Positions 1 to 64,000 of a stretch of DNA of 64,000 bases are shown here, one piece after another. The position numbers were made by a program, and so were the translations under genes. This DNA is from Candidatus Helarchaeota archaeon (GTDB taxonomy: Archaea; Asgardarchaeota; Lokiarchaeia; Helarchaeales; HEL-GB-A), in contig JABXJU010000001.1 of NCBI GenBank assembly GCA_013375405.1, positions 1 through 64,000 on the forward strand, in the 5' to 3' direction. Every line of letters starts with the position of its first letter. Position 1 is the stretch's first letter. Below the pieces are notes generated by a model that was not told the origin of the DNA, did not search any database, and saw only the letters and a program-made list of their open reading frames with translations.

Positions 1-939
1 ATAAAGGTTGCAATTCATCCATGCACTTACGCCACAACATATTGCATTTTCACGATTTTCTTCCATTTCATTGAGTTGAACACCGGGAATTGCCTTTAAG
101 ACATTCCGAGGAGCTTCATAAACTCCCATATGACGGCCTAGCCGGCATGGATCTTGATATGTTATTTTAATAGGAAATTCATATGGAAAAGCTAGGCGGC
201 CTTCCTTTAATTGGTCTTCTAAAAATTCAGCGAAACTAATAACCTTAAACGAATAATTTCTTACGTAACGTGGATAATCTAATCGAAAAGTCCGATAACA
301 CTCTGGACATATCGTAATAACACGCTCTACACCACTATTTTCGATCGCTTCAATAGTATATTCTCCTAGTTTCTTAAAATTTTCATAATCCCCTCCCCAG
401 AAGAGATCATGCCCACAACACTTCTGGTTTTCAAGAATTTGAGGTTTTATTTCTAAAGAATTTAGAATTTTAACTGTGCTAATTGCGATATTTGTATAAT
501 TATGTTCAAAATGAGTATCAAAAAGTGATAGACATCCAGTAAAAAGTAAATTCTCAGATGTTTCTGAAAATTTTACTTCCTTCGTAAAAAAGGCATTTAG
601 ATTTGTATCCGATTGGTTATTAGCCATTAACCTAGCTAGGGTGGAAAAAATGCCAAAGTGAGCCTCTGCAAGAAGAGCTCCTTGCTGTCTAAGCTTGTGC
701 CGTTCCTCTCTAACAAATTCTGATAATTTTACATCCATAGGGCAACGGCTCGAGCAAAGATCACATGTGGAACATTGGGCTAAACGGTCAGCATCTGTCA
801 TCTTCCCTAAAAGAGCATTATGAATTAAAATTCGTGGTGAATAGAAACTGGTCTCCCCTAGAGGACAAATTCCAGTGCATTTTCCACATTGATAGCAATA
901 TTTAATCAAATCTTCCGGTGAAAGTTTCAGAGAATACAT
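1..939 (-). CDS. HdrD/GlcF-like iron-sulfur protein with CCG domain (3' end cut by window edge)
   Basis: The reading frame is open from an ATG at 939 to the left edge, giving 313 residues without a stop; the C-terminus lies outside. The N-terminus carries two ferredoxin-type motifs (CYQCGKCTGICP and CSTCDLCSSRCP). They are followed by CCG-type motifs, CCGHDLFWGG near residue 173 and CCGVSAWMNC near residue 303, plus single cysteines in TGC and TICPEC. This is the HdrC-HdrB fusion layout of HdrD and GlcF-type proteins, which pass electrons to disulfides or quinone-like acceptors. It sits directly downstream of the selenoprotein HdrA and has an AT-rich TATA-like stretch before it, so it may be co-transcribed or have its own promoter. 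The physiological disulfide substrate cannot be read from the sequence. Confidence 0.85.
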   Translation of the reverse strand, partial: MYSLKLSPEDLIKYCYQCGKCTGICPLGETSFYSPRILIHNALLGKMTDADRLAQCSTCDLCSSRCPMDVKLSEFVREERHKLRQQGALLAEAHFGIFSTLARLMANNQSDTNLNAFFTKEVKFSETSENLLFTGCLSLFDTHFEHNYTNIAISTVKILNSLEIKPQILENQKCCGHDLFWGGDYENFKKLGEYTIEAIENSGVERVITICPECYRTFRLDYPRYVRNYSFKVISFAEFLEDQLKEGRLAFPYEFPIKITYQDPCRLGRHMGVYEAPRNVLKAIPGVQLNEMEENRENAICCGVSAWMNCNLY

Positions 940-984
940 TTTTTGATACTCACATTTTTACCAATAATTTTTCGTTTTCAATTA

Positions 985-998
985 CTTTTTTTATATAA
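985..998 (-). promoter_or_regulatory. Putative TATA box upstream of the HdrD-like gene
   Basis: The minus strand reads ATTATATAAAAAAA about 45-60 nt before the ATG at 939. This fits an archaeal TATA box with a short leader. It is only a composition-level match in an AT-rich gap, and the gene may equally be read from the HdrA promoter. Confidence 0.3.
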
Positions 999-1006
999 TT
1001 TTAATT

Positions 1007-1074
1007 CCCCTTGAGTTGCCTATTCTCTTCCTTTCCTACATCCTCGTTTTTTTGAAGTAGGAGCATTGAAGGGG
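1007..1074 (-). promoter_or_regulatory. Candidate SECIS element in the 3' UTR of selenoprotein HdrA
   Basis: Starting two bases after the HdrA stop codon, the minus strand can form a perfect 6-bp stem, CCCCTT (1074-1069) with AAGGGG (1012-1007). Inside it lies a second perfect 6-bp stem, TCCTAC (1062-1057) with GTAGGA (1039-1034). After one T-T mismatch two more pairs follow (1055-1054 with 1042-1041), leaving an A-rich apical loop (1053-1043). A 3'-UTR hairpin with an A-rich apical loop is what Lokiarchaeota-type, eukaryote-like SECIS elements show. I do not see a clean UGA/GA kink-turn core, so the exact fold is uncertain. Confidence 0.45.
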
Positions 1075-1075
1075 T

Positions 1076-3025
1076 TTAAGTTTCAGATAAGAGGGCATCC
1101 AAATACTTTTCAAACATAGTATCTCGATAAGCTCGTAAAGTTGCTGCTCCTGAGGGGCAGATTGCTGCACACGATCCACAACCCCTACAGAGTATTGTAT
1201 TAATTTTAGCGATGTTATCTTTCATTGTAACTGCATTATATGGACAAATATTAACGCAAAGACCACATCCGCTGCATCGATCTTCATCGATGATCCCATC
1301 AAGTTGGACGAGCTCATGAAATTCTTTTATCATTGGAATCGATGCCGAGGATGCCGCAGCTTTTCCAGATGAAACCGAATCTGCAATCGATTTTGGTCCT
1401 TGGGCGCCTCCACATAGATAGATTCCCGGTATTTTCGTATCAATTGGATTTAGCCGCGCATGATATTCTTTTAGAAAACCATCCGCACTTTTTTCTAGTC
1501 GAAGTAATTTAGCGATTTCTTCAGTCGATACTGAAGGTTCCATTGCCGTTGAAAGTACCACTAAATCTGATTCAAGTTGGAGAATCTCTTGACTTAAAGT
1601 ATCTTCCACGCGAATTATCAGATCTTTCGTCGTAGAATCCTCTTTTATGTCCGCAATATTCCCTCGGAGAAATTTAATCCCATTTCTACGAGCTTGAAGA
1701 AAATATTCTTCATATCCTTTACCTGCTGCCCGAATATCCATGAAACATATAGTGATATCTGCATTCTCTATGTGTTGTTTAAGTAAGTTTGAGTTTTTAA
1801 TTGCCACCATGCAACAAACTCCTGCACTACAGTGAAGATTCTCCCTTAAACTTCGAGAGCCCACGCATTGAACCATAAAGATTTTCTGTGGGATTTTTTT
1901 ATCCGATGGACGAATAACTTCTCCCAATGTGGGACCATTCGGCGCAAGAAGCCGTTCCAGTTCAATTTGGGTAATGATATTATCGAATTTTCCATAGCCA
2001 AATTGGTTGATTGGATTATATGTTTGAAAGCCGGTAGCAATTATAATAGTTCCCGCGCAAAGGGTAACAATCTCAGGTTCTTGTTCGAATTCAATGGCTT
2101 CTGGTTCACATTTTTTGACACACAATCGACATTCAATGCATTTTTCTCGATCAATGAGAAATTTATTAGGTACTGCTTGGTCAAAAGGACGATAGATTGC
2201 TTTTCTATATCCTAACCCCATGTCAAAATCGTTCGGTGCATAAATGGGACAAATATCTATGCAGGCTCCACACCCATTACACTTTTCTTCGTTCACATAA
2301 CGGGGATTCTTCCTGATTTTTACATTAAATTCTCCAATATGTCCTTCAACTTCTATGAGATCCGAGTAGGTAATGAGATTAATTAGTGGATGGGTTGCGA
2401 CTTCTAACATTATTGGTCCTAGAATTCATATAGCACAGTCGTCCGTAGGGAATGTTCGATCCATTTTAGCCATATAACCCCCAATAGTGGGTAATTTTTC
2501 CAGTAAATAGACAGTAAACCCTTCATTTGCAAGGTTTAAAGCTGCGCTGAGGCCTGCTACACCGCCTCCAATTATAAGAGCTGACGGTACAACCTTTACT
2601 CTTTGAGTAATTATCTCCTCTAACTCTCTAGCGCGTTCCACAGCTGCTCTAAGCAGATCTTTTGCTTTTTGTAACGCCTCATCCTTTGTCTTATGAACGA
2701 AGGACCCCTGTTCCCGTATATTAACAAATTCGAGATATCCTCGGTTTAATCCTGCCTCTTGAAGTACTCGAATGAAAACTGGTTCATGTGTTTTTGGAGT
2801 ACATGCCACAATTATTACTCGATTTAGGTCAAGCTCGGCAACTTTTTCTTTGATTAAATCTCCACCCACGGTTGTACATAATGAAAGAAGATCCTCAACC
2901 ACTGAAACGTTCAGGGTCTCTGCATACCTCTTTAATTCTTCCATATCGATAATACTTGCAATATTTAGCCCTCAGTGACATAGAAATATTCCGATGCTTA
3001 CGTTATTGTCGTCCGTTCTTATCAC
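1076..3025 (-). CDS. hdrA: HdrA, heterodisulfide reductase subunit A-like selenoprotein with two in-frame UGA codons
   Basis: One continuous frame of 650 codons is broken only by TGA at 2972-2974 and 2426-2428. Around the first TGA the protein reads GIFLCHUGLNIA, matching GVYVCECGINIA of the HdrA encoded at 6596-8563. Around the second it reads FPTDDCAIUILGPIM, matching FPTLDCSACILTPKM. Both TGAs therefore replace motif cysteines, and homology runs straight through them, giving 649 aa against 655 in the paralog. Domains are an N-terminal HdrA domain, the FAD site GGGVAGLSAALN, ferredoxin motifs in the insertion (CNGCGACIDICP, CIECRLCVKKCEPEA) and a C-terminal pair (CSGCGLCVNICP, CRGCGSCAAICP). 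HdrA is the flavin-based bifurcating subunit, and methanococcal HdrA is a known selenoprotein. The start is GTG 3025 or 3028 by elimination: a TAA lies four codons upstream and no other start precedes the first Sec. The GGAGG there overlaps the start, so the exact N-terminus is unsure. Confidence 0.9.
2426..2428 (-). other. In-frame UGA, predicted selenocysteine codon (residue about 200) in a CxxU motif
   Basis: The codon falls in FPTDDCAI-U-ILGPIM. The Cys paralog in the same window has the second cysteine of its CSAC motif at this position. Five sense codons separate the TGA from the next ATG in the same frame, and conserved HdrA residues are encoded on both sides. A decayed stop would not be expected to coincide with a motif cysteine. 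Confidence 0.88.
2972..2974 (-). other. In-frame UGA, predicted selenocysteine codon (residue about 18) in a CxU motif
   Basis: The codon falls in FLCH-U-GLNIA. The Cys paralog reads YVCECGINIA, so the TGA replaces the second cysteine of the N-terminal CxCG motif. Annotating from the next ATG (2944) would delete this conserved N-terminus. Confidence 0.87.
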
Positions 3026-3116
3026 CACCTCCAGATCTTAATGGGTTCAATAAATCGGCTTTCTCTAAATTCAAATTTTTTCACATTGTGTATAATCATT
3101 TCATTCATTTTGTTTG

Positions 3117-3128
3117 AGTATATATTGA
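3117..3128 (-). promoter_or_regulatory. Putative TATA box for the selenoprotein hdrA
   Basis: The minus strand reads TCAATATATACT about 95 nt upstream of the GTG start, within a 280-nt AT-rich gap after the FlxA-like gene. It suggests that the Sec-HdrA and the HdrD-like gene form their own transcription unit. The remaining gap shows nothing else convincing. Confidence 0.3.
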
Positions 3129-3306
3129 AACATCAATTCTATATCCAAAACTTAGGAGAAAAATTTTTTCCCCTTTTCATTAGGAGAAAATACTTTTTAC
3201 GAAAATTTCGTTTGAAAATATAAAAATTCTTGCATTTTCAAAACTAAAAATCCGTAGAGCTGCCAATATAATAAAATATGAATTGAAAAAATAATAATTA
3301 AAAAAA

Positions 3307-4137
3307 TTACAAATCGGCTTTAATCTCTTTTAAGGCATCCCAACAAAAAACGGGGCCGTCTTTACAAATGTACAGGTTTCCTACATTGCATCGACCGCAT
3401 TTTCCTATTCCACACTTCATTCTTGCTTCAAGTGTTGTATATATTTGTTCTGGCGCAAATCCTAGTTTTTCAAGATTTTGAATAACGAACTTTATCATAA
3501 TAGGGGGGCCACACGTGATTGCTATAGTATTTTCAGGCGAAGGTTTAACTTCCATGAGGTTGGTTGGTACAAATCCTACAAAGCGAGTCCAACCTTCTTC
3601 CTCAACATCAATTGAAAGGTGCACACCGATATCACCAGTCTTTTCTAATTCAAATAACTCGTCTTTGTAAACTAAATCCCCTGATGTTCGGGCACCATAG
3701 ATAATTGTTAATTTTTCATATTTTTCGTGATTTGCGAGCATATATTGTATTATTGGGCGAAGTGGTGCCTGACCAATACCACCGCCTATGAAGACAATAT
3801 TCTTTCCTTCCCAGTCTTTAACGGGAAATGGATTTCCATAAGGTCCTCTGGCTCCAATTATATCTCCTATTTCTAAGCCATGAAGTGCAGAAGTATTTAG
3901 CCCTACCTTCATTACACTGACTTGAAGGTATTCTTCTTTATAAGATGAAATTGCGAACATGCTTTCTCCTACACCAAGCACGCTAATCATAATAGTCTGC
4001 CCGGGCATATATTTGAACGATTCTTGGATGGTTTTATCGTTAAACGTAAAAGTAAAGGTTTTAATTGGCCTTGCTCCATCGACTTCTAATTTGATGTCTT
4101 GAATAGTCGCTAGATGTGGCGTGTATGGATTACTCAT
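3307..4137 (-). CDS. FlxA/AsrB-like FAD-NAD(P)-binding oxidoreductase subunit with 2Fe-2S motif
   Basis: This 276-residue protein has the ferredoxin-reductase layout. An FAD-binding beta-barrel (PGQTIMISVLG; RGPYGNPFPV) is followed by a nucleotide-binding half (GGGIGQAPLRPIIQY; TCGPPIMIKF). The C-terminal cluster motif CGIGKCGRCNVG with a later C resembles sulfhydrogenase gamma and dihydroorotate dehydrogenase electron-transfer subunits. In the FlxABCD-Hdr family this subunit accepts electrons from NAD(P)H. The gene starts at ATG 4137, overlapping the previous stop by 8 nt, so the two are translationally coupled. Which pyridine nucleotide it uses cannot be told by eye. Confidence 0.85.
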   Translation of the reverse strand: MSNPYTPHLATIQDIKLEVDGARPIKTFTFTFNDKTIQESFKYMPGQTIMISVLGVGESMFAISSYKEEYLQVSVMKVGLNTSALHGLEIGDIIGARGPYGNPFPVKDWEGKNIVFIGGGIGQAPLRPIIQYMLANHEKYEKLTIIYGARTSGDLVYKDELFELEKTGDIGVHLSIDVEEEGWTRFVGFVPTNLMEVKPSPENTIAITCGPPIMIKFVIQNLEKLGFAPEQIYTTLEARMKCGIGKCGRCNVGNLYICKDGPVFCWDALKEIKADL

Positions 4138-5155
4138 TAACCGGAACCTCCTTTAATTTATGTAGGGCATCAAGAATATCGCAATTCTCAGGACAAAGTT
4201 CAATGCAACGACCGCATCCGAAACAACCAAACATATTCACATTTTTGGGAAGATATAGGAATTTATGGAGAATTTTGTTCCGCATACGCTCTGTTCGAGC
4301 GGACCTAGGATTATGTCCTGATGCATGTAATGTGTATTCCGGACTTTGACACGTATCCCAGACACGAATTCGACATCCTTCTAATCCCTCGACTTCATCT
4401 TGAATATCAAAACAATAACATCCTGGACAGTTATATGTGCAAATTGAACATCCTAGGCATCTCATAGATAGCTGTTCCCAAATATCATTATCAAAGAGTT
4501 TATCTAATTTCTGTACCAGCCCCTCTGTATCAACACCACGGACAAATTTTTCCAATGCGTCCTTCTGGAGTTGGATTTTCTTCTTTTCATCATCAGCAGA
4601 GGCATCTTCAAATAGTGACTGAGATTCATTTATTAAATTTTGCCCTTTTTCTGTTAAAATTTCAATGAAGTACTTATCTCCCAAATCAGTTAATGATATA
4701 TCCAAATTTTCAGTTCCTGCAGGAGACCCATCAACAGATGTGCAGAAACAATTCAGATCAGGTTCATTACAAGCTATTCCGATAAGAATAGAGTTCTGCC
4801 TTCGCTTCAAATAATAAACATCAACATAGTCCTTCTCATATATATCATCAATAACTGACAAACTTTTCGCGTCACACGGTCTTATCCCTAGTACCACAAA
4901 TTTTTCGGATGGTTCTACAGGTTTGATATCTTTTTCTTTCCCTAATTTAAAGGTGAAAAGAGTTTCCGTCTGTTTAAAGAATAAATCTTTAGGCGAAGTG
5001 ACAGTATTTATAAAATCCAATGTAATATTTTTTGGATCTGAAATTTGTTTGAACATAGGTAATTCATTTTTAACGATAGGTGCGTATAATGTGTATTTCT
5101 TCATTAAATCTTTGGCCCATTGCGTTAATTTATCTTTTTTTAGAATTTTTGACAA
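4130..5155 (-). CDS. FlxB/AsrA/HydB-like 4Fe-4S protein
   Basis: The 341-residue protein has an N-terminal region typical of sulfhydrogenase beta/AsrA proteins (VVLGIRPCDAKSL; GIACNEPDLNCFC). Two C-terminal cluster motifs follow, CLGCSICTYNCPGCYC and CFGCGRCIELCPENC. Proteins of this family carry electrons between a flavin subunit such as the adjacent FlxA-like protein and a partner oxidoreductase. The start is TTG at 5155 after GGTG, 12 nt downstream of the preceding stop. Assignment to the Flx role is inferred from gene order, since sulfhydrogenase and sulfite reductase complexes use the same family. Confidence 0.82.
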   Translation of the reverse strand: MSKILKKDKLTQWAKDLMKKYTLYAPIVKNELPMFKQISDPKNITLDFINTVTSPKDLFFKQTETLFTFKLGKEKDIKPVEPSEKFVVLGIRPCDAKSLSVIDDIYEKDYVDVYYLKRRQNSILIGIACNEPDLNCFCTSVDGSPAGTENLDISLTDLGDKYFIEILTEKGQNLINESQSLFEDASADDEKKKIQLQKDALEKFVRGVDTEGLVQKLDKLFDNDIWEQLSMRCLGCSICTYNCPGCYCFDIQDEVEGLEGCRIRVWDTCQSPEYTLHASGHNPRSARTERMRNKILHKFLYLPKNVNMFGCFGCGRCIELCPENCDILDALHKLKEVPVNE

Positions 5156-5167
5156 TTTTTCACCCCA

Positions 5168-6154
5168 CTACATAATATCCTCGTCAATTTTCTCATCTTC
5201 AGGTTTGAAAAATGACATAAGTGGTTTATCTTCCTCATCCATTCCGGGGACATATTCGAATATCCGCTTCACTTCTTTTTCCAATTTCTTGTAAAGCTTC
5301 GTTAAGGGAATTCCTTTAGGACATGCTCTCTCGCACTCACCACAAGCAATACACCTTCCAGCGAGGTGAAGAGCCCTCATTAAATGATATGCAGTATTCT
5401 CAGAGGCATTCACTGACCGACGAATCCATTGCGGTGCAAGATCTATTGCCTTACATACAGGGCAATAGCACATAGGACAAATATTTTGGCAGGCATAGCA
5501 TCGTATACATTCCGTAAATTGATCTTCCCAGAAAGCCCACCGTTCTTCTGGAGTCATATTTTCCAATTCTTCAATCGTCCGATAATCTTCTTTCTTGTCA
5601 ACTTTTACTTTTTTACCCAAAAGATGGTCATAAATAACTGGATTAGGGCACTCACAGGTCAAACACTTATTCGCAATGACCTCATCCTTGGGAATTTCTA
5701 TTGATTTATCTCCCGATTTGACTATATATTTTCCATCTTCCTCAAAAACATCATCAACTTGGGTGATTCCCTTCAATTTCTTCTTTAATTTTCTTAAATC
5801 AATTACTCCTACACAGGGAATACCAAAAATAATTATCTCATCCCGTTCAATGCCTTTCTCTTGAAGCAATTTAACAATAGATCGGCTGTCACAGCCTTTT
5901 ACAAGGATAGCTATTTTCTTTTTTTCTGCAGTTTGTCCTCGTGGCAAAGGTAATTTTTCTTCTTTCGTGAGAAAGGTTGCTAGATTAGCTACACATAAGG
6001 GATTGAATATGAACCTATCAACGCCTTCTGGCTTGAACGCAAAGCTCGGTCTGGTTCTTGCTCCATATGTTCCTTTCTCGTAACCAATTGCATATTTGAC
6101 ATCGTCTTGCGCGACTAAGTCTTTAATTAATTCTTTCATCTCATCAAGGTTCAT
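5168..6154 (-). CDS. FlxC-like 4Fe-4S electron-transfer protein
   Basis: The 328-residue protein begins with a globular domain containing VKGCDSRSIVKLL and FGIPCVGVIDL, reminiscent of the FrhB/FdhB family. It then has a Cys-rich segment NKCLTCECPNP, a first cluster motif CIRCYACQNICPMCYCPVC and a second CIACGECERACPKG. This matches the Fe-S subunits that accompany HdrA and MvhD in Flx-Hdr complexes. It overlaps the MvhD-like stop by 4 nt (ATGA), which indicates tight coupling. F420 or NAD use cannot be decided from the sequence; the NAD site in the FlxA-like partner makes NAD(P)H the more likely donor. Confidence 0.8.
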   Translation of the reverse strand: MNLDEMKELIKDLVAQDDVKYAIGYEKGTYGARTRPSFAFKPEGVDRFIFNPLCVANLATFLTKEEKLPLPRGQTAEKKKIAILVKGCDSRSIVKLLQEKGIERDEIIIFGIPCVGVIDLRKLKKKLKGITQVDDVFEEDGKYIVKSGDKSIEIPKDEVIANKCLTCECPNPVIYDHLLGKKVKVDKKEDYRTIEELENMTPEERWAFWEDQFTECIRCYACQNICPMCYCPVCKAIDLAPQWIRRSVNASENTAYHLMRALHLAGRCIACGECERACPKGIPLTKLYKKLEKEVKRIFEYVPGMDEEDKPLMSFFKPEDEKIDEDIM

Positions 6155-6594
6155 TTAGCTATCACCCGCTGAAATTTTTTCATAGGACCTAATTTTTTGA
6201 CGTCACTCACAATTGCGGTTATAACTTCTGCCCATCGTATACCTTCTGAAGCTGAAACCCAAGAGAGGCGAAACCTCCGGGGATCAATTCCAATATATTT
6301 TAAGAGTTCCCTTAGAACAGCAAATCTTCTTCGAGTGTAATAATTTCCATAAATGTAATGACAATCCCCGATATGGCAACCTGATATTAATACACCATCA
6401 GCCCCCTGTTGGAGTGCATTAATGACAAAAAGTGGGTTAATTCGGCTGGAACACATCACGCGAATAATTTTCACATTTGGCGGATATTTAATTCGGCTCG
6501 TTCCTGCCAAATCTGCTCCTGCGTACGAGCACCAATTACATAAAAACGCGACGATATTTGGTTCAAAATCTTCTGACTTATCTTTTTTAGTCAT
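6151..6594 (-). CDS. mvhD: MvhD/FlxD-like 2Fe-2S electron-transfer subunit
   Basis: The protein of about 147 residues shows the MvhD pattern of paired cysteines: FLCNWCSYAGADLAGTSR, VMCSSR and SGCHIGDCHY. MvhD bridges an oxidoreductase and HdrA through a 2Fe-2S cluster. VhuD, a relative in methanococci, can carry selenocysteine, but all cysteines here are encoded as Cys. ATG 6594 is chosen because it follows the HdrA TAA by one base; a GTG at 6606 would lie inside that gene. It sits between HdrA and the FlxC-like gene, the order expected of an Flx-Hdr operon. Confidence 0.88.
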   Translation of the reverse strand: MTKKDKSEDFEPNIVAFLCNWCSYAGADLAGTSRIKYPPNVKIIRVMCSSRINPLFVINALQQGADGVLISGCHIGDCHYIYGNYYTRRRFAVLRELLKYIGIDPRRFRLSWVSASEGIRWAEVITAIVSDVKKLGPMKKFQRVIAK

Positions 6595-6595
6595 G

Positions 6596-8563
6596 TTACA
6601 CACCACTCTGTGTAAATGTGGAAATTATTGCAAGGATCTGGTTATCCTTGAAATGTCTTTGTTCTATTGCTCCTGACAAACAAACTGCATTACACGATCC
6701 ACAACCTTTACAAAGGGCTTCATTGACAGTAGCAACAGTTACGAGGTGCCCGTATCTATTTACCGTTTTCAATTCGATGGCGTTATAAGGGCATATCTCT
6801 ACACAGAATCCACACCCTCGGCATTTAAGCTCATTTACAATGGATGTTATCGGTTCGATTAATAAATGTGATTGCGATAAAATTTCACATGTCTTCGCAG
6901 CAGACCCGCTTGCTTGTGCTACAGTATCTGGAATATCCTTCGGACCTTGAACACATCCTGCTAAAAACACCCCATCTGTAAAAGTATCAACTGGACGCAA
7001 TTTAGGATGCGCTTCCATTAAGAATCCATCGGGACTACGTGATAGGTTAAACAACCTTGCTAACTCTATGAGATCGGATTTTGGAACAAGGCCTACGCCT
7101 AACACAACCAAATCAAAAATTAATTCAAGTGGGCGGTCTAAAAGCGTATCCTCCGCACGAATCGTTAAGGTTTTGTCTGGATTCTCAAAAATTTCAGCAA
7201 CCCGCCCTCGAATGAATCGGACTCCAGATTGATTTTGTGTAGCATTATAAAATTCTTCGAATCCTTTTCCAAAAGCTCTAATATCTATGTAAAAAAGGAC
7301 GCATTCCGCTTCTGGATGCTTTTCTTTATATAACCTGGCTTGCTTTATCAAATACATACAGCAAACTCGACTACAATATGGATTAAATCCTTCTTGTAGA
7401 CTTCTACTTCCAACACAATGAATGAACGCAACACGTTCTGGGGCCTCATCTGGATTAGATATTTTTACGACATTTCCTAATGTCGGACCAAAAGAACTGA
7501 AAAGACGCTCCATCTGAAGACCATTGATGACATTTTCATATTTTCCATAGCCATAAAATTCAGCTATGGATGCATCAAATATATCAAACCCAGATGCCAT
7601 GACAATGGCACCTACCTCCACTATTTCTTCCTCTGATTTCAAATTGAGGTCGATTGCTTCCGGTTCACATGGTTTTATGCATAAACCACATTTAATACAT
7701 GTATTATCATCAATTACGTATTTATTGGGAACTGCTTGCGGAAAGGGGATATAAATTGCTCTCCGTGGACTCAGTCCAAGGTCAAATTCATTAGGAACAA
7801 TCACGGGACATATATCTGCACAGTCCCCGCACGCGTTACATTTGTCAGGAATAACATAAGTTGCGTTTTTTCGAATAGTAACCTTAAAATTGCCAATATA
7901 TCCATCAACATTTATAACCTCTGTATTAGGAAGTAAAACAATATTTGGATGCCGCCCCAGATCCGACATTTTCGGCGTCAGGATACAGGCGGAACAATCT
8001 AGAGTGGGAAAAGTTTTGTCTAATTGCGCCATACGCCCTCCAACTGTGGGCGATTTTTCAACTAAATACACTTTATACCCATTGTTGGCGATGTCGAGTG
8101 CAGCTTGTATTCCTGCGATACCACCGCCGATTACCATCGCTTGAGGTGTCACGCTGACCTTCGTCCGAATAAGAGGTTCGAGCAAGGCAGCTCGACTAAC
8201 TGCTCCTGCTATCAAGGTCATCGCCTTTCTCGTAGCATCCTCGCGACTCGTATGAACCCATGAGTTTTGTTCTCGAATATTTACCATTTCAAAACAATAA
8301 GGATTCATACCTTTTTTCTCTACAGTACCACGAAAAGTAGGCTCGTGCATCCGAGGCGAACAAGCAGCAACAATCACTCTATCTAACCCTACTTCTTCAA
8401 TGTCCTTTTGAATCATTTCCTGCCCCGGATCGCTACACACGAATTTATAATAACGTGCCACTGCCACATTAGGTAAATCATTCGCAAACTCCACGACTTT
8501 TTCCATATCTACTGTGGCTGCAATGTTTATACCACACTCACATACATAGACTCCTATCTTCAT
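6596..8563 (-). CDS. hdrA: HdrA, heterodisulfide reductase subunit A-like (cysteine form)
   Basis: This 655-residue HdrA starts IGVYVCECGINIA, has the FAD-binding GGGIAGIQAALDIANNGY and the cysteine motif DCSACILTPKM. It carries four ferredoxin motifs (CNACGDCADICP, CIKCGLCIKPCEPEA, CRGCGFCVEICP, CKGCGSCNAVC). It is the first gene of the MvhD-FlxC-FlxB-FlxA run and would be the bifurcating flavoprotein that splits electrons between ferredoxin and a disulfide. It is the all-cysteine counterpart of the selenoprotein HdrA 3 kb downstream, and alignment of the two fixes the Sec positions. Separate hdrB and hdrC genes are not in view. Confidence 0.92.
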   Translation of the reverse strand: MKIGVYVCECGINIAATVDMEKVVEFANDLPNVAVARYYKFVCSDPGQEMIQKDIEEVGLDRVIVAACSPRMHEPTFRGTVEKKGMNPYCFEMVNIREQNSWVHTSREDATRKAMTLIAGAVSRAALLEPLIRTKVSVTPQAMVIGGGIAGIQAALDIANNGYKVYLVEKSPTVGGRMAQLDKTFPTLDCSACILTPKMSDLGRHPNIVLLPNTEVINVDGYIGNFKVTIRKNATYVIPDKCNACGDCADICPVIVPNEFDLGLSPRRAIYIPFPQAVPNKYVIDDNTCIKCGLCIKPCEPEAIDLNLKSEEEIVEVGAIVMASGFDIFDASIAEFYGYGKYENVINGLQMERLFSSFGPTLGNVVKISNPDEAPERVAFIHCVGSRSLQEGFNPYCSRVCCMYLIKQARLYKEKHPEAECVLFYIDIRAFGKGFEEFYNATQNQSGVRFIRGRVAEIFENPDKTLTIRAEDTLLDRPLELIFDLVVLGVGLVPKSDLIELARLFNLSRSPDGFLMEAHPKLRPVDTFTDGVFLAGCVQGPKDIPDTVAQASGSAAKTCEILSQSHLLIEPITSIVNELKCRGCGFCVEICPYNAIELKTVNRYGHLVTVATVNEALCKGCGSCNAVCLSGAIEQRHFKDNQILAIISTFTQSGV

Positions 8564-8820
8564 TTACTTCGCCTTCTTTTATCTCACCATATCATGTGAT
8601 TTTAGGTCATCTACTCATTCATTATCATGTTTGTAGGGATAAATCTCTCAACAACCAAATAACGTTTTTTAACTTTACATTAAAATATTATGTTTAACTA
8701 TTTCATTCCTCACGAAATGAAAATTTGAGGCTTTCTCTTAGATGGTCTGTAGCATTGGTTGTGAAATTAATACTAACGAGAAGAAAAGAATTGTTTTTTA
8801 ATGTTGTTTTTTTTCAATTT

Positions 8821-8874
8821 ATCCTAGTGGGAAGCTTTTGGAGTATATTGCGTGGGCTCATAATATACTAGGAT
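8821..8874. repeat. Nested inverted repeat in the divergent promoter region
   Basis: ATCCTAGT (8821-8828) is the exact reverse complement of ACTAGGAT (8867-8874). Inside it, GTATATT (8843-8849) pairs exactly with AATATAC (8862-8868) around a 12-nt loop. The two pairings share two bases, so they are mostly alternative or stacked. It could be a regulator-binding site or an RNA hairpin for either flanking gene. Confidence 0.35.
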
Positions 8875-8976
8875 TTGCCCGAAGAAAATCGCCTCAGAGG
8901 GACAATGATCTTTACAAATTTAGTAAGGAATTAAGAATTTGTATTGCCAATATCCTTCATAATTTATGATATTTGC

Positions 8977-8988
8977 CTTTATATAATT
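8977..8988 (+). promoter_or_regulatory. Putative TATA box for the 9152 surface-protein gene
   Basis: CTTTATATAATT lies about 165 nt before the chosen ATG at 9152. It is the best TATA-like element in the upstream region and would imply a long leader. Confidence 0.25.
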
Positions 8989-9151
8989 TTAATTTTACAG
9001 TAGCATTCCTACTTTTTTGGAACTTAATCGCATTACTGCATATGTTTTTTTTCAGAAGACATTTATACTACGCTTTACATTAAAACCTTCGATAACATTT
9101 ACATTTTTTTCTTCATTAATCGTAGGAATAGAAACAATAGGTGGAAATTAT

Positions 9152-11479
9152 ATGCTCCGAAAAAAGATTTTTTGTAGTTTATGGGTATTTCTAATTTTCT
9201 TCTCGATATTTTTTGTTATGAATAGAAAAGTAGAAGCGAATAACGGATCTACATCGCACTACTTCACGGGAAATTATGATGGGGATGCATCCATCCTCTA
9301 CTTTTGGGAGAATCCTCCTGCAGTTCCTCCTATAATTTGGAATGATAATCGTTCATCTGCGATATTTCCACCCAATGTGACAAACGTACAGGATTATGAA
9401 TTCCTTGCAAATAGTTTTGAAATTTATGGACAGGGATTCATAAATGGGAGCTCCCCCTCAATCCAGGTTATAGCTGATAATGATTCCGCCCGAGTGAATA
9501 TTTCAAATGCCATACAGGTCGCACAAGAATTTAATGTTTCCACTTTATGCTCTGTTCAGGCTGTCTCTCTTTATTTAAATCATAGCTTGAATGCATCATA
9601 TTCATATTTTGGTATTGTTTATATTTTTGATGCTAGTATAAGTACAATAATTGCAAAATCATGGGAAAATTGGCTTTCCTATAGCATGTCGGAATGGCGG
9701 TATTTCTGGGTTAGTGGCAATGTTTTAAAACCTTCTCAGACCTATTATATTGTTTTGGAAATGTATCGTACTTCAGGAGCGGGTATGGAGGTAGGATGGC
9801 CCGGAAATCACTCATGGAAGGCTGAAAAATATAATAATTCCATCTATAATAAAGGTACAACTCTTACCTACGATGGCTCAGCGTGGAATCCCATTTCAAA
9901 CGATAGTACAACAGACATGTTATGTAAAATCGAATATAGAATAGTTATAGATCCTAGTATCGCAGATCTCACATTTTATGTAAACAATCAAACCAAAGCA
10001 TATCAAACCCGAATTGGGACGTGGGGCGGAGATGGATATCAAGCGTATTTAAATATGAAGTTTCCTGTTCCGCTTAGCCAGTCGTTCAATGTAACAATCA
10101 CGACGAATTTTTCGATTCCTAATATAAATTTCTTTTTTAGAATAATGTACGTCTATACAGTTCCAGTTAGTGGCTATTACAATGCAACATCCACTAAAAT
10201 AGAATGGACAATGATTTACTCTCATCGTTATGTAAAAGATGCATGGGCTATGCCGACAGAAATGTTTGCTTTTGAAGATGATTGGGATTACATAGATTTT
10301 CTTGATCCGTATGACACACAAGTGAGCGAGATATTTTTTGGACCACTAAAAGTCTATAATCAATCTTATCTTGGATTATTTAAATTACCGTTTATGGGTA
10401 TGCCACTTGAACATGGTATCTATTCTGGACATTTCATCTCACCCAATTATTGTCATACCATTCATCCGAGAGTAAAAGGCGAATCAGGATTCCAAGCGGC
10501 ATCATCGTTTGAGCTTGGCCAGACCATAAAATTAGAAGCATGGATAGAAGATAGTAACAATAACCCTATCTCAGGAGGGAATGCCACAATTAACTTTACA
10601 TCACCTACAGGGCAACTAATCTATTCTGAGACGAATTTGAGTTCTATAAATGGGCTTCTTAATACTTCTGAATTCCTCCTAGACACCAATCTTGAAACCG
10701 GAGTTTATACTGTTACAGTTTTTTGGACGAATGGAGCTGAGGTGGGGTATTATTCTTTCCAAATTACGGTAAACCCAGAATCTTCCATGTTAGGGCTGTT
10801 CATTTTAATAGGTTCTCTCTTTGCCTTAGCGATCGTTTCGTTTCCAGTGATCACTTACACACGACGAAAGCTACAGACTCGTAATTGGGAGAAACATTTA
10901 CGAAATCTCTTCATTTTAACAAAAGATGGGCTGAGTATCTATGGGTATTCCTTCGGCATAGAAATTCAGGACCCTGCCCTTATAAGTGCCGCCCTTATGG
11001 CTATCGCTTCCTTTGTAACAGACGCCATGAAAAGCAAAAGGAAACTCCGTATCATCGATTTAGAGGATAAAAAAGTCATTCTAAGTTATAGTACCAATGT
11101 GATAACTGCCCTTATATCTGCGAAAGTCTTTCCTATCATCCAAAATCGCACAGAGAACTTCACAAAAGCATTCGAAGACCGCTATGGTGCAAAAGTAGCT
11201 GTATGGCGAGGTGATCAGACCACATTTAAAGGCACCGACAAACTCATTCAGGAATATTTCCCTGTGAGTATGGAGGATCGAATAACTCGGGGAGTGAAAT
11301 TAAAACTTATCGAAACACGCGAACTCCTCGAATCCGCAACAGAACCATATGTAATTATTAATATAATTAAAAATGTTACTCAACTCTTAACACGCTATCG
11401 TGAAATCATTCAGGAACATTATATGGACGACTATGCTGCATTAATCAAAGCCGCCGAAGAAAAAATGAGCACTCTATAA
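9152..11479 (+). CDS. Membrane-anchored surface protein with cytoplasmic longin/roadblock-like domain
   Basis: The start is ATG 9152, preceded by AGGTGGA at a good distance and followed by a signal peptide (two basic residues, then CSLWVFLIFFSIFFV); the frame is open further upstream but without such signals. The product is 775 aa. Residues about 35-540 are a beta-rich extracellular part with many N-x-S/T sequons and a segment like a beta-sandwich (GQTIKLEAWIED, TGVYTVTVFW). One membrane helix lies near 546-570, followed by about 205 cytoplasmic residues. The tail contains DPALISAALMAIASF and FEDRYGAKVAVWRGDQTTF, which align with the C-terminus of the 1319-residue protein at 14919-18878. Extracellular ligand and partners are unknown; a receptor or tether role is inferred. 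Confidence 0.8.
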   Translation: MLRKKIFCSLWVFLIFFSIFFVMNRKVEANNGSTSHYFTGNYDGDASILYFWENPPAVPPIIWNDNRSSAIFPPNVTNVQDYEFLANSFEIYGQGFINGSSPSIQVIADNDSARVNISNAIQVAQEFNVSTLCSVQAVSLYLNHSLNASYSYFGIVYIFDASISTIIAKSWENWLSYSMSEWRYFWVSGNVLKPSQTYYIVLEMYRTSGAGMEVGWPGNHSWKAEKYNNSIYNKGTTLTYDGSAWNPISNDSTTDMLCKIEYRIVIDPSIADLTFYVNNQTKAYQTRIGTWGGDGYQAYLNMKFPVPLSQSFNVTITTNFSIPNINFFFRIMYVYTVPVSGYYNATSTKIEWTMIYSHRYVKDAWAMPTEMFAFEDDWDYIDFLDPYDTQVSEIFFGPLKVYNQSYLGLFKLPFMGMPLEHGIYSGHFISPNYCHTIHPRVKGESGFQAASSFELGQTIKLEAWIEDSNNNPISGGNATINFTSPTGQLIYSETNLSSINGLLNTSEFLLDTNLETGVYTVTVFWTNGAEVGYYSFQITVNPESSMLGLFILIGSLFALAIVSFPVITYTRRKLQTRNWEKHLRNLFILTKDGLSIYGYSFGIEIQDPALISAALMAIASFVTDAMKSKRKLRIIDLEDKKVILSYSTNVITALISAKVFPIIQNRTENFTKAFEDRYGAKVAVWRGDQTTFKGTDKLIQEYFPVSMEDRITRGVKLKLIETRELLESATEPYVIINIIKNVTQLLTRYREIIQEHYMDDYAALIKAAEEKMSTL

Positions 11480-11643
11480 GAATTAGAACCAAATAAATCC
11501 CATATTTTCTTTTTTTTATTCATCTAATTTTAAACCTGAATAACTCAGCTGGATAATAAATAAACCGCCTATTATCTTTCCCCTAAAATTAGATAAAATA
11601 AGATAAAAAAAATAAAAAATTAAAGGGTATTTTAATTACAATA

Positions 11644-11754
11644 CTACCAATCTACGTCGAGCCCATAAATTGCCAAAATTGCTACCAAAATAGCGATAGT
11701 CAATCCTACTAACGTATATAATAGATATCTTTGCGTTGATGGATCCATTCCCAT
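11644..11754 (-). CDS. 36-residue single-span membrane micropeptide (paralog A)
   Basis: ATG 11754 follows GAGGTAAA and opens a 36-codon frame. It encodes a short polar N-terminus, one hydrophobic helix (VGLTIAILVAILAIYG) and the end GLDVDW. The product is clearly related to the frame at 11976-12083: both have Y-L-x-Y, then AILVxILA and GLDVD. Two independent related copies with conserved ends argue that these are real genes. The function is unknown; a small membrane subunit or regulator is possible. Confidence 0.6.
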   Translation of the reverse strand: MGMDPSTQRYLLYTLVGLTIAILVAILAIYGLDVDW

Positions 11755-11904
11755 TTTACCTCGTTTTGGTTAAGTTATATGGTTTTATACAAGAATTTCT
11801 TTTTTATAACTCTATCGTTTCTAAAGTATTTATTTATATTCAAAACAAACAAAGATCGCCTTTCTGGTTAATATAAGGAAAAGAATAATAAATTTCGTTG
11901 AAAA

Positions 11905-11960
11905 GGGATGTTGAAGAGGCTCGCGGAGTCTGTTACCCCGTGGTTCAGACCAAAATTATA
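11905..11960 (-). pseudogene. Remnant of a thiolase C-terminus
   Basis: Read on the minus strand, the segment gives NFGLNHGVTDSASLFNI. It resembles the last residues of the intact thiolase at 12153-13307 (NIGLGRGATGSASVVNI), and the DNA is visibly similar over about 45 nt (CTCGCGGA..CTGTT). It lies between the two micropeptide genes, at the place expected if a unit of thiolase 3' end plus micropeptide had been duplicated in tandem and the upstream part had decayed. It is short, so chance similarity is not fully excluded. Confidence 0.5.
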
Positions 11961-11975
11961 GGATCCAAACAAGAA

Positions 11976-12083
11976 TTATGGTGGAGGAATATCGATATCA
12001 ACATCGAGCCCCATCCAAGCTAATATCCCCACTAGAATAGCGATGATGATCACTACTATTAAATACACAAGGTATTTTTTCAA
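11976..12083 (-). CDS. 35-residue single-span membrane micropeptide (paralog B)
   Basis: The frame encodes KKYLVYLIVVIIIAILVG then ILAWMGLDVDIDIPPP, one membrane helix with an acidic, proline-ending tail. It is a paralog of the micropeptide at 11644-11754. The only usable start is TTG 12083, about 13 nt after AAGGAG; TTG starts are common in this window. The frame remains open further upstream without a better start. It lies 70 nt after the thiolase stop and could be the last gene of that operon. Confidence 0.5.
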   Translation of the reverse strand: MKKYLVYLIVVIIIAILVGILAWMGLDVDIDIPPP

Positions 12084-12152
12084 ATAATCATCTATTCTCC
12101 TTACTCCTTTTAAAATTGAATTTTATTAAAAAAATAGATAAATTTTGGCAAT

Positions 12153-13307
12153 TCATCGACGGAGGATATTGACGACACTCGCGGAACCTGTTGCACCGCG
12201 TCCCAAACCGATGTTATGTTGTAAACCAATTTCAACATCGGGTACTTGAACTTTCCCAGCTGTTCCTCGGAGTTGTTCATAAATCTCCGCAACTTGCGCT
12301 ACACCTGAAGCGCCAATAGGATGCCCTTTCGCAATTAATCCTCCTGATGGATTAACAGGAAGTGATCCATCTAAGTTAACGATTCCCTCTTCGATCATCT
12401 TATGCCCTTCGCCTTTTTTACAGAAGCCAAGGTCTTCATAGTCCAACATTTCCGTTACTGTAAAACAGTCATGTACTTCGGCTACTTGAATATCCTTTGC
12501 TGTTATTCCTGCATGTTTATAAGCCTCTTTAGCAGCCACCACACTGGCCGGAAAGCCGATAAAACTCTCATCTAACCCCCGCATCCATGAACCAATTCCA
12601 CACCCTGCGCTCTGCCACCATACAGGCGTATCTGTATATTTTTTTGCAACATCTGCCTGGGCGAGGAGGACGCAGCAAGCTCCATCCGTAATTGGACAAC
12701 AATCATATAAGCCAAGGGGCCATGATACTATGGGTGCCTTCAAGACTTTTTCAACAGTTGTTTCGAATTTATAATGGGCATAAGGATAAAGATGTCCATT
12801 ATGATGGTTTTTTACAGAAATCATTGCAAGATGGTCCCTTTTGGAACCGAACTCATGGAAATGGCGAGTCCCACGTAAAGCGAAGAATGCTGGCATAGTA
12901 CGCGCTCGAGATCGCCACATCGTTCTGCCATCCTTAGCTGCAGCCTTTGCAATAAGTCCACCTGATGCATCTCGCATTTTTTCTACTCCACAGACCAAAA
13001 CAACTTTGTAAATTCCCGCCTTGACCGCATAACAAGCATTACGAAAAGCATCCGAACCAGTAGCGCACCCATTCTCATTACGACTTATTGGAATTCTGAA
13101 AAGTCCGGTTGGGACGGCAAGTGACGCACCTGACATTTCATAAGCCGATCCTATCCATCCCGCCTCAATCTCTTTTGGGTCAATCCCATTATCTACACTT
13201 TTGAGACAATTGATATAGGCGTCTTCGATCATATTGTCGACATTCTTCTCAAATAATTCGCCAAAATTAATCATTCCTGCTCCAATTACTGCTACTTCTT
13301 TATTCAT
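12153..13307 (-). CDS. Thiolase-family acyl-CoA acyltransferase (archaeal SCP2/acetoacetyl-CoA thiolase type)
   Basis: The 384-residue protein has the nucleophilic cysteine in NGCATGSDAFRNAC (residue about 88) and the catalytic histidine in NPSGGLIAKGHPIGASG near the C-terminus. The HDCFTVTEM segment is typical of archaeal thiolases. Such thiolases condense or cleave acyl-CoAs, classically two acetyl-CoA to acetoacetyl-CoA. It follows the DUF35 gene by 6 nt and has GGGAGTGAG before its ATG. In archaea thiolase, DUF35 protein and HMG-CoA synthase form one complex, but here the synthase-like partner lacks its cysteine, so the trio may serve another acyl-CoA reaction. Confidence 0.88.
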   Translation of the reverse strand: MNKEVAVIGAGMINFGELFEKNVDNMIEDAYINCLKSVDNGIDPKEIEAGWIGSAYEMSGASLAVPTGLFRIPISRNENGCATGSDAFRNACYAVKAGIYKVVLVCGVEKMRDASGGLIAKAAAKDGRTMWRSRARTMPAFFALRGTRHFHEFGSKRDHLAMISVKNHHNGHLYPYAHYKFETTVEKVLKAPIVSWPLGLYDCCPITDGACCVLLAQADVAKKYTDTPVWWQSAGCGIGSWMRGLDESFIGFPASVVAAKEAYKHAGITAKDIQVAEVHDCFTVTEMLDYEDLGFCKKGEGHKMIEEGIVNLDGSLPVNPSGGLIAKGHPIGASGVAQVAEIYEQLRGTAGKVQVPDVEIGLQHNIGLGRGATGSASVVNILRR

Positions 13308-13313
13308 TATATC

Positions 13314-13706
13314 TCACTCCCTCAATGGTTTAAATTTAAATGAAGGGACACTCAATCCATCCTTATGAAAAATCTCACGAAAATCAATTTCAACACGTAA
13401 CCCCACTTTCATTTCTTCTGCTTTCGTTTCAGTGGATATCGCATAAATACGTCCTCCGGGCGGATCTAAATCAACAATTGCCAATGGTAGAGGCGTTTCA
13501 AACTCCGCAGGTAGATAGTAAGACACTATATAGGTATGAACGGTCCCTGTAGGAGTTAATTTGACCTTTTCCCATTGATCAATCGTACCACATTTTAAAC
13601 AGATCCGATGATATTCAGGATAGGCAATGTATCCACAATTTTTGCATTTCAATCCTTCAAATCTCATATTAATTGCTAAATCTCGATATAAGGGTGGAGT
13701 CGACAT
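13314..13706 (-). CDS. DUF35 Zn-ribbon/OB-fold protein, thiolase partner
   Basis: The 130-residue protein has a rubredoxin-like zinc ribbon (CKNCGYIAYPEYHRICLKCG) followed by an OB-fold (TGTVHTYIVSYYLP, PLPLAIVDLDPPGGR). DUF35 proteins scaffold thiolases and HMG-CoA-synthase-like proteins and help channel CoA thioesters. The gene is tightly packed between those two genes (12 and 6 nt gaps), consistent with a three-subunit complex. Confidence 0.9.
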   Translation of the reverse strand: MSTPPLYRDLAINMRFEGLKCKNCGYIAYPEYHRICLKCGTIDQWEKVKLTPTGTVHTYIVSYYLPAEFETPLPLAIVDLDPPGGRIYAISTETKAEEMKVGLRVEIDFREIFHKDGLSVPSFKFKPLRE

Positions 13707-13718
13707 TTGTTCACCTCA

Positions 13719-14771
13719 TTAAATGAATTGTGAAATTACCTTATTATATTTCAGATGTGTTGTGTAATTAACATACTCCTTATATTTAAGAAATTTTTCG
13801 ACGGGGGTTGTCCGGTCCCTTTTATTATTAATGGAACTTTTTACAATCCAGCTAAGCGCATCACTCCCGCCTGCGCCATAAGAAATTGTCAAGATTTTTT
13901 CTTCTGGCTGCGCCTTGTCAAGCACTTCTGCTAAGGCAACAGGAAGACAAGCAGCGCCCAGATCGCCAAATTTATTAATATGCATTCCAGGGGCTGTCAA
14001 TTTTGCCTTCAGAGCTTCTCTTGATATCCCTAATTTACCCAGAGCGCGCTGAACCCATTGTGCATGGGGTTGTTGTAAAAGGATATGTTTAAATTCATCT
14101 ATCGGACGATTGATTTTTTCTAAAAGCATTTTTCCTGTTTTTACTACATGAGCAATATATCCAAAATCACGAATAAACCGTCCATCCCCTACATGAGGAA
14201 ATTGATCCTTTAGGTCACGCCACCGTTCTTTCATACCGGTCATATACGATGTGATTTCTTCAAGATCGGCAATAATTCCATCAGTACCAAGAATAATTGC
14301 CCCAGCTCCGGCAGCTGATACATACTCCGAGGCTATATCACCTGCACTCGTGCCTAATCCTCCCACGAGGATATCTGCTCCTACAACTAACCCATATTTT
14401 ATTCTCTTAACATTGATAGCATCCAAACACATTCGTATTGCAGTGGTAAGGCTTCGAGGAGAACTATGTAAATCTACAACGCTTGCATCTGAATTTAAAG
14501 ACGCTACAATTGCAATATCTTGTGCAGATGATCCTTCAATTGGACTCGAGTTAGAACAATAATAAACTGCACCAATATCTTCGGAAGGAATATTTGCGTG
14601 TTTAATTGCATTTACAACTGCATTGCGAGCCATAGTAAGTGGTGTTTCATCTGGCGCAGGAACAGTTTTCTCACTAGGTAACTTTATTTTTCTATTCCAC
14701 GCTTCGGCGATATCGGAAAATTTTATCCTATAATAGGGGAGATAAACGCCATATCCTATAATGCCTGGCAT
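13719..14771 (-). CDS. HMG-CoA synthase-like protein lacking the catalytic cysteine
   Basis: The 350-residue protein has the archaeal HMG-CoA synthase frame: GIIGYGVYLPYYRIK at the N-terminus, LLQQPHAQWVQRALGKLG with the conserved histidine, and SYGAGGSDALSW near the end. Where active synthases have DFEFACKAG, this sequence reads DLHSSPRSL, so the acyl-accepting cysteine is absent. The nearest cysteine, in IRMCLDAI, lies about ten residues downstream. It may be a non-catalytic or re-purposed partner of the adjacent DUF35 and thiolase. HMG-CoA formation for mevalonate synthesis should therefore not be assumed. It is the first gene of the operon. Confidence 0.8.
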   Translation of the reverse strand: MPGIIGYGVYLPYYRIKFSDIAEAWNRKIKLPSEKTVPAPDETPLTMARNAVVNAIKHANIPSEDIGAVYYCSNSSPIEGSSAQDIAIVASLNSDASVVDLHSSPRSLTTAIRMCLDAINVKRIKYGLVVGADILVGGLGTSAGDIASEYVSAAGAGAIILGTDGIIADLEEITSYMTGMKERWRDLKDQFPHVGDGRFIRDFGYIAHVVKTGKMLLEKINRPIDEFKHILLQQPHAQWVQRALGKLGISREALKAKLTAPGMHINKFGDLGAACLPVALAEVLDKAQPEEKILTISYGAGGSDALSWIVKSSINNKRDRTTPVEKFLKYKEYVNYTTHLKYNKVISQFI

Positions 14772-14918
14772 AAATCATAGCTCCATTAAATTACTTTTCT
14801 AATAAAAATTTTAATAATTACGCTCTTTTATTAATTATTATTGTGAATTTGAATTAGGAAAAGTATATCCTCCTAATAAGTTTTTATCTAAATAATAATG
14901 AATTGAATCGGTTGCATT

Positions 14919-17900
14919 ATGATAAACGAACTTCCATGGATTATAAAGGCTAAAGATTCGAAATTTCCAATAGACCTTCCCATTAATACCCAAGGAATGA
15001 TGAACTTTTTAAAATCAGGGGAAAATACCGAAGGATTTTACAATTCCTTAGAAGAAACCTTCTGGGCAGTGATATATTTAAAAAAACTGGGTGCATTTCC
15101 AGAAACTAATAGAAAAAAACTTATTACCTATATCTTAAAGCATCAATTACAAACTGGGGGCTATTCAAATAGGATTGATGGTGATACTGCGGACCTTTGG
15201 TCCACTTTTTATGCAATTGCACTTTTACATATGATGGGTGTTTTTAAGGAGCGTCCCTTTGATGAACAAGTATTTTGTTCTAATTGTGGTAAGAAACAAC
15301 TCTTTAAAACTGAAAGTTGCTTTAATTGTAAATCTCCCTTAGCTGCAAAAAAAAAGCCATGCATTATCTGTAACAGAGTTGTTCAAAAATCATCTTCATC
15401 CGATACAAAATGGGAAAATTTGTGCAGTTTATGTCATGAAAATTTCCTTGAAAATATTGAATTCATCTTAAAACTTCAAAAGAGTAAGGGATTCAAACAT
15501 TGTGAGTTGGAAAAATGCATTATCTGTAAAGGTAGACCATCCTACAAATCGACTTTCTTTGCTATAAATGCATTATTAATTCTGGATAGTGTTGATCGAC
15601 TAGATATAAAAGAAATTCTTGGTTTCTTGAAAAAAGATCAATATACTCAAGAAATTGATAGAATATTCCAAATACTCTCTTATTATCTTTTAGATACAGA
15701 AGATATTGATTATGTGGCTTTATTGGAAAGTATAATACCCTTTCAACATCAAAATAGTGGATTCGGCATTGAGAAAAAAATGCCTGTAGTATTAGATACC
15801 TTTTGGAGTGTTGTACCATTCTATTTACTAAAACAAATTAATTTAATTCAATTAGGCGCAATCTATAACTTTTTATTAGGATTAAAACGAGGCGACGGTG
15901 GGTATTCGGAACAGATAATGGATACAATGTCAAATATCCTTAGTAGTATATTATCTTATCTAATTATTTTAATGGTATTTGATCCATTAATTGAGCAAAT
16001 TGAGGATGCCATTTTAAGACAGTGTTCATCCAAGGATAAAATCTATTTAGCCCCTATAGCAAAAAAAACTTCCGTCTCTGAAGATATGGTCGAGAGTGTA
16101 GCCTATTATTTACTCTCTAAGGAATGGTTTGCTGGTAAAATCTTAGATCAACTGGATTATTTTAATGATTATTTAGAAACAAGTAATGTGGTTACTCAAA
16201 AAATTGGTAGAAGTTTAATAAAAACTATTCAAAATCAAAAGCCAATTGAAATTAATTTATCTGAATTTAGTAAAAATTTTGAATTTCCAAATGCTGAGGA
16301 GCGAGTAAAAACAGTTTCTTTTGATCTCATAGTGAAAAATTTTATTGAGGGCGAGATAAAGGAGATAAAGAAAACATTCAAGAAATTTTATCTGTTATCA
16401 AATATTAATCTCCCACGAAATTTTATTACTTTAGAGCAAAAGATTCCAGTTGACACAATTTTTGATGAAAAAGCACAAATCTCCCCCACCCGCCAAACTA
16501 TTGAAGTAACCTTTCAACAATTTCTTGCCATTCCCCACACAATAACTGAAGAAATTTCAAAATTATTAGAACAAAAGGAGATAGAACAAGCCCGAAAAAA
16601 ATTGGAACTTGGAGTAACTAGTTTTAATAAAGAAATTGATGAATTTGAGGGAAATTTAACTGAAATTTTATCAAAATTTCGATACATAGATTTCAAAGAA
16701 ACAATGAAAGATTTTTTTGAACAGTGGCCTATTAATAAAAAGACATTAATTTTGTATATGGATAAATTTAAAGATAAAATGACTGGTCTTATCGATGAAA
16801 AAGAAAAATCTAAAGAACATGAAGAACTTCTTTCAAAAGAACAAAGAATCATAAAAAACTTTGAAGAATATCTTCAGTTATTTATCGATAAAGTCGATTT
16901 ATTAACTCAAAACTTTAAGAAATTTTTCCAACAAAATTATAAAAATCATCAATTGGCTAATATAAAAGTCCTTGAATTAAATGAAAATATTGATGCCTTT
17001 TTTAAAGATTTAACGGAAAAAAATTCTCAATTCAATGAATCTATTGAAATAACTCAAATAACTGAAACGGTTAAAGCGTCAAAAAATCTCCTAGATTCTA
17101 AAATAAAACTCTTAAAGGAAATTTTTGAGGAAGCAACAAAAATTTTGACAGTACGAGAGAATTTACCGAATAAAATCGATGAAGATATACAAACTTTTAA
17201 AGCAAAATTGGCTGAGAGTCAAACTCTTATCAAAGAAAAAATTGAGAAAAAGGAATTTGAGTTAGTATCGAAAGAACTAGAAACGCAGGACAACAACATA
17301 ATAGCCTTTAACACAACAATATCTCAAAATTTAGAGAAGGATATTGGAAATAAGCTGGCAAGTTTTACTAATTTCAATATTTCATTTAATGAATTTAGAG
17401 TATTACTTAAAAATAAATTAAAACAGTTAGAAATTGAATGGACATCTCAAAAAGAAGAGCTTCTAACAACTTTCCACGAAAAAACTGAACTCACTAAGAA
17501 AAATGAATTAAACAATAAAGTAAAGAAATTTCTTGAGACTGAAACGGAGCGATTCGATTCACTTAAACATGATATTGAAAATTTAATTAAACATGAAAAC
17601 ATTCAAGAGGCAAAATCAAAGCTCGAAACGGCTATTTCCGAATTTAATCAGACTTGTAATGAATTTGAATTAGAAATTAACACTTCTATAAAAGAAATAT
17701 CGAGACAATATAAAACTTTCAAAAAGCTCGTGAATACAATCGTTTTAGAATTGGAAAATGACAAAGTGTTTCTTCTCCAATCAATGCGAACATTATTAGA
17801 CCAAATTAATAATCTATCAGCAGAGAAAGATTTACTAACCCAGCAAAAAAAACTTGAGCACATTATTAAAAATCAAAAACTGGTTATATCTAAACAATTT

Positions 17901-18878
17901 TCGAATTTTCTGAAACATTATAATAATAGCTTGGAAAATAATAAAGTTTTAGATGAGGAATCCTCGTTACAAAGTAATATTCAGGATACTCATATGTTAT
18001 TAAGAAAAGGTAGTTCACAAATTGATGTTTTTCTTAAAGAAAATTTAAAAAGGTTTGCAGATTTCTCAACAATTACTGAAGAACAAATGAAAGCGTGGCA
18101 GAAAACGACAAATATAATTGAAAATGCTCTACAGAAATTGGGAGATAACCTGGCTGAAAATAAAATGATTGAAAGGATTTATTTCGTGATTAAAGCATTT
18201 GAAGGCTATCGCGCTGAATTGAAATATCTGGCAAAAGCGATTCATACGAAATCCTCCCAATTGAAAGATAAACTCGTTTCTCTATTATCTAATTCAAGAT
18301 TAGAGGGAACACTAGATCCAATAAACGATATTCTAACTCTAACTACTTTAAAACCAATTACTAACGCAACCCACGCCTTTTTAAAGGAGTTAGAAGAAGA
18401 AATTGGCGGAGTTCTCCAAATTGATTTTCTCCAAAAAGAGGAAATTCCAAAGGAGATTGAAGATAAAAAACAATATTTGCTTCAACTTCGATATCTACTA
18501 ATCATACACCGAAGTGTCGGATCTGCACTTTACCATCGCAAATTCGGGACCTGGGAAATTGACCCCGATTTGATTAGTGGCTTTTTAACTGCCATCCAGT
18601 CCTTCGGTTCAGAAATTAAAGCAAAATCGGTGCCCATCCGGAAAATGGCGTATAAGGAATTCGAAATTTTACTTAATCAAGGCGAATTAGTTGTGACTGC
18701 GTTAATTGTCGATGGCAAAACTTCTGAATGGCATGAAATGAAGTTAGCCACCTTTATGAAGGAATTTGAAGACAAGTTTAGGGAAAACTTAGCGGTATGG
18801 AGCGGTGAATTAACACAATTCAAAACTGCTGGGTTGATGATAGATCAAATTTTTGAACTCTATCGCGCGTATATTTAA
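14919..18878 (+). CDS. 1319-residue alpha-toroid / zinc-ribbon / coiled-coil protein with C-terminal longin-like domain
   Basis: Residues about 25-370 hold helical repeats of the prenyltransferase/terpene-cyclase toroid type (LQTGGYSNRIDGDTADLW; LKRGDGGYSEQIMDTMSN). Zinc-ribbon cysteines are inserted in them (C120/C123, C134/C137, C148/C151, C169/C172, C200/C203). Residues about 375-420 look like a winged helix (IAKKTSVSEDMVESVAYYLL). A charged coiled coil fills about 450-1170. The last 130 residues contain DPDLISGFLTAIQSF and FEDKFRENLAVWSGELTQF, shared with the cytoplasmic tail of the 9152 protein. No toroid catalytic residues could be assigned. A TATA-like stretch near 14885-14896 and no ribosome-binding site suggest a leaderless transcript. 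A scaffold or trafficking-type role is inference only. Confidence 0.75.
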   Translation: MINELPWIIKAKDSKFPIDLPINTQGMMNFLKSGENTEGFYNSLEETFWAVIYLKKLGAFPETNRKKLITYILKHQLQTGGYSNRIDGDTADLWSTFYAIALLHMMGVFKERPFDEQVFCSNCGKKQLFKTESCFNCKSPLAAKKKPCIICNRVVQKSSSSDTKWENLCSLCHENFLENIEFILKLQKSKGFKHCELEKCIICKGRPSYKSTFFAINALLILDSVDRLDIKEILGFLKKDQYTQEIDRIFQILSYYLLDTEDIDYVALLESIIPFQHQNSGFGIEKKMPVVLDTFWSVVPFYLLKQINLIQLGAIYNFLLGLKRGDGGYSEQIMDTMSNILSSILSYLIILMVFDPLIEQIEDAILRQCSSKDKIYLAPIAKKTSVSEDMVESVAYYLLSKEWFAGKILDQLDYFNDYLETSNVVTQKIGRSLIKTIQNQKPIEINLSEFSKNFEFPNAEERVKTVSFDLIVKNFIEGEIKEIKKTFKKFYLLSNINLPRNFITLEQKIPVDTIFDEKAQISPTRQTIEVTFQQFLAIPHTITEEISKLLEQKEIEQARKKLELGVTSFNKEIDEFEGNLTEILSKFRYIDFKETMKDFFEQWPINKKTLILYMDKFKDKMTGLIDEKEKSKEHEELLSKEQRIIKNFEEYLQLFIDKVDLLTQNFKKFFQQNYKNHQLANIKVLELNENIDAFFKDLTEKNSQFNESIEITQITETVKASKNLLDSKIKLLKEIFEEATKILTVRENLPNKIDEDIQTFKAKLAESQTLIKEKIEKKEFELVSKELETQDNNIIAFNTTISQNLEKDIGNKLASFTNFNISFNEFRVLLKNKLKQLEIEWTSQKEELLTTFHEKTELTKKNELNNKVKKFLETETERFDSLKHDIENLIKHENIQEAKSKLETAISEFNQTCNEFELEINTSIKEISRQYKTFKKLVNTIVLELENDKVFLLQSMRTLLDQINNLSAEKDLLTQQKKLEHIIKNQKLVISKQFSNFLKHYNNSLENNKVLDEESSLQSNIQDTHMLLRKGSSQIDVFLKENLKRFADFSTITEEQMKAWQKTTNIIENALQKLGDNLAENKMIERIYFVIKAFEGYRAELKYLAKAIHTKSSQLKDKLVSLLSNSRLEGTLDPINDILTLTTLKPITNATHAFLKELEEEIGGVLQIDFLQKEEIPKEIEDKKQYLLQLRYLLIIHRSVGSALYHRKFGTWEIDPDLISGFLTAIQSFGSEIKAKSVPIRKMAYKEFEILLNQGELVVTALIVDGKTSEWHEMKLATFMKEFEDKFRENLAVWSGELTQFKTAGLMIDQIFELYRAYI

Positions 18879-18960
18879 TTAATAGAACTCTCCTCGGCGG
18901 TGTTTGAAGTAGTAGCTTTTTTCAGTAAACCTAATCCAAGATTTTATTGATTAAATCACC

Positions 18961-20034
18961 TTAATCCATCTTTATTAGGCGTTCAGCTAGATCTTCAAAT
19001 ATTTTATCCACATTTTCCCCAGTTTTTGCTGAAGTTTCTATAAAACTTAGATCTAACTTTTCCGCCAAATCCTTTCCATCTAATCTATTTATTTGGCGTG
19101 GTAAATCTATTTTATTCCCAATTAAAAATCCAGGTTTTTCCCCGAGAGCACTTGATAGATCTAAATACCAGTGCTCTACATTATCAAAAGTTTTCGGGTT
19201 TGTTACGTCATAAAGAATTAATACAGCGTTACTCCCCTTATAAAAATTATTCCGTACTTTATTGAATAGGTCTTGTCCTGCAATATCCCAGAGATTATAT
19301 TTTACCAAAGTTGTATCCTTATAATCCATATTTTTTAAAGAGACTTGGACTCCCAACGTAGGGATATATAGTTCACGAAACGCTTTATCAACAAAACGTA
19401 ATAACAGAGTAGTTTTCCCGACCCGAGGATCCCCTATTACAACAACCTTAAAGGAATATTTATGTTTGTATTGTTTTTGTACCTGAGCTGCTATTTGATA
19501 TCTCGTAATCTCATCTTGTTGACAAGAATCTAGAAACTCTTTTAGTTGATTAAAGAGAGTCTTTAGAGAACCCGTGATATCTTCATTGTTTTTGATCGAG
19601 TCCTTCAGGCTCTCCATCGGAGTAATTAATTTCACGAGGTCTTCCATTGTTTTGTAGATCACGGATGTATACTTTTCATTAAAAAGGACTGAAATAGTTG
19701 CTAGTATTACCCCTCCACGAGCTTCAGGTTCTGTTAATTCAAATACAAATATAACAGCTGTCATGTGCAATTTAGGTAAAGATAATACCGAAAGATGTTC
19801 AGGAGGGGGCATAGCACCATCTTCACCTGCAAGAATGGAAACCGATTTAATAGAAATTTCTGTCAATGTTATATTCGCAAATTCCTCAGGATACCACGCA
19901 ATAGCTTCTGGCCCCATTTCCCCGAATTTCGAAATAACAATCCCTTTTAGGACATCTTTTTCGGATTTTTCCACATTATAGTCTTCCTTATTATCCATTT
20001 TTAGTTTAAAATATCTAACTGTGTCCAACTTCAT
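18961..20034 (-). CDS. Longin-like domain fused to a Ras/Rab-type small GTPase
   Basis: Residues about 28-135 form an alpha/beta domain (GIVISKFGEMGPEAIAWYP; ARGGVILATISVLF) of the longin-like kind seen on Asgard GTPases. A helical linker follows (about 135-190), then a complete G domain: GDPRVGKTT (201-209), T226 in PTLG, WDIAGQ (249-254), NKID (307-310) and TSAK (334-337). All catalytic motifs are intact, including the switch-II glutamine. There is no C-terminal prenylation cysteine, so membrane binding, if any, would come through the N-terminal domain. A start at Met13 is also possible. It converges on the 1319-residue gene, whose C-terminus also looks longin-like. Confidence 0.9.
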   Translation of the reverse strand: MKLDTVRYFKLKMDNKEDYNVEKSEKDVLKGIVISKFGEMGPEAIAWYPEEFANITLTEISIKSVSILAGEDGAMPPPEHLSVLSLPKLHMTAVIFVFELTEPEARGGVILATISVLFNEKYTSVIYKTMEDLVKLITPMESLKDSIKNNEDITGSLKTLFNQLKEFLDSCQQDEITRYQIAAQVQKQYKHKYSFKVVVIGDPRVGKTTLLLRFVDKAFRELYIPTLGVQVSLKNMDYKDTTLVKYNLWDIAGQDLFNKVRNNFYKGSNAVLILYDVTNPKTFDNVEHWYLDLSSALGEKPGFLIGNKIDLPRQINRLDGKDLAEKLDLSFIETSAKTGENVDKIFEDLAERLIKMD

Positions 20035-20086
20035 TCGATAAATGAAATAATAATACTAAATCGCACACTAAAATTTTTCCGCCTAA

Positions 20087-20527
20087 TTAATATGAATGAT
20101 TTAATTTCACTTCATACGGAATTCCATGCTCTACAGAAGTCGTTACAACGCAGTATTTCCTATAAACCTCAAAACACTCTAAAAGATCCTCTTCATCCTC
20201 TGGATCCTTTAGTTTCACATCGATTACAACATCGATCTTAACTATATTAAGAATTTCTCGTTCATATTTTTCGCGAAAGACGTGCGCCATCTTTGATTCA
20301 ACATTTACTACTATTTCCTCGACTTCGATGCCGAATTTTTGCAGGCAAAACATAAAGGAGACTCCCTGACACCCTGCGATGGACACTAACAAAAATTCAC
20401 CGGCACTGGGCCCCAGATCATTTCCATGGAATGATTTCGGCTCATCCATAATGAATTCAGGGAAATCTTTTACGTTAACCTTGAACGCAATATTTTCAAC
20501 CCATGTCGCTTTTACTTGTGTTGGCAT
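20087..20527 (-). CDS. OsmC-family protein
   Basis: The 146-residue protein shows the OsmC fold signatures: GPSAGEFLLVSIAGCQGVSF with the first redox cysteine, and YCVVTTSVEHGIPYEV with the second. OsmC/Ohr proteins reduce organic hydroperoxides, while archaeal OsmC-like proteins are often of unknown substrate. Both cysteines are present, so thiol peroxidase chemistry is possible. It is a single gene on the minus strand with an ATG start. Confidence 0.88.
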   Translation of the reverse strand: MPTQVKATWVENIAFKVNVKDFPEFIMDEPKSFHGNDLGPSAGEFLLVSIAGCQGVSFMFCLQKFGIEVEEIVVNVESKMAHVFREKYEREILNIVKIDVVIDVKLKDPEDEEDLLECFEVYRKYCVVTTSVEHGIPYEVKLNHSY

Positions 20528-20598
20528 TTACATTCACCAATTCTAATTAAAACAATTTTTATAAGTAAGATTATTCACCCTTAACTAAATTTCGTTTA

Positions 20599-20607
20599 AT
20601 TTATAAG
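20599..20607 (+). promoter_or_regulatory. TATA box of a probably leaderless gene
   Basis: ATTTATAAG lies 22-30 nt before the ATG at 20629 and no ribosome-binding site intervenes. This geometry places transcription start at or next to the start codon. Confidence 0.5.
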
Positions 20608-20628
20608 AAAGCTTTCAGAGATGCATTA

Positions 20629-21540
20629 ATGAAATTTCTCAACTATAGGCAGAACGGAACAATTAACTGCGGCATACTCTTAGAGCCGAGCCACGTTCTT
20701 AGTTTAAAAAATGTTATTCAATTTTTAGGGAAAGATCTCTCATTGGTAGAGCGTGATATTGATTTTTTCAATAATTATATCTCTTTAAGACCCGAATTAG
20801 ATGAAGTTTTAAAAAAATCTTCAGATAAAATTGAAAAAATCTCCCTAACTGATGTTAAAATTTTAGCTCCCATTTTAAAACCATCGAAAATAATGTGTTT
20901 AGGGTTAAATTATCGTGATCATGCGGAGGAAACTGGTCAAAAATTGCCAAAACTCCCGATGCTCTTTGCGAAAGCGCCTACTGCAGTTATTGGAATGGAT
21001 GATGAAATCCAAATACCAAAGGTGCGCAAGAAAATTGGGAAAGAACTACGCCCAATTCAATTCCTGGATTACGAGGTAGAATTGGCAATTGTCATCGGCA
21101 AAGAATGTAAACGTGTCCTGGTTGAGGAGGCTCAGAACTACATCTTGGGCTACACGATTCTAAACGATGTATCTGCCAGAATGGAACAAATGGCTGATAA
21201 GCAATTTTTTCGCTCTAAAAGCTTTGATACTTTCGCTCCCTTAGGTCCATGGATTGTGACATCCGACGAAATCCAAGATCCAATGAATTTAAACGTTGAA
21301 TGTAAGGTGAATGGCGAGATAATGCAAAATTCTAACACAAGAAATATGAATTTTAATGTTTATGAGATTGTTTCCTTCATCTCTGAGTCGATCACATTAC
21401 TCCCTGGGGATATAATCGGAACTGGAACCCCTCCTGGAGTGGGTGCAGCAAGGAAACCGCCAAAATCCTTAAAAGCCGGCGATCTCATCGATATGACTAT
21501 CGAAAAAGTTGGTACTTTACGAAATCGCGTTCAGGGATAA
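20629..21540 (+). CDS. Fumarylacetoacetate hydrolase (FAH) family protein
   Basis: The 303-residue protein has an N-terminal cap and a C-terminal FAH core: GLNYRDHAEETGQ, the metal-binding acidic residues in LDYEVELAIVIGKE, and GTGTPPGVGAARKPPKSL. The family hydrolyses or decarboxylates acylpyruvates, fumarylpyruvate, oxaloacetate or 2-hydroxyhepta-2,4-diene-1,7-dioate-type substrates. The catalytic frame looks complete, but the substrate cannot be told. Transcription is probably leaderless from the TATA box at 20599. Confidence 0.9.
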   Translation: MKFLNYRQNGTINCGILLEPSHVLSLKNVIQFLGKDLSLVERDIDFFNNYISLRPELDEVLKKSSDKIEKISLTDVKILAPILKPSKIMCLGLNYRDHAEETGQKLPKLPMLFAKAPTAVIGMDDEIQIPKVRKKIGKELRPIQFLDYEVELAIVIGKECKRVLVEEAQNYILGYTILNDVSARMEQMADKQFFRSKSFDTFAPLGPWIVTSDEIQDPMNLNVECKVNGEIMQNSNTRNMNFNVYEIVSFISESITLLPGDIIGTGTPPGVGAARKPPKSLKAGDLIDMTIEKVGTLRNRVQG

Positions 21541-21664
21541 TGTGTAATAATTGATGTTATCTTTTTATATTATATATCTTTTTAAATTTTCAACGAAATA
21601 ACAATAGTGATTGAGAATCTTGTCGTCTATCATATAGATAAATTATTCTCAGTTATAGAGGTCG

Positions 21665-22297
21665 GTGATCTTCGTCAAATTTAAGAATTGTAATGAGTTC
21701 TTGGAATCGATATTACCCGATCCATCCACTCGGTTACAACACAATACGCAATTGCTGCTTGAATTTACAATAGAATCAAATAAAGAAGAATTCCTTAGTG
21801 AATATATTAATTACTTAATTAAAAAAAATATCTTTATTCTAGTTATCACCCAAGAAGGAAACTCCTCTTTTTATTTCAAGAATTTGAGCGATTATCATAT
21901 CATGTGTATTGAGCTTACAGTTCTAGATTCATCAATTGCCAATTTTGAATTTAAAAAATTTGGCCAAATTCCCTTAAATGAAAATAAAATCCTGTTCGCA
22001 ATTAATAATGTCCTCAACGAATTTAAAGGAAAGAAACATCTGCTAATAATCTTTGATTCACTCACGGATCTTATTCTCTGGCATGATTTCAATGTTGCCT
22101 ATAAATTCATGCGTAAATGCGCTTCAAATCTACGACGAAATGAGCGAATATCTTCAATCTTTCTTATAAATAAAACGAGCCATTCCCTACAAGAACTCGC
22201 AGCATTTGAAACTTTATTTGACGGCATTATAGTTTCAGAGGGCGTGAATGAATGCAAACTGAAGGGTACCGTCAAATATCGGCATACTATCCAATAA
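21665..22297 (+). CDS. Degenerate RecA/KaiC-like domain protein of unknown function
   Basis: The 210-residue frame starts at GTG 21665 behind GAGGTC. The second half looks like the Walker-B half of a KaiC/RecA fold (HLLIIFDSLTDLILW, then helices and ETLFDGIIVSEG). The first half has no P-loop G-x4-GK[ST], so ATP binding in the usual way is unlikely. Archaea carry many such KaiC-like paralogs in regulation. The assignment rests on pattern alone. Confidence 0.55.
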   Translation: MIFVKFKNCNEFLESILPDPSTRLQHNTQLLLEFTIESNKEEFLSEYINYLIKKNIFILVITQEGNSSFYFKNLSDYHIMCIELTVLDSSIANFEFKKFGQIPLNENKILFAINNVLNEFKGKKHLLIIFDSLTDLILWHDFNVAYKFMRKCASNLRRNERISSIFLINKTSHSLQELAAFETLFDGIIVSEGVNECKLKGTVKYRHTIQ

Positions 22298-22309
22298 ATT
22301 TCTGATTCT

Positions 22310-22543
22310 TCATTTGTAATAGAGTTCTCTGTTTCGATATTTATACAAACCAATGATGAGGAAAATACTTCCGAAAATTGTTAAACATAATCCAGCAATA
22401 AAGAATCCTAAACTCATCACTCTCATCATCTCTTCGACTGGATCAATGCTCATTAATTTAAACATATAGGCCATAATTATAAATGTGACTCCACCCGGTG
22501 CCGTAGCGCCTCCTGCAATCAGAAATCCTAAATGACCCGCCAT
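22310..22543 (-). CDS. Small two-helix membrane protein
   Basis: The 77-residue protein has two predicted membrane helices (GGVTFIIMAYMF region and GFFIAGLCLTIFGSIFLIIGLY) and a short basic/tyrosine-rich tail. GGGAGA lies before the ATG at 22543. It converges with the KaiC-like gene, leaving a 12-nt gap. No family was recognised. Confidence 0.55.
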   Translation of the reverse strand: MAGHLGFLIAGGATAPGGVTFIIMAYMFKLMSIDPVEEMMRVMSLGFFIAGLCLTIFGSIFLIIGLYKYRNRELYYK

Positions 22544-22739
22544 ATTTTCATATCTCCCGTAATATATCCTTTATATCCTTTTTTTCAAAAATCTTATATT
22601 TAAATATTATGGAATAGTTCCTTTCGCTGGGCACTTATGGGAAAATTAAAAATGATTCTTTTTATATCATTTTAAATTAAAAAAGAATACTTGTGAACAT
22701 AATTTATTTAGTTTATTTAGCATGTATTCTATGATTTAA

Positions 22740-23477
22740 ATGCCAGTAGCTCCGAAATTCGCCTCTACTGTTATTCTTTATAGACTACAAAGTGGCACGG
22801 AGGACTCGAATAAGTGTCAATTCGAGGTATTTCTCATTCAACGATCAAAAAAAATGAGATTTCTTGGAGGAGTACATGCCTTTCCTGGTGGGAAATTAGA
22901 GGATGAGGATATTCAAGAAAAAAATCTTGCTCGATGTAAAGGGTTTGATAAAAACCGAGCACATCAGATGATTTTAGATAAAAATACTTTTCATCAACAT
23001 AGAAATTACAGTTTAGGGTTCTGGATTACTGGAATTCGTGAACTATTTGAGGAAGTTGGTATTTTATTTGCTTACGATAACAAAAATTCCCTCCTGAATC
23101 TATCTGACCCAAAACTTCAAAAAAAGTTTGAGGGGTACAGAAATAAATTATTGGAAAAAAAGATGGTCTTATCTGACATTATGGCGCAAGAAGACTTATA
23201 TTATGCTGTAGATAAGCTCCATTATTTTCGCCATTTCATCACTCCCGAACTTTCTCCAATCCGCTACGACACACGATTTTTTCTCGCAGAACTCCCTCCC
23301 AACCAAACTGTAAAACCAACAACGACTGAGATCATATCGAGCGAGTGGGCTAAGCCATCTGCAACCTTAAAGCGTTATCGTAAAAAGGAGATTATCCTGA
23401 TTCCGCCCCAACACTCTTGTCTTTCAAGTTTGCGAAAAGTAGCAGATATTCGAGATTTTTGTAAATCTTTATACTAA
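22740..23477 (+). CDS. Nudix hydrolase (NUDT19/RppH-like long form)
   Basis: The 245-residue protein contains the FPGGKLEDED strand and the catalytic helix GIRELFEEVGILFA, matching the RExxEExG core of the Nudix box. About 60 residues are inserted between the two, as in NUDT19-type CoA-diphosphate hydrolases. The family cleaves nucleoside diphosphates linked to another moiety; a CoA or acyl-CoA substrate is possible from the insertion but not proven. The ATG lies about 28 nt after an AT-rich TTTATTTAG, so the transcript may be leaderless. Confidence 0.85.
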   Translation: MPVAPKFASTVILYRLQSGTEDSNKCQFEVFLIQRSKKMRFLGGVHAFPGGKLEDEDIQEKNLARCKGFDKNRAHQMILDKNTFHQHRNYSLGFWITGIRELFEEVGILFAYDNKNSLLNLSDPKLQKKFEGYRNKLLEKKMVLSDIMAQEDLYYAVDKLHYFRHFITPELSPIRYDTRFFLAELPPNQTVKPTTTEIISSEWAKPSATLKRYRKKEIILIPPQHSCLSSLRKVADIRDFCKSLY

Positions 23478-23482
23478 CTTTT

Positions 23483-23896
23483 TTAGATTGCTTCATCAAT
23501 GGCTTCATTCGCAAGTCTATCTGCATGTTCATTTTGTTCTCGTCGGATATGCGTATAAATAACCTTTTCAAAAGCAATTTCCATGGCTTTGATTTCCACA
23601 AATAATTTCCGTAGGTGTTCTTTTCGGACCTGATAAATTCCAATTAATTGACGTATTAATAATTGAGAATCAGAGAAGACATGTACAATACCTTTACAGC
23701 TTTTTATTGCAAGTTTTAATGCGTTACGAAGCGCTAGATATTCAGCCTCATTATTTGTATGGTCAAAACCCAAAAATTTCTTATGCTCCTTAATAATATT
23801 TCCTTCGGTATCTGTAATTAGGATCCCAATTCCAGCCGGTCCTGGATTACCACGTGAGGCTCCGTCAATATGAACGTTAATTTCTTTTATATTCAT
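23483..23896 (-). CDS. rnhA: Ribonuclease HI-like protein
   Basis: The 137-residue protein has the RNase HI acidic set: D in HIDGASRGNPGPAG, E in NNEAEYLAL, D in VFSDSQLL and D in NEHADRLANEA. It would cut RNA in RNA-DNA hybrids during replication and repair. ATG 23896 is preferred to an in-frame TTG nine bases upstream because typical sequences begin near MNIKEINVHIDG. It converges with the Nudix gene with a 5-nt gap. Confidence 0.9.
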   Translation of the reverse strand: MNIKEINVHIDGASRGNPGPAGIGILITDTEGNIIKEHKKFLGFDHTNNEAEYLALRNALKLAIKSCKGIVHVFSDSQLLIRQLIGIYQVRKEHLRKLFVEIKAMEIAFEKVIYTHIRREQNEHADRLANEAIDEAI

Positions 23897-24145
23897 ATAT
23901 AACAAACTTTTCTTCTATTTTATGCTTGTAATTATTACCTATATTTAAAAAACTTAAAAAGTAATTATACTCTTAAATATCTCTAGTATTATCAAATATT
24001 TATACATCTTTTCTAAAGAACTACACACAATTTTAGAGCGAACATATATTTTAAAGTTACAACTCAAAGAAATATTTCAAATCTGAAAATTATTGTCAAT
24101 GCTAGTTAATTTTAAGTTAATATTAAATGTATAGAAGGGCTTTAA

Positions 24146-27100
24146 ATGAAAAAAAAGATGTCTGGTTTGTTTATTATATTAATTTTTATGTTGATGCCTT
24201 TAGTAACTATTCAACTAGTTACGGCGACTGAATCATTTTCGGATATTAATTTCGAAGAACCACATGATAATTACATTGATACGCCTCCAACATTTTTAGT
24301 AAATTCTACCCCAGAACAACCTTGGAAGAAAACTGATGTCGATTTTACAGGAAGTATTGGTGACGAAGGTGAATATGCTATAGAATTTTCAAGGGAACTA
24401 TCCTTAAATGGAGCGCTACCTGGAAGATTAGCAGCTGTGGAAGGGAGTGTAGAAGTCGGGTTTAAAATGGGAATTAGATATGATATCACGTTTGGTTATG
24501 AATTTGGGGTCGATTATTATCACTGGGCCAATGATATGGCGGTTTCAGCGGGCCAAGAATTTAGTTATTGCACATACGTGGAAGCTGATCCAGATACTTT
24601 TAGTTTATGGGCTGATATCTCAATTGAACCCTTCATAGAAATGTGGGCCGATTTTGATGTCTATCTTGAATTGGCGGGATATACGATTGTGGATTGGGAG
24701 AAATACTGGTCACTTGACCTTTCATTGCCTATAAAAGTGTCTCCCAACTTAGATCTTGGGGCGTTATTAGAAAGTGGTTTACTTACCCCCATTGGAGAGT
24801 TATATAGCTCTCCTAAAATCGGGCTCGGATTAGAACTCCCAGGGCGATTAGAATATAGTTTAGGGAGCTATGCTGGGGTCTACTTTGATGCGGGAGTGGG
24901 TGTTTATGCCCAATTCCAAATTCGGGGATTATTAGAAAGTTTACTTGAATTAACAGGAGATGCAAATGCTAAATTTGATGGAGCGAAATCTAACCTCGAT
25001 TTAAAATATTATGATGTAGGAAAAGAAAATTTAAAATCAATTAATATTCACGTGCCCCTAAGTTCCGCTGGGAAGGTCGTTGAAATTCTGGCTCATGAAT
25101 TTGAATACTCGATAGAACCTGGAATTCTCCTATCTTGGGATGGCCACTTGGATCTAGGTGCTTATTTACGCATTCCCACACCAACTAAATATATTGAGGT
25201 CGCGAGGACGGTCACGGAGAGAGTGTGTGATTGGCTTCCATGGCCGCTGGGAAAAGTATGTGATACCGTGACGAAAACTGTCTTTGATTGGGTTGAAGTT
25301 GCAGCTACGGTCGTTCCCGATATTGACTGGAGCTGGGATTATAGCTGGGAGGCTGAAGATGAATGGTGGATTCCCTTCTTTACTATTCCACTATTAAAAT
25401 CAAACGCTCAAGCATTAGATCGGATAAAAGTATTAGAATCTAAGGAATATCCTCTCTCTATAACCCAGAATTGGGGGGATACTTGGAGTGACAATTGGAC
25501 TTTGAGCCTTGGACCTAGCGCGCTTCGCCTCTCGGCTTACGCCGGTTATGCATTAAATATGCTGCTAGAAGGAATGTTATATTCCTATTATAAACCGAAT
25601 GACCAAATTGCGGGGCATCCCTTTAATTATTATGTGGGAGTTGACGGTGACGACGCTGGAGATGGGTCGTTTGGGGGTTCACTTGCCGCTGGTTATAGTT
25701 TAGACCTCAAAATTCCTTATATGGAAGATATTATTGGTCAGGAGGTATGGATTGAGCTTATTGGTTATGGTTTTAATACAAGTGAATTTTCAGGGCTAGA
25801 TATCCCACTATTCGAGGCCGAATATTCGGTTGGTGTCGTGGCAATCAGCCTATCGAGTGAGGCTGAATTCGCAGATCTTGACGATTTAGAAATTGCGCAA
25901 TCTGCCAATGGCTTTCTTGGCACTTGGGAGACAGAGCCTTTCTTCACGGTGAGTGCCTCTCTCGATGGAATGTTATTTCAAGCTATCTCAATGAATCTCG
26001 GATCTGTTGAGGTTGAGTTCCTCTTTAAAGGAACTGGCGATTTAACTGGGAACATTTCAGCAAGTGGTGCTGGCTCTTTCGACTCAAGCCAAATGCAGTG
26101 GGACAAACCCGGGGATATCAATTACGCAAATATCTATCCCGATCCGGATGCAGAAAAGGGTGATATTATTGATATTCTAATAAATAATTTGAAGTATAAT
26201 TTGGATCTCGATTTGGTCATCCGAGTCTCGGCATCATTATATGCGCAATATGGATATCTTGATTTTTCGCATGATTTTGAGATAGATCTGCTCACCAACC
26301 TTGAAGCCGATGTGAATGAAGATGTTCAAGAACAGATAGAAGTCACCGCGGGATTCAAGCCTGCAAAAATTACTGACATTCCCGAAGAAGTCACCGCGGG
26401 CATTCCCTTCTTAGTAAAATGGGAAACCTCAAATTCGACTTTAGGTCAAACAAGGTTGCAATATGGGCAAACCCCCTATCCAAGAGCTGTTTATTCTGAT
26501 GCAACTTCTTTCCAACCATATAGTGGCAGTGGAATCCATGAATTTAATGAAACTATTATCCTAAATAACACTGGAACTTGGTATTTTCTCGTCTATTTAA
26601 ATTCCTCAACTCCTCCCTTTCATTATTACAGCAAAAATTTAACTACTATAGTAAGACCTAGGCTTAATATCACAACAATTCCCCAAAATGCCACCGCAGG
26701 TGAAGCCGTTACAATAGAATGGAATATTTTTGGCCCATCTTCTGTAGAATCTACAAATCTTCGCTATAGTGAGTCTCCTAATCCAATGTCTGATCCTGGG
26801 ATCGGAACGCCGATTCAATCGGGCAGTGCAGGTACATATTCTACTCAAATTACCTTTGATGAAGTAGGGATTTATTATTTCGTAGCTCATGCCCAGGTTG
26901 ATAGAGAGGGCGATGACTATTTTAGTGAAGTAGTTTCTATCAAAATCCTTCCAAATATGACAATACTTATATTACCTTCCCCTCATAACGCAAGTTATGA
27001 GTTCACGGTCAATTGGTCCATATTAGGGGCTGATTATATCGATCGAACCTATCTAGAATACAGCCAAAACGCTAGTTTCGCTGAAAATGTCTTTTCCACT

Positions 27101-30100
27101 GTTTCTCAATATGGGTACGTGCAGAATTTTGCCCAAACTGTCGCTTTATTTGTTAAAGGCACTTGGTACTTCAGAGTCGTTGCCTCCGTAAATGGAATAA
27201 AAGATGTCTATTATTCTAAAGAGCCACCAAATATTACTCAGGTTGATCCTTTTTCCGAGATTAATCCTACATATCCTGCCAATGTAACTGCAACTGAGCC
27301 ATTTAAATTAAATTGGTGGGTGTTTGGCTATAATACATCCGTGGATAAGACTCAAATCTTTTATGATAACGACACTGATGTTCTTAACGCACCTTTAGGT
27401 TGGACTACGGTAAAATCGGGTAATAATATTACTGATTTTTCAGACACATTTACCATTTCACAAGCCGGTACGTATTACTTTCAGGCGAATTTTTCGATAG
27501 ACGGCGATCCGAAGAGTTGGAATAGCTCCGTTATTAGTATTCTAGTTATGCCCGCCTTCAATGTTACTAATTATCCCCCTATAAACGCAACTGCATTCAC
27601 CTATTTCGATGTCGAATATAATATCCTTGGCTTAGACACTAATTCTACCCTTGTCGATTTATGGTATGGGGTAACTAGCGATATTGGATCAATGACTCCA
27701 TTAAACCAATCTCAGACTGGGGGAAATATCTCAGGATTTATTGACATCACCGGACGTTACTATTTCAGGCTCAATTTAACCTTTGATGGAATTCAATATT
27801 GGTCAGAGGTTTTTACATTCATGATCGTTCCTCATATTGAAGTCATGATTCCTTGGGATCAAATGTCTGACACGAATCTGGACTTAACTCCAGGGCAATT
27901 TGCAATCGCTGGGATTCCCGTTACCATTGAGTGGATTGTGCGAAACACAACGGTTGTAAATCATACAGATATCCATTTTCGTGCAGATTCTCGGTTTGAG
28001 CCCGAATTAAGAGAAATTTTCTCGGATATTTATAAGTATGACTTCACCAAATATAAGATAGTGACCGGCCTGATTACACATGAACAAAATGACTCAGGTC
28101 CTCCTTTCCATCTGTTCAGACAGAATGTAACCTTTTATGTTAATGAATTCACTTGGATCCCATTCCGAATTCATGCTAATTGTGATGGTAAACCTTATGA
28201 TTACTACGCTAACGCTAGTGGTATTCCTGTCTATCCCGCTGCTGAAGCTCTAGAATACAATTATACCGTCGTCGTTGATAAGCAGGACATTACTTTAAAT
28301 CCTAGAAATTTTACGGTCACTTGGGGTTTGGGATATGAAGTCCATAATTGGACCGATACTGATTGGAACAACACGCCTAATGAACCAGGTATTGTTCCTA
28401 ATAAGGTAATTGGAATAAAGCATGCTAATATTCATTATATGTTAAATTATGATCCTGCGGATCCTTCTGTTCTAAATAGAGGGCTAAATTCAACAAGCAC
28501 TATCAATCGGTCAGGTCCCGCATATCCCGCAATTTTCACTGATAACATAACCATTTCGTCAGTTGGGACCTATTACTTCCGCATTCATGTCAAGTACAAT
28601 TATTCCTCGACGAATGAGAACTTTACCTACCCACAACACATCAATCGCTCCTATTGGTCCCCACTTTACAAAATTAATGTCATTTCCTATGGCAAGTACA
28701 ATACGACTATCCAAGTACTCAAAAACCCACCACCCGTTTCATATGCTGATTATGATGGAGATGGGGATTTAGATATGCTGATTGGAAATAACACAGGCTC
28801 TTCAAGAAAAATTACCTTATATTTTAATGATGGGACCGGAAATTATACTGCGTTACCCCCTCGAGAAATTATAAATTATACCCCCCCTGCCTTTGAAGAA
28901 ATTGGGTCTATAACCGCTGGAAATTTTAATGATATTCCTGGCATTGATTTTATAATGACCAATGATAGTCTAATTGGCTCCACTGTGAAAGGATATATCT
29001 ATTTAAATGATGGTCTAGGAAACTTCGTCCTCCGACGCTCCGCATTTGTACAAGATATTAACAATGAAACCTCTACTCATGCTACTTATGCAGTAGCTGA
29101 TCTGGATCTGAATACAGTTGATGATATTGTTTATTATGGATTCAATGATCCAAAACTATATGTCGATTATGGGGAACTTGATGGTGGAAATCTAAGTGGT
29201 CCGGGATTTGATCAATCTATACCAATCGAATCCTTAATATTAGATGATTTAGATGGGACTCCCATTTATGATTTAATAATTGGATATAGTGATAACAGCG
29301 TAGCAGTTGAACTGGACTTTCCCTTAATACCCGGTCCGACCCCTCTACAAAATATAACTGCGACCTTCAACCAAACTAATTATCCTCTCATTGGTGATTT
29401 CAATAACGATGGTTTTAACGACACTATTATAGTTAATAATTCAGGTGAAGTAATTATCACACTGAATATTACCACTTTGGTACCAGTGCATAGGGTCATC
29501 GCTAAAGCTGCAGGGACTCCACAAGGCTTGACCATTGGCGATTTTGAAAATGATGGGGATCTGGACTTTGTTATCGGAATAGCTCCCGATCTATTCCAGT
29601 TCTTCTTCAGTAATTACACGATTGATCCCTCGACTTGGCCTGGATTCTCAAATCAAATAGTTCCGAATGGTGGTGCTGTCCTTGCTACTGGTGATTTCAA
29701 TAACGATAATTTCCTGGATATTTCAGCATACAGGGGTGATTTCCACATTCTTCATTTTCTATATGACTACGTTCCTCCCCCCACAATAACGAACATCGAT
29801 GTGTCTTATAATTCGACGAGCCAAACAATAAACATCGAAAATATCGCTGTCTTTGGTGTTGAAAGTGAGCCAATAAATGATACAAATGCATATTTCTATT
29901 GGTATACAATACTGGATGGAACTTTTGCTGTCGTTAGCCCCCTTGCTAACTTAACTTGGAATGGCAATTCTTGGGAAGCGTTGAATGTCAATGTGTCTTA
30001 TCTACCTGAAGGTAACTATTATGTTAATGTTACCTTTGGAGATAAATTCACGTTCGGCAATAATAGTCATGCTTTAACATTAACAACGCAGTTCACCATC

Positions 30101-32158
30101 GACCACTACGATGAAATCCACGGGGTTGGTGTTAGCTACATTGACAATACCCTTCAAAAATTGAATATCACTGTAGATATCGTAAATAGTTCATATACTG
30201 TATTAGGGAATATAACAGGTAGAGAAGCAGCAGTTCACTCTTATATAATTCGTAATGCTACAGGCCATAATGTATTAGTATATAATCAAACAGTTACGGG
30301 GATTCTATCTTATGGAAATGTAACAGGAACTTATCGATGGGAAGCAGTGAATGTTTCTACTGCAAATCTACTCCCAGGGGATTATTTTATCACTCTCAAT
30401 TTCACAGACTACTTGGGATATGATAGTGTCACTGCAAACTCTTCATTCTTCATCGTTCAACATGTACTATCGTCAAAAACGACCCCTAATGTTACTTATC
30501 AAGGAAATTTAACTCAAATGATACAGATTCGTAACGTCAATATAGAGAGTTCTTATCATGTTATGAAAGTTCTTGGAAAGGGAAGGGCCCGCATTTATAA
30601 TTATTCTATATTTAATAATATAACTCAAGCATTCACAGGACTTACGGGCGAAATGAGTTGGAATGGATTTAACTGGTACGCAGATGTTTCTGTTTCGCTA
30701 CTTCCTGAAGGGAGCTACTATATTAACGCGTTTTTCAAGGATAAATTTAATGCAACTATAACGACGGCGAATTCTAGTGCCTTTACTGTTAATCACACTA
30801 TTGATTTATCCAGCCTAAATGTTGAATATACCGGTTTTATGGTTCAGGAATTCAATATTTCAGTTACACCAGTGAGCTCTTATGACCCTCGAGGGATTTT
30901 GAACGGATCCGAGGCACTGAGCAAGACATTTAAAATTTATACATTTAATGGCTCCTCTCATGTGGTGACTGGAGACCTGGTTTGGACTGGGACTATATGG
31001 AATAAAATTGTAGATATCCATTTATTATTAGAGAATGATTATATTGTTCAAGTTTCATTTGCAGATTTAGATGCCAACGTTACTCAAAATGCCTCAATTA
31101 TCTCCGTATATCACTATATTGAAATTTCAAAGCCTACATTTGAATACAACTTTTCTACTTCAGAATTGAATATCTCCAACTTTGTTGCGACTAGTTCATA
31201 TCACGGAGTTATTAACGATACCAGTGTATTACCCACCATTAATTCGTATACCATCATCTCAAGCCAAATTCCCACCAATATTACTGGTTCTTTCACGTAT
31301 AACGGTTCTCACTGGTTAAAAAGCAATATAAATGTCACTTCACTAATGTTCGGAAACTTAACCATCTATATTCAATTCGAGGTAAATGAATCGTATGGAA
31401 TGGTCTCCTACAGCATTAACTTTAACCAAGGAACAGGATTCATCTTACTCTCTGCTGGCAATATCGAAGTAAGAATCACTTTATCTAATCCACTCGAAAC
31501 CTTAAGAGCTTTCTTAATTGTTGATGTTTTACCACCCAATAATGTTTCTCCCAATGAGGCAACAACGATAGGAGTTATTTACCGTGTTGAAGTTGATAAA
31601 CCAGAGGTTCAATTTACCGCTACGATCTCTATCTCCTACTCTCAAGCCGAAGTCGATTCGAAAGGATTAGATGAAACTTTACTGTCAATATATACTTTTG
31701 AGAACGGTAAATGGGTTGAAATTAAGCCCGTCACGCGTGATCCTGTAAATAATATCATAATTGTAACCGTTAACCATCTCTCCTACTTCGTACTAATGGA
31801 AGGTACTGCAGAACCGGAGGGACCGAATCTCCTCTTAATTTTCTTACTAATAGGACTTGCTGCAACAGCTTCGGCCATTTCCGTAATCTTTGTCAATAAA
31901 AGGAGAAAAAGGAAAAAGCCCAAAGCCAAAATAGACCTTAAAATCAAAACCCCCTCTAAAACTAAACCAACTTCGGAAATTAAACCTTCATCCAAAGAGA
32001 AAATTTCTATAGAAAAACCTATCTCTAAACTTGAGAAACTAAAAGAACGTCTTAATGAGCTTGAAACCACTTTTAAGGAAGGTAAAATTTCCCAAAGTGC
32101 TTATGAAAGGCTTAAAAAAGACCTCGAGCATCGAATCCAACAAGAACAAAACAAATAG
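24146..32158 (+). CDS. Giant membrane-anchored surface protein with Ig-like and FG-GAP/VCBS calcium repeats
   Basis: The 2670-residue protein starts at ATG 24146 after AGAAGGG with a signal peptide (MKKKMSGLFIILIFMLMPL). Residues to about 740 are a beta-rich domain with many W/Y and glycine-rich strands. Residues about 743-1520 are Ig-like repeats, most ending in a G-T-W/Y-Y-F motif (TGTWYFLVYLN, AGTYYFQANF). Residues about 1530-1870 contain FG-GAP/VCBS motifs (DYDGDGDLDMLIG, DFNNDGFNDTI, DFENDGDLDFVIG) that bind calcium. Residues about 1885-2425 are about five further beta repeats (LTWNGNSWEA, LPEGNYYVNVTF). One membrane helix lies at about 2561-2583, followed by a basic tail and a short helix ending in a SHOCT-like segment (EGKISQSAYERLKKDLE). 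N-glycosylation sequons are abundant. Adhesion or an outer coat role is inferred. Confidence 0.88.
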   Translation: MKKKMSGLFIILIFMLMPLVTIQLVTATESFSDINFEEPHDNYIDTPPTFLVNSTPEQPWKKTDVDFTGSIGDEGEYAIEFSRELSLNGALPGRLAAVEGSVEVGFKMGIRYDITFGYEFGVDYYHWANDMAVSAGQEFSYCTYVEADPDTFSLWADISIEPFIEMWADFDVYLELAGYTIVDWEKYWSLDLSLPIKVSPNLDLGALLESGLLTPIGELYSSPKIGLGLELPGRLEYSLGSYAGVYFDAGVGVYAQFQIRGLLESLLELTGDANAKFDGAKSNLDLKYYDVGKENLKSINIHVPLSSAGKVVEILAHEFEYSIEPGILLSWDGHLDLGAYLRIPTPTKYIEVARTVTERVCDWLPWPLGKVCDTVTKTVFDWVEVAATVVPDIDWSWDYSWEAEDEWWIPFFTIPLLKSNAQALDRIKVLESKEYPLSITQNWGDTWSDNWTLSLGPSALRLSAYAGYALNMLLEGMLYSYYKPNDQIAGHPFNYYVGVDGDDAGDGSFGGSLAAGYSLDLKIPYMEDIIGQEVWIELIGYGFNTSEFSGLDIPLFEAEYSVGVVAISLSSEAEFADLDDLEIAQSANGFLGTWETEPFFTVSASLDGMLFQAISMNLGSVEVEFLFKGTGDLTGNISASGAGSFDSSQMQWDKPGDINYANIYPDPDAEKGDIIDILINNLKYNLDLDLVIRVSASLYAQYGYLDFSHDFEIDLLTNLEADVNEDVQEQIEVTAGFKPAKITDIPEEVTAGIPFLVKWETSNSTLGQTRLQYGQTPYPRAVYSDATSFQPYSGSGIHEFNETIILNNTGTWYFLVYLNSSTPPFHYYSKNLTTIVRPRLNITTIPQNATAGEAVTIEWNIFGPSSVESTNLRYSESPNPMSDPGIGTPIQSGSAGTYSTQITFDEVGIYYFVAHAQVDREGDDYFSEVVSIKILPNMTILILPSPHNASYEFTVNWSILGADYIDRTYLEYSQNASFAENVFSTVSQYGYVQNFAQTVALFVKGTWYFRVVASVNGIKDVYYSKEPPNITQVDPFSEINPTYPANVTATEPFKLNWWVFGYNTSVDKTQIFYDNDTDVLNAPLGWTTVKSGNNITDFSDTFTISQAGTYYFQANFSIDGDPKSWNSSVISILVMPAFNVTNYPPINATAFTYFDVEYNILGLDTNSTLVDLWYGVTSDIGSMTPLNQSQTGGNISGFIDITGRYYFRLNLTFDGIQYWSEVFTFMIVPHIEVMIPWDQMSDTNLDLTPGQFAIAGIPVTIEWIVRNTTVVNHTDIHFRADSRFEPELREIFSDIYKYDFTKYKIVTGLITHEQNDSGPPFHLFRQNVTFYVNEFTWIPFRIHANCDGKPYDYYANASGIPVYPAAEALEYNYTVVVDKQDITLNPRNFTVTWGLGYEVHNWTDTDWNNTPNEPGIVPNKVIGIKHANIHYMLNYDPADPSVLNRGLNSTSTINRSGPAYPAIFTDNITISSVGTYYFRIHVKYNYSSTNENFTYPQHINRSYWSPLYKINVISYGKYNTTIQVLKNPPPVSYADYDGDGDLDMLIGNNTGSSRKITLYFNDGTGNYTALPPREIINYTPPAFEEIGSITAGNFNDIPGIDFIMTNDSLIGSTVKGYIYLNDGLGNFVLRRSAFVQDINNETSTHATYAVADLDLNTVDDIVYYGFNDPKLYVDYGELDGGNLSGPGFDQSIPIESLILDDLDGTPIYDLIIGYSDNSVAVELDFPLIPGPTPLQNITATFNQTNYPLIGDFNNDGFNDTIIVNNSGEVIITLNITTLVPVHRVIAKAAGTPQGLTIGDFENDGDLDFVIGIAPDLFQFFFSNYTIDPSTWPGFSNQIVPNGGAVLATGDFNNDNFLDISAYRGDFHILHFLYDYVPPPTITNIDVSYNSTSQTINIENIAVFGVESEPINDTNAYFYWYTILDGTFAVVSPLANLTWNGNSWEALNVNVSYLPEGNYYVNVTFGDKFTFGNNSHALTLTTQFTIDHYDEIHGVGVSYIDNTLQKLNITVDIVNSSYTVLGNITGREAAVHSYIIRNATGHNVLVYNQTVTGILSYGNVTGTYRWEAVNVSTANLLPGDYFITLNFTDYLGYDSVTANSSFFIVQHVLSSKTTPNVTYQGNLTQMIQIRNVNIESSYHVMKVLGKGRARIYNYSIFNNITQAFTGLTGEMSWNGFNWYADVSVSLLPEGSYYINAFFKDKFNATITTANSSAFTVNHTIDLSSLNVEYTGFMVQEFNISVTPVSSYDPRGILNGSEALSKTFKIYTFNGSSHVVTGDLVWTGTIWNKIVDIHLLLENDYIVQVSFADLDANVTQNASIISVYHYIEISKPTFEYNFSTSELNISNFVATSSYHGVINDTSVLPTINSYTIISSQIPTNITGSFTYNGSHWLKSNINVTSLMFGNLTIYIQFEVNESYGMVSYSINFNQGTGFILLSAGNIEVRITLSNPLETLRAFLIVDVLPPNNVSPNEATTIGVIYRVEVDKPEVQFTATISISYSQAEVDSKGLDETLLSIYTFENGKWVEIKPVTRDPVNNIIIVTVNHLSYFVLMEGTAEPEGPNLLLIFLLIGLAATASAISVIFVNKRRKRKKPKAKIDLKIKTPSKTKPTSEIKPSSKEKISIEKPISKLEKLKERLNELETTFKEGKISQSAYERLKKDLEHRIQQEQNK

Positions 32159-32165
32159 CGAATCG

Positions 32166-32687
32166 TTATGCTATATTAAAATATAACGTTGGATCCCAGA
32201 AGAAAAATATATCAGCATAGAGATCAAATTGAATTCCAGCAAATCCGGCTTGAATTATAGTAACATCTAATAGCAAGGTTGCGTTATATTGATAGAGTCC
32301 CGGAAGATACTGGGTTTCAATGTTCATTACGAATGTTTCATTAGTATCACTCATAGCTGGAAAATAGTATGTTTCATTCACATTCCCAATTAACTCCCCT
32401 GGTGGAAGGAAAGTATAGTTGGCGGAATCATAGATAATAATATCTGCATGAAACCATTCAGTATAGATATCATATAATCCCGGATTCCTAAATATAAACC
32501 AAAGAGTGATATTAACTTCATCATCTATCGGACTTCCGACTGATCCGGCATGATCAACTGTCAAACCGTATTGACCAGAAAGAGAAATCGAAACCTGCAC
32601 TAGACTAACAAGGACGCTTGCAATATAGCCTCCTAAAATCAAATAAATCAGAAGAATTCCAATTCTAATTCGCGAGGAAGTTTTCAA
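32166..32687 (-). CDS. Membrane-anchored protein with extracellular beta domain
   Basis: The 173-residue protein has one N-terminal membrane helix (IGILLIYLILGGYIASVLVS) and a beta-rich exterior part with several NxT/S sequons (NETYYF, NETFVM, NATLLL). The start is TTG 32687. It is backed by a near-perfect ribosome-binding site, GGAGGTGAT, six bases upstream, and overlaps the previous stop by 4 nt (TTGA). Co-translation with the four-helix protein before it suggests a two-protein membrane complex. No family recognised. Confidence 0.7.
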   Translation of the reverse strand: MKTSSRIRIGILLIYLILGGYIASVLVSLVQVSISLSGQYGLTVDHAGSVGSPIDDEVNITLWFIFRNPGLYDIYTEWFHADIIIYDSANYTFLPPGELIGNVNETYYFPAMSDTNETFVMNIETQYLPGLYQYNATLLLDVTIIQAGFAGIQFDLYADIFFFWDPTLYFNIA

Positions 32688-33091
32688 GTTGATATCACCT
32701 CCTTGAGGTCTGAATGGTTTATCTTAGAAGGAGATGTTATTTTTGCTTCCCGATATAATTGAATATAATACAATGAATTTAGAACAGATGCAATCAGCAA
32801 CAAAATTGCTATCAATTGAATATACAGGGTTAATTCAAATCCTAGTGCTTTAATAGAGTAAGTTCCAAAATTTGCGATAGAAAAAAATCCACCGAACAAA
32901 TAGAAGAGATAGAGCCCTCGGTAAAGTGCAACTCCAATCCCAATCAAAGCATACCGAGGTGTATTCTTCTCGTATAAATTCCGAAGAAATGTTATAATTA
33001 AAGCGGTGCACCCAAAGGGGATTAGAAAATAAATGAAGGTCATTTCAAATGTGATGATCTGTAAAAGACTCAAAACTAAGATAGCAAGCAA
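32684..33091 (-). CDS. Multi-span membrane protein of unknown function
   Basis: The frame encodes about 135 residues with four hydrophobic segments (LLQIITFEMTFIYFLIP, YALIGIGVALYRGLYLFYLF, LYIQLIAILLLIASVL). TTG 33091 is the only common start codon, but the frame is open back to the TGA of the preceding gene at 33170. That stretch encodes a basic, amphipathic then hydrophobic leader (SHSFRRAFRRALIPLVFYLG), so a rare start near 33155 after GAGG is plausible. It overlaps the next gene by 4 nt. Confidence 0.6.
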   Translation of the reverse strand: MLAILVLSLLQIITFEMTFIYFLIPFGCTALIITFLRNLYEKNTPRYALIGIGVALYRGLYLFYLFGGFFSIANFGTYSIKALGFELTLYIQLIAILLLIASVLNSLYYIQLYREAKITSPSKINHSDLKEVIST

Positions 33092-33169
33092 GGGAATGCC
33101 AAGATAAAAAACAAGGGGAATTAGCGCACGACGAAAGGCACGTCGAAACGAATGGCTAATCTTTATTCC

Positions 33170-34357
33170 TCACAATGATTTTAAAAGGAGTTCTGTGAGA
33201 TCTAGGACATTATAAGAGCGACCTAGCGCATCGACAGCTTCTTTCAGATTTCGTTTGCAGAATGGACAGGTCGAAACGATTGTTTCTAACTTTTCTATGT
33301 CGTCAGCCTCTTTTATCCGTTCTTTACTTGTCCAGAGAGCAAAATCTGCAAATGCTTTCTTCACCCCTCCGCCAGCTCCGCAACACCATGCCTGTTTGCC
33401 ATTCCGTTGAAATTCAATGAAATTAATTTCCGGAATCATGCCAATAACTCGTCTAGGATCTTTGCGTACAGCAGCATGGCGTGAAAGATGACATGGATCA
33501 TGGTATGTGATTGTCACCTTTTGCGGTTTCAATTTGATTCCTTGATTTCTGAACTCTTTTTTAAAGAATTGAGATGAATGAACTACTTTGAAATCTAATT
33601 TTTCCTTCTGAAGCAGTTTCGGATAGTCGATGGTGAGTGTTTTATAACAACCTGCACAGCTGGTTATAACGGTTTTAGCCCCAGAATCCAGAATAGTTTT
33701 GTAATTGTGCTCGATTATTTCCATTGCATCCTTTCGCATTCCGCTACGAAGCATTGGCGACCCACAACACCATTCATCGACCCCAAGTATTGAAAACTTA
33801 ACATTCAACTTATTTAAAATATCAACCGTCGCCTGAGCGATCTCTTTCTCCCGGAACGAAGCAGTACACCCTGCAAAATATATTATCTCCTCCTGTTTTT
33901 CTGAAACTTTTCGTCCTTCAAGCCAATCAAACCGTTTTTCATTCGCTTCTTTATATGGATTATGATTTTTCAGCGTGTCCTTTTTAATCTCAAGATGTCC
34001 CGGCATGGGTCCAACACCCGAATCTACTAGCGCCGTCCGTAAGTCCTCAAAAGTTTCAACTTGATTTTGTACAGCTCCTAGTGCGGTATGATCCTTACAT
34101 TGGACAAAGCACCCTCCACATACTTGACAAGCGTATACAATCTGAAGGAGGTCTTCGGCATTTGTTGGTACATCCCCTTCAATTAATCCACGAATGAGCT
34201 CTACTCGCCCAACAGCAAAATAACTTTCAAAGCCATAATAACTCCCACTCGGGCAAATGGGAACCCAATCTTTCAATTCATGATAATTCGCAATAGAACA
34301 TAACCGACAATGCGAACAATAATACACAATTTTATCATACTTCTCTAAGATTTCCAT
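33170..34357 (-). CDS. GlcF/HdrD-like Fe-S protein with two CCG domains
   Basis: The 395-residue protein has a first cysteine cluster (CSHCRLC...CPSG), a second one (CQVCGGCFVQC), and two CCG-type motifs (DEWCCGSPMLRSG, QAWCCGAGGG). Further cysteines occur in FAGC, SCAGCYKTL, DPCHLSRH and STCPFCKRN. Such proteins oxidise a flavoprotein partner and reduce a quinone or disulfide. The FAD-linked GlcD-like dehydrogenase at 34957-36405 lies upstream in the same direction, so together they should form a D-lactate/glycolate-type 2-hydroxyacid dehydrogenase. The first cluster has irregular spacing (C-x2-C-x2-C, then CP further on). Confidence 0.87.
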   Translation of the reverse strand: MEILEKYDKIVYYCSHCRLCSIANYHELKDWVPICPSGSYYGFESYFAVGRVELIRGLIEGDVPTNAEDLLQIVYACQVCGGCFVQCKDHTALGAVQNQVETFEDLRTALVDSGVGPMPGHLEIKKDTLKNHNPYKEANEKRFDWLEGRKVSEKQEEIIYFAGCTASFREKEIAQATVDILNKLNVKFSILGVDEWCCGSPMLRSGMRKDAMEIIEHNYKTILDSGAKTVITSCAGCYKTLTIDYPKLLQKEKLDFKVVHSSQFFKKEFRNQGIKLKPQKVTITYHDPCHLSRHAAVRKDPRRVIGMIPEINFIEFQRNGKQAWCCGAGGGVKKAFADFALWTSKERIKEADDIEKLETIVSTCPFCKRNLKEAVDALGRSYNVLDLTELLLKSL

Positions 34358-34522
34358 CCAAACTCATCCTATGAATTTTTTTTCTAAACTTCTCATTACA
34401 TTTGAAGTAATGTAATTGTAAACCTATACCTATATCCGCTTCAATTTTCCAAATAAAATTTTCCATGATTGGAATTCATTTTCAAAAAAGAAGAAAAAAT
34501 AGAATAGGGCGTAATTAGTTTT

Positions 34523-34879
34523 TTATTCCTCTTCGGGTATTGGTTCCATTCCTAAAAAGTCACGAACTTGATTTCGTATATCCCGAATAATCTTTCCTAA
34601 ATCGAAACCGCCGGATTCTTCGCCTTCTTCTCCTTCTTCACCTTTTCGTCCGAGAAGGGTATCCCACAGTTTTTTATGCCATCCCGCAATATCATCGAAA
34701 ATATTTTGTAATCCACCTTTAGTTTCTTCGCCTTCCTCACCTTCAGCCTCTCTGCCCAAAACCTTATCCCATATTTTCTTGGTTTCCTCAACGACATTAT
34801 CTACTGCGTCTCTTATGCCATCGACGATGGATGCCAAAAAGTCCTTCTTTTCTTCGCCTTCTTCCATTCTATTCACCAT
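34523..34879 (-). CDS. Acidic amphipathic-helix repeat protein
   Basis: The 118-residue protein consists of three similar units: an amphipathic helix (IRDAVDNVVEETKKIWDKVLG; FDDIAGWHKKLWDTLLGRK; GKIIRDIRNQVRDFLG). The units are separated by glutamate/glycine runs such as EGEEGEE. No signal peptide, membrane span or cysteine is present. It lies between the GlcD-like and GlcF-like genes in the same orientation. The repeated W-D-K/T-x-L-G-R pattern may bind membrane or a partner. No known family recognised. Confidence 0.6.
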   Translation of the reverse strand: MVNRMEEGEEKKDFLASIVDGIRDAVDNVVEETKKIWDKVLGREAEGEEGEETKGGLQNIFDDIAGWHKKLWDTLLGRKGEEGEEGEESGGFDLGKIIRDIRNQVRDFLGMEPIPEEE

Positions 34880-34956
34880 CTAATAACTTGTTAATTTTTC
34901 ACTGTATAGTTATTTATACTTAGAAAGAACTTGATAAAACTTATCCTTTCAACATT

Positions 34957-36405
34957 TTAAAGGAATTTACCGGGATTCATGATATCGTTGGGATCCAAGA
35001 GATTCTTTATTTTTCTGAGTAAATCACCAGTTTCGCCGGCTCTTTCTAGGGTAATGTCGAGTACAGTGGCATAAGGGCGGAACCAAGAATAGATATACCT
35101 TCGATCCAAAATGGTTTCAATGCACTCCTTACTAAATGCTTTCAGGTTATCGATCACACCAGGTTCGGTTTGATCAACAAATAGTTCTCCTTCAGAATAT
35201 GTCAGTTGACCTGACCAATTATTCGGCCCTGATTTCGTAGGGGTTGAAACAAAAGAAACGATATCTCTCTCAAATCCATGTTTCTCCCCGATATCTTTGA
35301 ACATCTCAAAAATTTCCGCTCCATTACTCATTGGATGAAAAAATGCTAAAGCAAAATAATACCCCATCTTCAACATTCCCGCTACGTTTCGTCCGCCTAG
35401 GAATTCCTCGGCATTAAACATGCCTGTGGAGAGAGCCCCATCCCTAAGATCTTGGTCTGGTGGGGCGCGCTTTACTAGTTTCTCTAATTTACCTAATTTA
35501 AGCTCTACATCCTCTTCCGTTCCTTCAAGTAAAAGTGCGAATGTACAAACAGGAAGGGCTGCCTTCGGGGTTTTTAATTTAATTTGTCTTCGGGAGAAAC
35601 CTGCAATAACCGCGAGGGCAATCCAATCTATAAGCCATAACAATGAGGGTATTTCTAGTTTCATCATGTCAATCGCGTATTCGCTAGCTCTCTTCCAGTC
35701 ATCGAATCCGAAACCAATAAGTTCTTGTCTCTCAGGTAGATCATAGAGTTTTACCGTCATTTCAGTGATAACTCCAAAGGCGCCTGGGACACCCATAAAC
35801 AATCCAGTCAAATCAGGTCCGAAATAACGGCAATGAGGTCCGTAGGATGTAGAAATTGCAGAACTTCCAGTCCGGATCGTTTGACCAGTGGGTAGCTCTA
35901 CTTCCATTGAAAGGACATGATCAATTCCATCTTGTGGATTATGATGATAGACACCTCGCAACATGTAATTTGCAAACGCGCTACACGTAGCTGGTGCCCC
36001 AGGAACTGCGGGACGAACACCTTTCTTCCTACAGGCTGCAACTAACTGTCCAAGACTTACCCCGGGCTCAATTGTAGCAGTCATCATATCCTGGTTAATT
36101 TCTTTGATCGTATTCATACCTTTTAAGTCCAATAAAATGCTCCCAGGTCTTGTTGGAATACATAGCCCTCTAATATTGACACCCTGGCCCAAAGGAATAA
36201 TAGGGACCTTGTTGTCATTCGCTACTTTCAAGATTTGTCTAATTTCTTCCTTATTCGTTACCCTCACAACGTAACCTGGTTGCTTGGGCTCATTGAACAT
36301 GTAATTCTGATCTCTTGAATAGGCTTGACGAATTGCTTCACTCATAGAAGCGTTCGAATCGCCAACAATTCCTTTTAAAGCTTTAATAATTACATCAGAT
36401 GCCAT
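34957..36405 (-). CDS. FAD-linked 2-hydroxyacid oxidase/dehydrogenase (GlcD/D-lactate dehydrogenase type)
   Basis: The 482-residue protein has the PCMH-type FAD-binding half (IIPLGQGVNIRGLCIPTRPG, IEPGVSLGQLVAACRKKG, DLTGLFMGVPGAFGVIT). It ends with the typical C-terminal region (LDPNDIMNPGKFL). Such enzymes oxidise D-lactate, glycolate or related 2-hydroxyacids and hand electrons to a CCG-domain Fe-S protein, here encoded two genes downstream. Key FAD-binding glycines are intact. Substrate preference cannot be told. Confidence 0.88.
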   Translation of the reverse strand: MASDVIIKALKGIVGDSNASMSEAIRQAYSRDQNYMFNEPKQPGYVVRVTNKEEIRQILKVANDNKVPIIPLGQGVNIRGLCIPTRPGSILLDLKGMNTIKEINQDMMTATIEPGVSLGQLVAACRKKGVRPAVPGAPATCSAFANYMLRGVYHHNPQDGIDHVLSMEVELPTGQTIRTGSSAISTSYGPHCRYFGPDLTGLFMGVPGAFGVITEMTVKLYDLPERQELIGFGFDDWKRASEYAIDMMKLEIPSLLWLIDWIALAVIAGFSRRQIKLKTPKAALPVCTFALLLEGTEEDVELKLGKLEKLVKRAPPDQDLRDGALSTGMFNAEEFLGGRNVAGMLKMGYYFALAFFHPMSNGAEIFEMFKDIGEKHGFERDIVSFVSTPTKSGPNNWSGQLTYSEGELFVDQTEPGVIDNLKAFSKECIETILDRRYIYSWFRPYATVLDITLERAGETGDLLRKIKNLLDPNDIMNPGKFL

Positions 36406-36526
36406 CTGAATCCCTTACCTATCATTAACATGTAATTAAATAACGTAACAATATTTCTCAACTGATAAATCTTTTCTTATAATAGATTTAATCCAAAGGA
36501 GATAAAATTAATTGCTAGCATGAATT

Positions 36527-37678
36527 TTATAATTCAGAACCACAAAATTTACAAAAGAGTTCAGTGTTTCTATTCTCTAATCCGCAAAAAGGACAGTAAG
36601 CCATAGATGGCGCTCTTGGAATAGGTTGAGGAGGTGTTGTAGCTCTGTAAGCAATAGGTGGCGCTCTTGGGATAGGTTGAGGGGGTGGTGTAGCTCTCCA
36701 TATAATTCTTTGTTGATCTATAACAGGCTGTGTTTCTCTCCTTGATCTTGTATAACGCCGAGGCCTCTGGGTTCTCGGGATTTGTTGTTGCCGCCGATTC
36801 TTCTTATAAATTGCTATAGCGATGATATTTACCGCAATAACGATCAACATGACTAATATAACACGTCCGGCGCGAGAACGGGCCTGATCGAGATGAAGAA
36901 TATAGTCACCAGAACCCCCCGAATGTACAACAACTAAAGCATAATATCCTGTATTAGGTACCTCATACCGTATGGTTTCGTCACTACCATAACCTGAATT
37001 GGTGCTGCTTCTATAATACCCAGAATAACCGGTTGCCTGACCTAAATTTAAATAATAAAGGTAAAGATCATAATCTCCTGCAATTGGAACATCTAAAGTG
37101 AATTCGTATTTTTTTCCAGAAGTGAGATGTACTTCATAGATTTCAATACAATCAGAGCCGCTCAAATGATTTACATAAGAAGTCCCTATAGAAGAATATG
37201 AGGCAGTGGGTTCCCACTTAATATAGGCATTACCCGTTCCGGAAGACCTATAAACTTTTGGATAGTAATATGAGACGCCAGAAGATCGAACAACTACCCA
37301 ATTAAGAAGCCCTGGGCCTCTGGTCGAAGAAGCTATAGAACCCGAATAACTACTACTTGTATAAAGATATAAATAGAATCTATTTGCCGAAGAAGTCGGC
37401 CGAACCCATACAACATGATAATAATTACTATATGAACTACTAGTTCGATAATAATAGTTAGTATAAGATGATCCATAGTACTCATACATCGTATAATCGG
37501 CCGAGAGGATTTCTGGACTGCTTGGATTGCCTGAAGCGGTTGATTCGAAGGGTGTATCCGCCAGTAGGGAAACTAATCCGTTACTTTGCTGGTTTGAGGA
37601 CCCAAACAGTGCCATTCCAATAAATAATCCCAAAAAAACTCCAATTAAACACAGTTTAGAAAATTTATTGGATTCCAA
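36527..37678 (-). CDS. Secreted pre-peptidase-like domain protein with membrane anchor and cytoplasmic zinc ribbon
   Basis: The 383-residue protein has a signal segment (CLIGVFLGLFIGMALF) and an S/Y-rich exterior. It has a PPC-like beta domain (KYEFTLDVPIAGDYDLYLYY; YEVPNTGYYALVVVHSGG), then a helix (VILVMLIVIAVNIIAIAIY). The cytoplasmic tail is basic, with two copies of IPRAPP/AYRATTPP-like proline repeats, and ends in a zinc ribbon (CPFCGLENRNTELFCKFCG). An extracellular sensor domain joined across one helix to a cytosolic zinc ribbon is unusual. No enzyme activity is evident. Confidence 0.75.
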   Translation of the reverse strand: MESNKFSKLCLIGVFLGLFIGMALFGSSNQQSNGLVSLLADTPFESTASGNPSSPEILSADYTMYEYYGSSYTNYYYRTSSSYSNYYHVVWVRPTSSANRFYLYLYTSSSYSGSIASSTRGPGLLNWVVVRSSGVSYYYPKVYRSSGTGNAYIKWEPTASYSSIGTSYVNHLSGSDCIEIYEVHLTSGKKYEFTLDVPIAGDYDLYLYYLNLGQATGYSGYYRSSTNSGYGSDETIRYEVPNTGYYALVVVHSGGSGDYILHLDQARSRAGRVILVMLIVIAVNIIAIAIYKKNRRQQQIPRTQRPRRYTRSRRETQPVIDQQRIIWRATPPPQPIPRAPPIAYRATTPPQPIPRAPSMAYCPFCGLENRNTELFCKFCGSEL

Positions 37679-37837
37679 CGATCTCCCTACCTACTAACGC
37701 ACTTAATTAATAATAGTAAATACTAAAATAAATACGTTGTTAATTGGGAAGGTACTTGTTTTCGAAAGTTTCAGCAGGATAAAAATAAAAAATCACTTGT
37801 TGATCGTTATTACAAAATCTGTTAGGATGAAAGTCTT

Positions 37838-39028
37838 ATGGTAGATGCATTGAAAGGGTTGAAAATTATTGATTTGACGCTTCTATTCCCCGGGCCATTC
37901 GGAATGAAAGTTTTTGCAGATTTCGGGGCTGAGGTAATTAAAATTGAGAACCGCGCAAACCCCGATGCGACCAGAGGTTTACCCCCCCTCGTGGGTACGT
38001 CTGGGCGGAGACGTCAGAGTTTCTTTTATCATACTCTTAATAGGAACAAAAAGAGTTTGACTTTAAATCTCAAAAAACAAGAAGCACTTGAAATTTTCTA
38101 TAAACTTGCAAAAGAAGCCGATGTCATCGTTGAACAGTTCAGGCCGGGAGTAGTAAAAAAATTACGTGTCGATTATGAAACGATTAAGAAAATAAATCCC
38201 CGAATTATTTATTGCTCCATTACTGGTTATGGACAGGATGGGCCTTATCGTGATTTCCCCGGCCATGATTTAAATTATACTGCTTACGCGGGGGTCGCTG
38301 GTCTTAATCAATCGCGTGATGAGGAACCCATTTTGCCCGGCTTGCAAATTGCAGATATGGTGGGAGGTGGGCTGAATGCAGTTATTGGGATTTTACTTGC
38401 TTTATATGCACGACAGCATACAGGAAAGGGACAACATATCGATATCTCCATGATGGATGGGGTATTAGGTTTAAACCAAATGTTCTTAGCTCAATGGTTA
38501 GCTATGAGAGCGAAACCTAAATTAAAGGAACAGCCGCTGACAGGAGCCCTCCCGCAATATCAGATGATGAAATGTAAAGACGGGAAATATTTTAGTATTG
38601 GCGCACTGGAACCCAAATTCTATACCGCATTGTTGCGCCAAATCGGGCGGGAAGATCTCCTCAAAGGATCGTTTTCAAGAGCCCAAGTCTTTGAAGAATT
38701 GAACAAGACCTTCCTTACCAAGGATCGGGATACTTGGACCAAGGAAATTAACGATTGTGAATTTAATGATGCAAAAATGGTTGCACCCGTTTATGAAGTT
38801 GATGAAGTCGAGAATGATCCTCAAGTACAGGCTCGGAATTTAATTATCGATGTTGAAACACCTCATGGTACAATTAAACAAATCGGATTTCCTATTAAAC
38901 TCTCTGAAACCCCCGCTACATTAAAATTCTGCGCGCCAACCGTAGGCCAACACAATGAAGAAATTCTTGGAACTCTTGGGTACTCACCTGAAGAAGTAAA
39001 AGCTTTAAGAAAAAAGAAGGTAATTTAA
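37838..39028 (+). CDS. Family III CoA transferase, alpha-methylacyl-CoA racemase-like
   Basis: The 396-residue CaiB/BaiF protein has the N-terminal Rossmann motif PFGMKVFADFGAEVIKIE and KKSLTLNLKK. The catalytic aspartate region reads FPGHDLNYTAYAGVAG, followed by GKGQHIDISMMDG. The GHD-x-NY-x-A pattern is nearer to alpha-methylacyl-CoA racemase than to formyl- or succinyl-CoA transferases. It may epimerise branched acyl-CoAs, for instance from lipid breakdown. GGATGA lies before the ATG at 37838. It is a single gene. Confidence 0.82.
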   Translation: MVDALKGLKIIDLTLLFPGPFGMKVFADFGAEVIKIENRANPDATRGLPPLVGTSGRRRQSFFYHTLNRNKKSLTLNLKKQEALEIFYKLAKEADVIVEQFRPGVVKKLRVDYETIKKINPRIIYCSITGYGQDGPYRDFPGHDLNYTAYAGVAGLNQSRDEEPILPGLQIADMVGGGLNAVIGILLALYARQHTGKGQHIDISMMDGVLGLNQMFLAQWLAMRAKPKLKEQPLTGALPQYQMMKCKDGKYFSIGALEPKFYTALLRQIGREDLLKGSFSRAQVFEELNKTFLTKDRDTWTKEINDCEFNDAKMVAPVYEVDEVENDPQVQARNLIIDVETPHGTIKQIGFPIKLSETPATLKFCAPTVGQHNEEILGTLGYSPEEVKALRKKKVI

Positions 39029-39038
39029 AATTCTTTTA

Positions 39039-39491
39039 TTAAAATCGATCTTCAGGTAGTACTAAATTCACGTCCTCAAATGCTTTCGGATCTTTGGTTA
39101 ATTTCGTGAGAATTTCCGTTACTATCTCATTATTTTGGCTAACTTTAATAACGAAATCATCAGGTCGTAATCCTCGTACTTCAAAATTAAAGGCATCCGT
39201 GAGTGACAGGAGAACTCCCATTTTTTCTTTCGTTTTTTTCAAGGTCAGTAAAATCAAGGCAGTTTTTGCACGTGGAATTGTTTCTTTATCACATTCTACT
39301 TTTTTGACATTTGGGAGTTTACTATAATGATCTTGTTTTTTGACAACCTTTGTAACATCTTGCAGGATATAGCGCTCGATGATAGGCGGCTTCATGATAT
39401 CTTGCGTGTCCGTAAAAATTAGAACAATATCATCCTCTTGCCCGGCCTTAATCCCTTCTAACGTTACCATCCATTTAGTCATGAGATTCAT
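39039..39491 (-). CDS. Hypothetical alpha/beta protein
   Basis: The 150-residue protein has no signal peptide, membrane segment or cysteine cluster. It alternates strand- and helix-like segments (DDIVLIFTDTQDIM, TALILLTLKKTKE, MGVLLSLTDAFNFEV). The ATG at 39491 opens the frame; a second ATG lies three codons later. It converges closely on the racemase-like gene (10-nt gap). Not recognised. Confidence 0.55.
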   Translation of the reverse strand: MNLMTKWMVTLEGIKAGQEDDIVLIFTDTQDIMKPPIIERYILQDVTKVVKKQDHYSKLPNVKKVECDKETIPRAKTALILLTLKKTKEKMGVLLSLTDAFNFEVRGLRPDDFVIKVSQNNEIVTEILTKLTKDPKAFEDVNLVLPEDRF

Positions 39492-39532
39492 CTCGAGATT
39501 TTTCTTTTTTAAATTTTAGCGATAATCCCTTA

Positions 39533-39820
39533 TTAAGTTTTTATGAAGTATAAATAACAAAACCACACCAGTTGAACTAAAAATACAATTGTTCCAATGA
39601 GTTTGAGACGATTTTCGTCTTGAACTGAGTCCGGAAGACGTTTCATTACTGAGATATCTTTGGTTTCAGCAAGTATATCATCTATAAAGAAAAACAATCC
39701 AAATCCCAAATAAATTCCAGCCCAAATAAAACTAGATTTCGAAAACAGAAATCCTGATTCAATGATCATCACAACCCCGAGCCATAAATGGTGTAACACG
39801 TATTTTTTCAGGAAGCTCAT
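39533..39820 (-). CDS. Small three-span membrane protein
   Basis: The 95-residue protein has hydrophobic stretches near its start (YVLHHLWLGVVMIIESGFL), middle (SFIWAGIYLGFGLFFFIDDIL) and end (LIGTIVFLVQLVWFCYLYF). No motif ties it to a known family. It follows an ATG at 39820 with upstream GAGACGAATACT, a weak ribosome-binding site. Confidence 0.55.
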   Translation of the reverse strand: MSFLKKYVLHHLWLGVVMIIESGFLFSKSSFIWAGIYLGFGLFFFIDDILAETKDISVMKRLPDSVQDENRLKLIGTIVFLVQLVWFCYLYFIKT

Positions 39821-39987
39821 AGTATTCGTCTCATTCCTAAATTAGAAAGCTTTCTTATCTGTTATCGCTTTATTGATTTATTTTCTTCTTGAAGTTAAGA
39901 AAATTGCGCATAATTACCATCACTCTTAAATAAGAGGGTAAATAATCTGAAATCAGAGAACAATTTGTTTTTCCAAACTCTCTTTAG

Positions 39988-40326
39988 GTGCATGATTTGG
40001 CGACAAATGATAAATCGAAGAAAGAGGGGAAAGTAACAGTTAATGTGCATTTTTTGGGTTTCTCTCAAGATAATGTCGGAGTCCGAGATATTACAATTAG
40101 CTTAGAAGGTCTAATTAACTTAAAGGACTTATTAAAAGAGTTAGCAACAAAAATCGGCCCTAAATTCCACGAGAATGTCTTTGACCCACATTCAGGTAAA
40201 CTAAGTGATAAAAATACTATTATAATAAATGGGCGTCATTATTCTGCTCTTGATGGACTAGAAACTCCATTGAAAAGTGGAGATGAAATCTCCTTTTTTC
40301 CACCCTTGGGTGGTGGTTCATTCTAA
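39988..40326 (+). CDS. MoaD/ThiS-family ubiquitin-like protein with extended C-terminus
   Basis: The 112-residue protein has a beta-grasp pattern: KVTVNVHFLGF, a central helix (LKDLLKELATKIG), then NTIIINGRH and SGDEISFFPPLGG. Family members end in a free Gly-Gly, which is activated for sulfur transfer in molybdo/tungstopterin synthesis. Here the end reads PPLGGGSF, two residues past the glycines. The nearest start is GTG 39988. It is upstream of an AOR gene, so a role in making its tungstopterin cofactor is likely. Alternatively it could be a conjugating ubiquitin-like protein needing trimming. Confidence 0.8.
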   Translation: MHDLATNDKSKKEGKVTVNVHFLGFSQDNVGVRDITISLEGLINLKDLLKELATKIGPKFHENVFDPHSGKLSDKNTIIINGRHYSALDGLETPLKSGDEISFFPPLGGGSF

Positions 40327-40605
40327 AATTTCATGTAATGGTTTCTCGTGGCATTTCATTTTTTGAATATTCGATGACAATATCCAATGTTTCAATTTGT
40401 AGTTTTAGCACTTTTTCATTAATAAAAAAGTATAAATGAATATTCCCTTATTGTTTTTTAGAAATTTCCAGACAGTGAATACGACAAGCTTGAACGAGGA
40501 AGCTTGAATTTAGTTAAGAAAAATAATGCTGAATGAAAATAATTGTGAGAAACCTTAAATTATGTTAAGGAAAAATTCGGAAAAAAAAAAATTGAGGTTA
40601 ATTAT

Positions 40606-42453
40606 ATGAAAGGATATGCAGGAAAAGCAATTAGGGCGAACTTAACAACAGGAAAAATTAATTTTGATACTCTTACGGAAGAGTTTTGTGAGAAGTGGAT
40701 TGGTGGTTACGGATTTGCTGCTAAAATTCTCTGGGATGAATTAAAAGCCGGTCTTGATCCCCTCAATCCTGATAATGTACTTATTTATGCTATGGGGCCA
40801 GTGCCCGGAACGATCCTCCCCACTAGTTCGAAGTATGGGGTCTTTGCGAAATCCCCCTTGACAGGGCTCTTCGGCATGGCAATTTCTTCGGGAAGCGTTG
40901 GGCAGCAATTGAAACGCGCTGGATACGATATGATTATTATCACGGGGCGCGCCGAGAAACCTGTCTACATGATGGTAGACGACAATGATGTAACACTCAA
41001 ATCAGCGGAGCACCTTTGGGGCGAAAGAGATTGCTGGGAGACAGAAGATATTATTCGGGAAGAAATGAGTGATATGAAGATTGCTGTTGCTTCAATTGGA
41101 CAGGCAGGCGAAAATCTTTCGAAAATTGCTTGCATTACTAATGATCGGAACCGTCAAGCGGGGCGAACTGGTATGGGAACTGTGATGGGATCTAAAAATT
41201 TGAAAGCCATCGCTATGAGGGGTTCTAAAGAGGTAGAAGTGGCACAGAAAGATGAGTTTATGCAAAAAGCTTTAAAATTAATTAAAATAGCGAATGGCCC
41301 TGCTACAAAAAAATACCGTGATTTGGGAACCCCTGCAAATGTAATGGTGTTCCAAAAACTCGGTATCTTACCCACCCGAAATTTCCAAGAGGGACGATTC
41401 GAAGCTGCCGAAATAGTGAGTGGGGAGACGATGAGGGATAAATGGGTAGCTAAAAAATCTGCTTGTTCATGTTGTCCCATTGGTTGTGACCATATTTGTA
41501 CTGCTGTAGAAGGCCCATACGCAGGAACCGTTTCCAGTGTTGATTTTGAATCAATCTTTGCACTCGGAACTTGCTGCGGACTCGACTATTTTCCGGCAAT
41601 TATACGTGCTATTGAACTTTGCGACCGATACGGGATCGATACGATGTCTGGGGGCGTGACCATCTCCCACGCAATGGAATGTTTCGAAAAAGGGCTTATT
41701 ACTACAGATGATACTGGTGGAATCGAATTGAAATTTGGTAATCATGAAGCGGAGATTCAATTCATTGAGGATATGACCTTTAGAAAAACCAAAGCGGGTG
41801 ATATCTGGGCTGATGGAAGCAAAGCAGCTGCAGAGAAAATTGGGAAAGGCTCCGACCATTTTGCCATGCATAGTAAAGGACTCGAATTACCTGGCTATTT
41901 ACTCCGAGGACTGAAAACTGCCGCAGTCGGTTTTGCCGTTTCTATCCGTGGTGGCTGTCATCTTCGTAATGGTGCTTATTCTCCAGACGTCAAAGGTAAA
42001 TTCGATCGCCTTAAAGAAGAACCAGGTCGCGCTAAAGCTATAATCGGAACGGAAAATATCTATGGAATAATTGATTCGTTAATAATCTGTAAATTCACAC
42101 GAGGCATCTATGAAAACGATGATGAAATGGCCGAGGTCTATAATCTCATAACTGGTATTCCAATGGACGCCGCCAAATTGAAAGTAACTGGAGAACGCAT
42201 CGTAAATCTATCCAAATGCTTTAATATTCGTGAAGGATGGAAAAAAGGTGATGATACACTTCCGCCTCGTTGCTTTAAAGATCCTGTTGAGACAGGTGAT
42301 GTGAAAAACGTAGTTGTGGATGAAAAGGGTTTCACCCAAATGGTGGAAGAATACTATGTTGACCGTGGCTGGACCAAAGAAGGGATTCCAACAGCGGCTA
42401 AATTGAAAAAACTTGGCCTTCAATTTGCAATAGAAGGTGTGGGGGCGAAATAA
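40606..42453 (+). CDS. aor: Aldehyde ferredoxin oxidoreductase (AOR family, tungstopterin)
   Basis: The 615-residue protein begins MKGYAGKAIRANLTTGKI and has the pterin-binding segments SPLTGLFGMAISSGSVG and RQAGRTGMGTVMGSKNLKAI. Cluster ligands lie in CSCCPIGCDHIC with a fourth cysteine in LIICKF. AOR oxidises aldehydes to acids and reduces ferredoxin. The following 4Fe-4S protein begins inside its stop codon (TAATG), so the two are coupled; such a pair is typical of the bacterial/archaeal two-subunit AORs. The MoaD-like gene before it fits cofactor supply. Confidence 0.93.
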   Translation: MKGYAGKAIRANLTTGKINFDTLTEEFCEKWIGGYGFAAKILWDELKAGLDPLNPDNVLIYAMGPVPGTILPTSSKYGVFAKSPLTGLFGMAISSGSVGQQLKRAGYDMIIITGRAEKPVYMMVDDNDVTLKSAEHLWGERDCWETEDIIREEMSDMKIAVASIGQAGENLSKIACITNDRNRQAGRTGMGTVMGSKNLKAIAMRGSKEVEVAQKDEFMQKALKLIKIANGPATKKYRDLGTPANVMVFQKLGILPTRNFQEGRFEAAEIVSGETMRDKWVAKKSACSCCPIGCDHICTAVEGPYAGTVSSVDFESIFALGTCCGLDYFPAIIRAIELCDRYGIDTMSGGVTISHAMECFEKGLITTDDTGGIELKFGNHEAEIQFIEDMTFRKTKAGDIWADGSKAAAEKIGKGSDHFAMHSKGLELPGYLLRGLKTAAVGFAVSIRGGCHLRNGAYSPDVKGKFDRLKEEPGRAKAIIGTENIYGIIDSLIICKFTRGIYENDDEMAEVYNLITGIPMDAAKLKVTGERIVNLSKCFNIREGWKKGDDTLPPRCFKDPVETGDVKNVVVDEKGFTQMVEEYYVDRGWTKEGIPTAAKLKKLGLQFAIEGVGAK

Positions 42454-42941
42454 TGCAAAAAGTATTAGTTGTTGATCCGGAAAAATGCACTGGTTGTGAA
42501 GTCTGTGATTTTGTCTGCTCTATGGAAAAATATGGAACGTTTAATCCTCTTCATGCCCGAATTCGCACAATTCGGATTGAACCAGTTATCAACATGGCCA
42601 TTGGCTGCCAATTCTGTTTAGAAGCACCATGTGTACATGCATGTCCCTATAAATCATTAGAGAAGAGTGAAGAAACGGGGATTATCAAGGTTGATGATGA
42701 TAAATGCGTCGGCTGTGGCTTTTGCATACGCGCCTGCGACTTCGGCGCTATCTGCTTCAATCTTAAAACGGAGAAGGTCATTATCTGTGATCTCTGCCAA
42801 GATCGTGATAACGGACCTGCATGTGTTGAATATTGTCCCAAAGAATGCATTGAACACACAACGCTCGAGTCCTTTTCCCAACAAGTACGCAAAAAAGCTG
42901 TGAATAAATTACTTGAAAGTATTGCAAAACAGGCAAAATAA
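42453..42941 (+). CDS. Polyferredoxin-type 4Fe-4S subunit of AOR
   Basis: The 162-residue protein carries four cluster motifs: CTGCEVCDFVCS, CQFCLEAPCVHACP, CVGCGFCIRACD and CDLCQDRDNGPACVEYCP. This is the layout of DmsB/HycB/AorA electron-transfer subunits. It overlaps the AOR stop by one base. It should carry electrons from the tungsten enzyme to ferredoxin or another acceptor. Confidence 0.92.
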   Translation: MQKVLVVDPEKCTGCEVCDFVCSMEKYGTFNPLHARIRTIRIEPVINMAIGCQFCLEAPCVHACPYKSLEKSEETGIIKVDDDKCVGCGFCIRACDFGAICFNLKTEKVIICDLCQDRDNGPACVEYCPKECIEHTTLESFSQQVRKKAVNKLLESIAKQAK

Positions 42942-42985
42942 ATAAAAATTTCTCCTTTTTTATTCATTTTTTTTAATCTTCTTTT

Positions 42986-43016
42986 ATTTCGTCTTATTGG
43001 CAGACGAAATTTTTAA
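42986..43016 (+). terminator. Hairpin plus T-run terminator after the AOR operon
   Basis: ATTTCGTC (42986-42993) and GACGAAAT (43003-43010) form a perfect 8-bp stem with a 9-nt loop, followed by TTTTT. Earlier T-runs at 42954-42974 add to the signal. It resembles an intrinsic terminator. Confidence 0.55.
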
Positions 43017-43157
43017 TTATCATTCTTTCCGAGAATTGTGACAATACTTAAAAGGAATCATTTCCTAACTAGCAGAAATAGATCAGAAACCTTTAGATGT
43101 TTTCTTATTATATAATATTTTCTAAGTTGGAAGGTTTTATCAAAAGAAGGTTCAGGT

Positions 43158-44036
43158 TTGGAGCGAGAAAAATTGGATGATTCGGATCTTATAGCGAAGA
43201 TCAAAAAGGATACCAAGAATTTTAACAATATCCTTTGGGATATTCTTACTCCATTTGAACGAGGAAGGGTCCTCAAGCGAATTAAGAAACAAACGCCAGA
43301 AATTCAATATGAAACAAATTCAGTGACCGACGTCAAGAAACTGGCCGAGAAAACACCTACAGAAACGGTTGCCCTAACTCCTGAAATAACTGATGATAAG
43401 TCAATAGAAGATGAAGTACCCAAACCAAAAGATTTTGAAGGCGGAGAAGAAAAAAATAAATTTAATGTATGGGATTTAAAAACCAAGTACCGCGTAGCCT
43501 TTGCAGATATGATTGAACAGCGTACAACTATGATGAAGTTCCTTCTAGATAATTATGGCATAGAAACAGTAGAAAAATTCTTCCTATCCGATAATCCTGA
43601 ATGGGCCGAGAAATTAAAGGTAGGGAAGATGAAAAAGATCTTCGCTAAGATGATCTCCAAGCTAGCCCCTTCTCTCCTGATGAGGCGTCTTACTGGTATA
43701 ATCGTGTCTCAAGCTCAGTACTTAGTTGGTATTGACTATATTACAGTCACTGAGTTGACCGATAATTGCGAAATACTCGAAATTTCGAATTGTCCGGTCC
43801 TTAAACAATTTAAAAAAACCATTAAGGCATTAAAATTTAGTAATCTTGAGAGACGCTACGTTTGTTCTTTTGCCTGTGTTCCGGTTCTTGCTCAAATGTG
43901 TGCAGTGGGGAATTGTAACCTCAAAGCTGATTACACTGATAAAGGCTGTTATTTGATAATAACCCTAAAACCTAAAGAATCTGCGGAATCAAAACAAAGT
44001 CAACCAACCACTCTGATTAAAAACGGCCCTTTATGA
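43158..44036 (+). CDS. Cysteine-containing sensor-like protein (V4R/ATC-hydrolase-like), function unknown
   Basis: The 292-residue protein starts at TTG 43158 after AGAAGG. The first 110 residues are charged and probably disordered. The rest has helices, then a cysteine-rich alpha/beta end (NCEILEISNCPVLKQF; YVCSFACVPVLAQMCAVGNC; DKGCYLIITLK). This end recalls the small-molecule-binding V4R and L-2-amino-thiazoline-4-carboxylate hydrolase families, and the protein at 52724-53407 has a related look. The match is by eye and weak. Confidence 0.5.
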   Translation: MEREKLDDSDLIAKIKKDTKNFNNILWDILTPFERGRVLKRIKKQTPEIQYETNSVTDVKKLAEKTPTETVALTPEITDDKSIEDEVPKPKDFEGGEEKNKFNVWDLKTKYRVAFADMIEQRTTMMKFLLDNYGIETVEKFFLSDNPEWAEKLKVGKMKKIFAKMISKLAPSLLMRRLTGIIVSQAQYLVGIDYITVTELTDNCEILEISNCPVLKQFKKTIKALKFSNLERRYVCSFACVPVLAQMCAVGNCNLKADYTDKGCYLIITLKPKESAESKQSQPTTLIKNGPL

Positions 44037-44184
44037 TAAATCATTTTTTAATCTTTTACCAATCCTGTTAATTTTTCATTTAGTTCCAATTAAAACAGAT
44101 TATTTAATAAAGTTTCCCCCATACTCTCTATCACAATGAGATTTATATCGGTTTTGATTACTGCTCTTATCTTTTTAGCACTTA

Positions 44185-46188
44185 TCAAAGAAGATTTTTC
44201 TTTAAGGCATAAGCATAAGGGTTTTTTCGAGTAACTTTTATAATTTTTCTCAACGGTCTTTGTTTGAAATATTTCGAAATTTGATGCGATGTTAGTTCAA
44301 TTCCCTCTTTATTTAATTTTGAACTTATTTCATTTGCGGTTAAACTCAATTTTGCCTCCGCAAGCTTCGCAATAATCAAAATCAGATTTTCTTCTGGGAA
44401 AATTTTATTATTTTCTAATTCATTACGTACTCTTTCCAAATATTCCATCTGTTTTTTCCCAAACCGCCGGATTCGCCTAGTTTCTCGTTCTAAAGTCCTA
44501 TCATCTAATTCTAAATCACTAACAAATTTCCCTTGACAACGTCCACAAAACCACTGTGATACATCATCGGTCTTAAAGAAATCGCGAAGCGTATCAATAT
44601 TCATCTCATGTCCATTTTCACAGGTAACAGTTTTTATATCAAGGATTTTGCTAATATTGAAATCTTGACTCCGATGAATTGCTAAATTATATCTCCCTCC
44701 ATAGCGATTAATAGTTAAGAATCCTTGGTCCATGAGATAAATCTCAAGATTTGGGCGGCCTTGCCGAATAAATAATTTATGGACGAGAAAATGATTTTGC
44801 AACGTGTAAATCATTTTTTTCACATCATCTGAACAATCGACGGGAAGGTTAAAAACACCAATATTTTCCTTAACAAACTTTGAGTCATTATCAAGAACAA
44901 CCATCCGAGAAACAAGTTTTGGCCAAGCCTTATCATCCAAGGGAATTAATTTTTGAGAAATTCCAGTCGATAGAGTGCGAAGGTTTTGTTCATAAAATTT
45001 TGTAGAGTATTTTAAAAGATCGCTTACAGTTATTCTCTGATTAATAGCCCATTTTTCTCCTGGGTCAGTCGCAAATTCAAGGATATACCCAATATTTCGT
45101 ACAACGTTAAAAGTTATTAAGAAGAACGTTTGAAAAAACGTTTCCTTCTCCTCCTCATAATTGAAAAAATCCTCCAATTGAATATTTCGATTATATTTTT
45201 TATTATAATATTCGATTCGTTTTTCTAATATGGTCTTGAGAATCTGAGCCTCGCGATTTAAATAATGGTCGTACCTAATTGCCTCTTCTATATGATAACC
45301 CTTATCTAGAAATGCCTCACCAACCCCGATTCGGCGTAGTTGAGAAGAATATATGAAATCCTCTGGATATGCTCCAATATTCACAAAAAAATTAAGATTT
45401 TCTTTAAAATATAAATTAAAAAAATCTCCGAGCACATACTTTTGCAAGATTTCTTGAACTTTTGATGTCAGCTTTTTATCTAATGGATAAATACCCGAAA
45501 ATTCATCAAGAAATAGAATAATAGCATCAAATTTTAACTCATTTAACAAATATTTAATGAGTTCGCAGATATAGATCATGTTTTTCTGTATTTCTTCTTC
45601 AATTAGTTCGGTGGAAAATTTTTTAACATGAGCTTTGGCTTCTTCATTTATTTTAAAGAAGAATTTTTTCATCTTTTCTGCATCCATCTCTTCTAAAGAT
45701 GGTTTATCGAATTTGAAAATCTCAAAAAAGGTGCCTGTTTTGATTCCTATCTCTTTAATTACTTGATCTTTCTTTTTTTCCTTAAAAAAGCCGACTCGCG
45801 CCGATTCAAGTGCATTTATCAATTTTTTTAAAAAGGCAAAGAAAAAAACGAAAATGGTACTTTCCATCTCCGCAAAAATTCTCCCCAAGCAAATTTGCTT
45901 TAGGTCGATATAAATTACAATATTTTTTTTGTTTTTCTGCAACTCCGAAATCGCTTTTAAAAAATAAAATGTCTTCCCCGATCCTTTCACACCATAATAA
46001 ATTTTATTTCGGAATTCCATTATATCATTTAAAATAATATCGTTTCCATCTTGATCTTGGATGAGTGGAACATAGAAAGCATTCAATTTTTCCCATTTTG
46101 TTTTTTCAGAATAATACTCTTCGAAAAGTGCTGCTTTTAAATCCCCTTTCAATTCATCGATAATCTCGAAAGGATTATACAATTCCAT
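44185..46188 (-). CDS. STAND/ORC-like P-loop ATPase with zinc ribbon and winged-helix tail
   Basis: The 667-residue protein has Walker A GVKGSGKT (66-73), Walker B AIILFLDEFSG (about 220-230) and a sensor-like NFFVNIGAYP. A helical middle follows, then a zinc ribbon (CENGHEMN...CGRCQGKF) and a C-terminal winged helix (ISSKLNKEGIELTSHQISKYF). The layout fits AAA/STAND ATPases with nucleic-acid or signal modules. It lies 8 nt after the small membrane protein in the same direction, so the two may act as a pair. Function is unknown; no nuclease or protease domain is visible. Confidence 0.75.
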   Translation of the reverse strand: MELYNPFEIIDELKGDLKAALFEEYYSEKTKWEKLNAFYVPLIQDQDGNDIILNDIMEFRNKIYYGVKGSGKTFYFLKAISELQKNKKNIVIYIDLKQICLGRIFAEMESTIFVFFFAFLKKLINALESARVGFFKEKKKDQVIKEIGIKTGTFFEIFKFDKPSLEEMDAEKMKKFFFKINEEAKAHVKKFSTELIEEEIQKNMIYICELIKYLLNELKFDAIILFLDEFSGIYPLDKKLTSKVQEILQKYVLGDFFNLYFKENLNFFVNIGAYPEDFIYSSQLRRIGVGEAFLDKGYHIEEAIRYDHYLNREAQILKTILEKRIEYYNKKYNRNIQLEDFFNYEEEKETFFQTFFLITFNVVRNIGYILEFATDPGEKWAINQRITVSDLLKYSTKFYEQNLRTLSTGISQKLIPLDDKAWPKLVSRMVVLDNDSKFVKENIGVFNLPVDCSDDVKKMIYTLQNHFLVHKLFIRQGRPNLEIYLMDQGFLTINRYGGRYNLAIHRSQDFNISKILDIKTVTCENGHEMNIDTLRDFFKTDDVSQWFCGRCQGKFVSDLELDDRTLERETRRIRRFGKKQMEYLERVRNELENNKIFPEENLILIIAKLAEAKLSLTANEISSKLNKEGIELTSHQISKYFKQRPLRKIIKVTRKNPYAYALKKNLL

Positions 46189-46196
46189 TCTTCATC

Positions 46197-46571
46197 CTAC
46201 CTAAATAATTCTGTTTTAAACCATTGTATTTTATCTTTTAATTCATTTAATTCCCCAAAATATAATGTAGTGGAAAGTCGTGATAGTTCATCAATTAACT
46301 CTTTCATTTTTATTTTATTCTTTTGATTTAGAACTGAAAAAACACATTGATCTAACATGAGAAGGCTATTTTTATAAAGAATATCATCTTCCTTATTTCC
46401 AAATCTAGAGCGTAAGGTCTGTCTCATTGACTGGAGATAACTAGATAAAACTTCCCTAAACTTCTGATCATTACCTTTTTTTATCTCAAATATCATTATT
46501 ATCAGAGACAGGATTCCTATAGCTTCTATTGCTTGGAAAATAACGTTTAATAATTCTAAGGACATGGACAC
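46197..46571 (-). CDS. Small membrane protein paired with the P-loop ATPase
   Basis: The 124-residue protein has one N-terminal membrane helix (AIEAIGILSLIIMIFEI), then about 90 helical cytoplasmic residues (FREVLSSYLQSMRQTLRSRF; LMLDQCVFSVLN). It is eight bases before the ATPase gene and likely co-transcribed, and may anchor that ATPase to the membrane. No recognised family. Confidence 0.6.
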   Translation of the reverse strand: MSMSLELLNVIFQAIEAIGILSLIIMIFEIKKGNDQKFREVLSSYLQSMRQTLRSRFGNKEDDILYKNSLLMLDQCVFSVLNQKNKIKMKELIDELSRLSTTLYFGELNELKDKIQWFKTELFR

Positions 46572-46743
46572 TCACCACTCAATTATAATAAATATTTATA
46601 CCCAATTAAAATTAACGAATAAAGGAAACTGATAACAAAAAAGTGAAATTAATAAGCAATTTAAATTTTTGTACTGGTATAGTTCCCAATTAACGGGGTT
46701 CAATTTAAGTTCAAAAGATTTCAACATTGATTGAGAGGCGCGA

Positions 46744-47673
46744 TTGAATATGAGCCACCAAATCCTAAAGGTTTTAATAGTGGGTTTAGATAATTCCGGG
46801 AAAACCTCAATAATTAACACATTAGAACAAAAATTTGCGAGTTATCATGCCTTAAAACCGACCGTAAGTTTCAATGTTAGGGATGAGTTTACAATTTTAG
46901 GACTTCCAATAAAAGTTTGGGATCTAGGGGGGCAGAAACAGTACCGCGATGAATATCTCACCAAAAAAGGTTTCATTTTTGGAGAAACCAACCTCCTCTT
47001 CTTTGTGGTAGATGTCCAAGATCCAAAACGATATTCCGAAGCAGTTGATTACTTTGAAAAAGCTATCAATCTTTTAGTAAAGCTAGGTTTTTCCCCAATT
47101 GTTATAGTTTTATTTCATAAAGTAGATCCAGAGATTAAAGATTCGAAAAGAATCCTTAAAGTTCTTCCAATATTGAAAGATTATTTTGATCGTCTTCCTA
47201 CTTCCTTAAAAATCGGATTTTTTGAAACGAGTATTTTCGATCGTGAAACTCTATCACGCGCTTTTATTGACGGAATTTTCAAAGCCATTCCAAAAACGGC
47301 TGTGATCCAAGAAGCATTGAATGATTTCATGAGAAATACGGATGCTGAGGCAGTAGTCCTTCTTGATGATAACGTGTTAATACTAGGTGAGGCGTATAAA
47401 GACGAGACATCTAGAACTCTTTGTCAAATTAGCGGTCCATTTCTATCAAATATGACCGAAAAGTTATTAAAATACAACCTGAGCGTACCTCAGGTATTGG
47501 AAGCTCAAATGGAAGATGGCTGGCTGTTTCAAAAACCCCTCCAAGTTGGAGACACTCGATTCTATATAGTTTTCTTTACAAAACAAAAATTTCTAGATAA
47601 GATTAATAAATATTTACCGAGATTGGCTGAAGACTTATCCAATTTAATTAAATATGTGGTATCGCCAGACTAA
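46744..47673 (+). CDS. Rag/Gtr-like GTPase with C-terminal roadblock-like domain
   Basis: The 309-residue protein has an Arf/Rag-type G domain: GLDNSGKTS (14-22), WDLGGQ (59-64), HKVD (125-128) in place of NKxD, and ETSIFD (161-166). HKxD and TSI-[WF]-D are hallmarks of eukaryotic RagA/Gtr1. The G domain is followed by IPK and a C-terminal alpha/beta domain (about 188-300: ALNDFMRNTDAEAVVLLD; FYIVFFTK), placed as the roadblock domain is in Rag GTPases. There is no lipidation motif. Starts are TTG 46744 (better spaced from AGAGG) or ATG 46750. It is divergent from the ATPase pair. Rag proteins control mTORC1 in eukaryotes; the archaeal role is unknown. Confidence 0.88.
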   Translation: MNMSHQILKVLIVGLDNSGKTSIINTLEQKFASYHALKPTVSFNVRDEFTILGLPIKVWDLGGQKQYRDEYLTKKGFIFGETNLLFFVVDVQDPKRYSEAVDYFEKAINLLVKLGFSPIVIVLFHKVDPEIKDSKRILKVLPILKDYFDRLPTSLKIGFFETSIFDRETLSRAFIDGIFKAIPKTAVIQEALNDFMRNTDAEAVVLLDDNVLILGEAYKDETSRTLCQISGPFLSNMTEKLLKYNLSVPQVLEAQMEDGWLFQKPLQVGDTRFYIVFFTKQKFLDKINKYLPRLAEDLSNLIKYVVSPD

Positions 47674-47731
47674 CTTTTAATGGACAAATTTTTATGCATA
47701 ATCACTATAATGTTTTCGGAGTTGAATTCGG

Positions 47732-48451
47732 ATGATTCCTTATTCGGGTATGACTAAAGTCGAAGATGGTTTACATAAATATGAATTACGACTTCTCACT
47801 TACAAATCGGAATTATTTTATGATTTAAATAAATGTATTGGCTGTCTCTTTTGCATTCAGACTTGTCCGAAGGAAGCGATAACGCGGACCGTTGAGAAAG
47901 GAGTAGCCTATAATGTAGTTGATATGGAAAAATGTGCGATGTGCGGAATTTGTGATTATATCTGCCCCTCAGGCGCATTTCAGTTCTTCATCGAAGGGAC
48001 TCGGAAAATATTATTAGTAGATAACAAATCCTTGCCAAAACTTGTTGTCACCGAAATAAGCGGAAAAAATCAACAATTAAGAAAATTTATTGAAGGCAGG
48101 CTCCAAATCGATATGACACAATGGACTGCAGACTGCAAATCGTGTGCAGACGTCTGTCCCTCCGGATGTTTAACGATAAATGAAAAGAACCAACTTGAAG
48201 TTAATGAAGAGAAGTGTATTTACTGCGGAAGTTGCGAAAGAGAATGTATGAACCTCGGAAAGGAAGGCTTAATTAAAGTCATTCGCAAACGCCTTTTATA
48301 TGAGGGTAAAATTGATGAATTCTCTACCCCTTGGAATGATATAGTGACAAAATTAATTTCTTTTGAAGTAATGGCTAAGGAATTAAAAGGTAAAGCGACT
48401 GAGGAGGCCGCTGAAAGAGTAAAAACTCAGCTTAAACATCTTTTAAAATAG
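47732..48451 (+). CDS. Polyferredoxin-like 4Fe-4S protein
   Basis: The 239-residue protein has four cysteine clusters: CIGCLFCIQTCPKEA, CAMCGICDYICPSGA, a variant CKSCADVCPSGC and CIYCGSCERECMN. A linker (about residues 85-135) separates two halves, as in FwdF-like polyferredoxins, and the C-terminal 50 residues are helical. It precedes the CoA-transferase gene by 44 nt in the same direction. It likely moves low-potential electrons, but its partner is not visible. Confidence 0.8.
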   Translation: MIPYSGMTKVEDGLHKYELRLLTYKSELFYDLNKCIGCLFCIQTCPKEAITRTVEKGVAYNVVDMEKCAMCGICDYICPSGAFQFFIEGTRKILLVDNKSLPKLVVTEISGKNQQLRKFIEGRLQIDMTQWTADCKSCADVCPSGCLTINEKNQLEVNEEKCIYCGSCERECMNLGKEGLIKVIRKRLLYEGKIDEFSTPWNDIVTKLISFEVMAKELKGKATEEAAERVKTQLKHLLK

Positions 48452-48495
48452 TTTCACATTTTAGTCGTATTATAATTTAGTTCTGAGTGATTTAA

Positions 48496-49674
48496 ATGCC
48501 AAGAACATTAGAAGGAGTGCGGATCTTAGATTTATCGCAATTTATCTCAGGCCCATGGGGAAGTAAATTCCTCGCCGATCAAGGGGCAGAAGTCATTAAG
48601 GTGGAACCCCCTGGTTTTGGTGAAGCAATGCGGATGTTCATATTTTTTGATAAACAGATAGCCCCGCTTTTTACCATTGTAAATCGGAATAAAAAATCAA
48701 TAACCTTAAACCTAAGAACGTCTGAAGGACAGGAAATATTAAAAGATCTGGTTAAGTCTGTTGACGTCCTATTAGAGAACTTCACACCGGGGATTATGGA
48801 AAAATGGGGTATAGGATATAAAACCCTAAAGGAAATCAATCCCCGCCTTATTTATGCAGCTATTTCAGGCTTTGGACAGACAGGTTCTCTAAGAAATAGA
48901 ACAGCTTTTGATATAATAGCGCAAGCGACCTCAGGAGTCATTAATGCGATGCAATTGGATGGGCCCCCTGGAATTCCACTTGCCGACTATTCCGCAGGAC
49001 ATTTGATTGCATTAGGCATTGTTGAAGCGCTTTATTGGCGCGAAAAGTCAGGTAAAGGACAACTTATTGATTTGTCTATGCAAGATATGATGTATGCTGT
49101 GAATATTAGAGCTCAGGCACGTGAATTCATTGATAAGGCCAAAGAACGAGAATTAATGGCATCAAGATGGCTTCCCACTTATAACCAGTACCCAACTAAA
49201 GATGGGTTCCGCGTCGCGATTGTAAGTATTACTGAAAAGCAATTTAAAAGATTAATGAATATTATTGGCCGTCCTGAGTTGACGCGAGATCGCCGACTAA
49301 AAAATCCAGTGAAAAGAATTGACAATATTGAGTTCTTAGATGAAGTGATGGAAACATGGACAAAAACAAAGACCCGCGAGCAAATTATTCAATTATTAGA
49401 AGAAAATCGGATTCCTTGTGGTCCTGTATTAACAATTGAAGAAGTTCATGACCTTCCACAGCTGGAATCTCGCGGAATGTACATCCGAAATTTTAAATTC
49501 GAAGGCGTCGAGAAAGCTACGATTCCTGGGCCGGTTCTCAAATTCTCAGAAACCCCTGGAACTATTGAAACCAAAGGACCTGATTTAGGGCAACATAACA
49601 AAGAAATTTATGAAGATTTACTTGGTATATCTTCTGAAAAACTCGAAGAATTAAAGAAAAAAGGAATTATTTAA
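48496..49674 (+). CDS. Family III CoA transferase (CaiB/BaiF)
   Basis: The 392-residue protein has GPWGSKFLADQGAEVIKVEPPG, KKSITLNLRTSEGQ, the catalytic aspartate in RTAFDIIAQATSGVI and GKGQLIDLSMQDMM. It resembles formyl-CoA or carnitine-type CoA transferases more than the racemase-like copy at 37838. It would move CoA from one acid to another. The MFS gene starts 19 nt later, which suggests uptake of the acid that is then activated. The acid is not identified. Confidence 0.87.
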   Translation: MPRTLEGVRILDLSQFISGPWGSKFLADQGAEVIKVEPPGFGEAMRMFIFFDKQIAPLFTIVNRNKKSITLNLRTSEGQEILKDLVKSVDVLLENFTPGIMEKWGIGYKTLKEINPRLIYAAISGFGQTGSLRNRTAFDIIAQATSGVINAMQLDGPPGIPLADYSAGHLIALGIVEALYWREKSGKGQLIDLSMQDMMYAVNIRAQAREFIDKAKERELMASRWLPTYNQYPTKDGFRVAIVSITEKQFKRLMNIIGRPELTRDRRLKNPVKRIDNIEFLDEVMETWTKTKTREQIIQLLEENRIPCGPVLTIEEVHDLPQLESRGMYIRNFKFEGVEKATIPGPVLKFSETPGTIETKGPDLGQHNKEIYEDLLGISSEKLEELKKKGII

Positions 49675-49693
49675 AATGAAATAAAGTGAAAAA

Positions 49694-50950
49694 ATGAAAA
49701 AAGAGCATTCCTTTAATGTCATAATTTTATTAGTTTTTTTCTCATCAGCCCTAATCGGTACCTTATTGCCCATGGCACAAGATTTAGCGACTAATCCACT
49801 AATACAAGTAACTCAAGCCCAAGTAGAACTCATTTCGTCCCTCTTCTTAATTGTTGGTGCTTGTTGCTCACTAATTTGGGCGATTTTAGCTACTAGATTT
49901 TCCCGCAAAAAATTATTATTATTTGCAACCTTAGAATGGTCAATTTGCGCTTCGTTAACAGGTTTAGCAACAGACTTTCTCTCTCTACTTGCCTTTCAAC
50001 TTCTCACTGCAATCGGGTTTGGTGCAGTTATCCCTATAACATTCTCTCTAATTGTTGATTTAAAGAAATCTGAAGAAAGGGGCTTTGCTTTTGGTTGGAA
50101 AGAAACCAATTATGTTCTAGGTATTGGATTTGCTCAAATTCTTTCTGGATTTTTAATCGAACATTATCCATGGTATGTCCCCTTCATCGTGATTTCAATA
50201 GGCGGCTTCGTTTGTACATTTTTATTATTCTCGATGACACCACCTGAAAGGGGCGAAATGGATAATATAAATGATAGCTCCGATATAAGCGCCACTTGGA
50301 TAAGGAGAGAAGATTTTAAGGAATTAGCTAAAAATAAATCTAATATCTTAATATTACTTTTTAATTTTGCGTTATTTATTGGGCTTGGTGCAATTTCTAT
50401 CAATTTGTCACTAATGTTAAGCAATCCTTCCGATCATGGTTTTCCTATTGAAACTGCAACCATTTTTCTTGTAATTATATACATCGGCCAAATACCCAGT
50501 GGAGCACTTCTTGGAAAATTTAGTGATAAAAAATATAAAAACAATGTAAATGGCCGAATTAAAGTTGTTATAATGTGTCTTATGCTTGGGGCTACGCTCT
50601 ATATTATTGGATTTTCAATGGCTTTTACTTTTACAGCACCACAAGGTATTATTGCATTATTTCTTCTTATTACATCAGTAGGTGCCTTCTTTTTTGGTGG
50701 TATTGATCCACTCCTTCAAGCAACTTTAGGTGAAATCAATACTCCCCAAACTCGATCGACAATTTATTCACTTAACTACTTAACTTATAGCTTTGGTAGA
50801 AGCATAAGCCTTTTAATTCTGACGGGCTTCCTCCTAAATTTTGGCTTTTTTAGAGTTGGATTTATTATCTTATCGATTATTTGCTTATGCTGCATATTGT
50901 TTTTAATTCCTTTATTGAAAACCTTACATGAGGAATCTCCAAAAAATTAA
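49694..50950 (+). CDS. Major facilitator superfamily transporter
   Basis: The 418-residue protein has about 12 hydrophobic segments. A cytoplasmic loop after helix 2 (ATRFSRKKLLLFA) carries the MFS motif A-like D/R pattern, repeated after helix 8 (GKFSDKKYKNNVNGR). The central loop is charged (PPERGEMDNINDSSD). Substrate is unknown; the preceding CoA-transferase gene hints at an organic acid. Confidence 0.88.
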   Translation: MKKEHSFNVIILLVFFSSALIGTLLPMAQDLATNPLIQVTQAQVELISSLFLIVGACCSLIWAILATRFSRKKLLLFATLEWSICASLTGLATDFLSLLAFQLLTAIGFGAVIPITFSLIVDLKKSEERGFAFGWKETNYVLGIGFAQILSGFLIEHYPWYVPFIVISIGGFVCTFLLFSMTPPERGEMDNINDSSDISATWIRREDFKELAKNKSNILILLFNFALFIGLGAISINLSLMLSNPSDHGFPIETATIFLVIIYIGQIPSGALLGKFSDKKYKNNVNGRIKVVIMCLMLGATLYIIGFSMAFTFTAPQGIIALFLLITSVGAFFFGGIDPLLQATLGEINTPQTRSTIYSLNYLTYSFGRSISLLILTGFLLNFGFFRVGFIILSIICLCCILFLIPLLKTLHEESPKN

Positions 50951-51060
50951 TTTTTGACTATATAGGAGAAAAACAAAATGAAATTGCAAGGGAAATAATA
51001 AAATAAATGAACAAGACTTGAGATATCTGAATAAAAACTCAAAGAATTTGGGAATGGACT

Positions 51061-51762
51061 ATGAAGATAAGAGAAGATCGTTGTGTAGGATGTGGGCAAT
51101 GTGTCACTGTATGTCCTGTCCAAGCAATTAGTATAGTTGATGAAAAAGCTGTCATAAACATAGATCTTTGTGTTGAATGCTCCACGTGCCAGAGATCTGC
51201 GGATTGTCCAGTCAACGCAATTAAGTTTAAGCGCTTAAAATGGCCACGATTAGTCCGAAACCCCTTTAGTGATGTAATTGCCACTCACAAATTGACAGGG
51301 ATTCCTGGGCGGGGCACAGAAGAAATGAAGATCAATGACATTACCAATCGATTCGGCTCGAATGAAATTGGCATCTCGATTGAAGTTGGGCGCCCCGGAG
51401 TAGGGACCCGATTGGAAAATGTCGAATTATTCACAATTAAATTGTCAAAAATTGGCGTGGATTATGAACCGAACAGTCCAGTTAGCGCCCTTTTCGTTGA
51501 TAATCAAGGCCACATTAAGGAGGAAATAAAGGACGAGAGGGTTCTTTCTGCCATAATAGAGTTCAAAGTGCCAACAGAGAAGGCACCTTTCGTTTTACAA
51601 GTGATTAAAGAAGTGGAAAAGAAAATCGACACGGTTTTCTCTGTTGGGATTGTATCACGCGTGATGGAGGATGGGACAATTCCTGCAATGGACTTGTTAA
51701 CTCAGAACGGATTCTCAGTAAGACCCAATGCAAAAGTAAATCTGGGCTTAGGGCGGAGGTGA
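51061..51762 (+). CDS. Ferredoxin-domain fusion protein
   Basis: The 233-residue protein begins with a two-cluster ferredoxin (CVGCGQCVTVCPVQA; CVECSTCQRSADCPVNA). A 170-residue alpha/beta domain follows (DITNRFGSNEIGISIEVGRPG; APFVLQVIKEVEKKIDTVF). The second domain was not recognised. It is followed 7 nt later by the Cys-rich 198-residue gene, so the two probably work together, within the co-directional run from 47732. Confidence 0.75.
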   Translation: MKIREDRCVGCGQCVTVCPVQAISIVDEKAVINIDLCVECSTCQRSADCPVNAIKFKRLKWPRLVRNPFSDVIATHKLTGIPGRGTEEMKINDITNRFGSNEIGISIEVGRPGVGTRLENVELFTIKLSKIGVDYEPNSPVSALFVDNQGHIKEEIKDERVLSAIIEFKVPTEKAPFVLQVIKEVEKKIDTVFSVGIVSRVMEDGTIPAMDLLTQNGFSVRPNAKVNLGLGRR

Positions 51763-51769
51763 GAAGCGT

Positions 51770-52366
51770 TTGACCCATTCTTTGCATCGAAAAGGAAAGG
51801 AAGACGATTTAAAGTCCGATTACGTGATTCTAGCTATGCGGGCAGCTGGGATTCATGATAAAACTCCCGAAGTAAAACAAATAGCGAGGCAAAAACTACT
51901 ACGAATTGGAGAAATAATGGACCAGCATGAGCCTACAAATATTATGATGGACCGCCTCCGACGATTTTCTCCTGCTATTACAGCCTCCTTTGATAACATT
52001 AAATCCGTGAAACAAATTTTACAGGTCCTTAAACAAGAAGATTTGGGCATCTCTATCGTGGTAAGCGGTTTAATTTCTGAAATTCAAAAAGTAGTTAAAG
52101 ATGTGGGTCTTCAAATGCATACCGTTCATCTCTCCTTGGGGGTTTTTGGAAAAAAAGAGCTGCTACCGTCTGAGGAAATTCTGGAACTCACCACTATGTG
52201 CGGACACCATTGTGTCTCCTCTCAATCAGTCACTCACTATGTGGAGCAGATCAAAAAGAATAAAATCAGTCTTGACGCCGCTGCACAAGAGCTAGCAAAA
52301 CCCTGTGTCTGTGGTATCGTAAATCCTACGAGAGTTCATCGAATTCTTAACGAATTACTTACATGA
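51770..52366 (+). CDS. Cysteine-motif protein, partner of the ferredoxin fusion
   Basis: The 198-residue, mostly helical protein starts at TTG 51770 behind GGCGGAGG. It ends in a conserved-looking cysteine/histidine region (ELTTMCGHHCVSSQ; KPCVCGIVNPTRVHRIL) that could bind a metal or Fe-S cluster. The middle contains IVVSGLISEIQKVVKDVG. It was not assigned to a family. Tight linkage to the ferredoxin fusion suggests a shared redox role. Confidence 0.65.
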   Translation: MTHSLHRKGKEDDLKSDYVILAMRAAGIHDKTPEVKQIARQKLLRIGEIMDQHEPTNIMMDRLRRFSPAITASFDNIKSVKQILQVLKQEDLGISIVVSGLISEIQKVVKDVGLQMHTVHLSLGVFGKKELLPSEEILELTTMCGHHCVSSQSVTHYVEQIKKNKISLDAAAQELAKPCVCGIVNPTRVHRILNELLT

Positions 52367-52425
52367 ATGCCCTCCAAAAGACTTATAGTCCTAATTAATC
52401 TCTGTAAAAATAAGAGGTTTTTATA

Positions 52426-52677
52426 TTGAAAATAAAAGGGCTCGTAATAATAAATCCAAAAAATAGGAAAAAAGCAGAATATAAAGGGGAGTTAGATGAT
52501 ATGGGTATGAACTTAACAATTCCCCAAGATATATTAAATGAATTAGGCTTAAAATCCCGCGATTCTGTGATGATTGAATTTAAGGGAAGAAGAGTATCGA
52601 CTAATATTGGCCGAGATGGATTTGTCGGACTTACTCGACCTGAAATAAATAAATTAGGATATTTAGAGGGTAAATAA
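52426..52677 (+). CDS. Small AbrB-like protein
   Basis: The 83-residue frame opens at TTG 52426, after AAGAGG. The segment LTIPQDILNELGLKSRDSVMIEF resembles the swapped-hairpin DNA-binding fold of SpoVT/AbrB proteins (P-x-x-I-x-x-x-L-G-x-x-x-G/D). Such proteins are DNA-binding regulators or antitoxins. The match is short, and no toxin gene is beside it. Confidence 0.5.
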   Translation: MKIKGLVIINPKNRKKAEYKGELDDMGMNLTIPQDILNELGLKSRDSVMIEFKGRRVSTNIGRDGFVGLTRPEINKLGYLEGK

Positions 52678-52723
52678 ACTTATTATTCCGGTTTAAAAAG
52701 TTAGTGCGATTCAGAATTTATTC

Positions 52724-53407
52724 CTATTTACTTTTATCTTTTTTCTGCTTTGCCTTCCAACGTTTTAATGCGCGCTTTTCAAGCAATTCTGAATAGAGGG
52801 GCCATTTATCAGGACTACCTGGTTGTTTTCTTGTTATTTGAAACTTACATGTTTTAGATCCGGCGGGTATAGTGCTTAAGAATTCAATATTGAAACCGAC
52901 CGATGGATGTAGCTCTCGCACCCGATCTAATATCCCCTGAACTAAATAGCGTTGAATTCTGCAATCGAACGCCTTGTACACATCTTCGAGCGGACACCAT
53001 AAAATATCAAATTCGCATTTATCATCATCAATGATATGGGGATCCTCAACAGATGTCCAACTGACGGTATTAATTTTTGTTGCAATGAAACTAACTAACT
53101 CAATATCGGGAATATCAGGAGGAACCTCAATTCCAACAAACATTTCATCTGCCATATCCCGTCCGATTTTTATCAAAGCCTCATTACAAACCTTCTGCCC
53201 TTCTGGTCCAAAATTTTCTTCTACATCCTCCAACATTTGAAGTACTGCCTTTGCCATAAAAATACTAAACTGAAAGAACGTCGCTGGATCAAAATCTGGG
53301 CGGGTGAGAACCTCTTTCCTAAAACGATCTGTTGCCTCTTTGTAAGGTTCTTTGAATTTATCTTTTATTTTTTTCCAGTTTTCCTCCTTACGATCTGCAT
53401 TTTTCAT
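52724..53407 (-). CDS. L-2-amino-thiazoline-4-carboxylic acid hydrolase-like protein
   Basis: The 227-residue protein has a helical N-terminus and the family-like tail CEFDILWCPLEDVYKAFDC, then GFNIEFLSTIPAGSKTCKF. The order C-x6-C-P-x(n)-C-x(n)-F-x-x-x-L-x-x-G-x-x-x-C resembles ATC-hydrolase-family proteins, many of which bind ligands or act as regulators in anaerobes. The real substrate is unknown. The start is ATG 53407. Confidence 0.6.
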   Translation of the reverse strand: MKNADRKEENWKKIKDKFKEPYKEATDRFRKEVLTRPDFDPATFFQFSIFMAKAVLQMLEDVEENFGPEGQKVCNEALIKIGRDMADEMFVGIEVPPDIPDIELVSFIATKINTVSWTSVEDPHIIDDDKCEFDILWCPLEDVYKAFDCRIQRYLVQGILDRVRELHPSVGFNIEFLSTIPAGSKTCKFQITRKQPGSPDKWPLYSELLEKRALKRWKAKQKKDKSK

Positions 53408-53857
53408 TATTCCTCGAATAATAACACCACCATGTCCTTAAACTAAATAATAAACTAGCAAGAATTTAACTCATAAATTACTTTCCTCTAAATAAAATGA
53501 AATTTTTTTGATTGTTTTATATTTATTTTGGTCGTCATAAAGTCCTCTTAAAAAATAAAATGAGATACATACGAATCCAGTAATTAGAGCGGCCTTGTGA
53601 AAATAAACTTAGATTCATTTAATTTCCAAATTAATTTCTGGATTATTTTACAAGTAAATTGAGAGATTGACGATTATCACAATCCAAGATTATTTGTCGG
53701 AAGAGGTTAGAAAACAAAACTTTTTTAAATATGATTTTATAAGGAACTTTTAGATAATCATCTATTTCACCGCAATGCGCAGATGAAGCGATATGAATCC
53801 AACCGTAATTAAATCTAAAATAAAAGAAATAACAAAATCTTGAAGGAATAGGTAGAG
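53408..53857. other. 450-bp AT-rich intergenic region
   Basis: The region is very AT-rich, between divergent genes. A minus frame of 85 residues (53643-53900) runs into the glutaminase gene and has no family features, so it is not accepted. TTATATTT (53518) and similar tracts may serve as promoter elements. Nothing else was seen. Confidence 0.55.
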
Positions 53858-54535
53858 TTGTGCGGAATTGCAGGTATAATATCAAAGTCAGATTCTTCAA
53901 ATATAATTCCTAATTTATTATCAATACTATCAAATCTCATCGCTCGAGGAAAGGATGGAACGGGGATAGGATACTTTAATCGCAATGGGCGGATCGTGAT
54001 TCATAAAAAGGAAATATCCGCACCTTATTTTTCTGAAAATTTTAAAGGAGAAATTGTTGATTGTAATATAGCAATCGGGCATGTCCGCCTACCGACCATA
54101 GGAGCCATTTCAGAATTTAATAGCCACCCTATAATGGATAGTTATGGAAATATTGCGGTAGTTCATAATGGGACTATTAGAAATTCACATTATTTAAAGA
54201 AAGAATTGAGAGAAGATGGGCATTTCTTCAAAGGGACTGTTGATTCTGAAGTTATCCCTCATCTAATAGAAAAATACTACTATAAATTTAATGATCTTGA
54301 AAAATCCATCCAAAAAACAATAGAATGTCTAGAGGGTTATTACACCTTTTCTGTCATTTCAAATTTTGAGCCAGATAAGGTATATCTCTATCGACATCAT
54401 TTTCCATTAGTATTAGTGAAAGATGAAGGGAAAACTTATTTTAGTTCAGAAAGAAAACCGCTCTCACAATTTCTGAAAAAACGTTTCAGGGCAAGGCATC
54501 TAAAAAAGGATGAATTGGTTATTCTTGAACGATGA
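53858..54535 (+). CDS. Stand-alone class II glutamine amidotransferase (Ntn glutaminase)
   Basis: The 225-residue protein begins M-CGIAGIIS, so Cys2 becomes the N-terminal nucleophile. It carries IARGKDGTGIGYF, AIGHVRLPTIGAISEFNSHP and VVHNGTIRNS with the residues that bind glutamine in GlmS/PurF. It is close to the length of a bare glutaminase domain, with no synthase or phosphoribosyl domain attached, so it must donate ammonia to a partner. It starts at TTG 53858. The gene end faces a GCS2-like ligase 13 nt away, the best candidate acceptor. Confidence 0.87.
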   Translation: MCGIAGIISKSDSSNIIPNLLSILSNLIARGKDGTGIGYFNRNGRIVIHKKEISAPYFSENFKGEIVDCNIAIGHVRLPTIGAISEFNSHPIMDSYGNIAVVHNGTIRNSHYLKKELREDGHFFKGTVDSEVIPHLIEKYYYKFNDLEKSIQKTIECLEGYYTFSVISNFEPDKVYLYRHHFPLVLVKDEGKTYFSSERKPLSQFLKKRFRARHLKKDELVILER

Positions 54536-54548
54536 GCGGGAAATTTTT

Positions 54549-55805
54549 CTAAAAGGGATGTTTTTCCCCAATTTTTACTTCTTTTATATCAGGTAAATCA
54601 ACATACATCATCCGTGCGTAGTCTATCAAATTGTTTCCATCAAGTAAAGTGGATACTGCATCATTATAACAGGATATAAATTGTTTTACCCAATTATATT
54701 TTTTTGGAGAATATATGGATTTAATGTGTTCAATACTCGTTTTTACAATCACCGCATTATTCCAGTGTAACTTTGCCCATCGAAAAACATCCAATATATC
54801 AGTTGTCAAATCTTCCTTCTCTAGCTCCTCATGGAAAGCATCAAAGAATTTATCAATGAATTCACTTGCATCGATTTTTTTATTATTCCAATAAAGGCTT
54901 CCTTTAATCCCATCTTTTGCCGCGTTTTGTTTAGATTTCTCGTAATTCTCGAATGAAAGTACATTCGGTGAAGGCTTTGCCTTTAAGAAAGCAATTGTCA
55001 ATACTCTTATTATTACGACCGCAGCAATTATATATTCTGGAATATTGGTATCCGCTACCCTAATCTCAACTGTGGGCGGTTTATCCTTACGATGATCATT
55101 ATAATTAATTTCTACCCAGTGATCACTTTTCATACGCTTGATTTCTTCTTTACTTATCGATTTACAATGCTCTTTTCCATACTGAAGAACTCTATTTGAT
55201 GCATTAGTAGTAAGTTTTCCTAGATAAACAGGACTATTAGCACATAATGCAATGATAAAAGGCAGATAATCGTGAATATAAACCATTAACAGTCGAGCGT
55301 CTTCTTTTCCAATCCCCTCTTCTCCCAGCCCGATATGAATATGCATACCTGCTGGGTCCTTTAACCAAGAACCGAAAAGGCCAATTTGGTATTCCACTCT
55401 TTGGTGGGTAAAGGTGCGATATTTTCGCAATCCGTTTTTTAGAAGGAACAATCCCTCATTTAAATCATCAAAAACGGGCGAAATATATTCATTTCCAATT
55501 GTTATATCATCAGTAAAAGCCTCGCCCGGCTCAACCACATCTTTAACAGGCTGAATAGAACTTCTCTCGAGAATTTCATCCCCCTTAATCAGATATGACT
55601 CAATTTCAATACCATTCGTTATTAATGGTTCCACCTTGATTTCCTCATCAAAGTCCTCCTCACATTCTTCAGGAATGCAAATATTTGTTATTTTAATTCT
55701 CAGCTTGCAGTCTATACACTGAATTAAATCCCCAACCTTAATTTTTGTTGGGTGGAAATCCATTTCATAACTGCATCGTGGACAAATTACAAAAAATCGA
55801 GTCAT
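54549..55805 (-). CDS. GCS2-like carboxylate-amine ligase with N-terminal zinc ribbon
   Basis: The 418-residue protein starts with a zinc ribbon (CPRCSYEMDFHPT; IQCIDCKLRI). It continues with the glutamate-cysteine-ligase/amidoligase core: AGMHIHIGLG, ALCANSPVYLGKLTTNASNR and TVEIRVADTNIPEY. Such enzymes join a carboxylate to an amine using ATP. The zinc ribbon is an unusual addition. The adjacent class II glutaminase suggests that ammonia from glutamine is the amine. Substrate is not known; glutathione synthesis is only one possibility. Confidence 0.8.
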   Translation of the reverse strand: MTRFFVICPRCSYEMDFHPTKIKVGDLIQCIDCKLRIKITNICIPEECEEDFDEEIKVEPLITNGIEIESYLIKGDEILERSSIQPVKDVVEPGEAFTDDITIGNEYISPVFDDLNEGLFLLKNGLRKYRTFTHQRVEYQIGLFGSWLKDPAGMHIHIGLGEEGIGKEDARLLMVYIHDYLPFIIALCANSPVYLGKLTTNASNRVLQYGKEHCKSISKEEIKRMKSDHWVEINYNDHRKDKPPTVEIRVADTNIPEYIIAAVVIIRVLTIAFLKAKPSPNVLSFENYEKSKQNAAKDGIKGSLYWNNKKIDASEFIDKFFDAFHEELEKEDLTTDILDVFRWAKLHWNNAVIVKTSIEHIKSIYSPKKYNWVKQFISCYNDAVSTLLDGNNLIDYARMMYVDLPDIKEVKIGEKHPF

Positions 55806-55879
55806 AATCCTTCAAATTTAAAAACGTTTAACGATTTTTAAAATTTTGGACATAAAATAAGATATAGATCTCCCTTTCT

Positions 55880-56356
55880 TTATGATTCTTTTTCATTTGA
55901 TGGTTGATCAAATCCTCTTCCTTTGTGAATGGTTTCAAAACTGCGTTTATACTTTTCGAAATCCTCATGTAATTCTTTCAATTGTTCATTTTCTAGCATT
56001 CTTTTAAAGAAACTTGATATTGAATTAAATAATTCGGGAATAAATGTATCAATTTGAGAAAATTCTTTAGCCATATCTGATAGAGCCCCTAAAGTCAGAT
56101 TTATATTAATTTCACTTTCTCGGAATTCCTTGCTTATTAGTTTCCTAAGTCTCTTTTCATCATAATGACTCCATACAGATTCAAAAGAGAAATAATAAAA
56201 AAATTGCACCACCTCTGAAATCCATCCAACAAAAAACGCAGTAGTAATATCTCCAGTAACTAAATAAGTTACTAAAAATCCCACAAAAACTGATATTATT
56301 CTATAAATGATACTTTTGGCTAAATTTCTTCTCAAATCCATGCTGAAAACACCCAT
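55880..56356 (-). CDS. DUF2061-like membrane protein with coiled cytoplasmic tail
   Basis: The 158-residue protein begins MGVFSMDLRRNLAKSI, with two membrane helices (IISVFVGFLVTYLVTGDIT; FFVGWISEVVQFFYYF) matching the DUF2061 pattern (SxxYRxxxxxxTxxxxxxxTG). The C-terminal 90 residues are charged and helical. A start at Met6 is possible. It is divergent from the coiled-coil gene at 56482. Function is unknown. Confidence 0.7.
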   Translation of the reverse strand: MGVFSMDLRRNLAKSIIYRIISVFVGFLVTYLVTGDITTAFFVGWISEVVQFFYYFSFESVWSHYDEKRLRKLISKEFRESEININLTLGALSDMAKEFSQIDTFIPELFNSISSFFKRMLENEQLKELHEDFEKYKRSFETIHKGRGFDQPSNEKES

Positions 56357-56481
56357 TTGCAGCTCTTTATGCTGACATTTAATATATTTTTCCTATCTTG
56401 AATTATATTGATAGCGAAAATTAATATAATTCATATTTATTATAAATAGTCACCTTCAAGAAACGAATAAATGGTTTGATC

Positions 56482-57507
56482 ATGCCCAAAAAAAAGGCGA
56501 AGAAACAGGTAATACCCCAAAAAAAGGCAAATAAACAGGTAATGCCCGAAGAAGAGGCGAATAAACAATTAGATGATGAATTAGAAGAAAACCAATTCAA
56601 ACTTGATTCTATTATAAGAAAATTATCTGATAAGGATGAAGAATTAAAAAAGATCAAGCAAAATATTAATGACTTGACTGTAGAACAAAATGAACTTATA
56701 AAAAAGAACGAAGCATTAAACCAAGAATATGGAAATAGACAAGGCGATTTAACTGTTCTTAATGAGAAAGTAAAAGAAAAAACTCATCAACTAGATGAAT
56801 TACGCTCAAATGTTACAAAATTGAAAAAAGAAATTGAAGAGCGAAAGTCCTCATTAACCCAAGAAATTGATGATGCTGAAGTAGTAAAGAAAAAAATTGG
56901 AAGTTTACATGCAGAAAATGAAGCAATTAAATTATCAATTGAAAAACACAAAGCTGAATTAGAACGTGCAAATATCTTGATTGAAGCAAAGGAAGATGAA
57001 ACAAAACTCCTAAACGAACAACTTGAAAGAAAGGAATTAAGAAAAAAAGAGGTAGAACAACAAATTCTACAATGTCACGACGAGCTGCATGACCTGGAAA
57101 AACAAAAAGAAAAGTATGAAGATCTTTTTGACTCGTATAAAGTTCGATTAACAGAGAAACAAGAATTAATGATTAGTATCGAATCTATGTTACAAGACTT
57201 AAAAGACCTCTTGGAACCTCTAATCGCCCAAAAGATTTTGAAAGAAAATTTCGTTGCTATCAGTGAAAATGCAATGAAAAATCTTAAGAACTTCATTGAA
57301 TCCTTCAATGCTGCCTATAAAAAACGAGAGGACCAGATAAATGAAGTCTATGAAGAATTTGAAAAAGTAGAGAGTGAATATGATAAAATTAACACGATAA
57401 AAGAAGAAATTGAAAAACTCATAAATATCTCTCAAAAATTATCTCAGAAATTAAAAGACGCTGTGGAAAACCAAGGGAAGGAAAGCATTAATAAAGAAAG
57501 CGAATAA
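56482..57507 (+). CDS. Long coiled-coil protein
   Basis: The protein of about 341 residues opens with three lysine-rich repeats (KKKAKKQVIPQ, KKANKQVMPE, EEANKQLDDE) and then forms an uninterrupted coiled coil (LDELRSNVTKLKKEIEER and similar heptads). There is no membrane segment or catalytic motif. ATG 56482 is preferred over TTG 56476. Such proteins may act in cell architecture or tethering. No family could be assigned. Confidence 0.65.
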   Translation: MPKKKAKKQVIPQKKANKQVMPEEEANKQLDDELEENQFKLDSIIRKLSDKDEELKKIKQNINDLTVEQNELIKKNEALNQEYGNRQGDLTVLNEKVKEKTHQLDELRSNVTKLKKEIEERKSSLTQEIDDAEVVKKKIGSLHAENEAIKLSIEKHKAELERANILIEAKEDETKLLNEQLERKELRKKEVEQQILQCHDELHDLEKQKEKYEDLFDSYKVRLTEKQELMISIESMLQDLKDLLEPLIAQKILKENFVAISENAMKNLKNFIESFNAAYKKREDQINEVYEEFEKVESEYDKINTIKEEIEKLINISQKLSQKLKDAVENQGKESINKESE

Positions 57508-57662
57508 TCCTTTTTAAAATGAGTTTTCATTCTTACCTTTCTTAAAATCAAAGAATCACGAAATTTATTTCTAAGAAATCTTCTTCTAGCTTCTAAATAC
57601 CTTTAAATAAATAATCCAAAATATGTAATCTTTAGAAAACAATCTGAATTTAGGTGAAATTT

Positions 57663-58874
57663 ATGAAACATGGGTTAATGACGCTTGACGATGTGGATGT
57701 AAAAGGGAAAAAGGTCCTGATACGGTTTGATCTTAATAGTACAGTTACTATAGAGGATCCTGTAATTAAGGATACGTTACGATTGGATCAAATAAAACCA
57801 ACTTTGGAAGACTTGAAAGAAGCTGCTGTTATCATTTTAGCACATCAAGGTCGAAAAGGGAAAAAGGATTTCACTTCTTTGCAACCTCATGCTAATGTCT
57901 TAAAAGAGAGGTATGGGGATCGCTTGAAATTCGTGGATGATACGGTTGGCGAGAAAGCTGTCAATGCTATAAAGGCACTGAAGCCCGGTGAGATTCTACT
58001 GTTGGAGAATGTCCGCTTTCTTGAAGATGAAATGCAGAAAGGAACGCCCGAAGAATTATCCAAAACGAAATTTGTGCAGACTTTGGCTCCCTTAGTTGAT
58101 CTTTATGTAAATGATGCTTACGGCGCAGCCCATAGAGGTCAAACATCTTTGGTAGGATTCACGCCAGCTTTACCGTCATGTGCTGGGCGTATTTTAGAAC
58201 GTGAAATAGACGTTATGGAGAATATTTTGACCAATCCTGATAAACCGATGATTTATGTCATCGGAGGGGCAAAAGTAGAAACTAAATTTAAAGTTCTGAA
58301 AAATCTACTCGAAAATAAAAAAGCGGATAAAATTTTAGTATGTGGGTTACTGCAGAATATCATGTTAGCGGGAGCTGGTGTAGATATTAAGGAAGTTAAT
58401 AAAAAGCCAATAAAAGGATTTGACGATTATGTCGGTACCGCTAAAGAAATCTATAAAAAATATAAAGATCAACTCGTATTACCAATTGATCTAGCCCTTA
58501 ATAAGAACAATGAGCGTATTGAAGTCGGTATCGATGCATTATCTAAAGATTATTCCTCTAATGACATCGGACATAAAACCACAGAAAAATTTGTTGAGAT
58601 TATCAAAGAAGCCGGGACTATTGTAGCCAATGGGCCTGCGGGCGTATTCGAAAATGAACCTTTTGCCTATGGGTCCAAGGAAATTCTCCACGCGATGGCT
58701 GACTCAAAAGCATATTCTATCGTTGGTGGGGGCGAAATGGGTGGCTACGCTAACACACTCAAACTCGACATGAATTTCATTAGCACCGGTGGTGGCGCGA
58801 TGCTTGCATACCTCACTGGAAAGAAATTGCCTGTTATCGCTGCCCTTGAAAAAGCAGCACAGCGGATGAAATAA
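57663..58874 (+). CDS. pgk: Phosphoglycerate kinase
   Basis: The 403-residue archaeal PGK has VLIRFDLNST, ILLLENVRF, VNDAYGAAHRGQTSLVGF, GGAKVETKFKVLKNLL, GPAGVFENEPFAYGSK and FISTGGGAMLAYLTGK. It transfers phosphate from 1,3-bisphosphoglycerate to ADP in lower glycolysis or the reverse in gluconeogenesis. ATG 57663 is used, with AGGTGA upstream; an in-frame GTG at 57654 lies inside that ribosome-binding site. It is monocistronic as far as seen. Confidence 0.96.
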   Translation: MKHGLMTLDDVDVKGKKVLIRFDLNSTVTIEDPVIKDTLRLDQIKPTLEDLKEAAVIILAHQGRKGKKDFTSLQPHANVLKERYGDRLKFVDDTVGEKAVNAIKALKPGEILLLENVRFLEDEMQKGTPEELSKTKFVQTLAPLVDLYVNDAYGAAHRGQTSLVGFTPALPSCAGRILEREIDVMENILTNPDKPMIYVIGGAKVETKFKVLKNLLENKKADKILVCGLLQNIMLAGAGVDIKEVNKKPIKGFDDYVGTAKEIYKKYKDQLVLPIDLALNKNNERIEVGIDALSKDYSSNDIGHKTTEKFVEIIKEAGTIVANGPAGVFENEPFAYGSKEILHAMADSKAYSIVGGGEMGGYANTLKLDMNFISTGGGAMLAYLTGKKLPVIAALEKAAQRMK

Positions 58875-58932
58875 TAATCCTCCTTTTTATTTTTTCATAT
58901 ATTGATTCATGTTTTAAGTTATTTTTTTGATT

Positions 58933-59700
58933 TTAAGCTATTTTCGTATACCGATTGTAAAAATATAATCCAAAATAGACCATCAAACATGAAAAAATCA
59001 GTAGCCCCACAATATCCAATACGCGAATAGGACCTACAAAATTAGGATCCAGTAAAGCACGTAAAATATTTGCCCCGTAGCTGAGAGGATTTGCATCTGC
59101 AATCACTCCCATACCTGGAATATTCACCATAACATTACGGGGGTAAAATACTGTCGATCCAAACATGAGCCACATACTCACAAAACCGCGAACTAATTGA
59201 TAGCGTCTTGTATTTTGAATAGCGGTGGCAAGAATAATGCTTAACGAAGTTAGCCCCATTGCGAGTACAAATAACGCTCCAAGAACTAAAATTAAATTGA
59301 GGAATGAGGGGATTCCAATCAATACAATGGCGATAATGAGGAGTGGAACTGAAAAAATCATGGATCGAATTGCTCCTGCGAATGCACGCGCTACAATAAA
59401 TTGAAACCGATCAATTGGAAGAGATAATAAGTAATGAATGCGCTGACTATGGCGCTCTTGACTAACTTCAATTCCCATTATGAATGAAGCACCAAAAAGT
59501 GAGAGGACCGTAATCCCAGGCGCAAAAAATAGAAAATAATTAAATTCTACTCCTGCGATCCATTCTACAGTCACTAGTTGGGAAAAACTTGCAGCCATAA
59601 TTAGTAAATCTGCTAAATTTGTGACCAATAAGACAATAATCCAGTATTTATATTTGAAAAAATTGCGTAAATCTCGTTCTATTATCGCGATCATGCTCAA
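58933..59700 (-). CDS. ABC-2 type permease (second of two)
   Basis: The 255-residue protein has six hydrophobic segments in the ABC-2 layout and motifs such as FFAPGITVLSLFGASFIMGIE. It overlaps the stop of the preceding permease by 4 nt. It should form the membrane half of an exporter with its paralog and the ATPase at 60469-61413. The cargo (drug, lipid or polysaccharide) cannot be inferred. Confidence 0.88.
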   Translation of the reverse strand: MSMIAIIERDLRNFFKYKYWIIVLLVTNLADLLIMAASFSQLVTVEWIAGVEFNYFLFFAPGITVLSLFGASFIMGIEVSQERHSQRIHYLLSLPIDRFQFIVARAFAGAIRSMIFSVPLLIIAIVLIGIPSFLNLILVLGALFVLAMGLTSLSIILATAIQNTRRYQLVRGFVSMWLMFGSTVFYPRNVMVNIPGMGVIADANPLSYGANILRALLDPNFVGPIRVLDIVGLLIFSCLMVYFGLYFYNRYTKIA

Positions 59701-60452
59701 GTTGCGAGTCCCCCCTCTAATCGCCTACTGTAAATTCGAATAGCTACCCCAACTAAAATTAGTGAGAAAAGCACCAAAAATAATATTGTATAAAGTGTAA
59801 ATGAACCAGCTGGAAGATTTAATCCCCATCGTAGCGCATCTCCCGCATGAGTAAGGGGATTTATGCGACTAACAAATTGCATCCAGTATGCCATGGCCCT
59901 TTCTGGATAATATATAGTACTTAACCTGATGAGAAACGCATCCATCAACCCTAGAATAAAACTTAGTTTGGTATGCTCCTTCGTAAAACTCCCAATTATC
60001 ACACCTAATCCAGTTACACCAAATGAGAAAAGGAACAGAAGTCCAAAAACACTTAGTAGATTTAAAATCGATTCGAATCCTGTAACAAATAAGAAGATAA
60101 TCAAGAGTGGAGTGGAATATACAATTGTACGAAGCGTTCCTCCCACCATGCGGCCCAACACATATTCAGTTCTGGAGAAGGGGAGCGTTAAATGATAATC
60201 AATCACGCCCTCACTTCGTTCATCAGCTATTTCCCAAGCTGCCCACATACCGAAGGACCACAGTGTTAATACTGCCACTCCTGCTGCATAAAATTGTGTA
60301 TAATCTAGGTTTGGATCTGCAACTAAGAAATTCAAAATAAATGCGTAAATGAATATTTGGACCAAAAATGTAAGAGCATTGGTGAATATAAAGATTTTAT
60401 AGTTCCATAACCGCCTTAAATCGCGTTCAATAATGTTAAAAAAGTTTCGCAT
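59697..60452 (-). CDS. ABC-2 type permease (first of two)
   Basis: The 251-residue protein has six hydrophobic segments (FYAAGVAVLTLWSFGMWAAWE; LSVFGLLFLFSFGVTGLGVI). It is a paralog of the gene downstream. It follows the ATPase by 16 nt and overlaps the next permease by 4 nt, making a three-gene exporter operon. Confidence 0.88.
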   Translation of the reverse strand: MRNFFNIIERDLRRLWNYKIFIFTNALTFLVQIFIYAFILNFLVADPNLDYTQFYAAGVAVLTLWSFGMWAAWEIADERSEGVIDYHLTLPFSRTEYVLGRMVGGTLRTIVYSTPLLIIFLFVTGFESILNLLSVFGLLFLFSFGVTGLGVIIGSFTKEHTKLSFILGLMDAFLIRLSTIYYPERAMAYWMQFVSRINPLTHAGDALRWGLNLPAGSFTLYTILFLVLFSLILVGVAIRIYSRRLEGGLAT

Positions 60453-60468
60453 AAAATCCCGTGAATTT

Positions 60469-61413
60469 TCATTTTAAAGATTTCTGGGTATATCTGAAAA
60501 ATACATCATCTAATGTAGGTTCACTCATTTGAAATTTATCGACGGAAATTCCATTTTGGAGAAAAATTTGAAGAATTTCTGAAGCGACATCTTCTGCTTT
60601 ATTCAGATATATTAGAACTTTATTCTCATCAAATTTAATGTCTATAATATTAGGAATTTCTTTTAATTGTTCCTCAATCTTTGGATTTAAATTCATAGTT
60701 TGAACTTGGATGATGTCTCCACCTGGAATTGCATCTTTCAATTCAGGTGGTGATCCGATTTTGATAATCTTACCTTGATTCATAATGGCAATTCGATCGT
60801 TTTTGCAGAGGACTTCAGCCTCTCGCATTAAATTAGTGGCAAGGACTATCGTGCTCCCTTCCTCTCGAAGTTCTGATATATAATCCCAAATCCTTTTTTT
60901 AATATGGGGATCTAAGAATGCGGTAGGTTCATCGATAAAACCTATTTTAGGGCGTTGAAGAAGGATTTTTGCGATCTCAATCTTCTTTTTTTGGCCTCCA
61001 CTCAATTTGTACGCAGGTTTACCTTTTGCATCCTCCATTTGCAATTCTTCAATTAGGTTGTTTAGTCTTACCTGCCTCTCATTTTTTGATAATCCACAAA
61101 CTTTTCCATGCCAGTTGAGAATTTCTTTATAATTCAGTGACCAATCCAGTTTGGCTTCTTGGAAAGAAACTCCAATTACTTCTCGCACTTTACTTGGTTG
61201 CTCAATGATATCATAGGTGGCAATACGTGCGGTTCCGGAACTTGGTCGATAAATAGTAGCGAGCATATAAATTAAGGTCGTCTTTCCTGCACCATTTGGA
61301 CCTAATAAGCCAAAAATCTCATTTTCATAAATGTCAAGACTGAGATCATCCACTGCCACTAGATCTTTGAATCGTCTAGTCAAGTTTTCGATTTCTATAA
61401 TTTTTTTCTTCAT
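60469..61413 (-). CDS. ABC-2 transporter ATPase (DrrA/NodI-like)
   Basis: The 314-residue ATPase has Walker A GPNGAGKTT, signature LSGGQKKKIEIAK, Walker B IGFIDEPTAFLD and the DrrA-like C-terminal extension. The H-loop histidine expected after Walker B (LTTHxMxEAE) is replaced by asparagine (LATNLMREAEVL). This may lower hydrolysis or reflect a lineage variant. It leads the operon of two permeases, and its ATG at 61413 lies 81 nt from the divergent SDR gene. Confidence 0.9.
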   Translation of the reverse strand: MKKKIIEIENLTRRFKDLVAVDDLSLDIYENEIFGLLGPNGAGKTTLIYMLATIYRPSSGTARIATYDIIEQPSKVREVIGVSFQEAKLDWSLNYKEILNWHGKVCGLSKNERQVRLNNLIEELQMEDAKGKPAYKLSGGQKKKIEIAKILLQRPKIGFIDEPTAFLDPHIKKRIWDYISELREEGSTIVLATNLMREAEVLCKNDRIAIMNQGKIIKIGSPPELKDAIPGGDIIQVQTMNLNPKIEEQLKEIPNIIDIKFDENKVLIYLNKAEDVASEILQIFLQNGISVDKFQMSEPTLDDVFFRYTQKSLK

Positions 61414-61494
61414 CTAAAATTCTCTCTACTACGAAATTTCAACAAGTATAGTGTGAAACCAATTATTAAAAACTAATTCAATCAAGTAATAATT

Positions 61495-62256
61495 ATGTTG
61501 TCAAAAAAGGTACTTCTCTTAACTGCAGCGAGCGGTGGAATAGGTAATACCCTTATGGAATATTTTGTGGATAAAGTTCAATATATGATAACCTCCAACA
61601 GAAAGAAATTAACGGAATTCCTGACATTGAAGCCCATTCCTCCTAATATAGAACACGTTCCTAGAGATTTAACCATCGAGGATAATGTCCGAAGCCTATT
61701 TCAACATATTACAGATAATTACGGAAAATTGGATATCCTAATTAATTGCGTTGGAGCAAGTCTATTTTCTCATCCAATTGAGGATTTTCCAGTTAATGAA
61801 TTTGAAAAGATAATTGCATTGAATCTTAAATCGGCATTTCTACTAACTAAACACGCTATTAAAGCAATGAAAACACACGGTGGAAATATCGTACATTATG
61901 TATCAAGCTCTGCAAAGAACATCTCTCCTAATAAAGCTCCTTATGGCAGCGCGAAAGCCGGGTTAGCTCATTTTATCCATTATGCAGCTTATGAGACTGC
62001 AAATTATAATATCAAAGTCAATGGAATATCCCCTACTTATGTATTTACACCACGCCATGAAAAGGAAATCCAAACAAAAATAGTAAAAACGGGAAAAAAG
62101 AGAGAAGAAATAGTCAATAAAATATTGTCTCACCAACTATTACAAAAACCAATGTATTCAAAAGATTTAATAGAAGTTACCGAGTTATTAGCCACCACCG
62201 AATCTATCACAGGCCAAATTTATAATTGTTCCATGGGTGAAATATTATCTTATTAA
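61495..62256 (+). CDS. Short-chain dehydrogenase/reductase
   Basis: The 253-residue SDR has the cofactor motif TAASGGIG (instead of TGxxxGIG), NCVGAS (NNAG-like), catalytic S in VSSSA and the Y-G-S-A-K motif YGSAKAGLAHF. It would reduce or oxidise an alcohol/ketone with NAD(P). The substrate is unknown. It ends 12 nt before the convergent P-type ATPase. Confidence 0.88.
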   Translation: MLSKKVLLLTAASGGIGNTLMEYFVDKVQYMITSNRKKLTEFLTLKPIPPNIEHVPRDLTIEDNVRSLFQHITDNYGKLDILINCVGASLFSHPIEDFPVNEFEKIIALNLKSAFLLTKHAIKAMKTHGGNIVHYVSSSAKNISPNKAPYGSAKAGLAHFIHYAAYETANYNIKVNGISPTYVFTPRHEKEIQTKIVKTGKKREEIVNKILSHQLLQKPMYSKDLIEVTELLATTESITGQIYNCSMGEILSY

Positions 62257-62268
62257 AGAACTCTTTTT

Positions 62269-64000
62269 TTATTTGATTCTTCTCTTTAAATATTTGTACA
62301 ACTCCCCAAACCATAAAACGCATGAAGATACTGCTATAGCTAATAACCATTCAGCCCAACCCAACGGCACAAACGAAAAGATCGAAGCGGTGACGGGTAT
62401 ATAAAGAACCAATACAACAAATCCTATGGAAATAATGAAATCTAAATTAACAAATTTGTTAGTAAATACTCCTAATTTAAAAATGGATTTTTTAGTAGAT
62501 CTCATATTCCATAAATTAAATAATTGAGAAAACATCATAGATAAAAATGCTACTGTTCTCGCTAGGCCAATAGTTGCGTCGTGGTTTAAGGGATCATAAT
62601 AGAGGGAAAATAAAAAAATATCCCCTATGGACATGATAATTACAAACATTATTATTAAAATATACATATCTTTTGATAGAATATTCTCCTTTCCTTTTCT
62701 TGGAGGCTCTTCTAGCACATCTCCATGTCCAGGTTCTGTTGCTAATGCAATATCTCCAGTTCCATCCGTAACAAGATTAAGCCAGAGGATATGAATGGGT
62801 AACAACGGCAATGGAAGCCCCATGAGGAGTGAAGTTATTACTGTGACATCTTCGGAGATACTAGTCGTGATGAGGTGCGTTGTGGTTCGCCTTATATTTG
62901 TGAAAATAATTCTACCTTCAATTACGGCATCCACAATAGTTGCAAAATTATCGTCAGCGAGTACCACTTCACTAGCTTCCCGTGCCACTTCTGTTCCGAT
63001 TATTCCCATTGAAATTCCGATATCAGCTTGCTTCAATGCTGGGGCATCGTTCACTCCGTCCCCCGTCATAGCCACGATATGTCCCAGTTTCTGGAGTTTT
63101 TTAACAGTTCTCAATTTCATCTCGGGCGACATGCGCGCAAACACGGAAACGTGTTGAAGGGCATCTTCAAATACCTCTTCTGGCATTTGGACCAATTCAC
63201 TTTCAGTTAAAGCCGATGGATGTTTACTACTTTTTTCAATTTCATCAATGAGGCCTATCTTTTTTGCTATCGCTATTGCAGTATTCCTGTGATCACCTGT
63301 TTGCATAATAACTCTAATTCCTGCCTTCTTCGTTCTAGCAATTGCTTCCCCCACCCCAATCCGGAGTGGGTCCATTAACCCAACAATGCCCACAAAAACA
63401 AGATCGGTGATTAATCCTTCTGAAAGCGTATTGACCTCCTCTGAAACTTTTCTATACGCAAGTCCTAGGACTCGCATTGCCTCTTCTGCTAGGTGTTCCA
63501 CTTGAACTGTAACGCCTTGACGGTCTTGGTGAGTTAATTTTCTTGTTTCTCCATTTTGGTTAGTGAATTTCGAGTGATTGATGACTACTTCGGGGGCACC
63601 TACCACATAAATTTCGTGCTCCTGATTTTCATCCCTTATCAGTGACGCACGATATTTCACAGCTGGATTAAAAGGCATACTATCAAGAAGTTTAATCCGT
63701 TCCAATAAATCATCTTTATAAAAACCTGCCTTCTCTCCAACGACAACAAGAGAAGCTTCGGTTGGGTCACCAATTACCCGATAAGCTTCTTCATGTTCTA
63801 AATCTTGCGCACTCATACAAGCACACACTTCAGTAAAACATGGATTACTTTCATCATCTTCGTCGGCCTTTAAAAGGCGGGCGTTATTACAAATTGCTGC
63901 TATATGTAGAAGTTTGGCTAGCCGTGGATTCTCAAGTGGCCTTATTATCTTCTCTTTTTGAAGGAATTCTCCGAAGGGCTCCCATCCCTGCCCTGTAACT
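62269..64000 (-). CDS. P-type cation (probably Ca2+) ATPase, 5' part cut by window edge
   Basis: The frame is open from the right edge to a stop at 62269, giving about 577 residues, so the visible part is larger than the ORF from the first ATG would suggest. It includes the nucleotide-binding domain (KYRASLIRD; VIGDPTEASLV), the hinge MTGDGVNDAPALKQADIGISMG, and the C-terminal membrane helices. The M6 motif WLNLVTDG and the M5 segment TTSISEDVTV keep the Ca2+-site residues of SERCA/PMR1 pumps. The phosphorylation motif DKTGT and earlier helices lie outside the window. Confidence 0.93.
   Translation of the reverse strand, partial: VTGQGWEPFGEFLQKEKIIRPLENPRLAKLLHIAAICNNARLLKADEDDESNPCFTEVCACMSAQDLEHEEAYRVIGDPTEASLVVVGEKAGFYKDDLLERIKLLDSMPFNPAVKYRASLIRDENQEHEIYVVGAPEVVINHSKFTNQNGETRKLTHQDRQGVTVQVEHLAEEAMRVLGLAYRKVSEEVNTLSEGLITDLVFVGIVGLMDPLRIGVGEAIARTKKAGIRVIMQTGDHRNTAIAIAKKIGLIDEIEKSSKHPSALTESELVQMPEEVFEDALQHVSVFARMSPEMKLRTVKKLQKLGHIVAMTGDGVNDAPALKQADIGISMGIIGTEVAREASEVVLADDNFATIVDAVIEGRIIFTNIRRTTTHLITTSISEDVTVITSLLMGLPLPLLPIHILWLNLVTDGTGDIALATEPGHGDVLEEPPRKGKENILSKDMYILIIMFVIIMSIGDIFLFSLYYDPLNHDATIGLARTVAFLSMMFSQLFNLWNMRSTKKSIFKLGVFTNKFVNLDFIISIGFVVLVLYIPVTASIFSFVPLGWAEWLLAIAVSSCVLWFGELYKYLKRRIK

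What the first reader, a model, noticed from the sequence alone, without database searches (positions are those of the whole stretch)
1076..3025. HdrA with two predicted selenocysteines, split into two ORFs by ordinary gene calling
Two in-frame TGAs fall exactly on motif cysteines of HdrA (CxC and CxxC), and the second HdrA 3 kb away has Cys at both places, providing an internal control. Homology is continuous through both codons and beyond the first ATG. UGA is a normal stop elsewhere in the window (for example at 33170 and 51762), so this is recoding, not a changed code. Sec in HdrA is known from methanococci and multi-Sec proteins have been described in Lokiarchaeota; the CxU plus CxxU combination may be uncommon.
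Basis: partly seen in the sequence, partly recalled or inferred. Interest (0 to 1): 0.95.

Follow-up and report, generated by a model that had tools for sequence, protein, structure and literature searches.

The report
Selenium-studded iron-sulfur cluster in HdrA
A gene that appears to come from an Asgard archaeon, for the electron-splitting enzyme subunit HdrA, carries two in-frame UGA codons found at the same two places in more than a hundred relatives; they are predicted to be read as selenocysteine and likely put selenium on two corners of one iron-sulfur cluster that two HdrA copies would share.

Summary
Observation confirmed. The minus-strand frame 3025-1076 encodes a full-length HdrA interrupted only by TGA at residues 18 and 200. 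The evidence points to Sec recoding, not error: the nearest relative, Helarchaeota Hel_GB_A (75% identical), has both TGAs, and its genome has tRNA-Sec, SepSecS, EFSec-like, PSTK-like genes and a TGA-containing SelD. A SECIS-like hairpin just after the stop scores best of 127,932 window positions against 51 Asgard hdrA elements, though its core reads AUGC, not AUGA, and a flanked covariance model missed it.

The survey is the main result. In 234 HdrA genes read, 391 of 392 in-frame TGAs fall on four of 26 conserved Cys columns: 18, 50, 75, 200; one gene has all four. Column 200 is Cys197 of 5ODC, described as donated by one HdrA to the other's N-terminal cluster. I infer that 18, 50 and 75 are that cluster's other ligands. 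Four bacterial HdrAs have the same 18+200 pair, inside a single-Sec bacterial clade. Sec in HdrA is known; my paper searches did not show the four-column pattern.

The parts
1076..3025 (-). hdrA-U: HdrA homolog read through two TGA codons (649 aa); GTG start at 3023-3025 uncertain, TAA stop at 1076-1078
2972..2974 (-). TGA, residue 18 (CHUG), N-terminal Fe-S domain; aligns to Cys13 of 5odc_A
2426..2428 (-). TGA, residue 200 (DCAIU), thioredoxin-reductase-like domain; aligns to Cys197 of 5odc_A
1032..1066 (-). SECIS-like core: AUGC / 9-position stem with one U.U mismatch / loop AAAAAAACGAG / AA, starting 10 nt past the stop codon
   Evidence: weak
1007..1074 (-). whole 3'-UTR hairpin: lower stem CCCCUU/AAGGGG enclosing the core; similar hairpin after hdrA-U in Hel_GB_A
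1..939 (-). downstream gene, HdrC/HdrB-like Fe-S protein, cut by the window edge; a 77% identical gene follows hdrA-U in Hel_GB_A
6596..8563 (-). second HdrA, no TGA (internal control)
6151..6606 (-). MvhD/VhuD-like electron-transfer subunit, no in-frame TGA before its stop
5168..6154 (-). Fe-S protein of the same gene run (weak family matches)
4130..5155 (-). sulfhydrogenase beta / AsrA-like Fe-S subunit (below curated cut-offs)
3307..4137 (-). sulfhydrogenase gamma / AsrB-like FAD-NAD(P) subunit (below curated cut-offs)

Best explanation
The gene encodes an HdrA whose two UGA codons are predicted to be read as selenocysteine, likely placing selenium on two of the four ligands of a [4Fe-4S] cluster predicted to sit between the two HdrA copies of a dimer. 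Inferred mechanism: EFSec, tRNA-Sec and the 3'-UTR SECIS-like hairpin recode both UGAs; Sec18 of one subunit and Sec200 of the other then bind the N-terminal cluster, an electron-transfer station of the bifurcating enzyme. The softer selenolates would tune that cluster's potential, or make the bond between subunits easier to break and remake as the moving arm of the enzyme turns. Shown here: the frame, the TGA columns, the machinery in the nearest relative, the recurrence across genomes and two domains. Inferred: Sec insertion itself, which Cys residues are ligands, and the redox effect. Estimates: Sec at both sites 0.93; both on one cluster 0.75.
For: Both TGAs in Hel_GB_A and Lokiarchaeota 9R3_44. 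234 genes read: 392 in-frame TGAs, 391 on columns 18/50/75/200, 1 on column 594, none on 16 or 197. TGA at 18, 50 or 75 occurs only with TGA at 200, no exception. Arithmetic: 26 Cys columns conserved in 98% or more of 229 rows; by position 16 lie in the two ferredoxin domains and 4 in the thioredoxin-reductase part, leaving six; a cubane needs four, and exactly four become TGA. Column 200 = Cys197 of 5odc_A, the trans-subunit ligand of the N-terminal cluster in PMC9012536 (passages). Bacterial 18+200 genes L248-L251 form a clade (support 99) inside single-TGA bacterial genes (100). The SECIS-like core ranks 1st of 127,932 positions, 19.7 bits v. 8.5 for the next. tRNA-Sec (UCA), SepSecS and an EFSec-like gene lie on one contig of the nearest relative.
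Against: No protein or selenium datum was available. The window's core has AUGC where the consensus is AUGA. The covariance model with flanks did not list the element in the default search of the window and gave 12.2 bits, E 0.32, rank 2, unfiltered in 9 kb; it did not list Hel_GB_A's element either, and the flank-free model puts that one only third in L001 at 4.4 bits, its loop being one base longer. Cys16 is as conserved as 18, 50 and 75 (100% of 229 rows; 18 of 18 further N-domains), so conservation does not show which three N-terminal Cys bind the cluster; I saw no coordinates. One TGA sits at a ferredoxin Cys (594), and P0069 and P0073 have W at such Cys. UGA18 lies 1,906 nt from the element, beyond the 70-1,500 nt quoted for archaea. 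Papers differ on the cluster's place in the electron path: towards ferredoxin (PMC9012536) or, for clusters of the HdrA N terminus, on the input side (PMC12350162).
Confidence: 0.76

Rival explanations
1. The two Sec residues are redox-active selenols, each pairing with the neighbouring Cys (CxU and CxxU selenenylsulfides) as in thioredoxin-like enzymes, not cluster ligands.
For: The motifs CxU and CxxU resemble redox motifs, and both Cys partners are conserved in 100% of 229 rows. PMC9312934 lists HdrA under CxxU (passage).
Against: TGA also appears at 50 and 75, which have no neighbouring Cys in the window's protein; column 200 is a described cluster ligand; 16 and 197 are never TGA in the genes read.
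Confidence: 0.14
2. Only UGA200, the long-known site, is decoded efficiently; UGA18 mostly terminates and acts as a selenium-dependent switch that shuts off this HdrA when selenium is scarce.
For: UGA18 is 17 codons from the putative start and 1.9 kb from the SECIS-like element; a Cys-only HdrA 3.6 kb away could take over, as Cys isoforms do in M. maripaludis (passages).
Against: Column 18 is Cys or TGA in 100% of 229 rows, so the residue is needed; a switch would not explain the same column in bacteria or TGA at 50 and 75.
Confidence: 0.08
3. The TGAs are sequencing errors, or the gene is a decaying pseudogene.
For: None found; metagenome assemblies can carry errors.
Against: Both columns are TGA in Hel_GB_A and 140 other genes; pN/pS 0.20-0.42 in the five segments tested; no other interruption.
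Confidence: 0.01
4. The organism reads UGA as an amino acid throughout (changed code), as gene callers seem to have assumed where database proteins show W at these sites.
For: 22 of 22 full-length database proteins checked carry W at columns 18 and 200, which looks like table 4.
Against: 9 of 36 long window ORFs end in TGA; tRNA-Sec with UCA anticodon in the nearest relative; TGA is confined to Cys columns in the genes read.
Confidence: 0.01

Closest known systems
Selenoprotein HdrA of methanogens and Asgard archaea (Sec in CxxU; PMC9312934, PMC11227280, PMC9723677; passages, and sections 6 and 13 of PMC11227280)
   Same: TGA at the Cys of CxxC in the thioredoxin-reductase-like domain; Asgard genes with eukaryote-like SECIS elements
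   Different: The window gene has a second TGA in the N-terminal domain (CxU), and relatives also use 50 and 75. What I read of these papers does not describe more than one Sec per HdrA
PDB 9sfi_A, HdrA with a non-standard residue (X) in its sequence
   Same: X, presumably Sec, at the column of residue 200
   Different: Cys at columns 18, 50 and 75
HdrA of the HdrABC-MvhAGD complex, 5odc_A
   Same: Same domains; column 200 = Cys197, the trans-subunit cluster ligand
   Different: Cys at all these columns
Archaeal proteins with two or more Sec: VhuD/FrhD (PMC13188914, passage), one or two Sec per gene from a single SECIS (PMC9499178, passage), and the multi-Sec Lokiarchaeota families of Mariotti et al. 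2016 (recalled; paper not held)
   Same: More than one Sec per archaeal protein, one SECIS
   Different: VhuD is another protein; I recall that three of five Lokiarchaeota families had multiple Sec and cannot check whether HdrA was one
Selenoprotein HdrA of Deltaproteobacteria (PMC1794560, passages)
   Same: TGA at column 200; 30 of 50 bacterial genes read here have it alone, 4 have 18+200 (20 of the 50 were chosen for TGA)
   Different: Different recoding signal: a hairpin in the coding sequence after UGA (recalled; weak support)

Membership tests
Selenoprotein | In-frame TGA aligned to Cys of Cys-homologs, homology on both sides | tested here: met
Selenoprotein | Sec machinery in the genome | tested here: met
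   Met in the nearest relative G001: tRNA-Sec 67.7 bits (28, 101), SepSecS (61), EFSec by the SelB model (103), PSTK 181 bits but under the curated cut-off of 290.5 (65), SelD with TGA (99). Not testable in the window's own genome (6, 7)
Selenoprotein | Selenium in the protein | not testable with these tools
   no proteomic data
Eukaryote-like Asgard SECIS | AUGA (or GUGA) 5' core | tested here: not met
   window has AUGC; Hel_GB_A has AUGA. Called SECIS-like for this reason
Eukaryote-like Asgard SECIS | upper stem, A-rich apical loop, 3' [G/A]A | tested here: met
   8 of 9 stem positions pair, loop AAAAAAACGAG, AA; top score in the window
HdrA (soluble heterodisulfide reductase subunit A) | full-length HdrA architecture with the conserved Cys set | tested here: met
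HdrA (soluble heterodisulfide reductase subunit A) | NCBIfam curated cut-offs of CoB-CoM HdrA models | tested here: not met
   781 of 1100 bits (NF040770), 623 of 1400 (NF041778): an HdrA homolog, not a proven CoB-CoM enzyme
Sec-ligated [4Fe-4S] cluster | Sec18 and Sec200' bound to the same cluster | not testable with these tools
   column 200 = Cys197 ligand by alignment and paper text; 18/50/75 inferred

The most novel reading that the evidence does not exclude
Evolution has been replacing the cysteine ligands of one inter-subunit [4Fe-4S] cluster in HdrA by selenocysteine, one corner at a time, in archaea and separately in bacteria: 200 first, then 18, then 50 or 75, up to a cluster held by four selenocysteines (L098), a natural cubane ligated mainly or wholly by selenium.
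Probability: 0.6. Interest if true: 0.88.

Novelty: new variant of a known kind. Interest (0 to 1): 0.72.

Why it matters
Why Sec is used in place of Cys is a long-standing question, mostly asked of enzymes where Sec is the catalytic atom. Here Sec seems to be recruited repeatedly, and almost only, to the ligands of one cluster in the wiring of an electron-bifurcating enzyme, a cluster that bridges two subunits. The natural series of 0, 1, 2, 3 and 4 Sec gives a ladder for measuring what each selenium does to a cluster's potential and lability, and the bacterial copies give an independent replicate made by a different recoding system. It also warns that automatic calls split such HdrA genes or write W at the Sec sites.

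Tried and rejected
Sequencing error, pseudogene and changed code were tested and rejected. Rfam at gathering thresholds and ARAGORN found nothing in the window. A covariance model with 14-nt flanks (R1) found elements in 9 of 28 loci not used for training at E below 0.001 and in 0 of the 8 Cys-gene loci among them at E up to 1, but found neither the window's element nor Hel_GB_A's; the flank-free pair model found the window's. A candidate element overlapping the next gene's start was considered by eye and dropped because its pairing is not kept in Hel_GB_A. I tried to use Cys conservation to name the ligands; Cys16 is conserved too, so this failed. eEFSec domain PF21131 gave nothing over its cut-off; the SelB model did. 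A structure prediction was not run: it returns no coordinates and could not show ligands.

Limits of the counts. The 142 class genes are the window's gene, 12 loci and 129 rows: every row listed there with a TGA was read, 15 listed rows without a stop were not fetched, and the list itself is cut by score. The 50 bacterial genes are 30 best matches plus 20 rows picked because they held TGA, so their proportions are biased. The 41 other Asgard genes (39 full ones in the tree) are 30 loci from 30 genomes I chose out of the phylum listing plus 11 rows chosen for TGA. The strict SECIS pattern (100 of 130 TGA genes) has no shuffle control; the looser one has (76 of 133 v. 17.5 expected; 0 of 8 Cys genes v. 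0.8), and it misses the window's element. Pair counts are inflated because I selected paired elements. The tree is FastTree, midpoint-rooted; gain counts (18: 4-5, 50: 8, 75: 11, 200: 2-3) depend on both.

Full report
1. What is there. On the minus strand, 3025 to 1076 reads as one HdrA of 649 residues with TGA at codons 18 and 200 and a TAA stop (codon positions). Ordinary calling splits it into 172 and 444 aa. Pfam finds the FAD-binding part and ferredoxin domains; 5odc_A aligns from residue 10 to 645 straight through both TGAs. It scores below NCBIfam's cut-offs for CoB-CoM HdrA, so it is an HdrA homolog of unproven substrate. A second HdrA in the window (6596-8563) has no TGA. Between the two lie MvhD-like and sulfhydrogenase-like electron-transfer genes.

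2. Not an error, not a changed code. Hel_GB_A (Candidatus Helarchaeota, named record) has a 75% identical HdrA with TGA at the same two columns and is the window gene's sister in the tree; Lokiarchaeota 9R3_44 has both at 53% identity. The window's taxon itself is inferred from this; a Ras-family GTPase in the window fits an Asgard genome. Selection against amino-acid change holds before, between and after the TGAs. TGA ends 9 of 36 long window ORFs. In the protein database, entries of 443-444 aa cover 68% of the query, the size of the piece after site 200 (listing; only the window's own piece was seen as sequence), and 22 of 22 full-length entries opened have W at 18 and 200, 5 of them also at 50: callers seem to stop at the TGA or to use code 4.

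3. Sec machinery. The window's genome is not held. In the nearest relative, G001, contig C6 carries tRNA-Sec with anticodon UCA (67.7 bits), SepSecS (494 bits) and an EFSec-like gene over the SelB model's cut-off (284.7 bits). A PSTK match is present at 181 bits, under a curated cut-off of 290.5, and SelD itself contains a TGA. Across the class SepSecS passes its cut-off in 77 of 83 genomes. In 9R3_44 the best tRNA-Sec match is below the cut-off, 37.9 of 47 bits.

4. The SECIS-like element. Asgard hdrA genes show the element described in PMC11227280 (passages): AUGA, a 9-bp stem, an A-rich loop, GA or AA; in many it lies 420-560 nt after hdrA, in others close to the stop. A relaxed pattern is found after 76 of 133 TGA genes against 17.5 expected from shuffles, and after 0 of 8 Cys genes (0.8 expected). 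In the window a hairpin at 1066-1032, starting 10 nt past the stop, has the same geometry: 8 of 9 stem positions pair, the loop is AAAAAAACGAG, the 3' core is AA. A pair model trained on 51 elements, without the window or Hel_GB_A, ranks it first of 127,932 positions at 19.7 bits, next 8.5. Hel_GB_A keeps the hairpin with a U-A to C-G change and has AUGA. Against it: the window's core is AUGC; the relaxed pattern and the flanked covariance model in its default search miss it, unfiltered it gets 12.2 bits, E 0.32 in 9 kb; and Hel_GB_A's own element, with a loop one base longer, is missed by the flanked model and ranks third in L001 in the flank-free one.

5. The pattern. I read 142 HdrA genes from the class of Hel_GB_A (83 genomes searched; tally): 133 have TGA at column 200, 119 at 18, 35 at 75, 23 at 50, and one gene also has a TGA at 594. 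Seventy-five genes have two TGAs, 50 have three and one (L098) has four, at 18, 50, 75 and 200. Other Asgard genomes give 19 further 18+200 genes among 41 read. In all 234 genes, 391 of 392 TGAs are on those four columns, none on 16 or 197, and no TGA at 18, 50 or 75 occurs without TGA at 200. Of 26 Cys columns conserved in at least 98% of 229 rows, 21 show no TGA in these genes and one (594) shows a single TGA.

6. What the four columns share. Column 200 is Cys197 of 5odc_A. PMC9012536 (passages; it labels the complex M. wolfeii, while PMC12350162 gives M. thermolithotrophicus for 5ODH) states that Cys197 of one HdrA is a ligand of the N-terminal cluster of the other copy; columns 18, 50 and 75 are in that N-terminal domain (Cys13, 46 and 71). 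Sixteen conserved Cys belong to the two ferredoxin domains and four (387, 399, 404, 405) to the thioredoxin-reductase part, by position; six remain, a cubane needs four, and four become TGA. I infer that these four are the ligands. Conservation cannot confirm it, since Cys16 is invariant too. [quoted passage not shown] Sec on both sides of that bond is the mechanism I favour. The two papers differ on the electron path: PMC9012536 puts the cluster on the way to ferredoxin, PMC12350162 puts clusters of the HdrA N terminus on the input side, so I do not commit to a branch.

7. Bacteria repeat it. Of 50 bacterial HdrA genes read (20 chosen for TGA), 30 have TGA at 200 alone and 4 at 18+200. Those four form a clade (support 99) inside a clade of nine that otherwise holds single-TGA bacterial genes (100); a wider clade of 14 also holds two Asgard Cys genes (FastTree). 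So the second Sec likely arose there separately from the Asgard ones. Downstream of UGA200 these four fold with z -0.8 to -2.7, three of them with a 7-bp hairpin; after UGA18 only L248 is strong (z -3.3; the others -0.1 to -0.3). The window has no such fold at either site (z +1.0 and +0.35). On the tree, parsimony gives about 8 gains at 50 and 11 at 75.

8. Known and new. Sec in HdrA is known, listed with the motif CxxU (PMC9312934, passage), and Asgard HdrA is counted among 1,439 selenoproteins (PMC11227280, sections 6 and 13 read); that survey paired TGA with the Sec of known queries. 'Two Sec' and 'multiple Sec' do not occur in its main text. PMC9499178 says archaeal selenoprotein genes encode one or two Sec with a single SECIS (passage). 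I recall from the abstract of Mariotti et al. 2016 that three Lokiarchaeota families have multiple Sec; the paper is not held, so multi-Sec HdrA may be in print. My searches for it (listings) and for Sec as an Fe-S ligand (listings), with passages opened in 15 of the papers found, gave no account of the four-column pattern. Hence 'new variant of a known kind'.

Noticed in passing
L098 (G020:C94), columns 18/50/75/200: One HdrA gene with four in-frame TGAs, at all four columns; its genome has SepSecS and an EFSec-like match, but no PSTK match and no SelD match over the cut-off was found.
   Followed up: partly
L105 column 594; P0069 and P0073: A TGA at a ferredoxin-domain Cys of HdrA, and W at such Cys in two database proteins (DNA not seen): rare possible Sec outside the four columns.
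   Followed up: no
L061, directly downstream of hdrA: The next gene, MvhD/FrhD-like, read by eye from the printed DNA, has two in-frame TGAs; the first recurs in L066, L072 and L109. The window's own MvhD has none before its stop.
   Followed up: no
Database proteins P0022-P0089 (654-660 aa): 22 of 22 such HdrA entries opened carry W at the Sec columns 18 and 200, as if called with genetic code 4.
   Followed up: yes
window 18961-20034 (minus): Ras-family GTPase domain in the C-terminal half of a 357-aa protein, in keeping with an Asgard genome.
   Followed up: no
G015:C197:20705-22003: SepSecS gene with one in-frame TGA inside, in a genome with many TGA-bearing HdrA genes: error, or recoding of a Sec-synthesis gene.
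   Followed up: no
window 20787-20848 (+) and 42978-43037 (-): Two weak matches to the flanked SECIS model (E 0.037 and 0.084), the first inside a FAA-hydrolase gene; probably chance.
   Followed up: partly
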